64,000 nucleotides of DNA from Hyphomonas adhaerens MHS-3 (GTDB lineage Bacteria > Pseudomonadota > Alphaproteobacteria > Caulobacterales > Hyphomonadaceae): the NCBI RefSeq assembly GCF_000685235.1, contig NZ_ARYH01000001.1:1240001-1304000 (forward strand), written 5' to 3'. The notes below the pieces were generated by a model. That model was not told the origin of the DNA. It was given only the letters and a program-made list of their open reading frames with translations, and ran no database searches. Positions 1 to 64,000 of this stretch are shown here, one piece after another; the stretch's first letter is position 1; each line of letters begins with the position of its first letter. A program made the translations under genes and the position numbers.

Positions 1-405
1 CGGGTGATCGTGGCGGGCAGCTGGCTGGAATACGGCACGCGGATTTCGGTCCAGGTCGAAAGCACATTAACCGCGTTCAAGGCCGCCGGTGTTGAGGTGA
101 CGCTGATCGGCCAATCACCGAACTTCCATATTCCGCCTTATCTGATCCTCGCGCGGACCGTACCGCCGGGAACGGAAGACGCCGCCCTGCCGCTGAGCGC
201 CGAGGCGCGCGCGATGAATGACCGGCTTGCCGCGATAGCTTCGCGCACCGGCGCGACCTTTATTGACCCGGCCGGGGCGCTTTGTCCGGAGGGGCATTGC
301 CCGGTCCGGGCCGGGGGCCAGGATCTTTATCTCGACTATGGTCATTTCACGCCGGACGGCTCCCGCCAGGCGGTGGAGGCCTATTTTCCAGATCCGGCAC
401 ATTGA
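1..405 (+). CDS. C-terminal part of an acyltransferase with SGNH domain (5' end outside window)
   Basis: Only the last 134 codons lie in the window; the reading frame is open from base 1, so the gene starts upstream. The visible part resembles the C-terminal SGNH hydrolase-like domain of membrane acyltransferase-3 (OafA/YrhL-like) proteins, which O-acetylate surface polysaccharides. Support: a DYGH motif near the end matches the DxxH block that supplies the catalytic Asp and His, and a CPEGHC pair just before it is common in this domain, probably as a disulfide outside the cytoplasm. The neighbours are polysaccharide genes, which fits. The membrane acyltransferase half cannot be seen, so a free-standing SGNH esterase remains possible. 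Confidence 0.7.
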   Translation, partial: RVIVAGSWLEYGTRISVQVESTLTAFKAAGVEVTLIGQSPNFHIPPYLILARTVPPGTEDAALPLSAEARAMNDRLAAIASRTGATFIDPAGALCPEGHCPVRAGGQDLYLDYGHFTPDGSRQAVEAYFPDPAH

Positions 406-574
406 TCTGGAGCCTGTCTCAATAGAATACACCAATCAGGGGAATTCACCCGGAATGCGGTCGATTTGTCCCGCTTTGGTGGATTTGGACTGGATTCCTG
501 TGGTGTGAGAGTTGCTATAGGAAAGCTGGGCGCATTAACGGTGCGCAAGACAGCTAGAGGGACCAGAGGCACAC

Positions 575-1507
575 ATGAAAATTCTGATTACAGGCGGCGC
601 GGGTTATATCGGCTCGACCATGGTACCGCGACTGCTGGAGCAGGGGCATGAAGTCACCGTGCTCGACACGTTCGAACGTGGCACGACCGAACTGGCCGCC
701 GTGTGCGCGAACGAGAACTTCACCCCGGTCAAAGGCGATGCCCGCGATACGCGCCTGCTGGACGAACTCGTGCCGCAGGCCGATGTGCTGATTCCGCTGG
801 CGGCCCTTGTCGGCGCGCCGCTCTGCAAGCTGGACCCGATTGCAGCCAAGACCCTCAACCAGGAAGCGGTTGTGGACCTCGTCAAGCGGACCTCCAAGGA
901 CCAGAAGGTCGTCTTCCCGGTCACCAATTCCGGCTATGGCATCGGGGAAAGCGGCAAGTTCTGCACCGAGGAAAGCCCGCTGAACCCGATCTCCCTCTAC
1001 GGTATCACCAAGGTGGAAGCCGAGAAGGCCGTGCTCGACAACGGCAATGGCGTGACGCTGCGCCTGGCCACGGTGTTCGGCATGGCTCCGCGCATGCGCC
1101 TGGATCTGCTGGTCAATGACTTCACCTGGCGCGCCGTAACCGACCGGGCCGTCGTCATCTTCGAAGGCCACTTCAAGCGCAATTACATCCATGTCCGCGA
1201 TGTGGTGAAAGGCTTCGAGCACGCGATTGCGAGTTTCGACACGATGCGCGGCGAGGCCTACAATCTCGGCCTGTCGGATGCGAACCTCTCCAAGATCGAG
1301 CTTTGCCAGAAGATCCAGAAACACGTGCCGAGCTTCGTCTATCTCGAAGCGCCGATCGGCGAAGACCCGGACAAGCGTGACTACATCGTCTCGAACGAGA
1401 AGGTGGAAGCCACGGGCTGGAGTCCGGACTGGTCGCTTGACCGGGGTATCGCTGAACTGCTGCGTGGGTACAAGATGATCCGCAACTCCCGCTACTCGAA
1501 CGTCTAA
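575..1507 (+). CDS. NAD-dependent epimerase/dehydratase (extended SDR), sugar-nucleotide type
   Basis: A 310-residue extended short-chain dehydrogenase. The Rossmann nucleotide-binding motif GGAGYIG is at residues 7-13 and the catalytic Tyr-x3-Lys is at Y142/K146 (LYGITK). Length and motifs match sugar-nucleotide 4-epimerases and 4,6-dehydratases; the exact substrate cannot be read from sequence. It opens a three-gene plus-strand unit with the GHMP kinase 9 bases downstream and the aminotransferase after that, so a GDP-linked heptose or deoxysugar is a reasonable guess. The ATG is preceded by a purine-rich stretch (AGAGGGACCAGAGG). The 169 bases upstream of it are non-coding and should hold the promoter. 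Confidence 0.85.
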   Translation: MKILITGGAGYIGSTMVPRLLEQGHEVTVLDTFERGTTELAAVCANENFTPVKGDARDTRLLDELVPQADVLIPLAALVGAPLCKLDPIAAKTLNQEAVVDLVKRTSKDQKVVFPVTNSGYGIGESGKFCTEESPLNPISLYGITKVEAEKAVLDNGNGVTLRLATVFGMAPRMRLDLLVNDFTWRAVTDRAVVIFEGHFKRNYIHVRDVVKGFEHAIASFDTMRGEAYNLGLSDANLSKIELCQKIQKHVPSFVYLEAPIGEDPDKRDYIVSNEKVEATGWSPDWSLDRGIAELLRGYKMIRNSRYSNV

Positions 1508-1516
1508 GGCCTCGTA

Positions 1517-2554
1517 ATGATCATTGTCCGCAGCCCGCTTCGTGTCTCCTTCTTCGGAGGCGGTACCGATCACCCCTCCTGGCTGGAGCGCGGGGAGAAG
1601 GGGGCCGTGCTGTCGACGTCGATCGACAAATACATCTATATCCAGCTGCGCCGGCTGCCGGCGGTGTTCGATTTCAACTACCGCGTCGCCTGGGGCATGC
1701 TGGAAGAAGTGTCGACCATCAACGAGATCCAGCATCCGGTCGTGCGCGAAGTGCTGAAGCACTATGCCGGCGACAACGAGACGGGCTATGAGGTGATCCA
1801 CAACTCCGATCTGCCGTCCAAGTCAGGCCTTGGGTCCTCCTCTTCCTTCACCGTGTCGCTGCTGCACGCCTTTTTCGGCAACCAGGAAATGCTCAGTTCC
1901 AAGAAGAAGCTGGCGCGCGAAGCTATCTTTGTCGAACAGAAGCTGCTGGGTGAAACGGTTGGCTATCAGGACCAGATTGCGGCGGCCCATGGCGGCCTGA
2001 ACCGGATCGAGTTTTCGGAAGACGGCGACTATGACATCTCTCCCATCCGCTTGCCGGCCGCACGCCGCGCGGCGCTGGAAGACTCGATGATGCTGTTCTT
2101 CACCGGCTTCACCCGCTTTGCCGACGAGATCGAAAAACGCAAGGTGGCAAAGTTCGGTGACCGGACGAAAGAGTTGCGCGCGATCTATGACATGGTGGGC
2201 GAGGGGGAACAGATCCTCACGGACCCGTCACGCGACATCAATGATTTCGGCGCGCTTCTCAATGAGACCTGGATGAACAAGAAAGCCCTCGACGCCTCGG
2301 TATCAAACCCCGAGATCGACGAGCGCTATGAAGCGGCTCTCAAGGCCGGTGCGCTTGGCGGCAAACTGCTGGGTGCAGGCGGTGGCGGCTTCCTGCTGAT
2401 GTTCGTGCCACCCGAAAAGCGCGCCGCAGTGATGGCCGCGATGAAGGGCATGACCCATGTGCCGCTGCGCATGGAGCGGAGCGGGTCGCAGGTCGTTCTT
2501 TACGATCCGGAATTGGATTCAAACTATCTTCCCGCCGGGGCCAAGGTTTCCTGA
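1517..2554 (+). CDS. hddA: GHMP-family sugar kinase, D-glycero-D-manno-heptose 7-phosphate kinase-like
   Basis: A 345-residue GHMP kinase. The family phosphate-binding motif is at residues 100-110 (PSKSGLGSSSS), the N-terminal RSPLRVSFFGGGTD segment is typical of HddA-like heptose kinases, and the C-terminal GAGGGGFLL stretch is the third GHMP motif. HddA phosphorylates D-glycero-D-manno-heptose 7-phosphate at C1 on the way to GDP-heptose. The call is supported by a GmhB-like phosphatase fused to an HddC-like guanylyltransferase at 8006-9214. No gmhA (sedoheptulose-7-phosphate isomerase) lies in the window. Two bases separate it from the downstream aminotransferase gene. A fucose/mannose-type kinase of the same family is the main alternative. 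Confidence 0.75.
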   Translation: MIIVRSPLRVSFFGGGTDHPSWLERGEKGAVLSTSIDKYIYIQLRRLPAVFDFNYRVAWGMLEEVSTINEIQHPVVREVLKHYAGDNETGYEVIHNSDLPSKSGLGSSSSFTVSLLHAFFGNQEMLSSKKKLAREAIFVEQKLLGETVGYQDQIAAAHGGLNRIEFSEDGDYDISPIRLPAARRAALEDSMMLFFTGFTRFADEIEKRKVAKFGDRTKELRAIYDMVGEGEQILTDPSRDINDFGALLNETWMNKKALDASVSNPEIDERYEAALKAGALGGKLLGAGGGGFLLMFVPPEKRAAVMAAMKGMTHVPLRMERSGSQVVLYDPELDSNYLPAGAKVS

Positions 2555-2556
2555 AC

Positions 2557-3969
2557 ATGATTGATATTGATGTGTCCGCACAGACGGCTGCCATGACCTG
2601 CACGCAAGGCGACGTTTTGTTCGCCGGGCTCGAAAAGGCACTGGATAATGGCCGGGGTTTTGTCTTCGTCACCGATGCGGGCGGCAAGCTGCTGGGCTAT
2701 GCCGACCTTACCATGATGCGCGAGGCCTTCATGAAGGGCGGGCATCTTTCCGGCCAGACGGTTGGCGATGTGGCGGCCCCTTGGGGCAGTGCGAAAGAGC
2801 CGCTCGGTGTGGAGCCTGTGCTGGATGGCGAAGGCCGCCTCAGCGGGATCGACGAGTCCGGCCCGCAGCCCTTCCTGCCGGTGTCTGAGCCGGACCTCAC
2901 ACACCGCGAAATGCGCAACGCATTCGACGCGTTCCTGTCGACCTGGATTTCCTCAACTGGCGACTACATCCGCCGCTTCGAACGCGAGTTCGCCGAAAAG
3001 ATGGGTATGGCCCACGGTGTGGCGACGTCCAACGGCACCGTCTCGCTTCACCTTGCCATGGCGACGCTGGGCATCGGGGAAGGGGACGAAGTGATCGTTC
3101 CGGACCTGACTTTCGCGGCTTCCATCAATACGGTAATGCATGTCGGCGCCCGGCCTGTCCTGGTCGATGTCGACCGCGATACCTGGTGCCTGTCGGCCGA
3201 AGCGGTTGAGCGGGCCATCACGCCGCGCACGCGCGCCATCATGCCTGTGCACGTCTTCGGCCGCCCGTCGCAGATGACGGAAATCTTTGAACTGGCGCAG
3301 GCCCGGGGCCTCTACATCATTGAAGACTGCGCCGAAGCCCATGGCGCGAAATATGACGGCCAGCCGATCGGGTCCTTCTCCGACATTTCGAGCTTCTCCT
3401 TCTTCGCCAACAAGATCATCACCACAGGTGAAGGCGGGATCTGCCTGACCAATGATGCCGATATTGCAACGCGCATGCGGATGCTGCGCGATCATGGCAT
3501 GCGGCCGGAGCGCCGTTACTGGCATGAGGAGCCGGGCTTCAATTTCCGCATGACCAATATGCAGGCCGCCATCGGGTGTGCCCAGATCGAGCGGATGGAC
3601 GAGCTGCTTGCAATGCGCGCCGCTGTTTATGACCGTTATGTCGAGGCCCTCTCGGGCATCCCCGGCGTGTCTTTCCCGCCGCCGATGGACCAGCGTGCCC
3701 AGCCGGTGACATGGTTTGCCTGTGCCCAGGTGCCGGAAGACAAGCGCGCCGACCTCATTGCCGCCTGCAAGGCCGCGAATATCGATCTGCGCCCCTTCTT
3801 CCACGGCCTGTCGTCGATGCCTGCCTATCGTCAGTATGCCCGGAAGTGCCCGAACAGCACCTGGCTGTCCCGCACGGGCGTCAACCTGCCAACCTCGCGC
3901 CGCGTAGACGATGCGATGGTCGCCCGGATTGCCGGTGTGTTCGAAAGCGTGCTGGGCAAGAAAGCCTAG
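2557..3969 (+). CDS. DegT/DnrJ/EryC1 aminotransferase with N-terminal CBS-like domain
   Basis: A 470-residue protein, about 100 residues longer than the usual DegT sugar aminotransferase. From about residue 110 it is a fold-type I PLP enzyme: the Schiff-base lysine is K286 in FFANKIITTGEGG, and EDCAEAHGA carries the cofactor-binding Asp region. Such enzymes aminate keto-sugars on nucleotide carriers, for example in perosamine synthesis. Residues 1-105 contain two weak CBS-like repeats (GFVFVTDAGGKLLGYADL and a second copy around VEPVLDGEGRLSGID), as also seen fused to some sugar nucleotidyltransferases; a regulatory nucleotide-binding role is inferred. It is the last gene of its unit and is followed by a strong terminator. 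Confidence 0.85.
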   Translation: MIDIDVSAQTAAMTCTQGDVLFAGLEKALDNGRGFVFVTDAGGKLLGYADLTMMREAFMKGGHLSGQTVGDVAAPWGSAKEPLGVEPVLDGEGRLSGIDESGPQPFLPVSEPDLTHREMRNAFDAFLSTWISSTGDYIRRFEREFAEKMGMAHGVATSNGTVSLHLAMATLGIGEGDEVIVPDLTFAASINTVMHVGARPVLVDVDRDTWCLSAEAVERAITPRTRAIMPVHVFGRPSQMTEIFELAQARGLYIIEDCAEAHGAKYDGQPIGSFSDISSFSFFANKIITTGEGGICLTNDADIATRMRMLRDHGMRPERRYWHEEPGFNFRMTNMQAAIGCAQIERMDELLAMRAAVYDRYVEALSGIPGVSFPPPMDQRAQPVTWFACAQVPEDKRADLIAACKAANIDLRPFFHGLSSMPAYRQYARKCPNSTWLSRTGVNLPTSRRVDDAMVARIAGVFESVLGKKA

Positions 3970-3990
3970 GCAAAACATTCAGACGAAACC

Positions 3991-4022
3991 AAAAAAGGGC
4001 GCTCCAGCGGAGCGCCCTTTTT
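3991..4022. terminator. Strong bidirectional intrinsic terminator between convergent genes
   Basis: A perfect 9-bp stem (GGGCGCTCC / GGAGCGCCC) with a 3-base loop is flanked by six A on the left and five T on the right, so it can act as a Rho-independent terminator on both strands. It lies between the aminotransferase gene (plus, ends 3969) and a glycosyltransferase gene (minus, ends 4043). Confidence 0.92.
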
Positions 4023-4042
4023 GTATCTGCTTGCATACTGCC

Positions 4043-5296
4043 TCAGTCGCGGATCGGATAGCGCATCCAGTCATGGGCGAGCAGGGCAGCATCTTCCGAA
4101 TCGAGACGGCGCCCGGCTGCGCGGCGGTAGGTGGCGCGGTTGGCGCGGGCCGTGCGCAGGAAGTCGAAATCGGACAGGCGCACTTTGCCTTTCTCGATAA
4201 GGTCGGCACAAAGCGCATCGTCTGTGAAGAGGCGTTCGATGACCCCGGCCATGTCGTGCGGATCCATCGGATCGAACAGGAGGCCGGCATCGCCGACCTG
4301 CTCGGGCAGGGCGGTGACGTTCGAACTGGCCACTGGAATACCCTCCGCCCAGGCTTCGAAAATCGGAAGACTGTTCGCTTCGAACAGGCTCGGCACGACC
4401 AGACAGCGGGCCATCTGATAGATCGCGCGCAGATCCTCATTGGACACGAAGCCCAGGAACTGGACCTGGTCTTCGAGGCCGAGTTCACGCATGCGGCTGT
4501 CCAGCGCTTCGCGGCTCGGCTCGTGCCGGGCTCCGGTGGAGACCAGCGGTACGGTCAGGCCCTTTTCATCTCGCAGCCAGGCCATCGCCTCGAACAGGCG
4601 CAAATGGTTTTTGTGCGGCCAGGTATTGTTCGGATAGAAGATGTAGCGCTCGGGCAGAGTATATTTGGCCCGCGTCGCGGCCTTGTCCTCGTCGGTCACC
4701 TCCGCCAACAATTGCGTGGGGGCTGCCTCCGGAATGATCTGCACCTTGTCGGGGCTGACGCCAAACTGGGCGACAACGTCATCCTTGATCCATTGTGAGT
4801 TCACGATGATCGCATGCGATGTGCGACAAGCAGCCCGGTAAATCGTTTCGCGCCAGGTGAGATCCGACAGGTCGAAGAATTGCGGATAATGCAGATGCTG
4901 CAGGTCGTGCGGATTGTAGACGGTCGGAATGGCGCAATAGATGAAGCCCTGAGTGGGCTGGTGCAGCACATCGAGGCCGAGGCTCTCGAGCCATCCGTCC
5001 GAGATTGGCACCTGCGGCCAGCCAACTTTGCCGTCCCGGCCGAGCGCCTTGTTCGCCAATCCCTTCACTCCGCGCAGGACGTCACGGACCGGATTGCCAG
5101 AGGAGACTGGACGCATTTCAAAGCGCTGATTTGCGGCAAGCGGGCTCAGCCAGTCGACCTGGTTCTGGTTCTCGACGATCAGGACGTAGGTTTCCGGCCC
5201 GTCCAGCTTCCCCAGCGCCGTGATCAGGCTGCGCAGGGCCGTTGCGATACCGCCATGTATCCCCGGTTCGACGTCTACAATGATGCCAACCTTCAA
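4043..5296 (-). CDS. Glycosyltransferase, GT4 family (group 1)
   Basis: A GT-B retaining glycosyltransferase of 417 residues. The start chosen is TTG at 5296, giving MKVGIIVDVEPGIHGG, the usual first strand and glycine-rich loop of GT4 enzymes; a GGGAGGAG ribosome site lies 7 bases upstream. The open frame extends further, to 5470, but that extension has no domain character. The C-terminal half shows the E-x7-E sugar-nucleotide-binding motif (LFEANSLPIFEAWAEG). It would add a hexose or heptose in surface polysaccharide assembly at the cytoplasmic face. It is the only minus-strand gene of the polysaccharide locus, divergent from the pyruvyl transferase at 5542. Confidence 0.85.
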   Translation of the reverse strand: MKVGIIVDVEPGIHGGIATALRSLITALGKLDGPETYVLIVENQNQVDWLSPLAANQRFEMRPVSSGNPVRDVLRGVKGLANKALGRDGKVGWPQVPISDGWLESLGLDVLHQPTQGFIYCAIPTVYNPHDLQHLHYPQFFDLSDLTWRETIYRAACRTSHAIIVNSQWIKDDVVAQFGVSPDKVQIIPEAAPTQLLAEVTDEDKAATRAKYTLPERYIFYPNNTWPHKNHLRLFEAMAWLRDEKGLTVPLVSTGARHEPSREALDSRMRELGLEDQVQFLGFVSNEDLRAIYQMARCLVVPSLFEANSLPIFEAWAEGIPVASSNVTALPEQVGDAGLLFDPMDPHDMAGVIERLFTDDALCADLIEKGKVRLSDFDFLRTARANRATYRRAAGRRLDSEDAALLAHDWMRYPIRD

Positions 5297-5541
5297 AATT
5301 CTGTCTCCTCCCTGGAGCGACTGTATCGATCCGGTCCAAATGTGCTGGTGCGCGTCACCAATGGGGGGCGCAGCACGCAAGTCTGATGCAAGTGGCCCTT
5401 TTATGGACCGTTTCTTGAAATTCCGTGTTAGTGGAAACAGGAAGTTTACTGGAATAGGGTTTGCAACCAAAACGAAGTTTTCGCGTCATGCCGCCTGAAG
5501 GGCGTGTTCGCGTACAGTAGAGGCGTTCTGACGGCGTATAT

Positions 5542-6756
5542 ATGAGACTGGTTGCACCCTTCGGCTTTTATGGCAGCGGCAATATTGGCGATGAAGCCAC
5601 GCTGTTGGGGTTTGGCCGCCTGATTGAACGTTTCGGCGGGGGCATCGGGGTAGATGTTGCTTCCAGCGATCCGGCCCACACGAAGCGAGTAGAGCCGGGG
5701 TTCCGCTACTATCAGTATATCGACGGGATAATGGGGCTCCCGGCCAAGCTGCATGCCCATATGGGGGCTGGCTATATCATTCCGGGCGGCACGCCGATCA
5801 TGGACAATCTGGGCGACTGGCCGCTGCTGAGCCTTGGCGGCATGCTCCAGCACGCCGGAAACTGGGGCAAGCCCGCAGCCTTTGTCGGGGTTGGCGTCGA
5901 GCAGCTCCGCCACGACATCTCGCGCCAGAGGGTGCAGGAACAGATCATTCCGAACGTCATGTGCTGGAGCGTGCGCAGCGTACATGACCAGGACCGGCTG
6001 CTGGACCTTGGGGTTGCACCGGACCTGATCACCATCGCGGCAGACATGGCCTGGCTGCTGGATCCGGCCGAGCCGGCCTATGGCCGCAAGGTAACCCAGC
6101 GCCTCGGGCTGGGCGGTCGGCCTGTCATCGGCGTCAACATCAATGCCGAAGACCACATGATGGAGAAGGCGCCGCGCCTGTTCACCGAACTGGCCGCCGC
6201 GCTCGACGATCTGGTTAACCGGCATGGCGCGCGTGTCCTGTTCCTCTTCAACGAAGTGCGGGAAGGGGACACCTATGACCAGGCGGCAGCGGACCTTGTT
6301 CGTTCACTGATGTCGCGCAAGGATGCGGTCCTGATGGGGCCATCTGACTACCTGACGCCACAGGAGATGATGTCAATCATTGCGCAGTGTGCGATGACGA
6401 TTTCGACGCGGTATCATTTTTGTGTTTTCTCGGCCCTGCAGGGGGTTCCGTTCCTTGGGATCCGCCGGTCTGACAAGGTGAGCGATCTGTGCCGTGATCT
6501 CGGTTGGAAAGCCGCGCTTGATCCGGATGCCGCTGCGCATGCGGACATTTCCGCGATGGGAGACCAGTTGCTGGGTGATCCCTCCGCCGAGTTGAAAAAA
6601 CTGTCAGAGAAGATTGCGGCCATGCGGGTGCGGGCCGAAGACAACAGGATCGCGCTGGATGCCTTGCTGGGGGCAATGCGTGGGGTAGGAATGCAGACCT
6701 GGATGCGCCATGCGGCTGGCCGGGTCGGACAAAAACTGGGGGGTGGAGTTCGATGA
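5542..6756 (+). CDS. Polysaccharide pyruvyl transferase family protein
   Basis: A 404-residue protein whose N-terminus (FGFYGSGNIGDEATLLGF) is the hallmark of the polysaccharide pyruvyl transferase family (CsaB/WcaK type), which puts ketal-linked pyruvate from phosphoenolpyruvate onto sugars. A C-terminal STRYHFCVFSALQGVPFLGI segment is the second conserved block. The ATG stop overlap (ATGA) with the next glycosyltransferase gene shows translational coupling. The 245 bases between this start and the divergent glycosyltransferase start at 5296 must hold promoters for both; I could not assign clear -35/-10 boxes. Acceptor sugar unknown. Confidence 0.85.
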   Translation: MRLVAPFGFYGSGNIGDEATLLGFGRLIERFGGGIGVDVASSDPAHTKRVEPGFRYYQYIDGIMGLPAKLHAHMGAGYIIPGGTPIMDNLGDWPLLSLGGMLQHAGNWGKPAAFVGVGVEQLRHDISRQRVQEQIIPNVMCWSVRSVHDQDRLLDLGVAPDLITIAADMAWLLDPAEPAYGRKVTQRLGLGGRPVIGVNINAEDHMMEKAPRLFTELAAALDDLVNRHGARVLFLFNEVREGDTYDQAAADLVRSLMSRKDAVLMGPSDYLTPQEMMSIIAQCAMTISTRYHFCVFSALQGVPFLGIRRSDKVSDLCRDLGWKAALDPDAAAHADISAMGDQLLGDPSAELKKLSEKIAAMRVRAEDNRIALDALLGAMRGVGMQTWMRHAAGRVGQKLGGGVR

Positions 6757-8009
6757 AACCCGAGACGACAAAAGTGTTGGTGATTACAGGCGTGTTTCCG
6801 CCGATGCCGATTGCAGAGGGTGACCATATTGCGCGGCTCAGCGAGGGGCTGGCGGAGCGCGGATTTTCCGTCGATGTGCTGACCAGCAAGAAAGCGGATG
6901 GCAAGAGTGTCAAAGGCTGCCGCGTCCATGCGGAAATGGATAACTGGAACTGGTCTTCGCAAGGCAAGGTGCTGCGCCATGCGCAGGACTTGAAGCCGGA
7001 CCTGATCTTTATCTGGTTCATCGGCATGGCGTTCGAGTTTCATCCGATGATCTCGCTGCTGCCGACGCGTCTGAAAGCGGCCCTGCCGGACACGCAGATC
7101 GTGACCCAGATCACGGCACCGGTGGGGGTCCGCCCGAAAGAACATCCGTTCCTGACCCGGTTGAACCTGAAACTGTCTGCGCGTGCGCTGGGCGGTGGGA
7201 ATATCAGTTATGAGTACGGCACGATCCTGCGGGACAGCGATCGCGTGATTGCCATGGCAAAACCTCATCTCGAACGGTTCGCCGAACACATGCCGGGACT
7301 GGAAGAGAAAGCTGTCATCATTCCTCCGCCGCCCTTGATTCCTATGAGCGTTCCGGGTGATGCGTCGCGCCTGAAGGGGCGTGAAATGCTTGGTGTTCCG
7401 GCGGATGCACCGCTGTTTGCCTATTTCGGCCGCCTCTATGTCGGCAAGGGCCTTGAATATCTCGTCCGCGGCTTCGCCAAGGTGCGGGCGCAGGTGCCTG
7501 ATGCCCGCCTCGCCATCATCGGTGGTGCTGCGCCGGATTATTTCAAATCGGGCTGGAGCGTCGATGACCTGCACGCGATTGCGCGCGAAGAGGGGATTGA
7601 GGACGCGATCAGCTGGACCGGGGAGTTCCCGTTCGATACCGATGCCGGCTCGCTCTACCTGCGGGCCGCTGATTATGCCGTGCTGCCCTTCTCCGAGGGC
7701 GCCGCCCTGAACAACAGTTCCATTGCGGCCTGCGCCGCGCATGACTTGCCGGTCATCACCACGCTGGGGGAGCGTCCGGAACCGGAATTTGTCGACCAGC
7801 AGAACGTGCTTCTCGTCAAGCCGAAGGATTCCGACGCGCTGGCCGACGGCATGATACGCTTACTGAAGGATGCGGACCTGACATCACGGCTTCGCGCCGG
7901 GGCAGTCGCGCTGACGAAGCAGTATTTCAGCTGGGACGCGACCCTCGACAGTACGGTAAGCGTGTTCGAAGACGCGCTGGAGACAGCAGCGCTTCGAGAG
8001 CTGGCATGA
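6753..8009 (+). CDS. Glycosyltransferase, GT4 family (group 1)
   Basis: A 418-residue GT-B glycosyltransferase. The N-terminal strand VLVITGVFPPMPIAEGDHI and the central LFAYFGRLYVGKGLEYLVRGF (donor domain start) are typical of GT4. The donor-binding region is less canonical than in the 4043-5296 gene: the usual E-x7-E appears as FSEGAALNNSSIAACAA. It overlaps the pyruvyl transferase upstream and the HddC-GmhB fusion gene downstream by 4 bases each, so the three proteins are made together. Probably transfers a sugar of the same surface glycan. Confidence 0.82.
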   Translation: MKPETTKVLVITGVFPPMPIAEGDHIARLSEGLAERGFSVDVLTSKKADGKSVKGCRVHAEMDNWNWSSQGKVLRHAQDLKPDLIFIWFIGMAFEFHPMISLLPTRLKAALPDTQIVTQITAPVGVRPKEHPFLTRLNLKLSARALGGGNISYEYGTILRDSDRVIAMAKPHLERFAEHMPGLEEKAVIIPPPPLIPMSVPGDASRLKGREMLGVPADAPLFAYFGRLYVGKGLEYLVRGFAKVRAQVPDARLAIIGGAAPDYFKSGWSVDDLHAIAREEGIEDAISWTGEFPFDTDAGSLYLRAADYAVLPFSEGAALNNSSIAACAAHDLPVITTLGERPEPEFVDQQNVLLVKPKDSDALADGMIRLLKDADLTSRLRAGAVALTKQYFSWDATLDSTVSVFEDALETAALRELA

Positions 8010-9214
8010 CCCGCGTCAAACAGGCCCTCTTTCTGGTGGGCGGCAGAGGCACCCGGTTGGGGGCCCTGTCGGCAAATACACCGAAGCCCATGCAGGAAAT
8101 CGCGCCGGGCGTCCGTTTTTTGGACCTGATCCTGGAGAATGCTGCGCGGATGGGGTTCACGGATCTTGTCCTGCTGGCCGGCCATCTCGGAGACAAGGTC
8201 GAGGAGGCCTATGACGGCCAACGTATCGGCGAGGCGGCCATCCGTGTCGTGCGGGAAAGCCAGCCGATGGGAACCGGCGGTGCACTGGCGCAGGCAGCTC
8301 AGGTACTGGATGAGCATTTCGTCCTGCTGAATGGCGATTCCTTTTTCGACATCAATTTGCGCGCGCTGACGGCCGCGCCCCTTCCGGAAGGCGGTGGCCG
8401 CCTTGCCTTGCGCATGGTGGAGGATACTGCCCGCTACGGGTCCGTTCAGTTGGACGGGGCCAGGATCTCCGCCTTCATTGAAAAGAACCCGGACCTGACC
8501 GGACCGGGCCTGATCAATGGCGGCATCTACTATCTTGATCGCGCCATGGTCAGCCGGATCGAGGCGCCATCTTCCATCGAAAGCGATGTGTTTCCGGAAC
8601 TGGTGAAAGAGGGGCGCCTGGAAGGCCTGCCTTTCGACGGATACTTTCTGGATATCGGCTTGCCTGAAACGCTGGCACAGGCGCAGCGCGAAACGGCTGC
8701 AATGCGGGTCCGTCCCGCGGCCTTCCTCGACCGCGACGGCGTCCTGAATGAAGATCACGGCTACACCCACCGTGTGGATGACCTCACATGGATTCCGGGC
8801 GCTCGAGAGGCGATCCGCCTGCTGAATGATCGCGGGTATCGTGTGATCGTTGTGACCAATCAGGCGGGCGTGGCGCGTGGATATTACGAGGAAGAGGCGA
8901 TCGGCGTCTTCCATGCCGGTATGCAGGCGCAGCTCGCAGAAGAGGGCGCTTTTGTTGATGCCTTCTATCACTGTCCTTTCCACGCAGACGGGAAGGTGCC
9001 AGCCTATACAGTGGAAGACCATCCCGACAGGAAACCAAACCCCGGCATGATCCTGCGCGCACTGAACGACTGGCAAGTGAACCGGGAGGCGAGCTTTCTG
9101 ATCGGGGACAAGCCATCCGACATGGAAGCCGCCCGCCGTGCTGGGCTGCCCGGCCACCTGTATACAGGCGGGGATCTCCTTGCGTTCGTGTCGGGTATAA
9201 TCGGACCCGGCTGA
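8006..9214 (+). CDS. Bifunctional sugar-phosphate nucleotidyltransferase / HAD heptose bisphosphate phosphatase (HddC-GmhB fusion)
   Basis: Two enzymes in one 402-residue chain. Residues 1-235 are a nucleotidyltransferase: LVGGRGTRLG near the N-terminus and the KPM motif (TPKPMQEI) bind the nucleotide and sugar phosphate, and LNGDSFFD carries the metal-binding Asp. Residues 238-390 are a HAD-IIIA phosphatase: DRD at 242-244 (FLDRDGVLNED), VVTNQAGVARG, and HPDRKPNPGM/IGDKPSDMEAA match GmhB, which removes the 7-phosphate from heptose 1,7-bisphosphate. With the kinase at 1517 the two activities would make GDP-D-glycero-D-manno-heptose. These are usually separate proteins. Starts by ATGA overlap with the gene before it. 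Confidence 0.85.
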   Translation: MTRVKQALFLVGGRGTRLGALSANTPKPMQEIAPGVRFLDLILENAARMGFTDLVLLAGHLGDKVEEAYDGQRIGEAAIRVVRESQPMGTGGALAQAAQVLDEHFVLLNGDSFFDINLRALTAAPLPEGGGRLALRMVEDTARYGSVQLDGARISAFIEKNPDLTGPGLINGGIYYLDRAMVSRIEAPSSIESDVFPELVKEGRLEGLPFDGYFLDIGLPETLAQAQRETAAMRVRPAAFLDRDGVLNEDHGYTHRVDDLTWIPGAREAIRLLNDRGYRVIVVTNQAGVARGYYEEEAIGVFHAGMQAQLAEEGAFVDAFYHCPFHADGKVPAYTVEDHPDRKPNPGMILRALNDWQVNREASFLIGDKPSDMEAARRAGLPGHLYTGGDLLAFVSGIIGPG

Positions 9215-9230
9215 GCCGGTGGAGGTAAGA

Positions 9231-10370
9231 ATGTCTTCGGCAATTCCGTTCGACGAGATCCAGCGCTGGACATTCGATGCCGCCCTGCCGTTGTGGGCGG
9301 AAGCCGGCTATGACCTGCAAAGCCAACGGTTTGTCGAGAAGCTGGATTATTCCGGAGAACCGATTGATGCGGGGTTCCACCGCACCCGCGTGACCGGACG
9401 GCAGACCTATGTGTTTTCCCACGCCGCGATTCTCGGCTGGGAGCAGGGCATGACCTTGTCGGCAGAGGGCGCTCGCCAGCTCGATGAGCTGTATCTGGGC
9501 CCCGAAAAGGGCTGGCCGCGAACCACAGACCGCGAAGGCGCCGTGCTGGACGGCACGCCGGACCTGTACGATCTGGCCTTCGTCCTGTTCGGCTATGCCT
9601 GGCGCCACAAGGCAGCGCGGGATCAGGAGTCCCGTGCGGGCATGCACCGCGCGATGGACTTCATCGACACGCATTTGCGGGCGGAAAACGGATTCTGGCA
9701 CGAATTACCGCCGGAAGGCTGGCGCCTGCAGAACCCGCACATGCACCTTCTGGAGGCCTCGCTCGTGTCCTACGAGGCCACGGGAGAGACGCGCTTCCTG
9801 GCAACGGCGCGAGAGCTGGTGACCCTGTTCCGCGACAAGCTTTTCGACGGCGCCACGCTGGCGGAGTATTTCGACGCTGACTGGAACCGTGCCGAGGGGC
9901 GTGATGGTCAACTGGTTGAGCCCGGCCATCAACTGGAATGGGCCTGGATTCTCGTCCAGTACGGCAAGCTGACGGGCGAGGATACGGTTGCGCTGGCAGA
10001 AGGTCTTGTCCGGTTCGCCGAGACCCATGGGGTCGATTCGCAGACGGGCCGGACGATGCAGGTCGTACTGGACGACGGGGCGGCAGTTGATGCCGGGGCG
10101 CGGACCTGGCCGAATACGGAGCGGATCAAGGCCCATCTCGCCCTGTTTGAAGCAACGGGACAGGATCCGCGCGCCGCCGTTGCAGCGAGCTCACGCCTGT
10201 TGCTGGATCAGTATCTCAACACGCCAATACCGGGTCTGTGGCTGGAGCGATTCACAGCGGATGGTGAGCCGGACGCCGATGATGTGCCGGCATCGACCCT
10301 TTACCATGTCTTTCTGGCGTTCACCGAAGTACTGCGTCTGCAGGAAAAAATCGAAGCCTTGGGACGCTGA
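9231..10370 (+). CDS. AGE-family sugar epimerase/isomerase
   Basis: A 379-residue alpha/alpha-barrel protein of the N-acylglucosamine 2-epimerase family. Family signatures: RVTGRQTYVFSHA near residue 45, NPHMHLLEA, EPGHQLEWAWIL and RTWPNTERIKA, which carry the barrel-lining Arg, His and Glu residues; the C-terminal STLYHVFLAF completes it. Many bacterial members isomerise mannose and fructose or their 6-phosphates, which would feed GDP-sugar synthesis in this locus. The ATG at 9231 is chosen because GGAGGTAAGA lies directly upstream; the frame is open from a GTG at 9219, which would place the ribosome site inside the gene. Confidence 0.82.
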   Translation: MSSAIPFDEIQRWTFDAALPLWAEAGYDLQSQRFVEKLDYSGEPIDAGFHRTRVTGRQTYVFSHAAILGWEQGMTLSAEGARQLDELYLGPEKGWPRTTDREGAVLDGTPDLYDLAFVLFGYAWRHKAARDQESRAGMHRAMDFIDTHLRAENGFWHELPPEGWRLQNPHMHLLEASLVSYEATGETRFLATARELVTLFRDKLFDGATLAEYFDADWNRAEGRDGQLVEPGHQLEWAWILVQYGKLTGEDTVALAEGLVRFAETHGVDSQTGRTMQVVLDDGAAVDAGARTWPNTERIKAHLALFEATGQDPRAAVAASSRLLLDQYLNTPIPGLWLERFTADGEPDADDVPASTLYHVFLAFTEVLRLQEKIEALGR

Positions 10371-10542
10371 ACCTGCTGTATATTCAACGGAACTGATGTG
10401 CCGCCGCCACGTTCAGCGGCAATATGGCGGCCCGCTGGCTGTCTCAATCCTGAGCAGGCCTGGAAATTCGCGAGGAAATTTGCCTCCGGAGGTTGGGTCT
10501 CATGGCGGAGCGGCCTACATGAGACTTAACAGGAAAGAACCG

Positions 10543-11964
10543 ATGACAAGCGCAGAGGCAGACACTTCGGCCAGGACGTCCGGGCGTCTGGTCGCCATTT
10601 CCAACCGGACTGCCGCCGGCAGTGAGAGCAAGGCAGGCGGGCTCGCCGTGGCCCTCTGGGAAACCCTGGTGGAGACCAAAGGCCTGTGGATTGGCTGGTC
10701 TGGCCGGGTGCTCGACTTTGAAACGGCACGGGTCAATTATGTCGAGGAAGAGGGGGTTCAGTTTGCCCTCAGTGATCTTTCCCGCCGGCAATATGACGGT
10801 TTCTATCTCGCCTACGCCAATTCTGTGCTCTGGCCGGTCATGCACAACCGGATCGACCTGGCGGTCTTCGAAGCCGATACTTACCGCAACTACCGGTCCG
10901 TGAATGAGAAGTTTGCCCGGATTGCGGTTCAGGAAGCCCGGCAGGAAGACTTTATCTGGGTGCATGATTATCACTTCTTTCTGCTCGGGCGGATGATGCG
11001 CCAGCGTGGCTGGCAGGGCCGCCTTGGCTGGTTTCTGCATATTCCGTTTCCCGCGCCGGACGCCTTCCGGGCGATCCCGCAGCACCGGGAACTGGGCGAA
11101 GCCATGTGCGCCTATGACGTGGTGGGCGTTCAGACCGGCAAGGACCTCTACAATCTCGCCCGCTACCTCGAAGAAGAGTTCGATGCGGAAGAATTGCCGG
11201 ATGGCCGGTTCAAGGTAGGGGAGCGAACTGTCCGCCTGCTGCATTGCCCGATCGGGATTGATGTCGATGCCTTCGTGAAAGCCTCCACCTGTGAAGACGC
11301 GCAGCTGGCCGCGTCGAAGCTCGACAGATTTCTGGGGAACCGTCAGCTGGTGCTCGGCGTCGACCGGATGGATTATTCCAAAGGCCTGATCCAGCGCTTC
11401 GAAGGCATGGCAGACCTTTTTGACCGGCACCCGGATGTGCATGGGCACATATCCTTTACCCAGATCGCACCGCCCTCGCGGACGGTTGTCGAAGGCTACC
11501 AGCAACTTCGCCAGCAGCTGGACGAACTGTCCGGCCGGATCAATGGCGACTATGGAGACCTGGACTGGATTCCCATTCGCTATCTGGCACGCGGGTATGA
11601 CCGGGACGAGATTGCAGGCCTCTATCGTGCCGCGAAAGTATGCCTTGTCACGCCCTTGCAGGACGGGATGAATCTCGTCGCCAAGGAATTTATCGCGGCA
11701 CAGAACCCGGACGATCCGGGGGTATTGGTCCTGTCACAGTTTGCGGGCGCCGCCGAGCAAATGAATGAAGCCCTGATCGTCAATCCGTATGACGCTGGCG
11801 CAATTGCCGAAGCCGTTTATCAGGCTATTCATATGCCGCTGGCGGAACGGCAGGCCCGCTGGCGCAGCTTGATGGATGGCATCCGGTCGCAGGACCTGGT
11901 CTGGTGGAGGCAACGTTTCCTCAACGCCGTTCCCGCAGATGCAGAGGTGCCAGTACTTTCATGA
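10543..11964 (+). CDS. otsA: Alpha,alpha-trehalose-phosphate synthase (GT20)
   Basis: A 473-residue retaining GT-B enzyme that joins UDP-glucose (or another NDP-glucose) and glucose 6-phosphate into trehalose 6-phosphate. Seen: AISNRTAAG with the KAGGLAVAL loop, WVHDYHFFLLG, FLHIPFPAPDAFR, GVDRMDYSKGL and DGMNLVAKEF, all GT20 landmarks in the right order. Start at 10543 is chosen for the AGGAAAG upstream; an in-frame ATG at 10519 is possible. The frame is open far upstream into the isomerase gene but that part is not coding. Overlaps otsB by ATGA. The 172 bases before it probably hold a promoter. Confidence 0.93.
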   Translation: MTSAEADTSARTSGRLVAISNRTAAGSESKAGGLAVALWETLVETKGLWIGWSGRVLDFETARVNYVEEEGVQFALSDLSRRQYDGFYLAYANSVLWPVMHNRIDLAVFEADTYRNYRSVNEKFARIAVQEARQEDFIWVHDYHFFLLGRMMRQRGWQGRLGWFLHIPFPAPDAFRAIPQHRELGEAMCAYDVVGVQTGKDLYNLARYLEEEFDAEELPDGRFKVGERTVRLLHCPIGIDVDAFVKASTCEDAQLAASKLDRFLGNRQLVLGVDRMDYSKGLIQRFEGMADLFDRHPDVHGHISFTQIAPPSRTVVEGYQQLRQQLDELSGRINGDYGDLDWIPIRYLARGYDRDEIAGLYRAAKVCLVTPLQDGMNLVAKEFIAAQNPDDPGVLVLSQFAGAAEQMNEALIVNPYDAGAIAEAVYQAIHMPLAERQARWRSLMDGIRSQDLVWWRQRFLNAVPADAEVPVLS

Positions 11965-12692
11965 CAGGACAGGCTATCGCGCCGCCGCCGCTGACCGCGG
12001 GCGATGCGCTATTTCTCGATTTCGACGGAACGCTGGCCGGCCTGCAGGACGATCCGGATACGGTGTTCCTGGCTCCCGGTATGGATCTCGTCCTGGAGGC
12101 CGTCGGCGACCGTCTCGATGGGGCGCTTGCGATCCTGTCCGGCCGTGACGCTGGCGATCTGGCCCGGCGTGTGCCGGGCGGGTTATGGCGTGTCGGCAAT
12201 CATGGCCTGATCCCGCTGGCGCCAGACCAGCAGGCACCGGATACGCGCGCCTCTGCGCCGGACGCCGTGCGCGGCGCGATCGAGAAGATCAGCGCGATGT
12301 TCCATGGCACGCGCGTTGAAACGAAAGGCCCTGTTCTGGCTTTGCACTACCGTCAGGTGCCGGACGCGGCAGACGATCTGGCGATCGCTCTCGCTGAAGC
12401 GGGGCTGTCGGGGGCGGGATATCGCATCCAGCATGGAAAGTTCGTGTTTGAGGCGAAACCCCAGGATGCCAACAAGGGCCACGCGCTGGCCCGTATGATG
12501 CATGAAGCGCCCTTTGCCGGGCGACGTCCGGTCATGATTGGTGACGATACGACCGATGAAGATGCTTTCAGGGCGGCCAACCGCCTTGACGGGTTGACGG
12601 TCAAGGTCGGCGCAGGCGACACCGTCGCGCGGCACCGGCTGGAAAATGTCGACGCCGTGCATGCTTATCTGAAGGAGTTGGCTGACACATGA
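11961..12692 (+). CDS. otsB: Trehalose-6-phosphate phosphatase
   Basis: A 243-residue HAD-superfamily phosphatase that releases trehalose from trehalose 6-phosphate. The nucleophile motif is LFLDFDGTLAG near residue 18, motif II is SGRDAGDL, and the C-terminal IGDDTTDEDAF holds the metal-binding Asp residues; KPQDANKGHAL carries the motif III Lys. The start is the ATG overlapping the otsA stop. Its own stop overlaps the start of the GH15 gene in the same way, so the three genes form a tight operon for an osmoprotectant or stress sugar. Confidence 0.93.
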   Translation: MTGQAIAPPPLTAGDALFLDFDGTLAGLQDDPDTVFLAPGMDLVLEAVGDRLDGALAILSGRDAGDLARRVPGGLWRVGNHGLIPLAPDQQAPDTRASAPDAVRGAIEKISAMFHGTRVETKGPVLALHYRQVPDAADDLAIALAEAGLSGAGYRIQHGKFVFEAKPQDANKGHALARMMHEAPFAGRRPVMIGDDTTDEDAFRAANRLDGLTVKVGAGDTVARHRLENVDAVHAYLKELADT

Positions 12693-14458
12693 GCGGACTG
12701 GACCTGGGCATCGTGGGCAATGGCACGATTGCCGCCCTGATCAATTCACGCGGTGATTACCAATGGTCTTGCCTGCCGAGGTTCGATGGAGAGCCGGTGT
12801 TCAACCAGCTGCTAGGAGGTGGCGGCACGTTTTCTGTCTGGATGGAAGACCTCGCGTCCCGCACCCAATCCTATGACCATAACACGGCCATCCTGCGGAC
12901 ACGTCTTGAGTCGCGTGACGGCGCCATCGTCGAGATTGTGGATTTCGCCCCGCGGTTTGAAAACCAGGGCCGGATGTTCCGCCCGGCCGCGCTGGTTCGC
13001 CGATTCCGAGTCCTGGCGGGCACGCCGCGCATGCGTATCACGCTGACACCCGAAACCGATTGGGGCGGGCGAAAGCTGAAGCCTGTGAGAGGGGTCAATC
13101 ACGTCCGGTATGTGGATGAAGAGATCAGCTTCCGTGTAACCACGGATGCGCCGGTCTCCTACATCCTGTCAGGCACGAGTTTTATTCTGGACCGGGAAGC
13201 GGCCTTCATTCTGGGGGCGGATGAATCCCTTTCCGATCATCCGGAAGTGATCGCGCGTGATTGGGAAGAGCGCACGCGCCTTTACTGGAAGCGCTGGGCG
13301 CGCAGCCTTGCCGTACCGTTTGAATGGCAACAGGCGGTCATTCGTGCTGCGATCACGCTGAAGCTGTGCGTCTATGAAGAAACCGGCGGCATTGTTGCGG
13401 CGCTCACCACCTCCGTGCCCGAACACGCAGGATCCGAGCGGAACTGGGATTATCGTTACTGCTGGATCCGGGATGCCTATTTCACCGTAACGGCGCTGAA
13501 CCGCCTGTCCGGCATGGGCACGCTGGAGCACTATATGCGCTGGGTCCGGAATATTGTGGCGCAATCAAAGGGTGGTCATATCCAGCCAGTGTACGGTATC
13601 GGCCTGGAAGCCGATCTGACGGAAGACTTTGCCGACCAGTTGCCGGGGTATCGCGGCATGGGGCCTGTGCGCCGTGGCAACCAGGCGGCGGAGCACGTCC
13701 AGCATGATGTGTATGGGCAAGTGGTCCTGGGCGTTGCGCAGAGTTTCTTCGATACGCGCCTGATGAAGCGGCCCGGCCTGACCGAATTCGAACAATTGGA
13801 ACCCGTTGGAGAACGGGCTTTCGCAGTCCATGACACGCCCGACGCGGGTATCTGGGAATTCCGGACGATTGCCCATGTGCACACGTCATCCGCCATCATG
13901 TGCTGGGCGGCTTGTGACCGGCTCGCGAAGATCGCGGCGCATCTTGGCCTGCCAGCGCGGGCGGATTACTGGCGCGAGCGGGCCGAGATCGTTCACGGAA
14001 CGATCCTTGAGAAAGCCTGGAACGAGGAGATTGGTGCCTTCACTGCGGCGTTCGGCGGGGAAGATCTGGATGCGTCCGTCCTGTTGATGGCGGAAATCGG
14101 GTTCATGGCGGCGGATGATCCGCGATACGTGTCCACGGTGCAGGTGATCAACCGGGACCTGCGCGAGGGCGACCATGTCTATCGCTACAAGGTGACGGAT
14201 GATTTCGGAAAACCGAAAACCGCCTTCACCGCCTGCACCTTCTGGCTCGTCGATGCTTTGTACCGGATCGGGGAGACCGAAGAAGCGCGGCGTGTCTTCG
14301 AGGCGCTGCTGGCGGCGCGCAACCATCTGGGCCTGCTGTCCGAGGACGTCGACACTGACACCGGAGAACTGTGGGGAAACTTCCCGCAGACCTACTGCAT
14401 GGTCGGGATCATCAATTCGGCGGCCTTGCTTTCGCGGCCGTGGAGTCAGGCGATGTAG
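12689..14458 (+). CDS. Glycoside hydrolase family 15 protein (trehalase/glucoamylase-like)
   Basis: A 589-residue GH15 protein: an N-terminal beta-sandwich (about residues 1-200, beginning GIVGNGTIAALI) followed by an alpha/alpha-barrel with the family signature NWDYRYCWIRDAYFTVTAL near residue 255. GH15 covers glucoamylases and, in several bacteria, trehalases. Encoded directly behind otsA-otsB, a trehalase or a regulator of the trehalose pool is the likely role; a glucodextran- or maltodextrin-degrading activity is the alternative. No signal peptide is seen, so it is cytoplasmic. Confidence 0.85.
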   Translation: MSGLDLGIVGNGTIAALINSRGDYQWSCLPRFDGEPVFNQLLGGGGTFSVWMEDLASRTQSYDHNTAILRTRLESRDGAIVEIVDFAPRFENQGRMFRPAALVRRFRVLAGTPRMRITLTPETDWGGRKLKPVRGVNHVRYVDEEISFRVTTDAPVSYILSGTSFILDREAAFILGADESLSDHPEVIARDWEERTRLYWKRWARSLAVPFEWQQAVIRAAITLKLCVYEETGGIVAALTTSVPEHAGSERNWDYRYCWIRDAYFTVTALNRLSGMGTLEHYMRWVRNIVAQSKGGHIQPVYGIGLEADLTEDFADQLPGYRGMGPVRRGNQAAEHVQHDVYGQVVLGVAQSFFDTRLMKRPGLTEFEQLEPVGERAFAVHDTPDAGIWEFRTIAHVHTSSAIMCWAACDRLAKIAAHLGLPARADYWRERAEIVHGTILEKAWNEEIGAFTAAFGGEDLDASVLLMAEIGFMAADDPRYVSTVQVINRDLREGDHVYRYKVTDDFGKPKTAFTACTFWLVDALYRIGETEEARRVFEALLAARNHLGLLSEDVDTDTGELWGNFPQTYCMVGIINSAALLSRPWSQAM

Positions 14459-14465
14459 GCGGCCT

Positions 14466-14482
14466 TGCCTAATTTTTAGGCA
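14466..14482 (+). terminator. Hairpin after the trehalose operon (possible terminator)
   Basis: A perfect 7-bp stem (TGCCTAA / TTAGGCA) with a TTT loop starts 8 bases after the GH15 stop. There is no T run after the stem, so termination efficiency is uncertain; it may instead protect the transcript end. Confidence 0.4.
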
Positions 14483-14585
14483 GGTCTATTCGCGCTTCCC
14501 TCAAAGCCGGGCGGCCCCGGCAGAGCAAGGATGTACCTGTTAGCTTGCCTTGACCGGGTGCATCCATGCATGCGTTGTTGTCTCC

Positions 14586-16019
14586 ATGGGAGAGGCGCCA
14601 CAATTTTTTGATGAAATGGATGGGTTCGACGGAAACGTCCGAGCCCCCTATGCGGCCTATTCAAACTGGCTGCAGGAAATGAGTCGGCCGGCCCTTCTGA
14701 AGAAATCTGTCGAAGCGCAGGCCTTTTTCCGGCGCACCGGGATCACGTTTAATGTCTATGGGGAATCCGAAGCGGACGAACGGCTGATCCCGTTTGATTT
14801 GGTCCCGCGCATTATCGGTGCAGGGGAGTGGGCGAACCTCGTTCGCGGAATCGAGCAGCGGGTTAAGGCGATCAACGCCTTCCTGCATGATATTTATCAC
14901 CGGCAGGAGATTATCCGGGCTGGCCGTATTCCCGAGCGCCTGATCCGCGAGAATGATGCCTTCCTGCCGAGGATGATCGGAGTTGATCCCCCGGGCGGCA
15001 TATACACCCACATTGTCGGCGTGGACCTGGTCCGCACCGGACCCAACGAATTCTATGTGCTGGAGGACAATGCCCGCACGCCGAGTGGCGTGTCCTACAT
15101 GCTGGAAAACCGCGAGACGATGCTGAAGATGTTCCCGGAACTCTTCTCGCACATCCGTGTCCAGCCGGTTCAGCAATATCCGTCCATGCTGCGTCGGTCG
15201 CTTGAACAGTGCGCGCCGCCAGCGGCAAACGGCAATCGGCCAACCGTGGCGGTCCTGACCCCGGGCATCCACAACTCCGCCTATTTCGAACACGCCTTCC
15301 TGGCTGACCAGATGGGCGTTGAATTGGTTGAAGGCCACGACCTTCGGGTCACCGACGGACGTATCGCCATGCGCACGACGCGCGGTTACGAACCTGTAGA
15401 TGTGATCTATCGCCGGATCGACGATGACTTTCTGGATCCCTTGAATTTCCGGTCCGACTCCCTGCTGGGCGTAGCGGGCATCTTCGACATTTACCGGGCC
15501 GGCGGGATCACGATCGCCAATGCGCCGGGCACCGGCATCGCCGATGACAAGGCGATCTATTCCTACATGCCGGAAATCGTCGAATTCTACACAGGCCAGA
15601 AGCCGATCCTGCAGAACGTGCCGACATGGCGGTGTGCCGAGAAGGACGCGCTGGCTTATGTCCTGGACCATCTGGAAGAGCTGGTGGTCAAGGAAGTGCA
15701 TGGGTCCGGTGGCTATGGAATGCTGGTTGGCCCTGCCGCCAGCAAATCGGAATTGAAGAGTTTCCGCGCCAAACTGATGGCCAAGCCTGAATACTATATC
15801 GCGCAGCCGACGCTTGCGCTGTCTACAGTCCCTGTGCTGACAAAAACGGGACTTGCGCCCCGGCATGTCGATCTGCGGCCATTTGTTCTTGTTTCTCCGG
15901 AAGGTGTTCAGGTGACACCAGGCGGATTGACGCGCGTGGCCATGAAAAAAGGCTCCCTGGTGGTAAACTCCAGCCAGGGCGGCGGAACCAAGGACACCTG
16001 GGTCCTTAAGGGGGACTAG
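14586..16019 (+). CDS. Circularly permuted ATP-grasp protein of the Anbu gene cluster
   Basis: A 477-residue protein of the circularly permuted ATP-grasp family (formerly DUF404/DUF407), a predicted peptide or amide ligase. Seen: GESEADERLIPFDLVPRII and FYVLEDNARTPSGVSYMLENR, both family blocks with acidic metal ligands, and VVKEVHGSGGYGML, the glycine-rich nucleotide loop. First gene of a four-gene run with alpha-E, transglutaminase-like and Anbu genes, a linkage known from many proteobacteria. The ATG at 14586 is chosen since the family begins shortly before the FDEM segment; the frame is open to 14550 and the ribosome site is weak. The substrate is not known. Confidence 0.87.
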   Translation: MGEAPQFFDEMDGFDGNVRAPYAAYSNWLQEMSRPALLKKSVEAQAFFRRTGITFNVYGESEADERLIPFDLVPRIIGAGEWANLVRGIEQRVKAINAFLHDIYHRQEIIRAGRIPERLIRENDAFLPRMIGVDPPGGIYTHIVGVDLVRTGPNEFYVLEDNARTPSGVSYMLENRETMLKMFPELFSHIRVQPVQQYPSMLRRSLEQCAPPAANGNRPTVAVLTPGIHNSAYFEHAFLADQMGVELVEGHDLRVTDGRIAMRTTRGYEPVDVIYRRIDDDFLDPLNFRSDSLLGVAGIFDIYRAGGITIANAPGTGIADDKAIYSYMPEIVEFYTGQKPILQNVPTWRCAEKDALAYVLDHLEELVVKEVHGSGGYGMLVGPAASKSELKSFRAKLMAKPEYYIAQPTLALSTVPVLTKTGLAPRHVDLRPFVLVSPEGVQVTPGGLTRVAMKKGSLVVNSSQGGGTKDTWVLKGD

Positions 16020-16022
16020 GTG

Positions 16023-16964
16023 ATGTTGGGCCGCACAGCTGCCGGTCTCTTCTGGCTGGCTCGTCACCTCGAAAGGGCGGGGAATACCTCGCGCCTGGCC
16101 GAAGCTGGTTTCCGCATGGCATTGACGCGGGCCGATTCCGATACAGAGGAATGGCAATCTGTTGTCACCACAGCAGGGTGCAAGAAGGCTTATCTTGAAA
16201 AGCATGAGACAATCCGGTCGGACAAGATCCTGGATTTCATCCTGCGCGACAAGGACAATCCCAACAGCGTTCTCTGCGCTTTCCACACGGCGCGCGAGAA
16301 TGCCCGGATGACCCGTACCGCCCTGACGCGGGAGGTGTGGGAAGCGATCAATGAAGCTTGGATGAGTGTGCGCGATGCATTGCGCCGCCCGGTGCCGGAA
16401 CGGGATCTGCCCGAAATCCTGTCATTGGTACGCCGCCAGGGCGCGCAGGTGAGCGGCGCAGTCACTGGCACCATGCTGCGCAATGACATCTACAATTTCA
16501 TGCAGATCGGCACGCTGGTCGAGCGAGCCGATAATACGTCGCGTATTCTGGACGCGAAGTATTATGTGTTACTGCCTTCCAGCGCATCAATTGGGTCGTC
16601 GCTTGATAATGTGCAGTGGGAAATGATCCTGCGGTCTGCCTCGGCAGAGCGCAGCTTTTACTGGCTGAATGGCGGACGGGCCAGTCCGCCCGCCATTGCA
16701 GACTTTCTGATCTTTGACGCACGCCTGCCGCGGTCTCTGGCATTCTGCTATGATATGATTACGGAGTATCTGGGGCGGCTTGCCATTGAATATGGTGAAA
16801 GCACACCGGCGCATGAGCTGGCGACCCGTCAGGAGAACCGCCTTACTGATTTGAACATCGCGCTTGTGTTTGAGGAGGGGCTGCATGAATTCCTCACCAG
16901 CTTCATGGCTCAGAACGCGGCTTTCTCAGCCCAGATAGAAACCGACTACAGGTTCAATGAGTAA
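16023..16964 (+). CDS. Alpha-E domain protein (DUF403)
   Basis: A 313-residue all-helical protein beginning MLGRTAAGLFWLARHLERAGNTSRL, the typical start of alpha-E proteins, with the conserved FHTARENARMTR and DNTSRILDAKYY segments. These proteins always accompany circularly permuted ATP-grasp proteins and are thought to form a complex or supply a second step; the activity is not established. It starts 3 bases after the ATP-grasp gene (a GTG at 16020 directly precedes the ATG) and ends 3 bases before the transglutaminase gene. Confidence 0.87.
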   Translation: MLGRTAAGLFWLARHLERAGNTSRLAEAGFRMALTRADSDTEEWQSVVTTAGCKKAYLEKHETIRSDKILDFILRDKDNPNSVLCAFHTARENARMTRTALTREVWEAINEAWMSVRDALRRPVPERDLPEILSLVRRQGAQVSGAVTGTMLRNDIYNFMQIGTLVERADNTSRILDAKYYVLLPSSASIGSSLDNVQWEMILRSASAERSFYWLNGGRASPPAIADFLIFDARLPRSLAFCYDMITEYLGRLAIEYGESTPAHELATRQENRLTDLNIALVFEEGLHEFLTSFMAQNAAFSAQIETDYRFNE

Positions 16965-16967
16965 GCC

Positions 16968-17768
16968 ATGAGACTGCGCATCGATCACACAACAGTCTAT
17001 AATTATGAAAAGGCGGCGGTCTATGCGCTGCATCAGGTGCGCAAGCGCCCGCACGACACGGATGCACAAACGGTAATGGCCTGGGAGCTGGTTCTGGATG
17101 GGGCCAAGCTCGAAGCGCAATATGTCGATCATCACGGCAATCATGTCGATCTCGTCTCCATCGAGCCGGACGCCAAACGCGTGTCGATTTCCTGCCAGGG
17201 CGAGGTTGAGACCCGCGACACAGCGGGCGTGTTGACCAATAACCGGATGGTCCCGCCCCTCTGGCTCTATCGCCGATTTACACCACTTACGAAGGTGGGG
17301 AAGGGCGTCCGCGGTCTCGTCTCCCAGTTGGGAAAGGACCCGGCACTCAATCTCGAAACGCTGCATGAATTGATGAACATGATTGCAGAGGCGGTCGTCT
17401 ATGACACCCAGCCGACCGGACCGAACACGACGGCCGAGGAGGCCCTCGAAATCGGTCATGGCGTTTGCCAGGATCATGCGCACGTCTTCGCGTCGGCGGC
17501 GCGGCTACTGGGGTTTCCGGCCCGGTATGTCGGCGGGTACATGATGATGCTGGACCGGGTCGATCAGGACGCAGGCCATGCCTGGGCGGAAGCCTGGGTC
17601 GAAGGGCTCGGGTGGGTCGGATTTGATGCGGCCAACCGGGTTTGTCCTGACGAACGGTACATTCAGGTTGCAACTGGGCTCGACTATCGCGAAGCTGGTC
17701 CGATGACAGGGGTCATGTATGGCGGTGAACGGGAGGTCCTCTCGGTCAATGTCCAGGTCCAACAATAA
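16968..17768 (+). CDS. Transglutaminase-like cysteine protease of the Anbu cluster
   Basis: A 266-residue protein with an N-terminal beta domain (about 1-100) and a papain-like transglutaminase core. The catalytic triad is intact: C167 in GHGVCQDHAHVF, H204 in AGHAWAEAW and D220 in GFDAANR. Members of this subfamily are predicted to cleave or transfer peptide bonds, here probably on the product of the neighbouring ATP-grasp ligase. No signal peptide, so it acts in the cytoplasm. 24 bases separate it from the Anbu gene. Confidence 0.88.
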   Translation: MRLRIDHTTVYNYEKAAVYALHQVRKRPHDTDAQTVMAWELVLDGAKLEAQYVDHHGNHVDLVSIEPDAKRVSISCQGEVETRDTAGVLTNNRMVPPLWLYRRFTPLTKVGKGVRGLVSQLGKDPALNLETLHELMNMIAEAVVYDTQPTGPNTTAEEALEIGHGVCQDHAHVFASAARLLGFPARYVGGYMMMLDRVDQDAGHAWAEAWVEGLGWVGFDAANRVCPDERYIQVATGLDYREAGPMTGVMYGGEREVLSVNVQVQQ

Positions 17769-17792
17769 CAAACGGGTCCGAAGGGGTTCTAA

Positions 17793-18542
17793 GTGACATA
17801 TTGCGTGGCGATGCGGCTCAACGCGGGGCTCATCTTCATGTCCGACACGCGCACGAACGCGGGCGTGGACAACATTTCCAAGTTCCGGAAGATGTTTACC
17901 TGGGAAGAACCGGGGGAGCGGGTGATTACCGTTCTCACGGCAGGGAATCTTGCAACGTCTCAGGCCGTCATCAGCGTTCTGGATGAACGGGCCAAAGCCC
18001 CAAAGGAACGCCGCCCCAGCCTGCTGGAAGCGCCGACCATGTTCCAGGTCGCCAATATAATTGGCGACACGCTCAAGGAAGTGATCAAGACGCAGAAGAT
18101 GACCGGCCCCGAATCGGAGGCCGATTATGGCGCGACAATGATTGTGGGGGGGCAGATCGCCGGAATTGGGCCGCGCCTTTTCCTGATTTACCCCGAAGGC
18201 AATTTCATCGAAGCCAGCGAAGAGACGCCTTTCTTTCAGATCGGCGAAACGAAGTATGGCCGGCCGATCCTTCTGCGGGCCTATGACCCTGATATGAGTT
18301 TTGAGGAGGCGATCAAGCTCCTCTACGTTTCCTTTGACTCGACATTGAAAGCGAACTTGTCCGTTGGCATGCCGCTGGATTTACAGGTGGTGGAGAAGGG
18401 GACGATGCGGGTCCGTCATAACCGGCGTATCGACGAGGACGATCCGTACTTCCAGACCGTTTCCAGCAGTTGGGGTGACGCCTTGAAACTCGCCTTCAAG
18501 TCGCTTCCGGATTTTTCGTTCGACAAGAAGGACGAAGCCTAG
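17793..18542 (+). CDS. Anbu, proteasome/HslV-like Ntn-hydrolase
   Basis: A 249-residue member of the Anbu (ancestral beta subunit) family of bacterial proteasome homologues. The protein begins MTYCVAMRLNAGLIFMSDTR, so Thr2 becomes the N-terminal nucleophile after Met removal; TNAGVDNISKFRKM and the YGRPIL segment are family traits. Anbu proteins form ring or helical assemblies; a physiological substrate is not established. GTG start, with a purine-rich GGGTCCGAAGGGG upstream. The stop codon overlaps that of the convergent RimK-like gene. Confidence 0.88.
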   Translation: MTYCVAMRLNAGLIFMSDTRTNAGVDNISKFRKMFTWEEPGERVITVLTAGNLATSQAVISVLDERAKAPKERRPSLLEAPTMFQVANIIGDTLKEVIKTQKMTGPESEADYGATMIVGGQIAGIGPRLFLIYPEGNFIEASEETPFFQIGETKYGRPILLRAYDPDMSFEEAIKLLYVSFDSTLKANLSVGMPLDLQVVEKGTMRVRHNRRIDEDDPYFQTVSSSWGDALKLAFKSLPDFSFDKKDEA

Positions 18543-19504
18543 GCGGTTGCCAGCCCGGGCGCGTATTCGCGGAAAAGCTTCTTGGCAAGCGCCACACGGC
18601 CTTCCGCATCCAGACCATCTGTATTTGCCGTGAGCGTTGCGTTCACCAGAGGCCGGATCCCCAGACGGTTGGCGATTTGAATGGCGAGGCCTGGGCGGGC
18701 ATTCAGTTCCAGAAGGAGCGGGCCCTTCTCCTTGTCGAGCACGATGTCGGCGCCAAGATAACCTAGTCCAGTCACCTCATAGGCCTTGGCGGCCATCAAC
18801 AGCATGGCGTCCCAATGGGGGACGGAGAGATTGCTGAGCGGATTGGCCGTGTCGGGGTGGATCTCCGTCGTCTTGCCATTCTGCATGCCGTGCAAAGTCC
18901 GGCCATTGACCAGATCGAGGCCGACGCCGACGCCGCCCTTGTGAAGGTTTGCCTTGCCGTCTGATTCTGCAGTTGGCAGGCGCACCATGGCGACGAAGGG
19001 AATACCGCGAAGGACGATGATACGGATGTCGGGAACGCCGCCGAAGCTGATCGGGTCGAAGACCTCGTCGAATTTGACGCGATACTCGATCATCGCCACG
19101 TCAGGCTGTCCCGAAAGGGAATACATACCGGACAGGACGTTGTTGACGTGGAATTTCAGGTCCTCGAACAGCGCACGTTGTCCATTGGACCGACGCCATC
19201 CGCCCCGCATGGGGCCGAGAATGACCTGAATACCATTCCCCTGGGAGCCGTTGGCTGGCTTGATGACGCAGCCGTCCGGTTTATCGAGCAGCTTGTCCAA
19301 ATTCCTCATATCCAGAGGATTGCGGATCAGGCCGTAGAGTTCCGGTGTCGGAATATTTGCCTCGATGGCAAGGCGTTTGGTTTCGGTCTTGTCGTTGACC
19401 AGCCGCATCAGTCGGCGTGGATTGAGGTCATTCACAAGGCGAAGGTTTCGCTCATTGATACCGAGCAGACCGGCCTTGCGCAGGGCAACCCAGGTCCCGA
19501 TCAT
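18539..19504 (-). CDS. RimK-like ATP-grasp ligase (alpha-L-glutamate ligase-related)
   Basis: A 321-residue ATP-grasp enzyme related to RimK, which adds glutamate to protein or peptide C-termini. Visible: the KPANGSQGNGIQVIL nucleotide loop, the LGADIVLDKEKGPLLLELNARPGLAIQIANR metal-binding block (split here only for description), and FVAMVRLPTAESDGKANLH. The start is the ATG at 19504 overlapping the stop of the 7TM gene; the frame is open further but inside that gene. Family knowledge places it in a conserved trio with a 7TM inactive transglutaminase and a retropepsin-like protein. Substrate unknown. Confidence 0.85.
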   Translation of the reverse strand: MIGTWVALRKAGLLGINERNLRLVNDLNPRRLMRLVNDKTETKRLAIEANIPTPELYGLIRNPLDMRNLDKLLDKPDGCVIKPANGSQGNGIQVILGPMRGGWRRSNGQRALFEDLKFHVNNVLSGMYSLSGQPDVAMIEYRVKFDEVFDPISFGGVPDIRIIVLRGIPFVAMVRLPTAESDGKANLHKGGVGVGLDLVNGRTLHGMQNGKTTEIHPDTANPLSNLSVPHWDAMLLMAAKAYEVTGLGYLGADIVLDKEKGPLLLELNARPGLAIQIANRLGIRPLVNATLTANTDGLDAEGRVALAKKLFREYAPGLATA

Positions 19505-21036
19505 TTTTCTGCCTGCTTGGCCAGTTCGCGGAAGCGGATGATCTCGCTGACGCGCAATCCGGTATACTTGCCCATCAGCAGGCAAGCCGCCATCAGGATC
19601 AGGAGCAGTTCAGGGAAACTGAACAGCAGGTATTCGATGTGCTTGTTCGTCATCACCAGATAGGACAGCGAGGCCACAAGCAACGAGCCGGCACCGGCCT
19701 TGATTGCATCCTCGGCGGAATACTCCTCCCACATGATAGACATGCGTTCGATGGTCATGGTCAGGATGACCATCGGGAACAGCGAGATCGAAAGCCCCAT
19801 GCGCATGTTGGCGCTGTTGAAGACTTGCGCGATGACCGCCATGCAGATCACGATGAAGATCAGCACGACTGCGAGCCGCGGGACCAATAACAATCGGAGT
19901 TTTTCCAGATAGAAGCGCATGGCAAGGCCCAGCGCGACCAGCATGGTGAAGAGGATCAGGCCGTTCAACAGGGCTGTCTCCCGGAAGGCGATACCGATCA
20001 GGATCGGCATGAAGGTGCCGAGTGTTTCAATCCCGATGAACTGGCGCATGAAGACCAGCAGGACAATGCCGGCCGGAATCGTGATCAGAACCTGATAAAC
20101 GAGCTGTGTGGTGACGGGCAGGCGGTCGAAGCTGAACAGTTCCACCGGGGTACGATCCGCGCGGGCAGCTTTCCGCATGACGTCGGAGGCGGAAGAATCG
20201 ATCGGCTGGATCGAGACCTGCGGTTCGAAGTCAAACACGCCGTCGGCGCGGATCATTTCTTCCGCCCCGTACCAGATCGTGAAGAATTCCTTCGGATCGG
20301 CGCCAATGAAGTAGCGCTTGTCGCGTCCGTCGACGTGGTACTCCAGCCAGTGCTGCACTTCCGTGCGGCGTCTGGCTTCGTCGAGGTAAACGCCATTGGC
20401 CACACGTGCGCGGATGCCCTGGCTTTGAAGGGCTTCAGCTGCGAGCGTCAGGCGGTTGAGCGGCGGCGGCAGGACGGGGAGAAGCGCCTCGATTTCGTCG
20501 GCGTCTTTCTGGACGAAGATTTCCTGAAGGATCAATTCTGCAAGCGAGTCGTCGTCTGCTGAACGCCGACGCATGTCCGAGGACCAGACAAGGAAGGCCT
20601 GGCGTTCCAGGTCATTCAGCGATTCCGGTGGCTCGCGATCTGCTGGCCGGTGCATTTCCGCGGGCAGGGGAGAGCGCTCAGTTTCCCCCTCCAGGCGGGC
20701 CCTGTAGCGCAACACCTTGCGGTCATTTGGATAGCGATAGGTCCAGATCGCCTTGCGGCCGTTGTCATTGGCCGTTTCGAGGCGCAACCCGAATGCGCCA
20801 TTGTAAAATTGTTCCTGCGAGACGCGCCGTGTGTCGCTGTTGGACGGGATGAACGTTTCGATCCGGACCGGCTGGTTGGCGGTGTCAAAATCAAGATAGA
20901 TCTCGAAATCCCAGGTTGTCGTCTGGGTGCCCGGCGTGAGCGGGTAATTGTACTGGAATACCTTGATGCCGAAGATCGTCAGGGCGATCGCGGTCAGCAC
21001 AAGGGCCAGAAGGCGGGTGTGGAAAGTACTAGTCAC
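19501..21036 (-). CDS. Inactive transglutaminase fused to seven transmembrane helices
   Basis: A 511-residue membrane protein. Order: a signal-anchor helix (residues 10-30, LLALVLTAIALTIFGIKVF), a large extracytoplasmic part (about 35-275) with a transglutaminase-like fold that lacks the catalytic Cys (SQGIRARVANGVYL and HWLEYHV remain recognisable), then about seven hydrophobic helices from residue 285 to 490. The start is GTG at 21036, overlapping the protease gene by 8 bases. The periplasmic domain may bind a peptide made by or presented to the RimK-like ligase encoded next; this is inference from gene linkage. Confidence 0.82.
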   Translation of the reverse strand: MTSTFHTRLLALVLTAIALTIFGIKVFQYNYPLTPGTQTTTWDFEIYLDFDTANQPVRIETFIPSNSDTRRVSQEQFYNGAFGLRLETANDNGRKAIWTYRYPNDRKVLRYRARLEGETERSPLPAEMHRPADREPPESLNDLERQAFLVWSSDMRRRSADDDSLAELILQEIFVQKDADEIEALLPVLPPPLNRLTLAAEALQSQGIRARVANGVYLDEARRRTEVQHWLEYHVDGRDKRYFIGADPKEFFTIWYGAEEMIRADGVFDFEPQVSIQPIDSSASDVMRKAARADRTPVELFSFDRLPVTTQLVYQVLITIPAGIVLLVFMRQFIGIETLGTFMPILIGIAFRETALLNGLILFTMLVALGLAMRFYLEKLRLLLVPRLAVVLIFIVICMAVIAQVFNSANMRMGLSISLFPMVILTMTIERMSIMWEEYSAEDAIKAGAGSLLVASLSYLVMTNKHIEYLLFSFPELLLILMAACLLMGKYTGLRVSEIIRFRELAKQAEK

Positions 21037-21553
21037 GCTCAGGTACGTTACATTCGTCGTCAGCGATAAAGGTCGATGCGGAATCGACCAGAACGCGGGA
21101 CGCGAGGAATTCGCGGCCAATGAGGATGTCGTATTCAAAGTCCTCGCGGTCGGCAAGATTGACTTCAGCCAGACCCCGAACGCCTCCGACACAAATCGGC
21201 AGGTGAATCACGGGCCGCCGAATGGTCCCGCCGGTCTTCAGCTTGATCAGGGCAAACCGCCGGACATCCTGATCATAGCGCACAGTCCGGCCGTTCTTGC
21301 CGCGCAGCCGAAAGGTCACCCAGTCGTCCTTGCCGGACTTCTTGTAGACTTTCACATCGCGCCCATAGACCGAGGAGGAATCAGCGCCGGTGTCAAGTTT
21401 TCCTTTCATTTCAAGGCCTAACTTGCCGACGTGGACATCTTCGACAAAGCCCAGAACTGTCATGTCTTCGCGCCCGTCACGTTCGGCCAGGGCCGGTCCG
21501 GGGACCAGAGCCAGAGCGAGGGCGGCATAGATTGGCAGTCTCAACAGTTTCAC
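21029..21553 (-). CDS. Exported retropepsin-like protein (RimB / 'ATP-dependent zinc protease' family)
   Basis: A 174-residue protein with a signal peptide (hydrophobic residues 4-18, likely cut after ALA at 23) and a retropepsin fold: the active-site motif is LDTGADSS with D54, and DILIGREFL near the end is the matching second motif. The family is annotated as a zinc protease, but the DTG motif points to an aspartic peptidase; RimB of pseudomonads belongs here and acts with RimK. GTG start at 21553, with AAGGAGGGG upstream. First gene of a trio linked by 8- and 4-base overlaps. Confidence 0.83.
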   Translation of the reverse strand: MKLLRLPIYAALALALVPGPALAERDGREDMTVLGFVEDVHVGKLGLEMKGKLDTGADSSSVYGRDVKVYKKSGKDDWVTFRLRGKNGRTVRYDQDVRRFALIKLKTGGTIRRPVIHLPICVGGVRGLAEVNLADREDFEYDILIGREFLASRVLVDSASTFIADDECNVPERD

Positions 21554-21906
21554 GGGGGGACCCCTCCTTCCTGAGCTGTCGCGCGGCTGTCGCCTTAGCA
21601 TGCGGTTGAGTGCAACGATAGACATTCTGCTCGGCGCAGAGACGCGGCACAAACACCAGATTCATGGCGAAAAATGGACATGAACTGCCAGTGCGTTCAC
21701 CAAGCTGTCCGTCTCCCTTTTGCTGGCATTATTAACCCGCACCAGGCTTGGGAGTTCCGCCAGTCACCTTCCTGCTCCTGTCATCCCGGGAAGGCGTTCA
21801 GTTTATGTGTGCAGTCGTCAATTGTTTCACCGTCGACTTCTGTCCTTACCGCCATGCAGGAATGGCCTGTTGGGCGCGTTGAAACGCCCTCAGGACTGAA
21901 GGCAGA
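21554..21906. other. Intergenic region, 353 bases, no gene seen
   Basis: Lies between the start of the minus-strand protease trio (21553) and the end of the minus-strand PLP enzyme gene (21907). It should hold the trio's promoter; GGAAGGAGGGG at about 21560-21575 (minus strand) is its ribosome site. A small GGGCG/CGCCC inverted repeat near 21870-21890 may close the upstream operon. A plus-strand open frame from 21674 runs into the PLP gene antisense and has no coding character. Confidence 0.5.
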
Positions 21907-23190
21907 TCAGGCTGAAACGGGGAAAACGGGCCATGTGTCGACGATCGCGCCGTCCTCATAGACGGCGATGTCGCCGAACTGCAGGAAAACCGCTTCGCTT
22001 TGCTGCGGGCGGAAGAAAACAAATTCGTCAGGCTGGATCGACAGTTCCGGGCCGCCATTCAGCATTTCCTGGTTCGAGGAACGCCCGAAGGTCTTGTTGT
22101 ATTCGAGGCCGGGTGGGTCGACAGGATCGGCCAGCCAGTGCCCGCCATGAATGAAGACGGTCTTTTTTGAATTGGGATTCCAGGCTGAAGCGGCCCCGCT
22201 GGCGAATTCGAGGCCGGGCAGGCGGGTCTTGTCCAAGGACTTGATCACCGGGGTCGCGATAAAGCTGGCAGGCTGGTGAGGTTCCAGAAGCTCTGTGTCG
22301 AAATGCGTTGGCTTCACAAGACAAGACCCCGCCGAAACCTCGTTCGCAATGTCGGTGGATTGGTAATAGCGGTAAGTCGGACTGCCAGCCGCGTTCCGGG
22401 TCAGGCCCGACATCCTGTCTGCGCCGATCAGGGATGTCGCCTGTTCCAGAGCGGACGTATAAGTGTTCCACGCACTTTTCAGCGCCTTGTCTCGCCAGCC
22501 GAGCGTCGTCGGCAGGGAGGGGATATGCGGCTCATACCCCATGAATCCGCGAAATTCGAGATTCGGGTTTGCCTCGATTGCTTCAATGGTTGCGCCGAGT
22601 TCCGGGCCGGGCTCGAAGCCGCCCCGGTGCAGGCCAACATCGAGTTCGAGGACGATTTTCAGCGTGCGCCCGATATCGGACGCAAGAGAGCGATACATGT
22701 CCAACCGGGCGGGTGTATCGATCAGCCATTGAACGTTTTCGGCGGCATTGCTGGCGTCAGCTGGAAGTGTATCGAAATAGTGCCGGGCTGCGTACACCGG
22801 TAGCGGCTTTCCCAGAAGCTGGTCGGCGTCCGGCATGTCGATCGACAATTTCGACAACATGGGCTGGTTGAACGTCATCAGCCGGTTGGTGCCGGAAAGG
22901 TCCCGGATGTGGGAAAGGAGTCCGATCGAGGGCAGGGACTTGGCAACGATGCGGTAGCCCATGCCGGCGGGCAGGTGGGTCTTCAGCGTCCGTACATTGT
23001 CCGAGAGGCGCGCTTTATCGATCACCAGGGTCGGCCAGGCGATCCCGGCGCCGATCAGGGCGGCCTGAACGCTGAGGAAGTATGGATCACGTGGCCCACT
23101 ATGGTCATGGGGTTTGTTCATCAGGACAGCTCCTCCGGCGGCGACGGCGGCGCCGCCCAGAAACAGGGTACGGCGCGATAATTCAGGCAT
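21907..23190 (-). CDS. Exported PLP enzyme, D-serine dehydratase/D-threonine aldolase (DSD1) family
   Basis: A 427-residue fold-type III PLP protein. The alanine-racemase-like barrel begins at about residue 50; the presumed Schiff-base Lys is in YRIVAKSLPS, followed by strands NPNLEFRGFMGYEPH typical of the DSD1 family. A C-terminal D-threonine aldolase-like domain has HGGHWLADP, a likely metal site. The N-terminus (SRRTLFLGGAAVAAGGAVLM) is a Tat-type signal, fitting export of a folded cofactor enzyme. It overlaps the flavoenzyme gene by 8 bases. Exact substrate is open: a D-beta-hydroxy amino acid is likely from the family. Confidence 0.82.
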   Translation of the reverse strand: MPELSRRTLFLGGAAVAAGGAVLMNKPHDHSGPRDPYFLSVQAALIGAGIAWPTLVIDKARLSDNVRTLKTHLPAGMGYRIVAKSLPSIGLLSHIRDLSGTNRLMTFNQPMLSKLSIDMPDADQLLGKPLPVYAARHYFDTLPADASNAAENVQWLIDTPARLDMYRSLASDIGRTLKIVLELDVGLHRGGFEPGPELGATIEAIEANPNLEFRGFMGYEPHIPSLPTTLGWRDKALKSAWNTYTSALEQATSLIGADRMSGLTRNAAGSPTYRYYQSTDIANEVSAGSCLVKPTHFDTELLEPHQPASFIATPVIKSLDKTRLPGLEFASGAASAWNPNSKKTVFIHGGHWLADPVDPPGLEYNKTFGRSSNQEMLNGGPELSIQPDEFVFFRPQQSEAVFLQFGDIAVYEDGAIVDTWPVFPVSA

Positions 23191-24607
23191 CGAAGTCTAC
23201 TCCGAACAGGTGCGCAAGATGCGGGTTCAGGAACTTCCCTTCCGGATCCAGCGACGCGCGCAGGTCAAGGAAGTTCTGGAAGTCCGGATAGAGGGAGATC
23301 AACTCTTCTTTCCCGAGGGAGTGCAGCTTTCCCCAGTGCGGACGGCCGCCATGGGCACGATGAATGGGTTCAAGAGCGGAGAAGAAATAATCGTAGGGCT
23401 CATCCACAGCGGCGTGTGTGGCGATCGACATGCGCGGGCCATCATTGAACGGACTTAGCCACGCGTCGTCTGGTGCCGTAATGCGGATTTCCATTGGGAA
23501 GAACGTGTCGTTCCGGGATTCGAGCGCCGCGATGATCTCGCGCAGGCAAGTCAGGCCATTCTCGAGCGGGATATGGTATTCCATCTCGTTGAATTTGGTC
23601 GGCCGGGCCGTAGCAAGCAGCTTCCAGTAGGCATCGGAGCTTTCTTCAATCAGGCCTTTCGGAAGGCTTCCGGCGGCGATCCGTTCACGCAGCCAGGTGG
23701 ACCAGCCAAATACATCGCGCAGTTGCTTAAGTCCGGCGAGCGTGTCTTCATCCTCGTCCGGGACCCGGCCTGTTACCTCCCCCTCAAAGATATCGTGGGA
23801 AATTCCGGCGGCATATCCGGTGAAGGGAAAATAGTAGAATTCGAAATTCCGGTGTTGCTGCGAGAGGTCCATGACCTGATCAAGAAGCGTGTCCAGCTTT
23901 TCGACCCAGACCCGGCGTTTCAAATTGTAGGTCGGCACACAGTTCAATGTGTATTGCGTGATGACGCCCAGTGCGCCGAGCGATACCCGGCCTGCCATGA
24001 ACAGGTCCGGGTCTGAGGCGGCGGAGACATCGCGGGCCGTGCCATCTGCCAGCATAATGCGGAAACCTTCGATGTGCGCATGAAGGGGTTGGAGTGTCCG
24101 GCCGGTGCCGTGCGTCGAGGTTGAGAAAGACCCGGCCAGCGTCTGCACATCCACGTCCGGGAGGTTCTGCAGTGCGAGACCGGCGCCATCCAGCTCACGT
24201 GCCGCCTGCCGGATACGGGTGCCAGCGCCGATCGTGGCTGTTCCTGTCGCGGCGTCAGCTGAGATCAGGCCCGAGAAGCGGCTGGCATCCACAATCATGT
24301 GTTCGGACGGGACGAGGCCGGTGAAAGAGTGTCCACTGCCAACGGGGCGGACGCGGCGCGCTTCGGCAAGGGCATTGGCGAGGTCTGCTTCGCTGGCAGG
24401 CACGGCGATCTGCTTTGGTGTGGATTGCTGGATCCCGGACCAGTTTGTCCATGCGACTTCGCCCTCTGGAGCAGGGGGTAAGCCCGGATCGTATCCGTCA
24501 CGCGTGAAGTCCTTCATGCTCCAACGCGCGTATTGGACGCCGGGGATCGCGACGGCGGCAGCCAGCCCTGCGGTTCCGAGCAGCACGGCCCGGCGTGTGG
24601 TGCTCAT
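23183..24607 (-). CDS. Exported FAD-linked D-arabinono-1,4-lactone oxidase-like dehydrogenase
   Basis: A 474-residue flavoprotein. The FAD-binding domain shows RPVGSGHSFTGLV, where the His is the usual covalent flavin site, and the C-terminal ALO domain shows RPHWGKLHSL, the HWxK motif of aldonolactone oxidoreductases. The N-terminus (TTRRAVLLGTAGLAAAVAI) is Tat-like. Plant and some bacterial relatives pass electrons to cytochrome c, and a cytochrome c gene overlaps this start by 4 bases, so a dehydrogenase using that cytochrome is inferred. The sugar or polyol substrate is not known. Confidence 0.83.
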   Translation of the reverse strand: MSTTRRAVLLGTAGLAAAVAIPGVQYARWSMKDFTRDGYDPGLPPAPEGEVAWTNWSGIQQSTPKQIAVPASEADLANALAEARRVRPVGSGHSFTGLVPSEHMIVDASRFSGLISADAATGTATIGAGTRIRQAARELDGAGLALQNLPDVDVQTLAGSFSTSTHGTGRTLQPLHAHIEGFRIMLADGTARDVSAASDPDLFMAGRVSLGALGVITQYTLNCVPTYNLKRRVWVEKLDTLLDQVMDLSQQHRNFEFYYFPFTGYAAGISHDIFEGEVTGRVPDEDEDTLAGLKQLRDVFGWSTWLRERIAAGSLPKGLIEESSDAYWKLLATARPTKFNEMEYHIPLENGLTCLREIIAALESRNDTFFPMEIRITAPDDAWLSPFNDGPRMSIATHAAVDEPYDYFFSALEPIHRAHGGRPHWGKLHSLGKEELISLYPDFQNFLDLRASLDPEGKFLNPHLAHLFGVDFDA

Positions 24608-24990
24608 GACTGACCCTCCGTTGCCATGAATTCGATGAGCGCCCGGAAGTCATCGTCTGTGCAGTCCGGGCAGTATCCCATGGAAGGCATCGTACCGCGT
24701 CCCGAATGAATTGAGGCGATCAATCCATCCATGCCGCGCTGGTCGATACGCGGCGCCCAGGCCGCAGAATGGCCTGTCAGCGGGGCGCCAAGCCCGTTCA
24801 GCGCGTGGCAAGCGCGACAGGACCGGTCATAGATCGCGGCAAGGTCCGGGTCGGAGGGCACGAGTGATTCGGCGAGGGCAATGTGTCGGGCGTCAGGCTC
24901 GACAATCTCAGGCGTGGAACTCCCGATCGCGCCGCGGGAACAGGCGCAAACGCATGCCAGCAGCAGCGTTGCTGAGAATATCCTCACCAT
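24604..24990 (-). CDS. Small c-type cytochrome, probably membrane-anchored
   Basis: A 128-residue monohaem class I cytochrome c. The haem motif CRACH is at residues 58-62, and a Met in the TMPSMGYCPDC stretch can be the sixth ligand. The N-terminus (MVRIFSATLLLACVCACS) is a signal sequence with one or more lipobox-like Cys residues, so it may be a lipoprotein. It is the first gene of a three-gene operon and probably takes electrons from the flavoenzyme encoded next, passing them to the respiratory chain. The stop overlaps the next start (ATGA). Confidence 0.85.
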   Translation of the reverse strand: MVRIFSATLLLACVCACSRGAIGSSTPEIVEPDARHIALAESLVPSDPDLAAIYDRSCRACHALNGLGAPLTGHSAAWAPRIDQRGMDGLIASIHSGRGTMPSMGYCPDCTDDDFRALIEFMATEGQS

Positions 24991-25023
24991 TTGTCTCCCC
25001 GTCCGTTGCCCGGATCGTATTTA

Positions 25024-25039
25024 GATAGCAAGTGCTATC
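25024..25039. promoter_or_regulatory. Perfect 16-bp palindrome upstream of the cytochrome operon (candidate operator)
   Basis: GATAGCAAGTGCTATC consists of two 7-base arms around AG. It lies 34 bases upstream of the cytochrome c start (minus strand) in a short AT-richer gap, the usual place for a repressor or activator site such as a TetR- or GntR-type dimer. No regulator gene for it is encoded nearby. The gap 24991-25091 otherwise holds no gene. Confidence 0.5.
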
Positions 25040-25091
25040 ATTACAGGATACATCAGAATGAGTCTATCTTGGAACGATCAGATTATCGACG

Positions 25092-25712
25092 CTACTCCTT
25101 ATTGGAGGACTTCCGGACGTCTTCGTTCAGGGCGGCGAGACGCAAGCTGACGGCATATGCCTTCTTGGTCTCCATGCCGGCAAGGATCATACCCGCCTGT
25201 TCCGAGCGCATCAGGCGCAGGAAGCCGGCCGCAAAGTCGGAATCCATCTGGTTGAAGATAGACGCCGCCTGATCCGGTTTCATGGTGCCATACATGCGCG
25301 CAAGATGGTCCATATCATCATTGGAGGCATCCTGAAGCTGGCCCCAGCGGTCCTGCAATGTGGCTTCCACCGCCTTGAGATCGGACGCGCGCCGGTCAAG
25401 TTCTTGCTGGCGGGCGAGCAGTTCCAATTCCAGTTCCTGAAGGGCAGCCTGTTGTTCTTTCAGCTTTTTCTGGTCATCCGCCAGAAGTGCAGCTGTCTCA
25501 GCCGTAAAGCAGACCTGGTCGACCTGTTTGGCGCCTGGCGCGATGGAGGACGGCGCCGGAGTCTGATCTGCTGATTCCGCGGGGTGGGACGGTTTCTGCG
25601 GGCTTTCCGCAATCGCCAGATTGCTGGGCAGAAACCTGACGGCGGCACCCAGCGTGAACAGGAATCCCAGCGTGAGCAGGACATAGGATCGGCTGTTGGT
25701 GAGGGACTTCAT
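25092..25712 (-). CDS. MotE-like flagellar protein (MgtE N-domain-like)
   Basis: A 206-residue protein with an N-terminal membrane helix (about 10-27, VLLTLGFLFTLGAAVRFL), a Pro-rich linker, a long coiled coil (about 80-125, rich in Q, E, L and K) and a C-terminal helical domain (MYGTMKPDQAASIFNQM to about 195) that resembles the MgtE N-terminal domain found in MotE. In rhizobia MotE is a periplasmic chaperone of MotC. Here it follows fliL and a DUF6468-like gene in one minus-strand unit. The ATG at 25712 is preferred to an upstream TTG at 25721. Confidence 0.75.
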   Translation of the reverse strand: MKSLTNSRSYVLLTLGFLFTLGAAVRFLPSNLAIAESPQKPSHPAESADQTPAPSSIAPGAKQVDQVCFTAETAALLADDQKKLKEQQAALQELELELLARQQELDRRASDLKAVEATLQDRWGQLQDASNDDMDHLARMYGTMKPDQAASIFNQMDSDFAAGFLRLMRSEQAGMILAGMETKKAYAVSLRLAALNEDVRKSSNKE

Positions 25713-25742
25713 GGCAGGCAACCTGTTCCGTTTTCTGCGAGG

Positions 25743-26207
25743 TCAGCGCCCGGTGGTCTGGGCGAGGGGGCGATAGTCTTCGTCGGCGGCTTCTGTCATT
25801 TCACGCATGTCCTGCATGACCCGGTTCATCTCCATGATCCGTGTCTTTGACTGATCCAGGATGATCCGCATCATCGTGCTGAGCTCGGCTTGAGATGCGG
25901 TGACCTGGTCGACCGCATCCTTCTGCGTAGCTTCCAATGACGCTTTCAGTTCTTCCAGGCGCGCGCATGTCTGTTTTGCGTCTTCCAGATGGGTTCCGAG
26001 ACGCGCGGCCATTTCGCCGACATGCGAACGCGTCTCCTTTGTCGAGCTGGACATGGCAGCAACGGATTTGGACATGGCCATGATCGTCGCGCCGAGGCCG
26101 TCGCGTGTATCCTGTAGCGCCTTCAGGCGGCGGTTCAGTACGAAACAGTAAGCGCACGCGGCAAATGACACGAGGATGATGGCGATGTCCGTGGCTTGAA
26201 TAGGCAT
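25743..26207 (-). CDS. Bitopic coiled-coil protein, DUF6468-like, flagellar cluster
   Basis: A 154-residue protein: one N-terminal membrane helix (about 7-25, IAIILVSFAACAYCFVL) and then a cytoplasmic, mostly helical coiled coil to about residue 140. It resembles DUF6468 proteins found next to fliL in polar-flagellated alphaproteobacteria. The Caulobacter flagellar placement factor PflI is also a bitopic protein encoded among early flagellar genes, so a related role is possible but not shown. The ATG at 26207 is chosen for GAGGTGA 6 bases upstream; it starts 5 bases after the fliL stop. Confidence 0.65.
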   Translation of the reverse strand: MPIQATDIAIILVSFAACAYCFVLNRRLKALQDTRDGLGATIMAMSKSVAAMSSSTKETRSHVGEMAARLGTHLEDAKQTCARLEELKASLEATQKDAVDQVTASQAELSTMMRIILDQSKTRIMEMNRVMQDMREMTEAADEDYRPLAQTTGR

Positions 26208-26212
26208 AGGGC

Positions 26213-26737
26213 TCACCTCAACAGGAATTCTGTGATCAGGACGCCTTGGGAGACGCCTCCGCCGAGCACCAGTTCGGATCGGCGGCTCAATTGTTCGCGC
26301 ATGTGGGCGTAAAAATCGGGATTCTCGAAGTCGCTGAGTTCGACCGAGCGCAGGTAGTTGGTAAATGCATCGATCAGCACAGGCTCGGCCTTCTCAACCA
26401 TGCCAGTGCTGCCATTACCGGTGACGATCGACACCTTCATCTTCAGGTAGCGTGTCGCTGGCTCGCTTCCGATCGTGATGAGTATGTCCTGCAATTCGAC
26501 ATATGACTGGTCTTGCTGCGCGATGGGCTCAACGGATGGGCCCGTTTCAACCACCGGGCACGCCGGTCCGGTCGGCGGGTCCGAAGCCAATACATATACG
26601 GTCGCGAAAGAGCTGGTCATGGCGCCCACAGCAAGAATTGCCAGGCCGACGAAACCGCCGCCCGACTTCTTTTCGCTGGTCTGATCGCCGCCGTCCGCGG
26701 CCTGATCGCCAGCTTTCGCAGCACCTTTTTTGGCCAT
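26213..26737 (-). CDS. fliL: Flagellar basal body-associated protein FliL
   Basis: A 174-residue inner-membrane protein: a lysine-rich cytoplasmic N-terminus, one membrane helix at about 30-50 (FVGLAILAVGAMTSSFATVYVL) and a periplasmic FliL domain (SYVELQDILITIGSEPATRYLKMKV region through the FLLR end). FliL rings surround the stator units and support torque. First gene of the minus-strand fliL/DUF6468/motE-like unit, divergent from fliF across 128 bases. A second FliL-like protein is encoded at 43384. Confidence 0.85.
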   Translation of the reverse strand: MAKKGAAKAGDQAADGGDQTSEKKSGGGFVGLAILAVGAMTSSFATVYVLASDPPTGPACPVVETGPSVEPIAQQDQSYVELQDILITIGSEPATRYLKMKVSIVTGNGSTGMVEKAEPVLIDAFTNYLRSVELSDFENPDFYAHMREQLSRRSELVLGGGVSQGVLITEFLLR

Positions 26738-26865
26738 CAACTTCCCGGCTATCCCAAGACTCCCAATGCTCCTTAAAGAGGGCTTCGGGTAAAGGAACCG
26801 TTAATGATTTTCGGCCAGATATTAACCATTCCACCGATCCGCCCTGATACGGGAAGACCTGATTC

Positions 26866-28377
26866 ATGAATTTTATCGCCAATCTTCGAGCCCTACCCGT
26901 TAGCCGGCAGATCATGCTGGCTGTCGCCGTGCTGGGGGTCGTCGGCATCATGAGCGTCATGGTGCAAGGGGCCATGAAACAGCCCATGGGGCTGCTGTAT
27001 TCGGGGCTCGACGCGTCCGTCACAGGGGAGATTATCGACGAGCTCGATAAGCGCGGTACGAGATACGAGATCAAGGGCGATGCGATCCTTGTGCCTCAGA
27101 AAGATCGTGATTCGGTCCGGTTCGCGCTGGCCCGGGACGGGCTGCCGAAGCAGTCGGTCCAGGGGTATGAGCTTCTGGACAACGTAAACGGATTTTCCGT
27201 GACCTCGGAGATGTACAATGCTGCCTATTGGCGCGCGAAAGAGGGGGAGCTGACGCGCACAATTCTCGCTGTTCCGGGAATCAAGTCTGCACGGGTGCAC
27301 ATAGGCGCGAGCCTGCGATCAGGTTTCGCGCGGTCGGACCCGGCGCAAACCGCGTCCGTGACTCTGTCGTCGGCGCATGACCTGACGAACAGCCAGGCGC
27401 AGGGTATACAGTACCTGGTTGCACTGGCGGTGTCCGGACTAAGCCCGGACGAAGTCGCCGTTATCGACCTGAATAAAGGTATACTGGCTGGACCGGGTGC
27501 TGCATCCACGGAACAATCCGGGGTGGCAGCAGAAACTCAGGAATCGCAGCTGGAGCAGAAGGTCCTTCGCCTGCTGGAGGCGCGTGTCGGCCCGGGGAAT
27601 GCACGGGTTTCTGTTTCGGTTGATGTGAGCCATGAGCGCCAGCGGACTTCTGCGGTGACCTATGATCCGGACTCCCGCGTTGTACGCTCACGGACGACAG
27701 GTGACGTTGCCGAAACCAGCGGCGGAACATCTGGTGCGCTGACCGTATCCAGCAATTTGCCTCAGGGGAGCGCCCCGGCTGGCAGTCAAAGCAACAGCAC
27801 AGTCAAGAATTCGTCTGAGTCTGTCTCCTATGAGATCAACGAAACCCGTACGGAGACCGAGCGCTTGCCAGGGCAGGTGGAGCGGATGTCTGTCGCTGTT
27901 CTCGTCAATGAACAGGTGCTCGGGCTGGACCCGGCCGCCCCCGACGCCGCAACGATCAACGATGAGATGGTGGCGGATTTCCGTCAATTGGTGACGTCTG
28001 CGATCGGCCTTGAGCCGGGACGAGGGGATAATCTGACTGTGGAATTCATGCCGTTCCAGGCCGCCCCTGTGGAAGAGCTTGCCACTGCGCCTGGCATGAT
28101 GGAGCAGCTGATGGAGCGGTACTTCTGGTCGGGAATACAGATTCTTGTGCTGGGACTTGTCGTCATTGTTCTGGCGCTCGGTGTGATCCGGCCCATGCTG
28201 AAACAGCCGAAGACGAACGCCTTGTCGCTTGATGACCAGGAGCCGGGCAGCCTCGACGCGATTGCCGCCGATCCGTTCGCGTCCCTGAAAGACTATGCGT
28301 CCGAGCGTCAGGATGATGCCGCCGCGATCCTTCAGGAATGGCTTGATGAAGACCGGAAGGTTGCTGTGAATGAGTAG
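26866..28377 (+). CDS. fliF: Flagellar MS-ring protein FliF
   Basis: A 503-residue inner-membrane ring protein. N-terminal membrane helix at about 15-35 (IMLAVAVLGVVGIMSVMV), YscJ/FliF ring-building domain (about 40-230, with the GLPKQSVQGYELLDN and NAAYWRAKEGELTRTI blocks), an extended periplasmic region rich in Ser/Gly/Thr (about 275-345), a second membrane helix at about 425-445 and a C-terminal tail that binds FliG (ASLKDYASERQDDAAAILQEWL). FliF starts basal-body assembly. The upstream gap holds TTAATG and TTAACC boxes. It overlaps the next gene by 8 bases. Confidence 0.95.
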   Translation: MNFIANLRALPVSRQIMLAVAVLGVVGIMSVMVQGAMKQPMGLLYSGLDASVTGEIIDELDKRGTRYEIKGDAILVPQKDRDSVRFALARDGLPKQSVQGYELLDNVNGFSVTSEMYNAAYWRAKEGELTRTILAVPGIKSARVHIGASLRSGFARSDPAQTASVTLSSAHDLTNSQAQGIQYLVALAVSGLSPDEVAVIDLNKGILAGPGAASTEQSGVAAETQESQLEQKVLRLLEARVGPGNARVSVSVDVSHERQRTSAVTYDPDSRVVRSRTTGDVAETSGGTSGALTVSSNLPQGSAPAGSQSNSTVKNSSESVSYEINETRTETERLPGQVERMSVAVLVNEQVLGLDPAAPDAATINDEMVADFRQLVTSAIGLEPGRGDNLTVEFMPFQAAPVEELATAPGMMEQLMERYFWSGIQILVLGLVVIVLALGVIRPMLKQPKTNALSLDDQEPGSLDAIAADPFASLKDYASERQDDAAAILQEWLDEDRKVAVNE

Positions 28378-28975
28378 CGCGCTTCTTTCCAATTTGCCGC
28401 GATTTGACCGGGATGATCAGACCCATCCCGCCGAGCAGCTGAAACGCATGCTGGGTCAGATGCAGGCGGCGGCTGCGCGGCCTACTGCCACCACGTCACA
28501 GCCGGAGACGCCGCCTGAAGAAGAGGAAGAAGCCTCTTCATCGGAAGATATCGGGCCGCGGCTCGCTGAAGTCGAAAGTCTGATTAATCAGCTTTCGTCC
28601 ACGCTGGTCCGGATTGAAGGCGAAGCGCGCGATCATTCGGTGCAGGTGACCCAGGCACTTGCTGCACGCCTGTTTCCTGAATTGTCGCGACAGTTTCTGG
28701 CCGATGAAATCGCCCGGCACCTTCCTGACCTTGTCCCCGCGTCGGTGCCGACGCTGGAAATCCGTGCGCAGCAGGAAATGCTGGATAAGCTGGACCCCAT
28801 TATTGCCCGTGAGTCGTCACTGGCCGGGCGTTGTAAACTGGTGCCTGCAGAAACTGCGGGCGAGCCTCGCGTTCTGGTCTCATGGAAGACCGGCGGCGTG
28901 ACATTCGATTTCGAGGGCCTGCTGGCAGCGTGCCTCGCCCATCTGGACCCCTCCCACACAATGATTGAGGAGTAG
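28370..28975 (+). CDS. fliH: FliH-like flagellar export regulator (FlbE-type)
   Basis: A 201-residue protein between fliF and fliN. Residues 30-60 are Pro/Thr/Glu-rich with a run of acidic residues (PPEEEEEASSSED); residues 65-110 can form a coiled coil; the C-terminal part (LVPASVPTLEIRAQQEMLDKL to VSWKTGGVTFDFEG) has the alternating pattern of FliH/FlbE C-domains. FliH dimers hold the export ATPase FliI and dock it to FliN. Identity rests mainly on position and general form, as FliH proteins diverge strongly. Four bases separate it from fliN. Confidence 0.65.
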   Translation: MSSALLSNLPRFDRDDQTHPAEQLKRMLGQMQAAAARPTATTSQPETPPEEEEEASSSEDIGPRLAEVESLINQLSSTLVRIEGEARDHSVQVTQALAARLFPELSRQFLADEIARHLPDLVPASVPTLEIRAQQEMLDKLDPIIARESSLAGRCKLVPAETAGEPRVLVSWKTGGVTFDFEGLLAACLAHLDPSHTMIEE

Positions 28976-28979
28976 ACTC

Positions 28980-29303
28980 ATGACCGCCCCTATGGAAGCC
29001 GAACCGAAACCTGCTGACGTCGAGCGCCGCGATCCGTCTACGGCGAACCAGCACCGGCGCACGATCTTCAGCGTTCCGGTTACTGTTACCGTTTCGATTG
29101 GACAGGCGCGCCTCAGCGTGTCCGAAATTCTCGATCTGCAGCCGGAGTCGATTGTTCCGCTGACGTCTCGCATCGAGGACCCGGTCGACCTGACGATCGA
29201 TAACAAGATCATCGCAAAGGGCGAGCTTGTCGAAACCGAAGACGGTTCGCTTGGCGTGAAAATCACGGAGATACCGGAGCAATCCTACGATGATCTGGGC
29301 TAG
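28980..29303 (+). CDS. fliN: Flagellar motor switch protein FliN
   Basis: A 107-residue FliN with a variable N-terminus (1-30) and a complete SpoA domain (VPVTVTVSIGQARLSVSEILDL to about 100). FliN sits at the base of the C-ring and helps both rotor switching and docking of the FliH-FliI complex. The SpoA core LQPESIVPLTSRIEDPVDL is close to consensus. The gene overlaps fliP by 14 bases. Confidence 0.92.
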   Translation: MTAPMEAEPKPADVERRDPSTANQHRRTIFSVPVTVTVSIGQARLSVSEILDLQPESIVPLTSRIEDPVDLTIDNKIIAKGELVETEDGSLGVKITEIPEQSYDDLG

Positions 29304-30075
29304 GGCAGGAGGCGTTTTCCTCCGCTTCAGCATTCTGATTATGTTCGCCGCGGTGGGCTTTTCGCTCGCCGCGCATGCGCAAGGTGCGCCGCAGCTCGAT
29401 CCGGTTCCCAGCCTGAATGATGTCCTGAACGGCAACGGGCAGGGTGGTCTCAGCCGCTCGGTGATCCAGCTGTTCCTGCTGGTTTCTGTGCTCAGCTTGG
29501 TGCCAGCCATTGCCATGATGGTGACGTGCCTGCCGTTCATGGTGATCGTATTCTCGTTCATGCGCCAGGCGGTCGGCGTTCAGCAGGCTCCGCCCAACAT
29601 GATGATCATGGCATTGGCCATGTTTCTGACCTTCTTTGTCATGGAGCCTGTTTTCACAAATGCCTGGGACAACGGCATTTCCCCCTACATGGATGGCGTG
29701 CTGACGGAAGAACAGGCCTGGGTCATGACGACAGATCCGTTCCGGACGTTCATGACCAACCGCACCGAGCCGGAAACCCTTTATGTGCTGAGTGACGCTC
29801 TGAACCGGCCGCTCGTCGAAGGGGAAGCCCCGTCCTTTCCGTTGCTCGCGACCGGCTTCATGCTGTCGGAAGTCAAACATGCTTTCCAGATCGGCTTTGT
29901 TATCTTTCTGCCTTTCATGGTGATCGATCTTGTCGTCGCCTCAGTGCTGATGGCGGTCGGGATGATGATGGTGCCGCCCACTGTCGTCTCTCTTCCATTC
30001 AAGCTTGGCTTTTTTGTTCTGGCGGATGGCTGGCTTAAGATTACAGAAGCCATTTTGCGCGGTTATGCAGGATGA
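29290..30075 (+). CDS. fliP: Flagellar export gate protein FliP
   Basis: A 261-residue core subunit of the flagellar type III export gate. A cleavable signal (about 1-31, ending AHAQ) is followed by four membrane helices, with the conserved blocks TCLPFMVIVFSFMRQAVGVQQAPPN (quoted in part), FLTFFVMEPVF and FKLGFFVLADGW. Three partner genes, fliQ, fliR and flhB, lie elsewhere in the window at 52503-56693. No fliO is seen. Starts inside fliN and overlaps fliG by ATGA. Confidence 0.95.
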   Translation: MIWARAGGVFLRFSILIMFAAVGFSLAAHAQGAPQLDPVPSLNDVLNGNGQGGLSRSVIQLFLLVSVLSLVPAIAMMVTCLPFMVIVFSFMRQAVGVQQAPPNMMIMALAMFLTFFVMEPVFTNAWDNGISPYMDGVLTEEQAWVMTTDPFRTFMTNRTEPETLYVLSDALNRPLVEGEAPSFPLLATGFMLSEVKHAFQIGFVIFLPFMVIDLVVASVLMAVGMMMVPPTVVSLPFKLGFFVLADGWLKITEAILRGYAG

Positions 30076-31187
30076 GTTCAGTCCGATCCGCCTCTAATGT
30101 CGAAAGCCTGCCAGCGCGCCGCGCGCAGAAGATGGGCGTGGCACCAGCACCGCAGCCGGTGCCGATCAGTTCTGCGCAACGCGCGGCAGTGATTATTGCC
30201 CTGTTGGGGGAAGGGGCGGCCAAGCCGATTGTCGACAAGCTCGACGATGCCGCGCTGGCCAAGGTCGCGGCCGCGCTTGAAAACCTCTCCATGCTGACGC
30301 GAGACGAGCTCATTGAGATCGTTATGGATTTCCTCAGCCGGTTGCGCAAAACAAATGGTGCACTGCGAGGTGGCCGGACGCGCGCGAAGGAAGTCTTGTC
30401 CGGAGTCGTGGACTCCGGGCGCCTCAGCCTGATTTTCAGCGATGACAGCCCGGAGACGGCGACCGATGAGGACGATGAGGAACTCAGCGTTTGGGAGCGT
30501 CTGGAACGCAGGGAGCCGAAGCAGATTGCAGCCTATCTGTCCCGCCTGTCTCCGAACCTGATTGCGCTAATCCTCCAGAAGCTGGACGTTTCCATTTCTT
30601 CCGAAGTGCTGGGTCACATGGAAGGCGACAAGCTGGGTCCGATGATCGGTCACATGGTTGAGCCGCGCAAGGCAGACCCCGGGGTCGACCAGGTGCTCGG
30701 CCGCATGGTCGAAATGGAGTTTCTCAACGCCGTCCAGGAAGAAGCTGAGGAGGGGGGAGAGAATCTCGCCTCCGTTGGAGAGCTGCTGAGCCTCATTTCC
30801 TCCGAAAAGCGTGACAGCCTGGTCGCCTTCCTGCGGTCCAAGCATGAGGACAAGCTGGAAGGGATCGAAAAGTCGATCTTCACGCTCGAAGGCTTGCCCG
30901 ACCTCTTGCCGAAAAATGCCGTACCGGTTGTCTTCCGGGAAGTCGATCAGTCTTTCCTGCTGAAGCTTCTCGGCACGTTGCAAGGGAGTAACAGCGCGGT
31001 ATCGGACTACCTGCTCGGCAACATCTCCTCGCGCATGGCAGATCAGTATCGCGACGACCTCAGCGGAATGCAGCCACTGGCGGCAGATGAAGCCGAGACA
31101 GTCCAGCGTGAGTTCCTGAATACTCTGATGGGCCTCAAGCGCCGTGGTCTGATTGTACTTGAGCGCAGTGCAGAAAAGGACGCCTGA
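30072..31187 (+). CDS. fliG: Flagellar motor switch protein FliG
   Basis: A 371-residue rotor protein. A non-conserved 30-residue head precedes the FliG N-domain (SSAQRAAVIIALLGEGAAKPI), the middle domain (KQIAAYLSRLSPNLIALILQKL region) and the C-terminal torque domain (LPDLLPKNAVPVVFREVDQ to KRRGLIVLER). It links FliF to FliM and faces the MotA stator. The middle segment around residues 115-140 is acidic (DDSPETATDEDDEELS) and longer than in enteric FliG. Last gene of the fliF unit; its stop codon is in the loop of a hairpin. Confidence 0.94.
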   Translation: MSSVRSASNVESLPARRAQKMGVAPAPQPVPISSAQRAAVIIALLGEGAAKPIVDKLDDAALAKVAAALENLSMLTRDELIEIVMDFLSRLRKTNGALRGGRTRAKEVLSGVVDSGRLSLIFSDDSPETATDEDDEELSVWERLERREPKQIAAYLSRLSPNLIALILQKLDVSISSEVLGHMEGDKLGPMIGHMVEPRKADPGVDQVLGRMVEMEFLNAVQEEAEEGGENLASVGELLSLISSEKRDSLVAFLRSKHEDKLEGIEKSIFTLEGLPDLLPKNAVPVVFREVDQSFLLKLLGTLQGSNSAVSDYLLGNISSRMADQYRDDLSGMQPLAADEAETVQREFLNTLMGLKRRGLIVLERSAEKDA

Positions 31188-31194
31188 GGCGTCC
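31174..31194 (-). terminator. Intrinsic terminator for the minus-strand flgE-flgI unit, inside the fliG 3' end
   Basis: Read on the minus strand, GGACGCC-TCA-GGCGTCC forms a perfect 7-bp stem followed by TTTTC, 27 bases after the flgI stop. On the plus strand the loop is the fliG stop codon and no T run follows, so it should work mainly for the minus-strand operon. Confidence 0.65.
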
Positions 31195-31220
31195 AGTCCG
31201 CAGCGCGTCAAACGAAATCC

Positions 31221-32324
31221 CTAACGGACAACCAGTTCCGCGTGGATAGCGCCAGCCGTTTTCATGGACCGGATGATGTCTGCCATTTCCTGAGGTGTGA
31301 CGCCGAGGGCGTTCAGACCGGAGATCAGTTCCGACAGAGTCACATTTGGTTGCAGCATCGCGATATTTCCGCTGCCTGTCTGGCCGATCGAAATTTCAGA
31401 CCTGGGAAGCACTTGCGTTTCACCTTTTGAGAATGGCCCAGGTTGGGATGCGACAGGTGACTCTGAAATCTTGATAGAAATATTGCCTTGCGCAATCGCG
31501 ACGCGGGAGATGGTGACATCTTCGCCCATCACGATCGTACCGGACTTTTCATCAATAACGATCCGCGCGGGGGCATTGACGGGTACGGTCAGATTCTCGA
31601 TCTCTGCCAGCAGGCGGGCAGGGGACACCTGCAGTGCTCCGAAGTTCAGTTCCACGGTTCCGGGATCACGCATGAAGGCGATAGGGCTGCCGACCCGGCC
31701 ATTGATGACATCCTCGATCCGCGCTGCGGTGGTGAAATCCGGGCTCCGCAAGGCCAGTGTCAATTCACGACGCTGGTTGAAATCGTAAGCAAGTTCGCGC
31801 TCGACGCGGGCGCCATTTGGGACAGCGCCCGTCGTGGGCGTGCCGCGTGTTTCGCGCGCGCCCTGCGCCTGAACATCAATGCCGCTGACGATAATGGACC
31901 CCTGTGCGACCGCATAGACTTCATTGTCGGCGCCTTTGAGCGGGGTAAGAATGAGTGTGCCGCCTTCGAGGCTTTTCGCATCACCGATGGAGGCAACCGT
32001 CACGTCGACGCTCGACCCGGTCCTCGAGAAAGAAGGCAGCGTGGCCGTGACAAGAACGGCGGCGACGTTCTTCGGCTTGATCTCTTCTCCCTGAACATTC
32101 ACGCCGAGGCGCTCAAGCATGTAGGAGAGGGAGTCTTCCGTGAAGGGGGAGTTTTTCACCGTATCGCCGGTGCCGTTCAGGCCGACAACGATGCCGTAGC
32201 CGACCAGGTCGTTCTGGCGAATGCCTTCCACATCCACAATATCGCGAATGCGCGTTTCGGCGCCTGCGGAGAAGGCCATGGTCGCAGCAGAAAACGCGGC
32301 AAGGAGCAGGGTGGTCCATTTCAT
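31221..32324 (-). CDS. flgI: Flagellar P-ring protein FlgI
   Basis: A 367-residue periplasmic protein with a signal peptide (about 1-22, cut before ETRIRD) and the family start RIRDIVDVEGIRQNDLVGYGIVVGLNGTGD (positions 23-52). The C-terminal MADIIRSMKTAGAIHAELVVR end is typical. It forms the bushing around the rod in the peptidoglycan. Last gene of the flgE-flgK-flgL-flgI unit and convergent with fliG; a terminator follows. Confidence 0.95.
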   Translation of the reverse strand: MKWTTLLLAAFSAATMAFSAGAETRIRDIVDVEGIRQNDLVGYGIVVGLNGTGDTVKNSPFTEDSLSYMLERLGVNVQGEEIKPKNVAAVLVTATLPSFSRTGSSVDVTVASIGDAKSLEGGTLILTPLKGADNEVYAVAQGSIIVSGIDVQAQGARETRGTPTTGAVPNGARVERELAYDFNQRRELTLALRSPDFTTAARIEDVINGRVGSPIAFMRDPGTVELNFGALQVSPARLLAEIENLTVPVNAPARIVIDEKSGTIVMGEDVTISRVAIAQGNISIKISESPVASQPGPFSKGETQVLPRSEISIGQTGSGNIAMLQPNVTLSELISGLNALGVTPQEMADIIRSMKTAGAIHAELVVR

Positions 32325-32328
32325 GGCA

Positions 32329-33306
32329 CTATCTCATAAAGTTCAGCAGGCTGAGATTGGCGAGCCTGGCGGTAAGTGTGTAGGAGGCTTCAAGACTGGT
32401 TTCGAGTCGTTTCAGCTCTGATGCCGCTTCGTATTGGTCTCTTGCCGTCATCTGATTGAATGAATGCGTGAGTACAGTTTCTTCAAGGTCCAGAGCGCTT
32501 TTCGATGACTCGATCTGGGCCTGAAGAATGCCGCGTTCTGCCCGGGCATTGGTCAGCGCGGCCTGGCCGTCCGCCAGAGTTTCTGTCGCCGCGATAAGGG
32601 TATCGCTGTTGCCATTGAGCAGGGGCAGGGTTTCATCAGAACCCGAAAGGGCAAGAACAGCGAGGCCCTGCAGCGTCTGGGTAATTGCCGGATCTGTTCC
32701 GGTCAGGCTGGCCGGATCGGATGCCGTCGCGGTTCCGGAATAGACATTGGCCTGCCACCCGCTACCGGGCGTGTCAAAATATGCATCCATTTGCGCCGCA
32801 AAGTCTGCGGCGTCGGTGGCAGAGGCCGCCATGGAGCGGACATCACCCAGAAAAATGTCCACGTCGCCGACGGGTTTGGTGTTCGTCGCGTCGCCAGAGA
32901 ACAGATAACGTTCACCATGCCGGGTGTTGAGCACGGAGAATGTGGAGGCCAGTGCCGCCTTGGCGTCGCGCACCACAGATTCCCGTGCCGTAAAGTCCTC
33001 TGAGCCAAGTGCGGATTTCATTCGAACGCCGAGTTGTCCGATATTGTCGTCGATTGCCGTGAGAGACTGCTGAATGATTTCCAGCCTGGTCTCCTTGAGC
33101 GTGAGTTGGGTCCGCTCGTTTGCGACATCGTCGATCGCCTTCTGTCCGAGCATTGCCTGGCCGATACGGCCGGACAGATGTGCCGTCATGTCCTTGTATC
33201 GGCCTGTAACAGCTTCCTCCGAGGTTGTATCCATGCGGTCACGCAACCGTACGATGGTCTCGCTGAGGCCGGATGAGAGGTGGGTAATAGGCAGGGTCAG
33301 GCGCAT
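32329..33306 (-). CDS. flgL: Flagellar hook-filament junction protein FlgL
   Basis: A 325-residue flagellin-like protein. The N-terminal helix (LTHLSSGLSETIVRLRDRM) and the C-terminal helix (ASYTLTARLANLSLLNFM) form the D0 coiled coil; EEAVTGRYKD corresponds to the conserved ISSGKRI-type stretch in junction proteins. It is the second junction ring on top of FlgK and the base for the filament. It starts 4 bases after flgK and ends 4 bases before flgI. Confidence 0.88.
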   Translation of the reverse strand: MRLTLPITHLSSGLSETIVRLRDRMDTTSEEAVTGRYKDMTAHLSGRIGQAMLGQKAIDDVANERTQLTLKETRLEIIQQSLTAIDDNIGQLGVRMKSALGSEDFTARESVVRDAKAALASTFSVLNTRHGERYLFSGDATNTKPVGDVDIFLGDVRSMAASATDAADFAAQMDAYFDTPGSGWQANVYSGTATASDPASLTGTDPAITQTLQGLAVLALSGSDETLPLLNGNSDTLIAATETLADGQAALTNARAERGILQAQIESSKSALDLEETVLTHSFNQMTARDQYEAASELKRLETSLEASYTLTARLANLSLLNFMR

Positions 33307-33310
33307 GTCA

Positions 33311-34759
33311 TCAGATCTCCATCAGCCGGTCGATCATATTGCTTGCAATTTCAATTACTCGGGCATTCGCGGCATAGGACTGCTCGATGATCAGCAGATC
33401 CTGCATTTGCTGGTCGACATTGACCCCGGTTTCGGAAACTTCGGCTTCGGCCATGATCGTGTATTGCGAAGAGGCGGAAGAGACGATCGCTTCATGGCTG
33501 ATCCGTTTCTGTCCGGTTGTCGAGGCAAACTGAGCCAGCAGTTCGCTTGAAGAATAACTGCCTTGAAATCCGCCAGAATTCATTGGGCGGACGGTTGTGA
33601 TGGCGTCCAGCATGTTCTGGAGCGTTGTCGCGTTCCCGGACGGGCCTTCGCTGACGGCGCCAATGCCGTCTCGCAACCGCCACATACTGCCACCCTGGTC
33701 GGGATCGATCGCTGGATTGAGTGCCAGCCGTCCAGCAAGCCCCGGGTCGCCCGAACCGTCTGAGTCGACAAACAGGCCTTGTGCACCCGGTGCTTTCGTC
33801 GGGTCGATGGAATCGTCGGACAGGCGGGCAATGAGGTCACCCGCTAGCGTATCGAGCTGGTCGCTGAAAGCAGGAAGGTCGGAATCGCGAAGCGTGAACA
33901 GAGCGCCGAACATGCCGCTTGAAACGGCGCCGTAAGAGGAGGCCCCAGGCGTGATCGGGATACCTGCGACCGTCAGGCCAGACAGCCCCCCGCCAGCGAG
34001 TGTCTGTGACGGGCCAAATACGGTAGAGGGCGTAAATTCAATCTGCTTGGCATTTGTTTGCAGAAGATAGACGCCTTCTTGCGTGACGATGTCGATGCCA
34101 CCGCTCTGGCGCGGTACAGTTTGTATGGGCAGGTATTCTGAAACCTGGTCGAGCAGGCGGCCACGTTCGTCTATCAGAGCCGCTGCCTGACCGCTGGTGC
34201 GGTCGACCCTGGCGAGCTTTCCGTTGATGTCCTCAATGCCCTTCAAGGCCGCATTGACAGTGTCGACGCCGATCCCGATCTCATGGTCCGTTTCTGCACG
34301 AAGGTTTGTGGCAAAATCGGAGAGGGCGTTGAATTCATTGACAAGGGAACTGGCCGCTTGAAGCGTAGCGGCCATGTCCGAGCCGGACTCCGGTGATATT
34401 GCCAGATTGGACAGGGCACTCTCGAAATTGGAGAAGAGACCGAACAGGCCGGACCCGTCCGCTGTATTCCCGACACGGGCAGAAATCGTATTCCAGGTCG
34501 ATGCGAAGAGATCGGCCTGTGAAAGATCGCTGCCGAGAGAACGACGTTCGGCTGACAAGGCTTCGTTGCCCGCCCGGGAGATGCCGACGGACTTGACCCC
34601 GGCGCTTGAGCCGCCCAGGACATTCTCGGCCACAACGAGCGAACGGCGGACATAGCCCGCCGTCGTCGAATTCGAGACGTTCGTGGCGACAACGTCGGCC
34701 TTCAGACTTGTGATCCGAAGGCCTGACTGTGCCGCTTGGATGGCGCTGGATATGGTCAC
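33311..34759 (-). CDS. flgK: Flagellar hook-associated protein 1 FlgK
   Basis: A 482-residue hook-filament junction protein. The N-terminus (AIQAAQSGLRITSLKADVVATNVSNSTT in part) is the rod/hook N-domain; DISTQQG-type residues are replaced by DIVTQEGVYLL in the middle; the C-terminal helix (GVNVDQQMQDLLIIEQSYAANARVI) is the standard FlgK end. It is 27 bases downstream of flgE in the same minus-strand unit. Confidence 0.9.
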   Translation of the reverse strand: MTISSAIQAAQSGLRITSLKADVVATNVSNSTTAGYVRRSLVVAENVLGGSSAGVKSVGISRAGNEALSAERRSLGSDLSQADLFASTWNTISARVGNTADGSGLFGLFSNFESALSNLAISPESGSDMAATLQAASSLVNEFNALSDFATNLRAETDHEIGIGVDTVNAALKGIEDINGKLARVDRTSGQAAALIDERGRLLDQVSEYLPIQTVPRQSGGIDIVTQEGVYLLQTNAKQIEFTPSTVFGPSQTLAGGGLSGLTVAGIPITPGASSYGAVSSGMFGALFTLRDSDLPAFSDQLDTLAGDLIARLSDDSIDPTKAPGAQGLFVDSDGSGDPGLAGRLALNPAIDPDQGGSMWRLRDGIGAVSEGPSGNATTLQNMLDAITTVRPMNSGGFQGSYSSSELLAQFASTTGQKRISHEAIVSSASSQYTIMAEAEVSETGVNVDQQMQDLLIIEQSYAANARVIEIASNMIDRLMEI

Positions 34760-34786
34760 TTACGTGCCGTCCCCTTCAAGCGTGGA

Positions 34787-36091
34787 TCAGCGCTTCAGGT
34801 TGGTGGTTTCCTGCAGCATCTCATCAACGGTCTGAACAATCTTCGCGTTTGAAGAATAGGCCCGTTGTGTTTCGATGAGATCGGTCAGTTCAGCGGCAAT
34901 ATCGGTGGCTGATTCCATCAGCGAGTAGCCCGCAACGGTGCCAACCGGGCCGGTGCCCGCATTCCAGAGGTAAAGGCTTCCGGACGAAGAAGAGACCGAA
35001 TAAGCCTGTCCATCGAGTGCAGTCAAACCATTCATGTTCGGCACGTCACCGACGGGAATCTGGTAGAGTGTCCGGCGAAGACCCGTGTCATAGATAGCTT
35101 GCAGGTAGCCGTTCTCGTCGATCTCGACGGAGGCCAGATCCCCTAGCGGAGCGCCGTCCTTGGTCACCGCAGTTGGAGAGTAGGGGCCAGCCAACTGGGT
35201 AATCCCTGCACTGTCATCCGGACGGCCGATGAAAACATCAATGGGTCCATGTTCGAGCGTCATTGATAACTTGCCGGTGGCCGCATCATAGCTAACCCCT
35301 CCGCTGGCCGTTGCCGATGCGATCCGGCCACCATTCGATGCTGTGTCGTCGAAGACAAGATTCAGATCACCAAGAGATGTAACAGGATCGCCGGCACTAT
35401 CGAAGAATTGAACGTCCCATTCGTTTGACGATCCAGAAGCTGGAACGTTTGGAGTGAATTCCATCGTCATTGTTTGGGCACGGCCGAGATTGTCAAAATA
35501 TTCAATTGGCAGGGAATAGGGCTCACCAGAACCGCCCGTGGTGGTTGCGTCCGCCGGCAGATTGATACCCAGTTCCATGCTTGTTGTCGGTGACGCCGTG
35601 AATTGTGACGTTGCAATGTTCACAGGCTCAAGGTTCAGGCCGCTGTTGCGGCTGACATTCCCGATGTCACCAGAAGAGTCGGCAGGCCAGCCAAGCAGAA
35701 ACATACCGCTCTGGGTGCGGAGGTAACCATTCTGGTCGGGGTAGAAGGATCCAGTCGGCAGGAGCATGAGCGAACGCTCGGAAGGAACAGCGCCGATTCC
35801 GCCTTCATTCGTCACCGGCAAGAGGCCTCGTTCAGTAACCGCAATGTCAGTGGCATTCCCGGTCGAGGTGAGCGGCCCCGTTGCAGCAATGTCCTTGAAG
35901 GAGTCGACCCGCACACCGCCAGCCGCATACGCGGATGACCGCTGATGAAGCACCATGCTCGAGAAGTCGACCTGGCTGCGCTTGTAGCCCAGGGTCGATG
36001 AGTTGGCGATGTTGTCGGAGATTGTCGAGAGACGGGCGGAGTTGACACCCAACCCCATCACACCCGCGTTCAGGGACGAAGAAATGCTCAT
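34787..36091 (-). CDS. flgE: Flagellar hook protein FlgE
   Basis: A 434-residue hook subunit. The N-terminus SSLNAGVMGLGVNSARLSTISDNIANSSTLGYKR (residues 4-37) is the conserved rod/hook D0 domain; the middle D1-D2 region has SLPIEYFDNLGRAQTMTMEF; the C-terminus (ATDIAAELTDLIETQRAYSSNAKIVQTVDEML in part) closes the D0 coil. The ATG at 36091 is chosen for AGGAG 8 bases upstream rather than the in-frame GTG-like extension to 36118. First gene of the hook unit; TTAA boxes lie in the 82-base gap upstream. Confidence 0.93.
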   Translation of the reverse strand: MSISSSLNAGVMGLGVNSARLSTISDNIANSSTLGYKRSQVDFSSMVLHQRSSAYAAGGVRVDSFKDIAATGPLTSTGNATDIAVTERGLLPVTNEGGIGAVPSERSLMLLPTGSFYPDQNGYLRTQSGMFLLGWPADSSGDIGNVSRNSGLNLEPVNIATSQFTASPTTSMELGINLPADATTTGGSGEPYSLPIEYFDNLGRAQTMTMEFTPNVPASGSSNEWDVQFFDSAGDPVTSLGDLNLVFDDTASNGGRIASATASGGVSYDAATGKLSMTLEHGPIDVFIGRPDDSAGITQLAGPYSPTAVTKDGAPLGDLASVEIDENGYLQAIYDTGLRRTLYQIPVGDVPNMNGLTALDGQAYSVSSSSGSLYLWNAGTGPVGTVAGYSLMESATDIAAELTDLIETQRAYSSNAKIVQTVDEMLQETTNLKR

Positions 36092-36138
36092 GTCGGTTGC
36101 TCCTGCAAAGTGACACAACCATGAGTAATTCTCGTTGG

Positions 36139-36165
36139 TTAATGACGAGATAACCCCGCTTAACC
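36139..36165 (-). promoter_or_regulatory. Candidate CtrA-type site upstream of flgE
   Basis: Plus-strand reading gives TTAA, 7 bases, ATAACC, then TTAACC six bases on. The first pair differs by one base from the TTAA-N7-TTAA pattern bound by CtrA in Caulobacterales. It lies 48-74 bases upstream of the flgE start. Pattern match only; no promoter boxes assigned. Confidence 0.4.
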
Positions 36166-36173
36166 GTATAAAT

Positions 36174-36986
36174 TTATTGGGTCAGAATGGTAATCGAAAT
36201 CCGGCGGTTCTGGGGGGCCGCAGGGTCTTCGGGGATCAGGGGGTCGGAGGCGGCCTTTCCGGAAACTTCCCGGATGCGGTCAGCTGGCATGCCTGAACGG
36301 ACCAGGAGCCGCCGCGCGGTGTTGGCACGATCTGCGGACAAGTTCCAGTTATCGTAAATGCCGGCATTCCTATAGGTGCGATTGTCTGTATGTCCGACAA
36401 TCTTCACCTGGTTTTCAAAGCTGCCGAACGAGCCAGCAACTTGTCCCATGAGATCCGCCAGAAGCTCGGATGGATGGCTGGAGCCGACCGGGAAGAGTGG
36501 GGTTTTGGCCGAATCCGTGATCTCCACAACGATGCCTTCCGGCGACATCTTGATCAGCATGTGTTCTGAAATCTGATGACCGTCTTCAGTCAGGCCTTTT
36601 TTCAGGTCTTCAAGCTGTGCGGCAATGGCGCGTTCGTCTGTTTTGTCTTTCGTCCCGTGCGAGTCGATGGATTTCGACCGCGATGCGCCGGTTCCCATTT
36701 TCGCGTAGGTTTCTTCTGTAAAAATGGATGAGCCATTCAGGCCATCTGATCCGCCACCGGAAATGCGGCTGATCGGAATTGTCGGGTTGAAATAGTCGGC
36801 AATACCTTTGCGCTGTTCCTCTGTCGTGGCGTTGAGCAACCACATCAGAAGGAAGAACGCCATCATTGCGGTGACGAAGTCGGCATAAGCAACTTTCCAG
36901 GCACCACCATGGTGCCCGTCAGCTTTGACGACCTTCTTTCGCTTGATGATTGTCGTGTAGACGATTGGCTGTTGCTTGCTACTCAT
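36174..36986 (-). CDS. motB: Flagellar stator protein MotB
   Basis: A 270-residue stator subunit. A basic N-terminus (IIKRKKVVK) leads into the single membrane helix with the proton-carrying Asp (VAYADFVTAMMAFFLLMWLL, about 33-52), then a linker and an OmpA/MotB peptidoglycan-binding domain (VKIVGHTDNR at about 193 and LSADRANTARRLL). It is encoded on the opposite strand and about 1.1 kb from motA, with the FliM-like gene between them. The gap to the divergent gene carries TTAACC and GTTAAC boxes. Confidence 0.93.
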   Translation of the reverse strand: MSSKQQPIVYTTIIKRKKVVKADGHHGGAWKVAYADFVTAMMAFFLLMWLLNATTEEQRKGIADYFNPTIPISRISGGGSDGLNGSSIFTEETYAKMGTGASRSKSIDSHGTKDKTDERAIAAQLEDLKKGLTEDGHQISEHMLIKMSPEGIVVEITDSAKTPLFPVGSSHPSELLADLMGQVAGSFGSFENQVKIVGHTDNRTYRNAGIYDNWNLSADRANTARRLLVRSGMPADRIREVSGKAASDPLIPEDPAAPQNRRISITILTQ

Positions 36987-37149
36987 TAACCCTAACCATT
37001 TGAGGCAGTAGGGGCTTTCTACCAGACAGCCGTGAAGGAACGCTGCGGAGCCGATGGTTAACTTGCCCCGGGCTGTTAATGGTTTTTCAACCGGTCACCC
37101 ACCATCACTGGTTAACGGGACGGTACGTTTTTTTAATAGGTGGCAAACT

Positions 37150-38043
37150 GTGTCTGCAGTTCTGCGGAAAAAGATCGACGCTGGGGCGGGCATTCCTCCC
37201 AGCATAATGCAACTGCAGCATTTCTGGCTGCAGTTGCAGGCCTGCACCCAGGATTGGGCGGCAGACACCTATGGTATACGACCGGAAGTTTCGCTCGCCA
37301 GCCGCCGGGTTGTGAACGGCCAAGAGGCCCAGCAGAAGCTGGAAGCGGAAAGCGGCTTCTACTATTCCGCGGCAACTTCACCAGGGCTGGCCGGGATTGC
37401 ATTGGACGCGGCCGGATCCATCCGCAATGCGGCCGTCCGGATGAATCAGGATATTGAGAGTCTTGGCGATGCCTCGCCGCTCTTTCTGAAATTGCTCGCT
37501 GAGCAGGCCGGGCTGGAACTCTGTCATCAGGTCACAGCCGACCTGTTCGATGCGGAAGAGGGGGCGTCCTCGGCGCCAGATCCGAGCGGTGCCGCAGGTC
37601 GTTTCGAGACATCCAGTCGATACCTGTTGTTGGAATACCGGCTCCAGATGGATGATGAAGTGTCCAGCGTTTGGTTCGCGTATTTCTTTGAATTCATACA
37701 ACAATACGTAATTTCAAGTCAGCGGGCCGCTTCTGACCGGAAGGGGCAAGGCAGGCACCAGAGCCAAAGATCGCTGAACAACAGCATCCTGGCATCCACA
37801 ACGATGCTGGACGCTGTGCTGGACCGCCTGTCTCTGACAATTGGTGAATGCGCCAAGCTGGAAGTCGGCACCGTGTTGCCGCTCGCTGGCGCGGATGGGG
37901 GGCGGCTATCGCTGTCCGCAGATACGATCAATGGGTGTGTCGATATCGGTACCGGTGAATTGGGCGTCTGGAAACGTCAGAGGGCTTTGAAGCTGAAGAC
38001 GCCGATTTCGAAAACCTTTGCGCAGGAAATCGTGGATTCATAG
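37150..38043 (+). CDS. Divergent SpoA-domain motor switch protein (FliM-like)
   Basis: A 297-residue protein at a motor locus (beside motB and motA). The C-terminal 85 residues form a SpoA (FliM/FliN C-ring) domain: LDRLSLTIGECAKLEVGTVLPL, then the small-loop ADGGRLSLSADTINGCVDIGTGELGVW (in part). The middle (about 60-190) may be a CheC-like domain as in FliM. The FliM N-terminal CheY-binding peptide and the FliG-contact GGxG loop are not seen. The start is GTG at 37150, with AGGTGG 6 bases upstream; the frame is open to 37054. Most likely a strongly altered FliM. Confidence 0.65.
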   Translation: MSAVLRKKIDAGAGIPPSIMQLQHFWLQLQACTQDWAADTYGIRPEVSLASRRVVNGQEAQQKLEAESGFYYSAATSPGLAGIALDAAGSIRNAAVRMNQDIESLGDASPLFLKLLAEQAGLELCHQVTADLFDAEEGASSAPDPSGAAGRFETSSRYLLLEYRLQMDDEVSSVWFAYFFEFIQQYVISSQRAASDRKGQGRHQSQRSLNNSILASTTMLDAVLDRLSLTIGECAKLEVGTVLPLAGADGGRLSLSADTINGCVDIGTGELGVWKRQRALKLKTPISKTFAQEIVDS

Positions 38044-38082
38044 CAATCATCCGTACTGGGATTGCTTGAGGGGAGTTGAGCA

Positions 38083-38949
38083 GTGAATGCAATTATAGGG
38101 ATGCTGGTGACGGTTGCCATGGTGTTTGGTGGCTACCTTCTGGCCGGCGGCAAGATGGAAATTATCACTCATGCTCTTCCTTTCGAGGGCATGATGATCG
38201 GGGGCGCAGCGCTGGGTGCTTTCCTGGCGGCCAACGATTTGACGACCATCAAGCACACGGTCGGCGACATTGCGTCGGTTTTCAAAGGGCCGAAATGGAA
38301 AAAACAGGACTATCAGGATCTCTTGTGCCTGATGCATGAGTTGTTGAACGTGCTCAAGCAGAACCCGGTAGATATTGAACCGCATATTGAAGCACCGAAC
38401 GAGTCCGATATTTTTGCCAAATATCCGAAGATCCTGAAGGATCACTCTGCGGTCGAGATGATCTGCGATACCATCCGCTCGATGATCATGAACTTCGATA
38501 ATGTTCATCAGGTGGAGGAGTTGCTGGAAGCACAGCTCGAAGGCCTGCAGGAAGACAGCCTGCACGGTGCTCATGCCCTTCAGAATATGGCAGACGCGCT
38601 ACCGGCGCTGGGGATCGTTGCGGCTGTCCTTGGTGTGATCAAGACAATGGCCGCAATTGACAAGCCGCCGGAAATTCTGGGCGGAATGATCGGCGGCGCT
38701 CTGGTCGGGACCTTTCTTGGCGTGTTTCTCGCTTACGGAATCGTTGGTCCGTTTGCCAACAAGGTGAAGCACAATCGTACGGAAGAACATTTCTTCTACG
38801 CGACGATTGGCGGTCTCCTTGTCTCCAACCTGCACCACAACCCGGTCAACATTTCGGTTGAGGTGGCTCGCCGTCATGCCCCGGCACGGGTTCGTCCGAC
38901 TTTCGACGATGTCGAGCAGGCAATTCGGGAGCTTAAAAAGGCAGCATGA
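38083..38949 (+). CDS. motA: Flagellar stator protein MotA
   Basis: A 288-residue stator subunit with four membrane helices: two near the N-terminus (IIGMLVTVAMVFGGYLLAGG and the MIGGAALGAFLA segment) and two after residue 165 (LPALGIVAAVLGVIKTMA and MIGGALVGTFLGVFLAYGIVG), separated by a cytoplasmic loop that contacts FliG. The PALGIVAAVLGVIKTM stretch with its conserved Pro is diagnostic. GTG start with GAGGGGAG just upstream. Overlaps the next gene by ATGA. Confidence 0.95.
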   Translation: MNAIIGMLVTVAMVFGGYLLAGGKMEIITHALPFEGMMIGGAALGAFLAANDLTTIKHTVGDIASVFKGPKWKKQDYQDLLCLMHELLNVLKQNPVDIEPHIEAPNESDIFAKYPKILKDHSAVEMICDTIRSMIMNFDNVHQVEELLEAQLEGLQEDSLHGAHALQNMADALPALGIVAAVLGVIKTMAAIDKPPEILGGMIGGALVGTFLGVFLAYGIVGPFANKVKHNRTEEHFFYATIGGLLVSNLHHNPVNISVEVARRHAPARVRPTFDDVEQAIRELKKAA

Positions 38950-40700
38950 AGCGGCTTTGCCTCCTCCTTCTGCTCAGCAGCTTACTCGCGCCAGCTTCGC
39001 TCGCGCTTGATGACACTGATGCTGTATCCGGACCGGAAGCGGGGCAGCCAACTCAGCTTGCGAACGAACTCGATCAGTTCGTTCGCGATGCCATTGACGA
39101 GGGCCTGCTGACCCCGACAGGGGAGGCGGAACCGGAAATGGACGACAGTGTGGCGCAGGATAGCCTGCCCACGGGTGTGCGTATGAGGCAGGCGGCGCCT
39201 TTCCCGGTGGAAGTAGACTGTGAAGGGCCTTATCCACTCGATTTTGATGCGTTTGAGCGGTTCGACCGCTATCAGCAAATCTACACGTTCCAGGAGAACG
39301 TGTCCGGGCTGCCCGGCGACGCGCCTGGGTTGGACGGTATACAGCTCGCAAAAGCCTATTTGGCGCTTGGGCTCTATTCTGAATCCGGTATGGTCTTGAA
39401 GTCGGCATCCGGACCGGTCGCAGCGGCATACCGCAAGGTTGCGAGCCTGATGGAAAACCGGTCGGCCGCAGATGTGGACTATTTCCGCAAACTGGCGGAG
39501 TGCCGCCCGGAGGCGGGCGTCTGGCTTGGAGCTGCGCTGCTGGCAAACGATCAGGACGCGGGCGTTCAGACATTCAGCGAAAACCTGAACGGCTTCCGGA
39601 AATTGCCGTTCCGGCTGCGTGCGGACCTTGCCGCAATAGTCGTACCGCAGCTCGACAAGCGCGGAGAACGTATTCTTCCGGTCAAACTCCTGGCTGATTT
39701 TACACCGGATCAGGTGAAGGAGGCGTCGCAGCTACAATTCGTCAAAGCCATCATCGACCTTGGAGAAAACCGCCCGGACGCGGACAAGTCTGTGCGGGCC
39801 TTCCTCAGTGAACCCCTGTTTCAGGAGCAGGCGCTTGCAGTGCTTATGCGACACAACAAGCCCCTGAGCGAATTGCATGAGGAAATCCTGCTGGGGGAAC
39901 TGATGAAAAAGTTCGGTCAGACCGGCAATGATCGGGAGCTTGCAGCCAGCCTCCAATATGCATTGCAGGAACTGAGTGGCAGCTCGCACTATCAGCCAAT
40001 CCTGGAACTTTCTGGGATGCCGGCGTTGCAGAACCCGGCAGCCCAAAAGGAGATCCGCCGCCAATTCATTGGCGGACTGGAACGCGACCTGGCCAGCGAT
40101 AACCGGCTCCGCAACCTGGCGGCAATCAATGCGCTGGTCTCCGACCCCGGCATTCTTGAGGCGGCGCCTGAGCGTACACAGCTTTATCGGTCGGGCGCCT
40201 CTCTGGCGGTGCGCTTTGGTCTTGTTTCTCTGACCCGGGTATTGATGCGGCGGGATGAGGCGGACGATGAAGTCATTGCGGAATTGGCGGGTCTTGAGTT
40301 CAGAAGCGGTGACTTTGACGCCGTGACAAACTGGGCCCAGGCTTACCCTGATAACGCACCTCTCAATCTTCTGGCCGCAGAAAGTGCGATCCGGAAGGGA
40401 GATGCCGCCGGCCTGCATGTGTACGAACAGAGGCTGGATCTGAAACCGGAAACCGTTCTGGCTCTCATAGAGCTTGATGCGGCGTCCGGTCGTTGGCTGG
40501 TTTCGGATGCGATCTACGACGCGGCCGCGCGCCTGACTGATCCTGTGCAAAAGCAGCGTGCGGAGAGGGTGTTCGCCATGCGTGAGACCGCAAAGGATCT
40601 GGCGATGCCGGTACGGCCCAAGGTCGCAATGGCGAAGGTCGCATCTGTTCTCGGCAAATCAGATCTTTCTTCAGAACAAGTCACCGGAGGCGCGCACTAA
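38946..40700 (+). CDS. Exported protein of unknown function in the motA-flgF operon
   Basis: A 584-residue protein that I cannot assign to a family. It has a signal peptide (residues 1-21, MKRLCLLLLLSSLLAPASLA) and no further membrane helix. From about residue 95 the sequence is mostly helical with Ala/Leu-spaced segments that could be TPR- or Sel1-like repeats (QLAKAYLALGLYSESGMVLK is the clearest). It overlaps motA upstream by 4 bases and flgF downstream by one base (TAATG), so it is coupled to flagellar genes on both sides; a periplasmic role in stator or rod assembly is inferred. Confidence 0.8.
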   Translation: MKRLCLLLLLSSLLAPASLALDDTDAVSGPEAGQPTQLANELDQFVRDAIDEGLLTPTGEAEPEMDDSVAQDSLPTGVRMRQAAPFPVEVDCEGPYPLDFDAFERFDRYQQIYTFQENVSGLPGDAPGLDGIQLAKAYLALGLYSESGMVLKSASGPVAAAYRKVASLMENRSAADVDYFRKLAECRPEAGVWLGAALLANDQDAGVQTFSENLNGFRKLPFRLRADLAAIVVPQLDKRGERILPVKLLADFTPDQVKEASQLQFVKAIIDLGENRPDADKSVRAFLSEPLFQEQALAVLMRHNKPLSELHEEILLGELMKKFGQTGNDRELAASLQYALQELSGSSHYQPILELSGMPALQNPAAQKEIRRQFIGGLERDLASDNRLRNLAAINALVSDPGILEAAPERTQLYRSGASLAVRFGLVSLTRVLMRRDEADDEVIAELAGLEFRSGDFDAVTNWAQAYPDNAPLNLLAAESAIRKGDAAGLHVYEQRLDLKPETVLALIELDAASGRWLVSDAIYDAAARLTDPVQKQRAERVFAMRETAKDLAMPVRPKVAMAKVASVLGKSDLSSEQVTGGAH

Positions 40701-41437
40701 TGTCGAACGCCATTTACGCCATGCTCGGCCGTCAGCAGGGCCTGATGCAGGAAATGCAGGTTGTCGCGAACAATCTCGCAAACTCCAGCACGACCGGATA
40801 CAAATCGGACCGCGCTCTTTTCGGCGAGTTCCTTGTCGCGACCGGATCTCAGTCGTCATCGCTCTCCATGGGCGGATTGGCCGGACATAGTTTTGCAATG
40901 TCGCAAGGGGCGCTGAAGGTTACCGGCGGGGAAATGGATTTCGCCATTCAGGGCGACGGTTTCTTTCTGGTCAATTCAGAGCAAGGGCAGCGCCTGACCC
41001 GTGCGGGGCATTTCCAGCTATCTACTGACGGACAACTGGTCGACATGAACGGCAGCGCGGTTTTGAGCGCCGCTGGAGCACCGATCAATATTCCGCAAAA
41101 TGCAAGCGAGATCCGCGTTGCTGCGGACGGCACAGTGACGGTCAGCTCGGGGGATGGTCTGCCACCGCAAGAGGTTGGTCAGATCGGCGTGGTCACCGTT
41201 GATGAAGAAGCGACGCTGGTACGTGATTCAAACTCCTATTTTTCAGCGCCCGACGGTCACAGGCCTGCGGAAAACAATGAGATCGTTCAGGGCGCGTTGG
41301 AGCAGTCCAATGTCTCGCCGGTGCTGGAGGTTGCGCGCATGATCGAAGTGCAGCGCGCCTATGAAGCCGGCCAGGCCCTATTCGAGCGTGAAGATCAGCG
41401 CGTCAGCCAGATCATCAGTGCAATTCGTAACGGATAA
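40700..41437 (+). CDS. flgF: Flagellar proximal rod protein FlgF
   Basis: A 245-residue rod protein: N-terminal AIYAMLGRQQGLMQEMQVVANNLANSST (in part) with the family ANNLAN motif, the middle DFAIQGDGFFLV and the C-terminal EVARMIEVQRAYEAGQALFE helix. FlgF and FlgG share these parts; FlgF is told from FlgG by length and gene order (flgF precedes flgG). It starts at the stop of the preceding unknown gene. Confidence 0.92.
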   Translation: MSNAIYAMLGRQQGLMQEMQVVANNLANSSTTGYKSDRALFGEFLVATGSQSSSLSMGGLAGHSFAMSQGALKVTGGEMDFAIQGDGFFLVNSEQGQRLTRAGHFQLSTDGQLVDMNGSAVLSAAGAPINIPQNASEIRVAADGTVTVSSGDGLPPQEVGQIGVVTVDEEATLVRDSNSYFSAPDGHRPAENNEIVQGALEQSNVSPVLEVARMIEVQRAYEAGQALFEREDQRVSQIISAIRNG

Positions 41438-41471
41438 TAGAAGAAGCAGCAGGTAAGAGAAGGAGCAGGAT

Positions 41472-42257
41472 GTGAAATCTCTACAAATCGCCGCGACAGG
41501 GATGGCCGCGCAACAGATGCGGGTCGATGTCATCTCGAACAATATCGCGAACATGAGCACTGCGGCCTACCGGCCCCGGTCTGCGGAATTTTCCGATCTC
41601 GTCTATCAGCAATACCTGACACCCGGCACATCGACGTCGCAGGTCGGGACGCTGGTTCCCGCGGGCATTCAGATTGGTACTGGTGTTCGACCATCAACGG
41701 TCTCGATGGAACTGACGCAGGGGGCATTGAATCCAACTGATGCGGAGCTGGACCTCGCTATCGATGGATCCGGCTATTTTGAAATTACGCTCCCATCCGG
41801 CGAGTCAGCTTACACGCGGGACGGCAAGTTCAATCGCGGGCAGGACGGCCAGATCGTCACAATGGATGGCTTCCCGCTGACGGACGGGATCATCATCCCG
41901 GATGACGCGCAGAAGATCTCAATCAGCCGGGATGGCGAAGTAGTCGCCTATTTTGAGGGCGTTACGGAAGGGCAGGCCATTGGAAATATTCAGCTGGTCC
42001 GCTTCGTGAACGAGAAGGGGTTGGAGGCAATGGGCGACAACCTGTTCCGTGAAACCCAGGCTTCAGGCACGCCAAATCAGCAAGTGCCGGGTACTGAAGG
42101 TGCAGGCTTTATCCGGCAGGGGTTTCTTGAAGGATCTGGCGTCGATGTGGTGAAGGAGATCTCGGAGCTGATCGAAGCCCAGCGTGGATACGAGTTGAAT
42201 TCGAAGGTGATCACGGCCTCCGATGAAATGCTCGCCGCAACGACGAGGGTGAAATAA
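41472..42257 (+). CDS. flgG: Flagellar distal rod protein FlgG
   Basis: A 261-residue distal rod subunit. N-terminal KSLQIAATGMAAQQMRVDVI with SNNIANMST, the FDLAIDGSGYFEI-type core (LDLAIDGSGYFEITLP) and the C-terminal EISELIEAQRGYELNSKVI are standard FlgG. GTG start at 41472 with AGGAGCAGGA before it; an ATG three bases earlier reads directly into a stop and cannot be used. The rod passes through the FlgI and FlgH rings. Confidence 0.93.
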   Translation: MKSLQIAATGMAAQQMRVDVISNNIANMSTAAYRPRSAEFSDLVYQQYLTPGTSTSQVGTLVPAGIQIGTGVRPSTVSMELTQGALNPTDAELDLAIDGSGYFEITLPSGESAYTRDGKFNRGQDGQIVTMDGFPLTDGIIIPDDAQKISISRDGEVVAYFEGVTEGQAIGNIQLVRFVNEKGLEAMGDNLFRETQASGTPNQQVPGTEGAGFIRQGFLEGSGVDVVKEISELIEAQRGYELNSKVITASDEMLAATTRVK

Positions 42258-42262
42258 TCACG

Positions 42263-42664
42263 ATGTCTGTTCTCGCACTCAGTCTTGGAATGATGACGCT
42301 ATTCGCAGGGTCGTCTTCCCTCGTGGCGGCGGAAGTGATCCGCGCCGGCGATCCTGTCACCACTTATAACGCAACCACCGAAGAGGGAGAGAATGCCTCT
42401 GGCGATCCTCTGGTCGGCCGCGAAGTGCTGCGGACAGTCTATGCCGGAAAGCCGATCACGTTTGAGAACACGCGGGCCCCTGTGCTGGTGCGGCGCAATC
42501 AGGTTGTCTCTGTGAAATACATCAAGGGCGGTTTGGAGATTACCGCCTCCGGCCGGGCCCTTGGAGATGCAGGGGTCAATGACCCTGTGACGGTGTTGAA
42601 TCAACAATCAAAACAGATGGTGCAGGGCATCGTTCAGGAAAGCGGATGGGTGCTGGCACAATGA
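42263..42664 (+). CDS. flgA: Flagellar P-ring assembly chaperone FlgA (short form)
   Basis: A 133-residue periplasmic protein: signal peptide (about 1-22) followed by a SAF-type domain (EVLRTVYAGKPITFENTRAPVLVRRNQVV in part) and the usual C-terminus VLNQQSKQMVQGIVQESG. Only the C-terminal half of enteric FlgA is present, as is usual in alphaproteobacteria. It helps FlgI assemble into the P ring. The stop overlaps the flgH start. Confidence 0.88.
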   Translation: MSVLALSLGMMTLFAGSSSLVAAEVIRAGDPVTTYNATTEEGENASGDPLVGREVLRTVYAGKPITFENTRAPVLVRRNQVVSVKYIKGGLEITASGRALGDAGVNDPVTVLNQQSKQMVQGIVQESGWVLAQ

Positions 42665-43368
42665 AACATTTTATCTCGACGGTACTCCTCGCCACTGCCG
42701 CAACCGCTTGCGCAGGCTCTCCCCTGTCCGATCCGAAGCCGGAACCGGTTCCGCTCTATGCCGGACCCTGGGCAGGGGCGGGGGTCGATATGGACGCCGT
42801 TACAGAACCCAACCCGTCTCTTTGGGCAACGTCTGCAAACGCGCTGCTCAGCATGCGCCGTGCCAAGGCTGTGGGAGACCTGTTGACGGTCGTTGTGGAA
42901 ATGGATGATCAGGCCAGCCTTAAAAGCTCGCTGTCCCGGAGCCGCGGATCCAGCGAGGACATGAGTATCGATGCGCTGCTTGGCTTGCCGGACATACTGA
43001 ACAACGCCCTGCCGGGATCGGCAAGCGTGTCTCCGGCAATCGATTTTCAGCGTAACTCAAACATGGCGGGCAACGGCGCCGTCAACAGGGCCGAGAAAGT
43101 GACGTTCACACTTGCAGCGCGTGTCGTTGGTGTCGAACCGAACGGGAACTTAATCATTCAGGGGTATCAGCAGACACGGGTCAGCAACGAGACCCGCTAT
43201 CTGAGCGTCTCAGGCGTTATCCGCGCCCAGGACATTACCCGGACCAACACTGTAACGTATGACAAGATCGCCGATGCCCAGCTATCCTATGTCAATCAGG
43301 GTGACACAACCGGTCCCAACGGGCGCAAGGCCGTACCGAAATTTCTGGACAAGGTGCTGCCATTCTAG
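42661..43368 (+). CDS. flgH: Flagellar L-ring lipoprotein FlgH
   Basis: A 235-residue outer-membrane ring protein. N-terminal signal with a candidate lipidation Cys at residue 17 (ATACAGSP), then the family blocks AKAVGDLLTVVVEMDDQASL, FTLAARVVGVEPNGNLIIQGYQ and SVSGVIRAQDITRTNTV. The ATG at 42661 is used; the frame is open upstream inside flgA. It is coupled to flgA by ATGA. Confidence 0.93.
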   Translation: MKHFISTVLLATAATACAGSPLSDPKPEPVPLYAGPWAGAGVDMDAVTEPNPSLWATSANALLSMRRAKAVGDLLTVVVEMDDQASLKSSLSRSRGSSEDMSIDALLGLPDILNNALPGSASVSPAIDFQRNSNMAGNGAVNRAEKVTFTLAARVVGVEPNGNLIIQGYQQTRVSNETRYLSVSGVIRAQDITRTNTVTYDKIADAQLSYVNQGDTTGPNGRKAVPKFLDKVLPF

Positions 43369-43383
43369 GGGTGGGAGACCGAG

Positions 43384-43956
43384 ATGAAGCATGTCATCTC
43401 TGCAGTGGTTGCTGTCGTTTGCATTCTCATCGGCGGCATCACAGGGCATTTTGTGAAAACGGGACTATCAGCAGCGGCCAGTACGGCTGCGCATGAAGAC
43501 TCGAAAAAAGAGGCTGATGGTCATGGCGCAGCAGACAGCCATGGCAGCGAGAAGAAAAAGGATTCCCACGGGGCAAAAAAGGAATCCGCTGGTCACGGTG
43601 GTGGCGGCCATGGTGGAGGTGACGCGTCGGGGGATGTCGTCTATTTCAAATTCACCCGCGAATTCATTGTGCCCATCATGCATGACCGCAAGGTCGCGAG
43701 CCTCGTGATCCTGAACATCAATTTGGAAGCGGACTCCAGCGTTTCGCAGAAACTGTTCTCAATGGAGCCCAAGATCCGGGACAACATCATGACCACGCTG
43801 ATCGAGCTCAGCAATGATGGCCGGACATTCGAGAGCCTGACGGATGTGGAAAGTTACGAAACCATCCGTGCCATGGTTTTGCTGAACCTGCAGAAGGCTG
43901 TGCCATCCGGTATTCAGAATGTCCTGATTGTGGATATTGCCCAACAGGACCTTTGA
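43384..43956 (+). CDS. Second FliL-like protein with His/Gly-rich linker
   Basis: A 190-residue protein: membrane helix at about 4-26 (VISAVVAVVCILIGGITGHFV), a hydrophilic linker (about 36-84) rich in His, Gly, Lys and Ser (for example GHGGGGHGGGD), and a C-terminal domain with FliL character (FTREFIVPIMHDRKVASLVILNINLE, then the helix METT-like region ending VLIVDIAQQDL). It follows flgH by 15 bases. It probably sits at the stator or basal body like FliL at 26213; the linker could bind metal ions, which is inference. Confidence 0.7.
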   Translation: MKHVISAVVAVVCILIGGITGHFVKTGLSAAASTAAHEDSKKEADGHGAADSHGSEKKKDSHGAKKESAGHGGGGHGGGDASGDVVYFKFTREFIVPIMHDRKVASLVILNINLEADSSVSQKLFSMEPKIRDNIMTTLIELSNDGRTFESLTDVESYETIRAMVLLNLQKAVPSGIQNVLIVDIAQQDL

Positions 43957-43963
43957 TCCTGTT
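43943..43963 (+). terminator. Hairpin at the end of the flgF-FliL2 unit
   Basis: AACAGGA and TCCTGTT form a perfect 7-bp stem with a 7-base loop that contains the TGA stop of the FliL-like gene; three T follow. It lies between convergent genes. The short T run makes termination only probable. Confidence 0.45.
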
Positions 43964-43988
43964 TCAGGGCAGAAGCTTCAGACCGCTC

Positions 43989-44618
43989 CTACCGGTTGTA
44001 TTTCTCGACGTTCGCCATTTCGGTCGTGAGGTTTAGCGACGTTTCCAGCAGCATTGTGCCTGTTTCATCTGCGGTCACGCCTGTCACCGTGCCGATCAGG
44101 CGAGGGGACGTCGTGCGTTGCAACTCGCCGTCCTTATACATCTGCAATTCCAACTGATAGACGCCGTCTTCGGCGAGTTCGGTTCCGCCGGACGTTTCGC
44201 CATTCCAGGTGTATCGGCCGGTTTCCGGATCGAGCGTCTTCGACCAGACTTCATTGCCATTTGCATCGCGGACTTTCAGGATGGTTTCGTCCGTTGACTC
44301 CGGGATATCGACGACAAAGTCCACGCCCTCGCCGGAATAGGGTGCCCAGGACGTGTCGACGGCGACGGTTTCCCCCAGCCATTGGCCGGCGAGGATGCTG
44401 GAATGCAGTCCACCAATCATTCCGGCGATACTTTCCAGGTGAGAGTTAGAGGCCACTTGTTGTTCCAGCGTCGAGAAGGTCGCCAACTGGTCAACGAATT
44501 GGGTCGAATCCATCGGCGACATAGGATCCTGGTTCCTGATCTGTGCGGTCAGCAACTTGATGAATGAATTGAATTCACTGCCGATGGTTTGGGTTGTGGC
44601 GCCGGATACGTCGGACAT
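43989..44618 (-). CDS. flgD: Flagellar hook cap/scaffold protein FlgD
   Basis: A 209-residue hook assembly protein: N-terminal FNSFIKLLTAQIRNQDPMSPMDSTQFVDQLATFSTLEQ (residues 15-52 approx.), the conserved FlgD export/capping stretch, and a C-terminal FlgD Ig-like/Tudor region (KVRDANGNEVWSKTL, YTWNGETSGGTELAEDGVY). FlgD is discarded once the hook is complete. It lies 11 bases downstream of fliK. Confidence 0.93.
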   Translation of the reverse strand: MSDVSGATTQTIGSEFNSFIKLLTAQIRNQDPMSPMDSTQFVDQLATFSTLEQQVASNSHLESIAGMIGGLHSSILAGQWLGETVAVDTSWAPYSGEGVDFVVDIPESTDETILKVRDANGNEVWSKTLDPETGRYTWNGETSGGTELAEDGVYQLELQMYKDGELQRTTSPRLIGTVTGVTADETGTMLLETSLNLTTEMANVEKYNR

Positions 44619-44629
44619 GTGGGAATTCC

Positions 44630-46039
44630 TTACAGTCTGATATCAAGTCCACCGCTCGCCGAGCGGGCGGGGCGGATGGAGTCTGCGGTGAGGGTTGCCG
44701 AGGTGAGAAGCGTTGGGTCCGTAGCGGGACCAATATTCTCGAACAGTCGACCAGATGCGGGTGTGTGAGACTGTTGGTGACCGGATTGTTGCTGCTGGAA
44801 CGTCATGTTCTGGCTGGATAGCCCACTCCGTTCCAGGGCCTGTGTGAGTTCGAAATGCATGAGGCGAAGTTGCCTCATGGCTTCCGGCGATTCACCGGTC
44901 ACCGTGACGTGTTGAATGCCGTGGGCATCGAATTTGAAATCGATCGACACACGCCCAAGTTCCGGAGGGTCGAGTTGCACGGTGATGCGGTCAGGCGTGT
45001 CATCCGGAGATCCAACTGCGTCTGTAATGATCTTCACAGTTTCGGCTGGGCTGGCCGTCACCACCGCATTCGTCGGCGTCATTTGCACCGGTGACTGAAC
45101 GGGTTGTGAAGCAGGTTGGGGCGCAGGCGAGGTACCCAGCGCAGACGCGGCGAGCTGGGGACTGCCGTCAGGGGCAGGGGAGGTCTGATCGATCGCGCCA
45201 GTCTTTCCGGTATCTGAACTGACTTCCGGTGAACCATCTGAAAGTTCAGCCAGGAATGTCCCGTCCTCTTCCGGGGACTTCGCGCCGTCATCAGGGACGA
45301 CATCTTTGTTGCTTTCAGTCGTGCCGGCTGAGTGCGTGATTGCGGTATCTGGTACATCCGGTTTCGCGGCGGCTGAGCCAGGGACCTCAATGGTAGATTT
45401 CACGAGCGCGTCTTTATCGGATGTGCGGGAAGTGCCCTGTTTGACCTCATCCTGTCCTGCCGCCTGAACGGTCATCGCTTGAACTTCAGGTGCAGGAGGC
45501 GTGTCCTCCGGCCGGGTGTCGACATGGACTTCAGGATTGCCGGTGGACGCGGATTCGATCGTCATGCTCTTTGATGTTTCAGGGTCCGTGGGCAGTTTCG
45601 TAGCGTCTTCGGATGCCGCAAGCGCGCCAGCAAGTGACGGCGCAGCGTCATCTTCATCCTGTTCTGAAAAGTCTGCGGTGTCGGGATTGTTGTCGCGCTT
45701 CTGCACTATACGCGTATCTGTGCCGTTCAGCGCCGTTTCGTCAGTCGTTATCTCATCGGAAGACTCAAGCTCGCTGGTTTCGAGAATCACTTCACTTTCG
45801 GCCGTGGCATCGTTCCGACGATCCTGCGGAGGCAAAGTTTGCGGACGGGTTTGTTCTGTGTCGGTTGTTTTGCCTTGTGGTGCGGACTCAGCCTTCGCGC
45901 CACTGTCTGTACCGCGTTCTTGCTGCAGCGACCGCGCGAACGCGTCGCCGGACCCGCCCGTTGGGGATTTCGACTCCGCGCGGTCGGGCTTTGCGTTTGT
46001 CTGCTTAAGCGCCAGGCCCGGTTCAATCAGAAATGTCAT
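44630..46039 (-). CDS. fliK: Flagellar hook-length control protein FliK
   Basis: A 469-residue protein. Residues 1-330 are low-complexity, rich in Ser, Thr, Pro, Glu and Asp (the ruler part); residues 345-415 form the FliK C-domain (ITVQLDPPELGRVSIDFKFDA, then MRQLRLMHFELTQALERSGL). FliK measures hook length and switches export specificity through FlhB. First gene of the minus-strand fliK-flgD unit, divergent from flgJ across 121 bases carrying two GTTAAC boxes. Confidence 0.88.
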   Translation of the reverse strand: MTFLIEPGLALKQTNAKPDRAESKSPTGGSGDAFARSLQQERGTDSGAKAESAPQGKTTDTEQTRPQTLPPQDRRNDATAESEVILETSELESSDEITTDETALNGTDTRIVQKRDNNPDTADFSEQDEDDAAPSLAGALAASEDATKLPTDPETSKSMTIESASTGNPEVHVDTRPEDTPPAPEVQAMTVQAAGQDEVKQGTSRTSDKDALVKSTIEVPGSAAAKPDVPDTAITHSAGTTESNKDVVPDDGAKSPEEDGTFLAELSDGSPEVSSDTGKTGAIDQTSPAPDGSPQLAASALGTSPAPQPASQPVQSPVQMTPTNAVVTASPAETVKIITDAVGSPDDTPDRITVQLDPPELGRVSIDFKFDAHGIQHVTVTGESPEAMRQLRLMHFELTQALERSGLSSQNMTFQQQQSGHQQSHTPASGRLFENIGPATDPTLLTSATLTADSIRPARSASGGLDIRL

Positions 46040-46160
46040 GATCGGTTACGATTCCCCGTCCCAATGTTAACCAAGTTACAACCAAAGGACATGAAAACAG
46101 CGTTAACGAACATGCCGTTGCGATAAATATTTGTGCGGCAATCCGGACTCGGAGGATTAG

Positions 46161-46481
46161 ATGTCCCAGCCTGTTTCTTTCCAGGCATATGTTGCTCAGG
46201 CGCCTGACGCGTCAGAGCGCAACCCATTGGGGCAGGGGGCATCTGAGGCGTCCGATCTCGGCAAACGTTTCGAACAGATGCTGTGGACCGAGATGCTCTC
46301 TTATGCGGGGCTCGACAAAGCTTTCTCTCAGGACGGCGGCCAGGCGGCTGAAACTTTCTCGCGCTACGTAATCGAATCGATCGCTGCCGACCTTGCCGAG
46401 ACCCATCCCATGGGGCTGGGGGAGGCGGTGGACCGCACGGTGGCGGCGGGTCAATCATCACAACAGGATGACGTGGTATGA
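46161..46481 (+). CDS. flgJ: Rod-binding protein (FlgJ N-domain only)
   Basis: A 106-residue protein equal to the FlgJ N-terminal rod-binding domain (LGKRFEQMLWTEMLSYAGLDKA, then YVIESIAADLAETHPMGLGEAVDR). The C-terminal muramidase domain of enteric FlgJ is absent, as is normal in alphaproteobacteria. A clear ribosome site (CGGAGGA) precedes the ATG. Overlaps the FlgN-like gene by ATGA. Confidence 0.88.
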   Translation: MSQPVSFQAYVAQAPDASERNPLGQGASEASDLGKRFEQMLWTEMLSYAGLDKAFSQDGGQAAETFSRYVIESIAADLAETHPMGLGEAVDRTVAAGQSSQQDDVV

Positions 46482-46858
46482 ACCAGGTTTCCATTCAGAA
46501 CGAAATCGACGGTTTGAAAGAAACGCTGACCCTGGAGCAGCAATATCTTCTCGCGGGCCGTGCCCGGGAAACCCTCTCACTGGCTGAGACCAAGCTTTCT
46601 GCGATGGATGCGCTCGAGACGGCCTTCGGATCGCTCGACCCGAGTGTCGTGCCGGGGGCCTATCAGAGTGATATGATGGACATTGTTTCGATGGCAAAGG
46701 AGAACGCCGTTCACTTCGAAGCCATACAGAACGGTCTGCGGCGCGCCATTCAACGACTCGAGTCGCAGCACGCGAACGCCTATGTCGGATCTTATACGCA
46801 AACAGGTGGCAAGGTCGCGTTTACCGAAGTCACAGGGCAATTCCTGAAAAAAGCCTGA
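46478..46858 (+). CDS. FlgN-like flagellar chaperone
   Basis: A 126-residue, mainly helical protein (EIDGLKETLTLEQQYLLAGRARETLSL, then MVSMAKENAVHFEAIQNGLRRAIQRL in part) with the size and shape of FlgN chaperones, which escort FlgK and FlgL to the export gate. The C-terminal tail (SYTQTGGKVAFTEVTGQFLKK) is variable. Assigned by length, predicted coiled-coil form and its position after flgJ and before flagellin. Confidence 0.65.
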   Translation: MNQVSIQNEIDGLKETLTLEQQYLLAGRARETLSLAETKLSAMDALETAFGSLDPSVVPGAYQSDMMDIVSMAKENAVHFEAIQNGLRRAIQRLESQHANAYVGSYTQTGGKVAFTEVTGQFLKKA

Positions 46859-47004
46859 CTGGTTAACTGCTTGTACACTACCAGATTGTATTCGTTTCCC
46901 TGCAACCTGGAGGGGTTGGCGGATTTCCGCAGTCAGGATGACACGCAATTCAATCGGCCGCGATCCGTTCGCAGGCCACGTACCTTGAGGGATGGGTATA
47001 ACAA
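46859..47004 (+). promoter_or_regulatory. Flagellin promoter and leader region
   Basis: A 146-base gap before the flagellin start. It contains a GTTAAC box at 46862-46867 and a ribosome site TTGAGGGATGGG about 10 bases before the ATG. I could not fit a convincing sigma-54 -24/-12 pair. In Caulobacter the flagellin leader is where FlbT acts, and FlbT is encoded at 48712. Confidence 0.5.
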
Positions 47005-48252
47005 ATGTCCAGTATTCTGACTAATAATAGCGCGATGGTCGCGCTCGACACGCTGCGCAATATCAACAAAGATCTCGCATCGGTCCAAAACCAGATTTCA
47101 ACAGGTAAGACGGTTTCCAGCGCCAAAGACAATTCGGCGATCTGGGCTATTTCGACTGTCATGTCGACCGACGTGGAAAGCTTCAAGACGATCTCCGACT
47201 CCCTGAACCTCGGTTCCTCTACCGTCGGCGTTGCTCGTGTTGCCTCCGAGAAGGTTACTGAGCTTCTCCAGGACATGAAAAACCTGATCGTTAATGCTCA
47301 GGGTGCAAACGTTGACCGTACGAAGATCCAGACTGAAATCGGTGAGATTCGTGAAAACATCAGCTCCGTTGTTGGCGCTGCCCAGTTCAATGGCCTGAAC
47401 CTGGTTGACGGTTCTTCCTCAGCCGACATGAAGATCCTGTCTTCGCTTGACCGCAGCTCTTCGGGCACCGTTTCGGCAGCCTTCATCGATGTTGCACGTC
47501 ATGACCTGTCGATCAGCAACTCCGCAACGGGCGCAACCTTCGGCGGCACCGCTGTTACCGACACGTCGATCATCGACAATGGTGGTACGAATGCCGGTAC
47601 GGCAGCGACAGTTGCTGATGGCGGTTCCCAGGCGATCACGATTGCTTCGGTGGCCGACGGCAATTCTTATCGCCTCGTCCTGGACGACTCGGGTGCTGCC
47701 AATGACCTTGGCCAGCGTACGTTCGAATATGTGGCCGGTACGGATGACAGCGCCAACTCGGTTGCTGCGAACCTGGCAAATCAGGTCAGCACCTTCTTTG
47801 CTGCCACGGGCGAGACCAACTACACGGTTTCCCGCGCCGACGACGTGATCACGATCACCAACAACTCGGGCGATGATCTGACGCTGACGGCTGCTTCCGC
47901 CACCGGTGGTACGGCTGGCACGAGCGCTGGCGGTCTTGGCAACGTCTCTTCGATCGACGTGACCACAGATGCCGGTGCAACGGCTGCTCTGACCTCAATC
48001 GAATCCCTGCTTCAGACGTCGATTGATGCTGCAGCTGGCTTCGGTTCTTCGCAGACCCGTATCGAAAACCAGACTGACTTTGTCAGCTCCCTGGTCGACT
48101 CCATGACTTCCGGTATCGGTGGTCTGGTGGACGCAGACATGGAAGCTGCCTCGGCCAAACTGCAGGCCCTTCAGGTCCAGCAGCAGCTGGGTGTCCAGTC
48201 TCTGTCCATTGCTAACCAGGCGCCGCAGACTCTGCTGTCGCTGTTCCGCTAA
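47005..48252 (+). CDS. Flagellin
   Basis: A 415-residue filament protein. The N-terminal D0/D1 part (ILTNNSAMVALDTLRNINKDL, ISTGKTVSSAKDNSAIWAIS) and the C-terminal part (SSLVDSMTSGIGGLVDADMEAASAKL, ending APQTLLSLFR) are conserved; residues about 165-320 are a Thr/Ala/Gly/Asp-rich variable domain with a flagellin-IN-like stretch (NSYRLVLDDSGAANDL). Longer than the 270-residue flagellins of Caulobacter because of this surface domain. Only flagellin in the window. Followed by a stable hairpin and then flaF and flbT. Confidence 0.95.
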   Translation: MSSILTNNSAMVALDTLRNINKDLASVQNQISTGKTVSSAKDNSAIWAISTVMSTDVESFKTISDSLNLGSSTVGVARVASEKVTELLQDMKNLIVNAQGANVDRTKIQTEIGEIRENISSVVGAAQFNGLNLVDGSSSADMKILSSLDRSSSGTVSAAFIDVARHDLSISNSATGATFGGTAVTDTSIIDNGGTNAGTAATVADGGSQAITIASVADGNSYRLVLDDSGAANDLGQRTFEYVAGTDDSANSVAANLANQVSTFFAATGETNYTVSRADDVITITNNSGDDLTLTAASATGGTAGTSAGGLGNVSSIDVTTDAGATAALTSIESLLQTSIDAAAGFGSSQTRIENQTDFVSSLVDSMTSGIGGLVDADMEAASAKLQALQVQQQLGVQSLSIANQAPQTLLSLFR

Positions 48253-48260
48253 TATAACAG

Positions 48261-48294
48261 ATAGCCCGGGAGCCAACGGAGGTTCCCGGGCTAT
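48261..48294 (+). terminator. Stable hairpin between flagellin and flaF
   Basis: An 11-bp arm pair (ATAGCCCGGGA / TCCCGGGCTAT) with a 12-base loop begins 8 bases after the flagellin stop. No T run follows, so it may be a partial terminator or a 3' stabiliser that makes flagellin mRNA more abundant than flaF-flbT mRNA. Confidence 0.6.
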
Positions 48295-48321
48295 TACTTC
48301 TACAAACCCGGGGAGGGTGTT

Positions 48322-48711
48322 TTGCAGTCACTGGCTTTCAAGGCGTATGGTGAGGTCAAGCAACGCACCGCGGGGGAGAAAGAAATTGAATTTGCGTTGT
48401 TTCGTCAGATTACGGACGCGCTCAAAGAGGTTTCTGACACGGAAGATGTCCAGCCAACTGACTGGGCAGAAGCCATTCACAGGAACCAGCAATTGTGGAC
48501 AACGATTGCAATCGACTTGCTTCAACCTGGCAACGCCCTGCCGGACGAGATGAAGCGAAGCCTTCTGTACCTCGCAGAATTTGTCCGTCAGACCAGCATG
48601 AAAATCATGGCAGGCGACGGCGACATCGCTGACCTGATTGAAATCAACCAGTCCATTATGAATGGTCTTGGCGGTGCCGTTTCCAGCGACATAGCCGGGG
48701 AGGACGTCTGA
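48322..48711 (+). CDS. flaF: Flagellin synthesis regulator FlaF
   Basis: A 129-residue FlaF protein (AFKAYGEVKQRTAGEKEIEFALFRQITDAL in part; QLWTTIAIDLLQPGNALPDEMK) that in Caulobacter is needed for flagellin export or synthesis. TTG start with GGGGAGGG 5 bases upstream; the first residues LQSLAFKAY align with the family start when read as Met. The flbT gene begins directly after its stop. Confidence 0.9.
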   Translation: MQSLAFKAYGEVKQRTAGEKEIEFALFRQITDALKEVSDTEDVQPTDWAEAIHRNQQLWTTIAIDLLQPGNALPDEMKRSLLYLAEFVRQTSMKIMAGDGDIADLIEINQSIMNGLGGAVSSDIAGEDV

Positions 48712-49146
48712 TTGTCGGGTCTCGTATTTAAAGTGGCACCGGGTGAGCGATTCATCATCAATGGTGCGACCCTCGAAAATGGTGACAAACCCGCTCGCAT
48801 CCGTGTGGTCGAAGGGGATGCCCGCGTACTTCGCTGCCGCGATGCCATGCATCCAACGGAAGTCGATACGCCGGTCAAGCAGATCTACTACGCGATCCAG
48901 CTTCTGGTGACCGGTGATCTCTCGGAAGATGAGACGGTGCCAGCAATTGATGCTGAATGCGCGCGCCTTGAAGAAGTTTTTGATCACATAGACCCGGAAC
49001 TGATCCCAGTCCTTCGTTCCATGATTGGCCGGGCCAACTATTATTCAGCCATGTGCCACCTGCGCCAGATCATGCCGATCGAGGCGGAACTCCTGGCCTT
49101 GCCCGGAAATGGCGCAGCGCCATTGCGTCAGGCAAAGGTCGCCTGA
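48712..49146 (+). CDS. flbT: Flagellin mRNA repressor FlbT
   Basis: A 144-residue FlbT (VAPGERFIINGATLENGDKPARIRV in part, then TPVKQIYYAIQLLVTGD). In Caulobacter it binds the flagellin leader and promotes mRNA decay until the hook is built. TTG start directly after the flaF stop, with GGGGAGG 9 bases upstream. FlaF and FlbT together set flagellin level. Confidence 0.92.
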   Translation: MSGLVFKVAPGERFIINGATLENGDKPARIRVVEGDARVLRCRDAMHPTEVDTPVKQIYYAIQLLVTGDLSEDETVPAIDAECARLEEVFDHIDPELIPVLRSMIGRANYYSAMCHLRQIMPIEAELLALPGNGAAPLRQAKVA

Positions 49147-49150
49147 CATC

Positions 49151-49981
49151 ATGTTCCAGCCTGCCATCCCGTTGTCAGGAATTGGTGGATGGAAATTCCT
49201 GCAGGCGACGTATTCGCGCCAGTTGGAATCTTTCACTGATTCTCCCCAGGTCCGGAATGACCGGGATTACATGCTGGATAAGCTGTCCCAGACCATGAGT
49301 GTCGACGATTTCATGGCGGACAGGCGATTGCTGCGCGTCACCATGACGGCTTTCGGCCTGGGTGGTGAAGAGTGGAAAGGCGGATTTATCCGAAAGGCGC
49401 TGGAAGAGGTCGGAGACCCCGAAAGCACGTTCCTGCCGCGTCTTAACAATCCAAAGTACACAAAATTTGCTGAGGCGTTGTCCCCGATTGATGGCAAGAT
49501 CATCACGTCATCGTCACAGCGGGCGAAGATGGCCGTCAATTTCGAAGCGGAGTCGTTCCGGACAGCTGTCGGCGATGTCGATGATTCCATGCGCCTTGCG
49601 TTGAACTACCAGTCCGAGATTGCCGAAATTGCTGGGAAGGAGTCCAGCGACAAGGCAATCCTTTACCGGATACTTGGGGATGTGCCGGTTCGCACAGTCA
49701 TGCAGACCGCCTTCAATCTGCCGGATGGGCTCAGCAGTCTCGATCTTGATCGGCAAGCGGACATTTTCAAGGAAAAGATCCAATCGGTTCTGGGGGTCAG
49801 CGACCTTTCGGATCTGGGAAAACCCGAAGTGACGGAAAAGATGATCCATCGTTTTCTGGCCATGGAAACCATCGAGAACGGGTCTACATCCTATTCGTCG
49901 GCCTCCGCCGCCCTGACCTTGCTCAGCAACGGGGTTGGCAGCCAGGCGAGCCAGAATCTTTTCCTCAGCCTTCTGTCTTGA
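49151..49981 (+). CDS. DUF1217 flagellar-cluster protein
   Basis: A 276-residue protein of the DUF1217 type, common in alphaproteobacterial flagellar clusters. Visible repeats of the form WK(F/G)LQATYSRQ and VRTVMQTAFNLPDGLSSLDLDRQADIFKEKI (in part) with a C-terminal Ser-rich tail. Mainly helical with no signal peptide or membrane helix. Function not established. It starts 4 bases after flbT; its last 17 bases overlap the 3' end of fliI on the other strand. Confidence 0.78.
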   Translation: MFQPAIPLSGIGGWKFLQATYSRQLESFTDSPQVRNDRDYMLDKLSQTMSVDDFMADRRLLRVTMTAFGLGGEEWKGGFIRKALEEVGDPESTFLPRLNNPKYTKFAEALSPIDGKIITSSSQRAKMAVNFEAESFRTAVGDVDDSMRLALNYQSEIAEIAGKESSDKAILYRILGDVPVRTVMQTAFNLPDGLSSLDLDRQADIFKEKIQSVLGVSDLSDLGKPEVTEKMIHRFLAMETIENGSTSYSSASAALTLLSNGVGSQASQNLFLSLLS

Positions 49982-51311
49982 TTTCTTCTTCCGGGATGGA
50001 GGCTTGCCCATCCGGGCCGAGGATGGACAGCAATGCCTCAAAGGCTGCAGCAATTCCGTCCGGGCTCTTTGTGCCCATGAAGGCGTCGAGTGCTGGAAAG
50101 AGGGCGATAGAATTGTCACCGTCTGCGTCTTTGCCGAACTCATAGAGGTTCGCCCTCAGCATGGGCTCGAGTTCTTCGTAAAGCGCGAGTGTCTTCCGGC
50201 AGCGGCGAATGAGAGCGTTTTCGTCATCAGTTGCGGCGTGTGGCAAGGCACGGGAAACTGATCGCAATACGTCGATCGCCGGATAGCGCTGCCGCTCGGC
50301 AATCTGGCGCGACAGGATGATGTGGCCATCCAGGATGCCGCGGATCATGTCGGCGACTGGCTCTTCCATGTCAGATCCGGCGACGAGTACGGAATAAATC
50401 GCTGTAATATCGCCCTTGTTGCCAAGGCCTGGTCCGGCCCGCTCGGCAAGTTCGGAAATGACCCGGACCGTCGAGGGCGGGAAGGCATTCAGCGCCGGCG
50501 TCTCGCCAGCCATGAGGGCGGTTTCCCGATGCGCTTCGGCAAATCGTGTGATGGAGTCGAAGAGGAAGAGTACATTGTGCCCTTCATCCCGGAAATGTTC
50601 GGCGGCTGTGATAGCGCAATAAGCCGCTCTTTTCTTGGCGCCCGGCGGTTCGCTGGCGGTTGCGGCAATTACGACGGTCTTGGACATGATCGATTGCGGC
50701 AGCACGTTGCGGACAAACTCGTTCACTTCGCGAGAGCGTTCGCCGATAAGCGCGATGACGACCCGGTCGGCTTCCAGTCCGGCTGCGAGTGAGCCGAGGA
50801 AGGTCGACTTGCCCACGCCCGAACCCGCAAACAGGCCCAGCCGCTGGCCCTGGCAAATCGGCAGCATCGTATCGGTCACCATCCAGCCTGTTGCCAACCG
50901 GTCACCGATACCCCGGCGGGCATGCGCGGGCAGGGGGGCCGTGTTCAGGCGGCGATTTGTGGCGCGTAGCGGAACGACCGGTGCCGTCGCGCCGGTAATG
51001 TCGCCGCGATAGTTGATGATTTGGCCAAGCCAATGATCGCCGGGTTCGATCCGGGGTTCCTGCTGAATCTGGACAGCATCCCCGATCCGGATTGCGTCGC
51101 AGGGCGAATAAAGGAGTGCGGTGACACTCTCTCCGGAAATTGAAAGGATTTCCCCGAGAATGCTTGTGCCCTGTTTTTCGATGACGATTTCATTGCCGAC
51201 ACCAGCAAGTTCGCTGATACCGGCAATGCGGACCATGCCAGGGGCGACGTCTGTGATGGTGCCCCAAAGACTAAAAAGTGTGAACGAAGGTGAGGCCGTC
51301 CCCATCGGCAT
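49965..51311 (-). CDS. fliI: Flagellar export ATPase FliI
   Basis: A 448-residue ATPase of the F1-beta/FliI type. Walker A is GSGVGKST (163-170), followed by VVIALIGERSREVNEFV (catalytic Glu) and the Walker B segment VLFLFDSITRFAEAHRE. It powers or regulates export of flagellar subunits with FliH and FliJ. The first ATG at 51311 is used, with AGGA 9 bases upstream. Divergent from flgB with a 94-base shared region. Confidence 0.95.
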   Translation of the reverse strand: MPMGTASPSFTLFSLWGTITDVAPGMVRIAGISELAGVGNEIVIEKQGTSILGEILSISGESVTALLYSPCDAIRIGDAVQIQQEPRIEPGDHWLGQIINYRGDITGATAPVVPLRATNRRLNTAPLPAHARRGIGDRLATGWMVTDTMLPICQGQRLGLFAGSGVGKSTFLGSLAAGLEADRVVIALIGERSREVNEFVRNVLPQSIMSKTVVIAATASEPPGAKKRAAYCAITAAEHFRDEGHNVLFLFDSITRFAEAHRETALMAGETPALNAFPPSTVRVISELAERAGPGLGNKGDITAIYSVLVAGSDMEEPVADMIRGILDGHIILSRQIAERQRYPAIDVLRSVSRALPHAATDDENALIRRCRKTLALYEELEPMLRANLYEFGKDADGDNSIALFPALDAFMGTKSPDGIAAAFEALLSILGPDGQASIPEEEIKTEG

Positions 51312-51341
51312 GGTGTAAATCCTAACAAAACGCGTCGATCG

Positions 51342-51390
51342 GTTAACTATTTCTTCAACTTATCGCTTGAAGTCTTGTTAACGAGTTAAC
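51342..51390. promoter_or_regulatory. Cluster of TTAAC boxes between fliI and flgB
   Basis: This divergent gap contains three GTTAAC hexamers: at 51342-51347, 51377-51382 and 51385-51390, the last two in the form GTTAACGAGTTAAC. The first also begins a TTAA-N7-TTCA pattern, one base from TTAA-N7-TTAA. The arrangement suggests a shared regulator of fliI and the flgB operon, with CtrA as the best candidate from Caulobacterales biology. Confidence 0.45.
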
Positions 51391-51405
51391 CAAGACGAGT
51401 CTGTC

Positions 51406-51762
51406 ATGATTTCCCAGCTTCCGCTTTTTGAAATCTACGGCGCAATGGCACGTTACGCCGCGGAGAGCCAGAAGGTCAGCGCGACCAATATCGCGCATGC
51501 CGACGAACCCGGCTACAAGGCCAAACAACTTGAGTCTTTCGAGTCCTATCTTGCGCGCGCCTCCAATAGCGCTGCGCACACAGGGCTGAATACGTCATTT
51601 AAAGTCGTCGAGACGAACGGACCCGTCTCGCCCAGCGGCAATTCGGTCAGCATCGAGATGGAAATGTTCAAATCGGCTGAGGCGGCCGGTCAACACGAAC
51701 AGGCGATGACGGTCTATTCCAAGTCGCTTGAGTTGCTGCGTACCGCGCTCGGAAAGTATTGA
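51406..51762 (+). CDS. flgB: Flagellar rod protein FlgB
   Basis: A 118-residue proximal rod subunit (LFEIYGAMARYAAESQKVSATNIAHADEPGYKAK in part; the NIAHADEPGYK motif is the family mark; C-terminal KSLELLRTALGKY). First gene of the plus-strand flgB-flhB unit. The DEPGYKAK variant replaces the common NTPGYKAR. Confidence 0.92.
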   Translation: MISQLPLFEIYGAMARYAAESQKVSATNIAHADEPGYKAKQLESFESYLARASNSAAHTGLNTSFKVVETNGPVSPSGNSVSIEMEMFKSAEAAGQHEQAMTVYSKSLELLRTALGKY

Positions 51763-51773
51763 GGGAGGTCTGA

Positions 51774-52157
51774 ATGAACCCACTCAAACAAATCATGATG
51801 CAGGCCGTTTCCGGCATGTCGCTGGAACAGCAGCGTGTCACGGTGGCGTCGGAGAACATCTCGAACGTCGACACCCCCGGATACCGCCGCAAACTTTTGC
51901 TGCAGGAAGCGCTCCCCGGGACGGGGGCGGATTTTGCGGCGACCAAGGTCATGCTGGATGAGACACCGGGTCAGAGGGAGTATGACCCGTCCAATCCGAT
52001 GGCCGATGACGACGGTTACGTCACCATGTCCAACGTTTCCCTGATTACGGAAATGGCGGACTTGCGTGATGCCAACCGCACCTACGAGGCCAATCTGAAC
52101 TCGTTTCAGCAGGCCCGCACGATGTACCAGTCATTGCTGGATGTTCTACGCCGCTGA
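51774..52157 (+). CDS. flgC: Flagellar rod protein FlgC
   Basis: A 127-residue rod protein: N-terminal SGMSLEQQRVTVASENISNVDTPGYRRKL (in part) and C-terminal ANRTYEANLNSFQQARTMYQSLLDVLRR (in part), both typical. It is 11 bases downstream of flgB and assembles with FlgB, FlgF and FliE. Confidence 0.93.
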   Translation: MNPLKQIMMQAVSGMSLEQQRVTVASENISNVDTPGYRRKLLLQEALPGTGADFAATKVMLDETPGQREYDPSNPMADDDGYVTMSNVSLITEMADLRDANRTYEANLNSFQQARTMYQSLLDVLRR

Positions 52158-52180
52158 TGCGGTAAGAGGGGAGATGGGTT

Positions 52181-52486
52181 ATGTCGACAGTGGGGTTCAA
52201 CGCCTATACGGCGCTTAATACCGCGCGCCCTGCAGACGCCGCCGGTTCGGCTGGCGCTGCCGCGAAAACAGGCGACGACAAGAATGTCGTAGCGGAGGGA
52301 ATTTCCGACTTCCGTGCGGCGCTGCAGCAGGCGGAAGGCGCCGCGGTGGACACGGCTGTGTCCGGTGCCGATCCGCATGCCATGGTTGCTGCGCTCGCCA
52401 ATGCCGAGATGATGCTCGACGCTGCCGTGACGATCCGTGACAAAGTGGTCGAGGCTTACCAGGAACTGCTGCGGATGCCGGTCTGA
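52181..52486 (+). CDS. fliE: Flagellar MS-ring/rod junction protein FliE
   Basis: A 101-residue FliE: a short variable head and the C-terminal helices with DPHAMVAALANAEMMLDAAVTIRDKVVEAYQELLRMPV (residues 64-101), the conserved export and rod-contact part. It joins the FliF ring to the rod. 23 bases after flgC; GGGGAG upstream of the ATG. Confidence 0.9.
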   Translation: MSTVGFNAYTALNTARPADAAGSAGAAAKTGDDKNVVAEGISDFRAALQQAEGAAVDTAVSGADPHAMVAALANAEMMLDAAVTIRDKVVEAYQELLRMPV

Positions 52487-52502
52487 GGCCGGAGGGTGCG
52501 GC

Positions 52503-52766
52503 ATGTCTGAAGCGGAAATCTTCGAGGTTCTCAGGGCGCATATATGGGGCGCCGCCATGATGGCTCTGCCGATCCTGGTGACGACGCTGATCCTTGGGTT
52601 TGTGATCGGTCTTCTGCAGGCGCTGACCTCCATCCAGGAGATGACGCTGACCTTCATTCCCAAGATCTTTGCTGTCGTCGTCGTGTTTTTCCTGTCGCTT
52701 GGTTACATGACCCGCATCGCACTTGATCTTTTTAACAATTACGTCCTGCCGCTCATTTCAGAATAG
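52503..52766 (+). CDS. fliQ: Flagellar export gate protein FliQ
   Basis: An 87-residue, two-helix membrane protein (MMALPILVTTLILGFVIGLLQALTSIQEMTLTFIPKI in part) with the FliQ signature IGLLQALTSIQEMTLTF. Its helical hairpins complete the FliP-FliR gate. The ATG at 52503 follows the fliE stop by 16 bases. Confidence 0.93.
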   Translation: MSEAEIFEVLRAHIWGAAMMALPILVTTLILGFVIGLLQALTSIQEMTLTFIPKIFAVVVVFFLSLGYMTRIALDLFNNYVLPLISE

Positions 52767-52774
52767 GCCCCGCC

Positions 52775-54853
52775 GTGGATACAAAGAAACTTTTCGGGCT
52801 GTCGAACCCAACCGCGCTTCTGGCAATCGGTCTGATGATGGTCATCCTGGTGATGGTGCTGCCTGTACCGGCCTGGGTGATGGACATTGGACTGACCTGT
52901 TCGTTTGCTTTCGCGATCCTGATTTTCACGACATCGATCTTCATCGAGAAGCCTTTGGACTTCTCATCCTTTCCCAGCGTGTTGCTTGCCTCGCTGATCC
53001 TGCGGCTTGCATTGAACGTGTCTTCGACCAAGCTGATCATCGGCGATGGTCATACGGGTACGGATGCTGCTGGCGGCGTGATCCAGGGCTTCGCCATGTT
53101 CATCATGGGCGGCAATCTGTTTGTGGGCCTCGTTGTCTTCGGCGTTTTGGTGATCGTGAACTTCATGGTTATCACCAAGGGCGCAGGCCGTATGGCCGAA
53201 GTCGGCGCCCGCTTCGCCCTTGACGCCATGCCAGGCAAGCAGCTGGCCATCGACTCAGACCTTGCTGTTGGGGCCATTTCGCACGAAGAGGCCAAGCAGC
53301 GCCGGCAGAAAGAACAGGAAGAAGCCGCATTCCTCGGCTCTCTGGATGGTGCTTCAAAGTTCGTGAAGGGCGACGCCATCGCGGGCCTGCTGATTACCGC
53401 GCTGAACCTGCTGGCAGGTATCGGTATCGGTTTGACCGTGCACCATCTCAGCTTCTCTGAAGCCCTCAGCAATTACTCGATCCTGACCGTCGGTGATGGT
53501 CTTGTTTCCCAGATCCCGGCCGTGATCGTCTCCGTCGCTGCCGCGCTCCTTCTGTCGAAGGGGAGGGAAGACGGCGCCATCGATCTCGCGCTGGTGGCGC
53601 AACTGGGCGCCAACGCAACGGCGCTTTTCATCGTTTCCGGCATTCTTGGCGTGTTTGCGCTGTTCCCGGGGCTGCCCTTCATTCCATTCATGCTGGCTGC
53701 AATCGGCTTCGCGACGGCTGCCTGGTTCATTCACCAGAAGCACCAGAAAGTGGAAGCCGACAAGGAACTGGCGCTGGAGGAGAACGTTCCTGAGCCGATC
53801 AAGTTTGGCGACTCCATTCACTCCGATGAGATCCACCTCGAAGTCGCGCCGGATCTCGTGAACCTTGTCCTCCTGGGCGACAACGGATTTGAAAGCAGGA
53901 TCCAGAAGATCAGGCGGTACATTGCCGAGGAATACGGCTTTGTCCTTCCGCCGATCCGGATGACGGACAATCCGATCCTGAAAAAGAACGAGTACCGCAT
54001 CCGCATTCAGGGCGTCAGGATCGATTCCGGCTTCTTGCGGCCGGGCTCCGTTCTGGCGCTGCTCGAAGATGACCAACTGCCGCATCTCGATGGCGAGAAA
54101 GTCAAGGAACCGGTCTACAAGGCGGCTGCACGGTGGCTCTCCTCCGGTAAGAAACAGGAACTGGCCGCCTCCGGAATCCCCGCTGTCGACCCGATCGAAG
54201 TGCTTGCCACGCACATGTTGGAAGTGATCCAGTCGAACTTCTCATTGATCTTCACCCGCATGGTGATGCTCGACACGCTGGACGCGCTGACCAAGGTGTC
54301 CGACCCTGAGCGTGCCGCTTCCAATCGCCGGTTCCTGGACGAGTACATCCCCGGCAAGGTTACACCGGAGCTGCTGCTGTCTGTTATCCGTCTGCTGCTG
54401 GAAGAGCGCGTCTCGATCCGCAATCTGTTCCTCATCGTCGAGACCCTGGCCGAAGCCAAGCAGGCGGGCGCGAACATCCAGAAGTCTGTCGAAATGGTGC
54501 GCCAGCGGCTCGCCTTCCAGATTGTCGACCGCCTCCAGGACGAGCAGGGCCGCCTCCCGCTGGTCCAGCTTTCCACCAATTGGGAGCAGAAATTTGCCCA
54601 GTACGAAATCACAAATGAAAACGGTAACAGCGACATTGCGTTGCCGCCGGAACTGTTTGGTGAGCTGACGAATCTGGTCCAGACAAAACTGAATGAAGCG
54701 GCCCGCAAAGGTGTGATTGCATCTGTCGCGACAACTTCGCGCCGGCGCCGCTTCCTGCAGACCGTGCTCGTCAGCAAAGGCATTCGCAATGCCGTGTTGG
54801 CCTATGAGGAAATCAACGCCAAGACGAAGCCCTATATCATCGGCGTTGTCTGA
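52775..54853 (+). CDS. flhA: Flagellar export gate protein FlhA
   Basis: A 692-residue export protein. The N-terminal half has about eight membrane helices (from GLMMVILVMVLPVPAWVMDI) with the FHIPEP-type conserved loops SSTKLIIGDGHTGTDAAGGVIQGF and NFMVITKGAGRMAEVGARFALD (in part); residues 350-692 are the cytoplasmic nonameric ring that receives chaperone-substrate pairs. GTG start 8 bases after fliQ. Its stop overlaps fliR by one base. Confidence 0.95.
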   Translation: MDTKKLFGLSNPTALLAIGLMMVILVMVLPVPAWVMDIGLTCSFAFAILIFTTSIFIEKPLDFSSFPSVLLASLILRLALNVSSTKLIIGDGHTGTDAAGGVIQGFAMFIMGGNLFVGLVVFGVLVIVNFMVITKGAGRMAEVGARFALDAMPGKQLAIDSDLAVGAISHEEAKQRRQKEQEEAAFLGSLDGASKFVKGDAIAGLLITALNLLAGIGIGLTVHHLSFSEALSNYSILTVGDGLVSQIPAVIVSVAAALLLSKGREDGAIDLALVAQLGANATALFIVSGILGVFALFPGLPFIPFMLAAIGFATAAWFIHQKHQKVEADKELALEENVPEPIKFGDSIHSDEIHLEVAPDLVNLVLLGDNGFESRIQKIRRYIAEEYGFVLPPIRMTDNPILKKNEYRIRIQGVRIDSGFLRPGSVLALLEDDQLPHLDGEKVKEPVYKAAARWLSSGKKQELAASGIPAVDPIEVLATHMLEVIQSNFSLIFTRMVMLDTLDALTKVSDPERAASNRRFLDEYIPGKVTPELLLSVIRLLLEERVSIRNLFLIVETLAEAKQAGANIQKSVEMVRQRLAFQIVDRLQDEQGRLPLVQLSTNWEQKFAQYEITNENGNSDIALPPELFGELTNLVQTKLNEAARKGVIASVATTSRRRRFLQTVLVSKGIRNAVLAYEEINAKTKPYIIGVV

Positions 54854-55608
54854 TGCTGGGGGGCTTGCCCGTCCCGGACGCATTATCCACCTGGATCGCA
54901 CTGGTCATGGTGATTGTCGCCCGGCTGAGCTTTATCGTCTTCTTCATGCCGGGCATCGGCGAACAGACGGTTCCGCTTCAGATGCGGGTGATGATCCTGC
55001 TCGCGCTCTCCGCCATGTTTTCGATATCCGGGTTCATTGCGCCACCGCCGGCCGATTCATTCGCTTCATATGCGGGCGTGCTGGCAACGGAGGTGGCTAT
55101 CGGTTTCTCCCTTGGCGTGGTGATGCGGGTCACCATCTGGATGCTCAGCATTGCCGGCACCGTGATTTCACAATCCATTGGATTGTCACAGCTCCTGGGG
55201 ATTGCGCTGGAGCATGAACAGCAGACCATGACGGCCAATTTGCTGTCGATGGCAGGGGCGGCGCTTTTGCTGTCAGCAGATTTTCATATCAAGGCGATTG
55301 CGAGCCTGCTGCGTCTTTATACGGATGTGCCGATCGGGGCGCTGGAAGCAATGAACCAGGATATGCTGGTCCAGGCGTTCCTGTCGGCTTTCGGGCTTGC
55401 GATCATGCTGGCCTGGCCGTTTGTGGCAGTGAACCTGCTGTACAATATTTGCCTTGGTTTCATCAACAAGGCGCTGCCTTCGCTGATGGTGGCATTTGTC
55501 GGCGCGCCGCTGATGATCGGCGCCGGTATTATCCTTCTGGCGTTGTCGATCATGGGCATGCTGGTGGTGTGGGAAGGCCGCATACCTGATATCGTCGTCT
55601 GGCAGTGA
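54853..55608 (+). CDS. fliR: Flagellar export gate protein FliR
   Basis: A 251-residue membrane protein with about six helices. Conserved blocks: VIVARLSFIVFFMPGIGEQTVPLQ, ATEVAIGFSLGVVMR and SQSIGLSQLLGIALEHEQQT. It completes the FliP-FliQ-FliR gate. Starts at the last base of the flhA stop and ends 8 bases before flhB. Confidence 0.93.
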   Translation: MLGGLPVPDALSTWIALVMVIVARLSFIVFFMPGIGEQTVPLQMRVMILLALSAMFSISGFIAPPPADSFASYAGVLATEVAIGFSLGVVMRVTIWMLSIAGTVISQSIGLSQLLGIALEHEQQTMTANLLSMAGAALLLSADFHIKAIASLLRLYTDVPIGALEAMNQDMLVQAFLSAFGLAIMLAWPFVAVNLLYNICLGFINKALPSLMVAFVGAPLMIGAGIILLALSIMGMLVVWEGRIPDIVVWQ

Positions 55609-55616
55609 GGTAGATC

Positions 55617-56693
55617 ATGGCCGAGCAGGAATCAGACAGCGGCGAAAAGGAATTCGAGGCCACCGAGCAGCGCCGCCAGCAGGCGCGTGAGGAAGGCAAT
55701 GTTCCGCAGTCGAAGGAAGCCAATACTCTGGCATTGATCGTCGGCACCATGGTGGCGGCAGTCGTCCTGCAGTTGGCCATCGGCAATTCGGTGTTCCAGG
55801 ACTTTTCGTCGATGTTGTACCACGCGGATTCCTTCTCGGAAGACATCTTCGATTCGGGAGGGAGCGAGACCCGCAGCTGGCTGTCCACGACCCTCATCAA
55901 GTTTGCCCCGGTGCTTCTCATCCTTGGCGCGATTGTCATGCTGGCGCTCATTGCCCAGCGCTCCATCTCTTTTTCAGCAAAGAAGATTCAGGCGGATCCA
56001 AAAAAACTGTCACCCTTCGAAAACATCAAGAAAAAGTATGGCGCGAAAGGCTTGCTGGATTTCCTGAAAGACACGGTAAAACTGATATTTGCGGCGACCA
56101 TTGCCATCGTCTTTCTCGTGCAGCTCGCCCAGGACTATTACGCCTCCAGCGCCATTCAGCAGGGCCAGTTCGCCGAATTCACGTTTGCGCAGGTGCTCAA
56201 ACTTATCTTTTGGTTCCTCTTGTTCCAGTTCGTGCTCGCGGCAATTGACCTGCCACTGCAGCGCCGGCTTCACGCCAACCAACTGAAGATGACGCGTGAG
56301 GACATGAAAAAGGAACTCAAACAGTCCGAGGGGGATCCCCAACTTAAGCAGCAACGCCGCCAGAAAGCACAGAAAATATCGCGCGGCCAAATGCTGACCA
56401 ATGTGAAGGATGCGACTGTGGTCATGGTCAACCCGGAGCATTATGCCGTCGCGCTGAAATGGGACCCTGACTCCAGCAAGGCACCTGTCTGCGTGGCCAA
56501 GGGTGTCGACCATCTCGCGGCGCGCATCCGTGAGGTTGCCACAGCGAACAACGTGCCGATCTATCGGGATCCGCCAGCTGCCCGGTCGATGTACGGCCTT
56601 GTCGAGGTGGACGAAGAAATCCGCCCCGAACACTTTGCCGCTGTGGCTGCCGCGATCAATTTCGTCGAACGTGTGAAAAGGCACATGGAGTAG
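55617..56693 (+). CDS. flhB: Flagellar export specificity switch protein FlhB
   Basis: A 358-residue protein: N-terminal acidic head (ESDSGEKEFEATEQRRQQAREEGNVPQSKE in part), four membrane helices (about 40-220) and a cytoplasmic domain with the autocleavage loop at residues 272-275. Here the loop reads NPEH instead of NPTH (MVNPEHYAVALKWDPD). Asn-Pro, which carry out the cleavage chemistry, are kept. It changes export from rod/hook to filament subunits with FliK. Confidence 0.93.
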   Translation: MAEQESDSGEKEFEATEQRRQQAREEGNVPQSKEANTLALIVGTMVAAVVLQLAIGNSVFQDFSSMLYHADSFSEDIFDSGGSETRSWLSTTLIKFAPVLLILGAIVMLALIAQRSISFSAKKIQADPKKLSPFENIKKKYGAKGLLDFLKDTVKLIFAATIAIVFLVQLAQDYYASSAIQQGQFAEFTFAQVLKLIFWFLLFQFVLAAIDLPLQRRLHANQLKMTREDMKKELKQSEGDPQLKQQRRQKAQKISRGQMLTNVKDATVVMVNPEHYAVALKWDPDSSKAPVCVAKGVDHLAARIREVATANNVPIYRDPPAARSMYGLVEVDEEIRPEHFAAVAAAINFVERVKRHME

Positions 56694-56696
56694 GGG

Positions 56697-57032
56697 ATGG
56701 CGCAAAAAGGCCCGCCCCTTCAGAAGCTTGTTGCCCTCAAACGCCAGCGGGCCGAGCAGCACCTGCTCAGCGTGCAGCAGGAGCTCACCGCGCTGAAGAC
56801 AGACTTGCAGCGGCTCGAAGCGGACCTGGCCTCACTCAATGGCGAGGCGGGCGGGATCGAGTCGCATATCCTGTCCTATGAGCACGGATACGCGCAGCGC
56901 CAGACCTTCGCCATTCAGGCCTGCCGCGCGAAGATCGCCGAGAAGGAAACGGAATTCAGTGCCGCCCGCGAAGCTCTGAAACGGGCCTTCGATTCCGAAG
57001 ACCGCCTGCGCCGGGAGGGCGGCCGACCCTGA
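56697..57032 (+). CDS. Small coiled-coil protein, FliJ-like
   Basis: A 111-residue protein that is almost wholly coiled coil (LVALKRQRAEQHLLSVQQELTALK, then AKIAEKETEFSAAREALKRAF). Size, heptad pattern and position right after flhB fit the FliJ family of export stalk proteins, but FliJ is too variable to be certain. Three bases separate it from flhB. Last gene of the flagellar cluster. Confidence 0.6.
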   Translation: MAQKGPPLQKLVALKRQRAEQHLLSVQQELTALKTDLQRLEADLASLNGEAGGIESHILSYEHGYAQRQTFAIQACRAKIAEKETEFSAAREALKRAFDSEDRLRREGGRP

Positions 57033-57077
57033 CCGCGGTGCTTGATCTTTGACAGCCAGCTCGCCACAAGACCGCCC

Positions 57078-58052
57078 ATGATCGACTATCGTTTCTCCGT
57101 GGCCCCCATGATGGACTGGACCGATCGGCATTGCCGGGCATTTCACCGGTGCCTGTCGAAACGGGCCTTGCTCTGGACGGAGATGGTGACGGCGGATGCC
57201 GTGATCCATGGCAACCGGCAACGCTTGATTGGCTTCAGTGAGGCCGAGCACCTGCTTGTCCTGCAGCTCGGCGGGAGCGACCCGCAGAAGCTGGCCGAGG
57301 CGGCGCGCATCGCCGAAGGCTTCGGCTATAACGAGGTAAACCTCAATTGCGGGTGCCCGTCCGACCGGGTGCAGTCGGGCGCGTTCGGCGCGTGCCTGAT
57401 GGCGCAGCCGGATCTCGTGGCAGACTGCGTGGCCGCAATGAAGGCGGCGGTGTCCATTCCTGTCACCGTGAAGTGCCGGATCGCCATTGACGATTTGCCG
57501 GCGCGCGAGACCCTGTTCACCTTTATCGACAAGGTGTCTGCGGCCGGGTGCGAGGTCTTCACCGTGCATGCCCGGAAGGCCTGGCTGAAAGGGCTTTCGC
57601 CGAAAGAGAACCGGGACATTCCCCCGCTCGATTATGAGCTGGTCGCCGATCTGAAAACGGCCCGGCCGGACCTGACCATCATTCTGAATGGCGGCATTCC
57701 TGACATTGCGGCGTGTGCGGAGCATCTGAAGCGCTTCGATGGCGTCATGCTTGGACGGGCAGCTTACCAGACGCCCGCCATTCTGGGGGAGGTCGATGCA
57801 ACCCTCTTCGGGCAGGGGGAGGTCGTTTCGCCGTTCGAGGCGGTGGAGGCTTATCGCCCCTATATGGCGGCACGCCTGGACGCAGGGGACGGACTGCATG
57901 GCATGACCCGTCACATGCTGGGTCTCTTCAATGGCCGGCCGGGCGCGCGCCTGTGGCGGCGGACCCTGTCGGAACGGGCGCCGCGTGATGGGGCGGGGCT
58001 GGACGTGCTCGATGCCGCGCTGGACGCCGTGAAGGATCGCGCCCCGGCCTGA
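57078..58052 (+). CDS. dusA: tRNA-dihydrouridine(20/20a) synthase DusA
   Basis: A 324-residue FMN enzyme that reduces uridine at positions 20/20a of tRNA. TIM barrel with APMMDWTDRHCRAF at the N-terminus, LQLGGSDPQKLAEAARIAEGFGYNEVNLNCGCPSDRVQSG (middle; catalytic Cys in GCPSDRV) and MLGRAAYQTP near the phosphate site. The ATG at 57078 begins shortly before the conserved RFSVAPMM; an in-frame TTG at 57042 is less likely. Confidence 0.9.
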   Translation: MIDYRFSVAPMMDWTDRHCRAFHRCLSKRALLWTEMVTADAVIHGNRQRLIGFSEAEHLLVLQLGGSDPQKLAEAARIAEGFGYNEVNLNCGCPSDRVQSGAFGACLMAQPDLVADCVAAMKAAVSIPVTVKCRIAIDDLPARETLFTFIDKVSAAGCEVFTVHARKAWLKGLSPKENRDIPPLDYELVADLKTARPDLTIILNGGIPDIAACAEHLKRFDGVMLGRAAYQTPAILGEVDATLFGQGEVVSPFEAVEAYRPYMAARLDAGDGLHGMTRHMLGLFNGRPGARLWRRTLSERAPRDGAGLDVLDAALDAVKDRAPA

Positions 58053-58121
58053 CACCAAATTTGTTCTTTATTTGTTCGGGTCTGCGTGTTAACCATTTTC
58101 CCGCTGGAAGGGAAACGGGCG

Positions 58122-59669
58122 ATGGTCTGCAGGGTCACCACATTTGCATTTGAGGGCGTGGATGCGCAGCCCGTTGATGTTCAGGTACAACTCACGGGCG
58201 GAAATCCGAATTTCCATATTGTCGGCCTGCCGGACAAGGCCGTTGGCGAAAGCCGGGAGCGTGTGCGCGCCGCTTTTGCGTCGCTTGGGCTCGCTTTGCC
58301 GCCGAAGCGTGTAATCGTAAATCTTGCCCCTGCGGACCTGCCCAAGGAGGGCAGCCATTACGACCTTGCCATCGCGCTCGCCATGCTGGCCATCATGGGG
58401 GTGATCCCGGCCGACCAGCTGGACGGTTATGCCGCCATAGGGGAACTGTCGCTCGATGGCGGCCTTGGGGAAACGGTTGGCGTCCTGCCTGCTGCCATGG
58501 CGGCGGAGTCGATGGATTTGCGGCTGATCTGCCCGGAAATCTGCGGTGCCGAGGCCGCCTGGGCCGGGGGCAGCGTGATTGCCGCGCGCAGCCTGATCGC
58601 CCTGATAAATCATTTTACCGGACGTGAAGCCATCGGAGCGCCCAAGGCGGGCCTGCTGGCTGAGCCGCCGCCCGGTCCTGACCTCAAAGATGTCAAAGGG
58701 CAGGAGGGCGCCAAGCGGGTATTGGAGATCGCCGCGGCGGGCGGGCACAACCTGCTGTTCTGCGGTCCGCCCGGTTCGGGCAAGTCGATGCTGGCCCAGC
58801 GCCTGCCGGGTCTGTTGCCGCCACTCAGTGCGCGGGAGCTGCTGGAGGTTTCGCAAATCCAGTCGATCTCCGGCCTGCTGGAACGTGGACGCCTGTCGCG
58901 CACGCGGCCTTTCCGGGCGCCGCACCATTCGGCCTCGATGGCGGCGCTGGTCGGCGGCGGGATCAAGGCGAAGCCGGGAGAGGTCTCGCTGGCGCATCAT
59001 GGTGTCCTGTTTCTGGATGAGCTGCCGGAATTTCCAGCCAATGTGCTCGATAGCCTGCGCCAGCCATTGGAGGCGGGGGAGGCTGTGGTGGCCAGGGCGA
59101 ACCGGCATGTGCGGTATCCCGCGCGGTTTCAGCTGATCGCGGCGATGAACCCGTGCCGGTGCGGGGGCGGCCCGGGGGCGGCTGCGTGTACGCGCGGACC
59201 CAGATGCGCACAGCAATACCAGTCCCGCCTGTCAGGCCCGTTCCTCGACCGGATTGATCTTTACTTCGACACGCCGCCCGTCACCGCCGTGGACCTCGCC
59301 TTGCCGCCGCCTTCCGAAGGCACTGCGAAAGCCCGCGCCCGTGTGGCGGTAGCGCGGAATATCCAGGCCGACCGGTTCGGCGAGACAGGGGACGATACGC
59401 GCCGGCCCGTCAACGCCGACGCCCCGCTGCCGGAACTGGAAAAAGTCGCCCGGCCCGACCCGCCGGGGGGCGCGTTGCTGGCGGATGCCGCAGGACGGCT
59501 GAACCTGACGGCGCGGGGCTATTCCCGCGTGCTGAAAGTCGCGCGAACGATTGCAGACCTCGACGGATCAGATGGTGTACGCCGCGTTCACATTGCCGAA
59601 GCCCTCTCTTACCGCCAGCGTCCGGCCGGGCAGGGGGAAGGGGTCAACGCGCAGGCCATGGCCCGTTAG
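58122..59669 (+). CDS. YifB/ComM-family AAA+ magnesium-chelatase-like protein
   Basis: A 515-residue protein with an N-terminal ChlI-like domain (VQVQLTGGNPNFHIVGLPDKAVGESRERVRAA in part), an AAA+ core with Walker A GPPGSGKSML at about 218-227 and Walker B VLFLDELPEF, and a C-terminal YifB domain. ComM, its best-studied relative, is a helicase that extends branch migration in natural transformation. The ATG at 58122 has a GGAAGGGAAACGGG purine stretch before it. A GTTAACCAT box lies at 58089 upstream. Confidence 0.9.
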   Translation: MVCRVTTFAFEGVDAQPVDVQVQLTGGNPNFHIVGLPDKAVGESRERVRAAFASLGLALPPKRVIVNLAPADLPKEGSHYDLAIALAMLAIMGVIPADQLDGYAAIGELSLDGGLGETVGVLPAAMAAESMDLRLICPEICGAEAAWAGGSVIAARSLIALINHFTGREAIGAPKAGLLAEPPPGPDLKDVKGQEGAKRVLEIAAAGGHNLLFCGPPGSGKSMLAQRLPGLLPPLSARELLEVSQIQSISGLLERGRLSRTRPFRAPHHSASMAALVGGGIKAKPGEVSLAHHGVLFLDELPEFPANVLDSLRQPLEAGEAVVARANRHVRYPARFQLIAAMNPCRCGGGPGAAACTRGPRCAQQYQSRLSGPFLDRIDLYFDTPPVTAVDLALPPPSEGTAKARARVAVARNIQADRFGETGDDTRRPVNADAPLPELEKVARPDPPGGALLADAAGRLNLTARGYSRVLKVARTIADLDGSDGVRRVHIAEALSYRQRPAGQGEGVNAQAMAR

Positions 59670-59735
59670 GAAACCGGCCGCGAAACGTGTGGCCGATTTA
59701 AACAATTCCTAAAGCGTCTGCTGCAGGATGCCTCC

Positions 59736-61220
59736 ATGACCAAGCCACCCCTGCTGCCGGGCGAGCCGCGCCCGGAAGAGACATTCCTCGCTGCGGCGAG
59801 CCATGAAATCCGCACGCCGCTGAACGGGATTCTCGGCACGGTTTCGCTGTTGCTGGAAACCGAGCTGGAGCCGTCCCAACGGGAATATGCCGAAGCCATC
59901 CGGCTCAGCGGTTCCCGGCTGCTGGATCTCCTGAACAATGTGCTCGATTATGCGCGCCTTGATGCCTCGACCATCGAACTGGAGGCCGAGGCTTTCTGTC
60001 CGGTCCGTCTTGGCCGCGAAGTGGTGGAACTGCTCAGCCCGCGCGCCCACGCCGCCGGGCTCGATATTGCGGCACGTGCATCTGACCTGCCGATGCCGTC
60101 TTATTCCGGCGATGCGGGGCGCATCCGGCAGATCCTGTTCAACCTGGTCGGCAATGCCCTGAAATTCACCGAAACCGGCGCCGTCCTGCTGGATATATGC
60201 GCTCAACCGGATGGACTGGAATACCGGATCATCGATACCGGCCCCGGCATTGCGCCTGCCGATCGCGAGCGGCTTTTCGAAGCGTTCCGTCAGTCCAGCC
60301 GCCAGGATGCCTACAAGGATGGCGGCGTTGGCCTCGGCCTCGCCATTGTGAAGCGCCTGACAGACCTGCTCGGCGGACACATCGAAGTGACGGGGGAGCC
60401 AGGCCTCGGCACGTGCTTCTCCGTGCGTCTGCCGCTGAAAAAGGCCGACTTGCCGGCAACGCATGACCTGCCGGTCCTGGATGCGGTGGTGGGGCTCGCC
60501 GGTCTGCCGCCGGCAACGTGCCTGTCGACAACCGCCGCCCTGATGGATGCATCGGCCCGGCCGGTTCGCATTGATGTGTCGTCTGGCCACGTCCCGCCGG
60601 AGGTCGATGTCCTGCTGATCGGGGCGGAGCAGTCGGAAGAAACCATCCGCGCGCTCGCCCGCAAGGCACCTGCGCTGATCGTTCTGCGTCCGGAAGACCG
60701 GGGCGCCATCGCCCGCTTCAAGGCGATGGGCTGTGTCGGCTGGCTTGTGCGGCCGCTGCGGGCCTCCTCGCTGGTCGAACGTGTGTTCGTCGTGAAAGCG
60801 GGCGGCCTGCCGGCGGACGAACCTGAAAAGCTGACGGGCGCCGGGCGCGTGCTGATCGCGGATGACAATCCGGTCAATGCGATGATTGCACGGCGTGCCT
60901 TGGAATCGGCCGGATTTACCGTCACAGTCGCCTCGACAGGTATTGAAGCGCTGGAGGCCGCGAAGAGCATGAATCCCGCCCTGGTCCTGATGGATCTCCG
61001 CATGCCCGAGATGGATGGATTTGAAGCCATGCGCCGGTTGCGCGCCGAAGGGGCGGATGTGCCCGTGATCGCCGTGTCTGCCGAAGTGAATGCCGATATC
61101 GAGCGTCAGGCAATCACAGCCGGCGCCAATGAAGTGGTCGCCAAGCCGATTGAACCGCAGGCCCTGCGGGCGCTGGCCATCCGCTGGACCGGCGCAACAG
61201 GCAAGGCCGGCGCCGCATGA
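59736..61220 (+). CDS. Soluble hybrid histidine kinase with a degenerate and a true receiver domain
   Basis: A 494-residue kinase without a sensor domain or membrane helix. HisKA phospho-acceptor H23 in ASHEIRTPLNG; HATPase with NLVGNALKFTE (N box), DTGPGIAPADRERLFEAF (G1/F) and GVGLGLAIVKRL (G2); then at about 240-355 a receiver-like fold lacking the phospho-Asp (VDVLLIGAEQSEE, ending WLVRPLRASSL); then a complete receiver (LIADDNPVNAM, phospho-Asp D420 in LMDLRMPEMDGF, AVSAEV, VAKPIEP). Stop overlaps the AmpG-like gene by ATGA. Confidence 0.88.
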   Translation: MTKPPLLPGEPRPEETFLAAASHEIRTPLNGILGTVSLLLETELEPSQREYAEAIRLSGSRLLDLLNNVLDYARLDASTIELEAEAFCPVRLGREVVELLSPRAHAAGLDIAARASDLPMPSYSGDAGRIRQILFNLVGNALKFTETGAVLLDICAQPDGLEYRIIDTGPGIAPADRERLFEAFRQSSRQDAYKDGGVGLGLAIVKRLTDLLGGHIEVTGEPGLGTCFSVRLPLKKADLPATHDLPVLDAVVGLAGLPPATCLSTTAALMDASARPVRIDVSSGHVPPEVDVLLIGAEQSEETIRALARKAPALIVLRPEDRGAIARFKAMGCVGWLVRPLRASSLVERVFVVKAGGLPADEPEKLTGAGRVLIADDNPVNAMIARRALESAGFTVTVASTGIEALEAAKSMNPALVLMDLRMPEMDGFEAMRRLRAEGADVPVIAVSAEVNADIERQAITAGANEVVAKPIEPQALRALAIRWTGATGKAGAA

Positions 61221-62944
61221 GCGGTGAAGCCGCGCTACCGGCGAAGAAACCCTCCCGGGCCGTCCGCGCCCTCCGGGCCCTGAAAGACCGCCGCATGGCG
61301 GCGATGCTGATGCTCTCCTTTGCGGCCGGATTGCCTTACGGCGCCGTGCTCGGGACGCTGAATGCCTGGCTGACCCAGGAGGGTATCAAGCCGTCCACCA
61401 TCGGCACATTGTCGATCATCACGCTTGGCTATTCCTTCAAATATCTCTGGGCTCCGGCGTTCCAGGACGCGTCCTTTCCTGTCCGGTGGCTGGGGCCGCG
61501 GCGGATGTGGCTACTGGCCTTCCAGGTCCCGATTGCCATCCTGCTTGGCGTTCTGGCGTTCAGCGATCCGTCCAACGCAATCGGCCTGGTTGCGCTGGTC
61601 GCCCTGAGCGCGGCGCTCCTGTCGGCAACGCATGACATCGTGCTGGATGCCTGGCGGATCGAAGTGGCGCGTTCGGACGAAGACAAGGATTTGATGTCCG
61701 CCATCTACCAGCTTGGCTACCGGGCGTCTGGCTTCGTGACCGGCTTCGTCGCCCTGTTGCTTGTCGGATATATCGGCTGGCCGCTGGTCTACGGCATGAT
61801 TGCCCTGATGATGCTGTTTGCCGTGGCCGGGACGTTTGTGGCGCCCGAGCCGGAGCGCTCCGACGATCCGGCACATGCCCGGCCCAGCTATCAGTCGAAC
61901 CTGCCGGAATCGGAACGAAACCTTGTCACCTGGGGGATCGCAACCGGTTGGCTGATCGCTCTGTGCATGATCATCTGGTTTGTCTTTGGCGCCCTGACAC
62001 AGGACCCGCCGCCAAGCGCACGGGCCTTTGTGACCCAGCAGGGACCGGTCATCGTGGCGTTTACGGTTCTGTTCCCGGCCTTGATCGCGGCCACGCTTCT
62101 GGCGCGGCATGGGCGCGAGCCGGGCACCGTGCTGATCGATGCGCCGGGCACCAGCCGCCTGACCCGGGCGGTCCGGGTCCTGTTCCGGGCCATTTTCGAT
62201 CCGCTGATGGACCTGATTGGCCGGCTCGGCTGGGGCGCGCTGTTCGTGTTGCTGCTGGCGCTGACCTACCGGTTTACCGATGCGGTCTGGGGCGCCTTTG
62301 CCTATCCATTCTATCTCGATGACCGGTTCGGCGCGCTGCATCACTCCACGGCGGATGTCGCGATTGCCTCGAAATTCTTCGGCATCCTGATGATCATGGC
62401 CGGGGCCGCACTTGGCGGCGTCGTCATGGGCATTGTCGGCCGCATGCCTGTCCTGGTGGCAGGGGCTGTGCTGGCCGCGGTCACCAACCTCCTGTTCGCA
62501 GACCTTGCGGCGGGCGGTGTGGCCATCGATGCCTTCCTCGATTTTACCCACCTCGGAGAGCCGTTGCGGGCCTTTGCTGCGGTTGCCGCAGACATTTCGC
62601 CAGACGCACATGGCGCGGATGCGGGGCCACGTCTGGCGCGCCTGATGATGGCGATTGCCGGGGAGAACCTGGCCGGAGGTTTCGCCAGTGTCGCGATCGT
62701 GGCGTATCTCACATCTGTCGTGAACCCGCGCTTTGCGGCGGTCCAGTATGCCTTGCTCGGGTCCCTGACGATGCTGATCGGGACGTTGGGCCGGCCCTGG
62801 CTGGGTGAGATCATCGAACAACAGGGCTATTATACGGTCTTCATCATCACGTTCTGGCTCGGGGGTGTTGCCGTCGTGCTCAGCATTCTGGAATGGTGGC
62901 GGCAGGCACGGGAAGCCCGTGCAGCAAAGCAAGGAGACGCCTGA
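61217..62944 (+). CDS. AmpG-like major facilitator permease
   Basis: A 575-residue inner-membrane transporter of the AmpG/PAT family, which imports muropeptides for cell-wall recycling. The N-terminal FAAGLPYGAVLGTLNAWLTQEGIKPSTIGTLS (in part) and FKYLWAPAFQDASFP stretches match AmpG; about 12-14 membrane helices follow, with a hydrophilic segment around residues 215-235. The C-terminal extension beyond residue 540 is short and basic. Coupled to the kinase gene upstream and to the HdeD-like gene downstream (TGATG). Confidence 0.83.
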   Translation: MSGEAALPAKKPSRAVRALRALKDRRMAAMLMLSFAAGLPYGAVLGTLNAWLTQEGIKPSTIGTLSIITLGYSFKYLWAPAFQDASFPVRWLGPRRMWLLAFQVPIAILLGVLAFSDPSNAIGLVALVALSAALLSATHDIVLDAWRIEVARSDEDKDLMSAIYQLGYRASGFVTGFVALLLVGYIGWPLVYGMIALMMLFAVAGTFVAPEPERSDDPAHARPSYQSNLPESERNLVTWGIATGWLIALCMIIWFVFGALTQDPPPSARAFVTQQGPVIVAFTVLFPALIAATLLARHGREPGTVLIDAPGTSRLTRAVRVLFRAIFDPLMDLIGRLGWGALFVLLLALTYRFTDAVWGAFAYPFYLDDRFGALHHSTADVAIASKFFGILMIMAGAALGGVVMGIVGRMPVLVAGAVLAAVTNLLFADLAAGGVAIDAFLDFTHLGEPLRAFAAVAADISPDAHGADAGPRLARLMMAIAGENLAGGFASVAIVAYLTSVVNPRFAAVQYALLGSLTMLIGTLGRPWLGEIIEQQGYYTVFIITFWLGGVAVVLSILEWWRQAREARAAKQGDA

Positions 62945-63486
62945 TGGAAAACCAACGTCCCAAAGGTCTTGGCGGCCACTGGCGGCTTTATGTGGCGATG
63001 GGCGTGCTGTCGCTGCTAGGCGGCCTGTTCGCCCTTCTGAATCCTGTTGCCGCTTCATTCTTTGTCCTGCAGATCGTGGCCTTCCTGTTTATCCTGCTGG
63101 GCGGGATGCAGGTGGCTTTCACGCTGCGCTCGCCATTCGGCTTGTCCTGGTTCGACCTTGGTATGGGCGTCCTCCAGATCCTTCTGGGCGTCATGCTGCT
63201 GGCGAATCAGTTGGGCGGGCTCGTCTCTCTGACGCTGATCCTGGCGTTCCTGTTCATGCTGGAAGGCGTGATCCTGGTGCTGGCGGGGACAAATTTGCGC
63301 CCGTTCCGCCCCTGGCTCTGGCTGGTGGTCGGCGGGACGATCTCGATCCTGCTGGCCGTGTTCGTGCTGATGAACCTGCCGGAAGCGGCAGCCACGCTGC
63401 TCGGCCTGCTGCTGGGGATCGATCTTATGTCGAACGGACTCTGGCTCGTTGCGGCGGGCCTGATGCTCCGCGACGTCAAGGACTGA
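62944..63486 (+). CDS. HdeD-like small membrane protein (DUF308)
   Basis: A 180-residue protein with about six membrane helices in three repeated pairs (VAMGVLSLLGGLFALLNPVAA, LGVMLLANQLGGLVSLTLILAFLFMLEGVILVL in part), the repeat pattern of HdeD/DUF308 proteins. Related proteins support acid resistance in enteric bacteria; here the role is unknown. It begins at the stop of the permease gene. Confidence 0.82.
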   Translation: MENQRPKGLGGHWRLYVAMGVLSLLGGLFALLNPVAASFFVLQIVAFLFILLGGMQVAFTLRSPFGLSWFDLGMGVLQILLGVMLLANQLGGLVSLTLILAFLFMLEGVILVLAGTNLRPFRPWLWLVVGGTISILLAVFVLMNLPEAAATLLGLLLGIDLMSNGLWLVAAGLMLRDVKD

Positions 63487-63558
63487 ACGGGCAGGGGCTG
63501 GCCCCCCGAAGCGGCGCGCTCTAGGCTCGGTACACCCGCAACCGACCGGAGCCGTCCC

Positions 63559-64000
63559 ATGAAATCCTTTTTCGCTGCCGCCGCCGTCGCCTGCCTGCCG
63601 CTGGTGGCTTGTACCACGCAGGACGCCGCGCCGATCGCTGCCATCAACGCCCAGAGCGAGGCGGAGACCGCTGCGATCACGGCCATGCTTGAAGCGCAGG
63701 ATGCGGCCTGGAACCGGGGCGACATTGATGGCTTCATGGACGGCTACTGGAAGTCGCCTGAGCTGCGCTTTGCGTCCGGCGGCAAGGTCACGCGCGGCTG
63801 GGACGAGACCAATGCCCGCTACCACAATACTTATGGCGGTCCGGAGACGATGGGCACGCTGGTGACCGACGATTACGAGATCGTGCTGCTGGGTCCGGAT
63901 GCCGCCGTCGCGCACGGACGGTGGAAGCTGACAGGACGCGAAGGGACGCCGTGGGGGCTCTACACGCTGGTCCTGCGCAAGATGGGCGGTACGTGGAAGA
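63559..64000 (+). CDS. Lipoprotein with NTF2/SnoaL-like domain (3' end outside window)
   Basis: 147 codons are visible; the gene runs off the window. The N-terminus MKSFFAAAAVACLPLVACTTQ is a lipoprotein signal with lipobox LVAC and Cys18 as the lipidated residue. From about residue 35 it resembles DUF4440/SnoaL-like proteins: AAWNRGDIDGFMDGYWKSPELRF and a matching AVAHGRWKLTG strand later. Such domains bind small ligands; activity cannot be stated. Confidence 0.78.
   Translation, partial: MKSFFAAAAVACLPLVACTTQDAAPIAAINAQSEAETAAITAMLEAQDAAWNRGDIDGFMDGYWKSPELRFASGGKVTRGWDETNARYHNTYGGPETMGTLVTDDYEIVLLGPDAAVAHGRWKLTGREGTPWGLYTLVLRKMGGTWK

Follow-up and report, generated by a model that had tools for sequence, protein, structure and literature searches.

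A probable, divergent FliM of a fla1-type flagellum in Hyphomonas adhaerens, and a second set of switch genes in the same genome

Two features usually identify FliM: the CheY peptide and the GGxG contact to FliG. In a flagellar island of Hyphomonas adhaerens MHS-3, a gene flanked by motB and motA codes for a protein that ends in a SpoA domain, and a preliminary description of the sequence saw neither feature in it. Is this the FliM of the flagellum, or an extra part of the C-ring? We analysed the window (the whole stretch of 64,000 nucleotides; positions refer to it unless a contig is named) together with the rest of the genome and related genomes. Judging from sequence and a predicted model, the protein very probably works as FliM, and we consider it likely that the fla1-type flagellum of the window is the one it serves. 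The genome also keeps a second set of switch and stator genes, apparently remnants of an older flagellum (Table 1).

Table 1. Features of the window and of the second rotor and stator set
Feature	Position	Strand	Basis
Probable fla1-type FliM (297 aa, GTG start)	37150..38043	+	Open reading frame with conserved start; predicted FliM middle-domain fold; SpoA
N-terminal peptide, residues 1-17, MSAVLRKKIDAGAGIPP	37150..37200	+	9 of 17 columns of family alignment A2 invariant or nearly so; low-confidence model helix at residues 3-11
FliM-type middle domain (predicted), residues 14-190	37189..37719	+	Z 15.0 against 4fhr_A, model residues 14-189
SpoA domain, residues 219-286	37804..38007	+	PF01052, 25.5 bits
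motB	36174..36986	-	PF13677, 71.7 bits; PF00691, 45.7 bits
motA	38083..38949	+	PF20560, 116.8 bits
MotK/CP4-like gene	38946..40700	+	Position only, directly 3' of motA; no match in Pfam or NCBIfam
Island FliG, divergent, LSPN at EHPQ position	30072..31187	+	FliG_N, FliG_M and FliG_C matches; alignment
Island FliN	28965..29303	+	PF01052, 69.8 bits
FliF, only one found in genome	26866..28377	+	PF01514
MotE/FlbB-like gene	25092..25721	-	NF047368, 37 bits, below cut-off of 110
CP2-like gene, by position	25743..26216	-	DUF6468, 29.7 bits, cut-off 26.9
FliG'-FliH'-FliN'	C1:1600790-1602404 (L025 15791 to L026 405)		No FliF or FlhA of its own
FliM', 367 aa	C1:291492-292595 (L027 10493-11596)		SpoA; LSPAEIEALL
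Second MotA (MotA')	C1:594827-595720 (L184 4828-5721)		

Gene start, domains and predicted fold

The coordinates agree with the placement between motB and motA given in the preliminary description, and AGGTGG stands 5' of the GTG, as expected for the start with a ribosome site that it had proposed. A start peptide of the same kind opens all 32 rows of the family alignment (A2: the window sequence plus all 31 loci of a contig scan), and a wrong start or an annotation error was rejected on this ground; at 15 of 20 loci no frame extends more than two codons upstream. The setting is equally constant: motA is the next gene downstream in 31 of 31 loci and a divergent motB lies upstream in 30, the contig at the remaining one (L077) starting with the gene. 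The titles of these loci are mostly Hyphomonas or Hyphomonadaceae, with one Henriciella. Three contigs titled Acidobacteria or Sulfopaludibacter (L079, L085, L094) carry a Hyphomonas-type island, and their titles are probably misassigned. A tblastn search for plasmid relatives of the window protein found none at E 0.01.

SpoA is the sole Pfam match of the protein and lies at its C-terminal end, as the preliminary description had it; the score barely exceeds the cut-off of 23.8 bits, a weak but real match, and all 32 family members match PF01052. The Pfam FliM family (PF02154) has no match in the protein, TIGR01397 scores 16.7 bits against a cut-off of 219.6, below the FliM family threshold, and no family model gives it the name FliM. 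The two missing motifs are indeed missing. EIxxLL, the core of the N-terminal LSQxEIDxLL peptide of FliM, occurs in 0 of 32 family rows, GGxG at residues 60-160 in one, and GG within the aligned stretch 85-120 in two. Because both are missing across the relatives, these absences are family traits; and since the peptide, the loop and the family models all fail to identify the protein, we class it as a FliM variant and not as a standard FliM.

The absence of both motifs was right, but the wider claim that FliM hallmarks are lacking altogether was not, as the middle domain has the FliM fold in a predicted model. This model was built with AlphaFold2 from the 32-row alignment (mean pLDDT 69.3); pLDDT is 75-94 at residues 21-130, about 50 at 131-150 and 83-94 at 151-190, and low at both ends (42 for residues 1-10 and 30-56 from residue 201), so that the SpoA part is of low confidence. 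With VIA-align, the model reaches Z 15.0 against Thermotoga maritima FliM (4fhr_A; rmsd 3.5 for 172 residues at 9% identity), Z 14.7 against 2hp7 and Z 12.9-13.8 against the FliM chains of C-ring structures. FliY (4hyn_B), CheC (1xkr) and CheX (1xko_B), which share the CheC-type fold, reach Z 13.2, 10.6 and 10.5, and the SpoA part of the model reaches Z 3.9 against a FliM-FliN fusion. Foldseek ranks 1-7 are all C-ring or motor chains (E 6e-8 to 4e-7), with a whole-model TM of 0.41-0.45 and an rmsd of about 15, which indicates that the domains are not placed alike in the model and in the matched chains. With FliM (T. maritima 4fhr/2hp7; C-ring 8umd, 8vib) the protein thus shares the order of parts (N-terminal peptide, CheC-like middle domain, SpoA), the predicted fold and the flagellar gene setting; it differs from the standard form in lacking EIDxLL and GGxG, in scoring below the family cut-offs and in the changed motif of its partner FliG. 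A FliY-type phosphatase was considered and rejected: the active-site motif of FliY and CheC, [DS]xxxExx[NH], occurs in one of the 32 rows, probably by chance, and that row is not the window sequence.

A profile comparison adds a sequence link. A FliM frame was recovered at 15 of 18 loci. Against 15 ordinary alphaproteobacterial FliM sequences, taken from loci with a clean frame (A4), residues 160-296 matched with 94.9% probability (E 4.8e-8). Another profile (A1) drew on 18 of the 23 hits in the genus and on a single hit apiece in genomes G039 and G040, leaving out L018 and L020, whose starts are unclear, and three hits without a locus. Searched against 289 genomes of the class, it matched 29 besides the window's own, all confined to profile positions 159-298; the frame read at these loci was FliM or FliM-like in 19 and antisense or spurious in 10. 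The FliM fold of the middle domain was invisible to sequence searches, and the one match of a sequence-profile search of the PDB, Sec9 at E 0.15, was taken as chance. The window protein is related to FliM, with a middle domain too far diverged for sequence methods to detect. Such divergence might also be expected of a decaying gene, or of a non-flagellar SpoA gene merely sitting in the island: identity to FliM is very low, and as little as 33-35% identity is left within the genus. We consider this very improbable, however, given purifying selection (dN/dS 0.07-0.15 in six pairs among four close relatives), the fixed place of the gene, its co-occurrence with the island FliG and the predicted FliM fold.

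The island flagellum and its FliM candidates

The island has the layout of a fla1-type flagellum: motB-flgE-K-L-I run in reverse to fliF-H-N-P-G, and a MotK/CP4-like gene follows motA, a position described for motK/CP4 in PMC10954123 and PMC12363192. It also holds fliL with the CP2-like and MotE-like genes, and no FliF or FlhA besides those of the island was found in the genome. Phaeobacter inhibens has a fla1 cluster of similar layout, with fliG apart (PMC12363192, Table 1), and Cereibacter sphaeroides has a motE-motA2-motK operon (PMC10954123); that the labels in these two papers name one flagellar type is our reading. For H. neptunium, CtrA sites are reported at a large majority of motility-island operons, as is a non-motile fliL deletion (PMC7200025), and the motor has been imaged (cited in PMC13023049). 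In the window, CtrA-like TTAA-N7-TTAA sites with at most one mismatch number seven against 2.8 expected, a weak excess that 2 of 100 shuffles reach; one lies at 37076-37090.

Is the window protein the only FliM? The preliminary description had posed this as a choice between an only FliM and an extra C-ring component, and had proposed a genome-wide search for another fliM. PF02154, which was positive in 4 of 14 control genomes, has no match anywhere in the genome; a FliM-like gene with a CheY peptide nevertheless exists outside the island (FliM', Table 1), so there is no clean either/or. SpoA proteins in the genome number four: the island FliN, the window protein, FliN' (C1:1602171) and FliM'.

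The window gene is present in 23 of 25 genus genomes, the window's own included, and the same 23 carry the island FliG; one of them (G001, 84% complete) has no FliF hit. The remaining two, G017 and G021, lack hits to the gene, the island FliG and FliF alike. A single ancestral loss was rejected because the two belong to different clades, which leaves two separate losses or gaps in draft assemblies. In two genomes from other families of the order, G032 and G039 (completeness 100% and 99%), we found exactly two SpoA proteins each, an island-type FliN and a window-type protein, together with one FliF and one MotA each; there the window-type protein is the only FliM candidate found. In both, the gene adjoins a divergent motB, and in G039 motA comes next. 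Two observations speak against an island FliM: motA does not follow the gene in G032 and G040, and in G036, where FliG is of island type and a second FliF occurs, no SpoA hit could be assigned to an island FliM. That the gene tracks the island, and is the sole FliM candidate in G032 and G039, favours an island FliM over an additional part of the C-ring.

Some bacteria have FliY alongside FliM, and a comparable arrangement here would make FliM' the working FliM, or a second FliM of the island motor, with the window protein as an accessory SpoA protein. FliM', FliG' and FliN' occur in 25 of 25 genus genomes, including the two without FliF and island FliG hits, and are under purifying selection in the pairs tested; FliM' and FliG' are still present alongside the window FliM and could join the ring, and there are known cases of rings with mixed SpoA proteins (PMC7693769). 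Nonetheless, we consider an extra or mixed ring of this kind unlikely, as no FliM' accompanies the island flagellum in G032 and G039, FliM' is present in G017 and G021, where neither the island FliG nor FliF gave a hit, and FliM' is encoded away from the island genes. A mixed ring is possible in Hyphomonas.

If the window protein is the FliM of its island, it hints at the form that FliM may take in fla1-type flagella. In the part consulted, the 2025 fla1 study (PMC12363192) does not name a FliM, and the word occurs once (main text, reference list). Among titles and abstract openings, a coverage with few subscription journals, we found no published description of this FliM or of the retained set. 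Two other members of the class, G062 and G290, have a fla1 layout like the window's and each encodes an orphan SpoA protein (L125 8902-10188; L126 9591-10703) that is a candidate FliM of its fla1 flagellum. These orphans share with the window protein the SpoA domain and an N-terminal S-x-[IL]-L-[KR]-[RK] (SILKRK or STILRRM near the start), but lie away from motA and motB and are about 15-19% identical to it; both follow the same gene run of an XRE-like regulator, a response regulator and a sensor-kinase-like gene. Their placement recalls Roseibacterium elongatum, whose fliM lies outside the flagellar cluster (PMC4149021), a likeness drawn from description and not from sequence. A further FliM-like protein, encoded on the minus strand of L127 in G097 (within 9340-11391), combines LRRK close to the N-terminus with a middle domain of more ordinary type, and may be an intermediate.

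An apparently rebuilt switch interface

Where the CheY peptide would stand, the family has a conserved peptide, MSxVLRKKI, of the form M-S-x-[VI]-L-[RQ]-[RK]-K across the 32 relatives; the exceptions are L092, with P and H, and L082, with KMM. CheW, which was positive in 7 of 14 control genomes, was found in 2 of 25 genus genomes, and the search returned none in the window's own genome or in G032, G039 and G040. With no CheW found, the motor of H. adhaerens is probably not switched by CheA-CheY; such switching is unlikely in this species, and for most of the genus the lack of a CheY peptide is consistent with a motor that works without CheA-CheY. The absence of CheW alone does not explain the loss, because five genomes of the order with an ordinary FliG (G025, G028, G029, G031, G037) also lack CheW, and the FliM read in three of these is an ordinary one with EIDSLL. 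One genus genome, G023, has che genes directly beside the island flhB (L190 8023-14828; CheA and CheW from the family search, the others named by sequence reading), and another, G007, has a partial CheW hit near a contig end.

The peptide could instead be a docking site peculiar to this lineage, for CheY or something CheY-like, with the switch input kept in a new form. In position and form it matches the CheY peptide of FliM, being modelled with low confidence as a short helix ahead of the middle domain; SILKRK, STILRRM, SNILRRKI or LRRK occur in related FliM-like proteins, and G023, with the island and che genes beside flhB, reads MSTVLRKKI. However, it also stands in all 17 N-termini read from the 21 genus island genomes without CheW, and it is basic, unlike the acidic LSQxEIDxLL. 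We regard a kept input as rather doubtful, although it would be compatible with the window protein being the island FliM.

The other side of the interface has changed as well. In known structures the GGxG of FliM meets the EHPQ of FliG, and the two co-evolve (PMC7355467). FliG was recovered at 28 of 31 loci, and in these and the window (29 of 29) the EHPQ position reads [LM]-[STP]-P-N, keeping the P and changing the other three positions; the window's own FliG aligns with LSPN there. By comparison, four other FliG of the order have EHPQ or EYPQ, and the island-type FliG of G040, G039 and G032 have QRPQ, QKTQ and ERMP. The FliM-FliG contact thus appears, from these alignments, to have been rebuilt on both sides, with GGxG lost and EHPQ replaced by L-S-P-N. 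A FliM that has kept its fold and lost both motifs, facing a FliG whose motif has moved, offers a natural test of how far a switch interface can drift. As the island FliM, the window protein would most likely form the middle tier of the C-ring, its CheC-like middle domain meeting FliG and its SpoA domain pairing with the island FliN. Such a motor may turn one way, or may be tuned at MSxVLRKKI by another input, the nature of which is a guess.

A second rotor and stator set

More surprising than the FliM variant is the retained spare switch set. FliG'-FliH'-FliN', FliM' and the second MotA are apparently remnants of an older flagellum. At 1.60 Mb the gene order is SciP, fliG', fliH', fliN', flhF, flhG, ctrA, and in G026 it is SciP, fliF, fliG, fliH, fliN, flbD, flhA, flhF, flhG; the former is thus the latter minus fliF, flbD and flhA (SciP, FlhG, CtrA and FlbD were named from sequence reading, FlhF by its SRP54 match). 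In G015 and G021, flhF and flhG do not follow fliN'.

The set is kept. The reading frame of FliG' is open in all 20 cases examined, with FliG_M and FliG_C complete and FliG_N matched at positions 4-59 of 104 only; in four aligned copies its contact motifs are EHPQ, QHPQ, ERAQ and ERAA. For FliG', FliH' and FliN' together, dN/dS is 0.05-0.17 over the 15 pairs computed, and 0.12 between G017 and its flagellate sister G020; for FliM' it is 0.10-0.16 in six close pairs and 0.32-0.42 in three distant ones. Like the window FliM, FliM' has a SpoA domain, is diverged and lacks a PF02154 match, and a tblastn search at E 0.01 found no plasmid relatives of it. It is differently degraded, however: it lies apart from the island genes and keeps both LSPAEIEALL, with EIxxLL in all nine copies read, and a CGGGG stretch. 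In Caulobacter this FliM peptide is a docking site for c-di-GMP-bound Cle proteins as well (PMC5677366). By analogy, FliM', which keeps that peptide, might be a receiver of Cle-type input.

What use is a switch and stator without a flagellar base of its own? Tentatively, we suggest that the fla1 island works with a re-engineered, probably CheY-independent FliM-FliG switch, and that the old FliG' (with a shortened FliF-binding domain), FliM' (with a CheY/Cle peptide), FliN', FliH' and MotA' are under selection as a working complex lacking its own MS-ring, either as a second, exchangeable switch or as a non-flagellar machine; we hold this to be possible, though less probable than not. Among six genus genomes searched, the second, older-type MotA was found in the four with the island (G000, G003, G007, G023), and it is the sole MotA in G017 and G021. 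A further SpoA arrangement was seen in G038 (C18:10569-18048), where two SpoA stretches lie next to each other and FliF/YscJ is matched a second time in a genome with one FliG, perhaps marking a non-flagellar secretion system.
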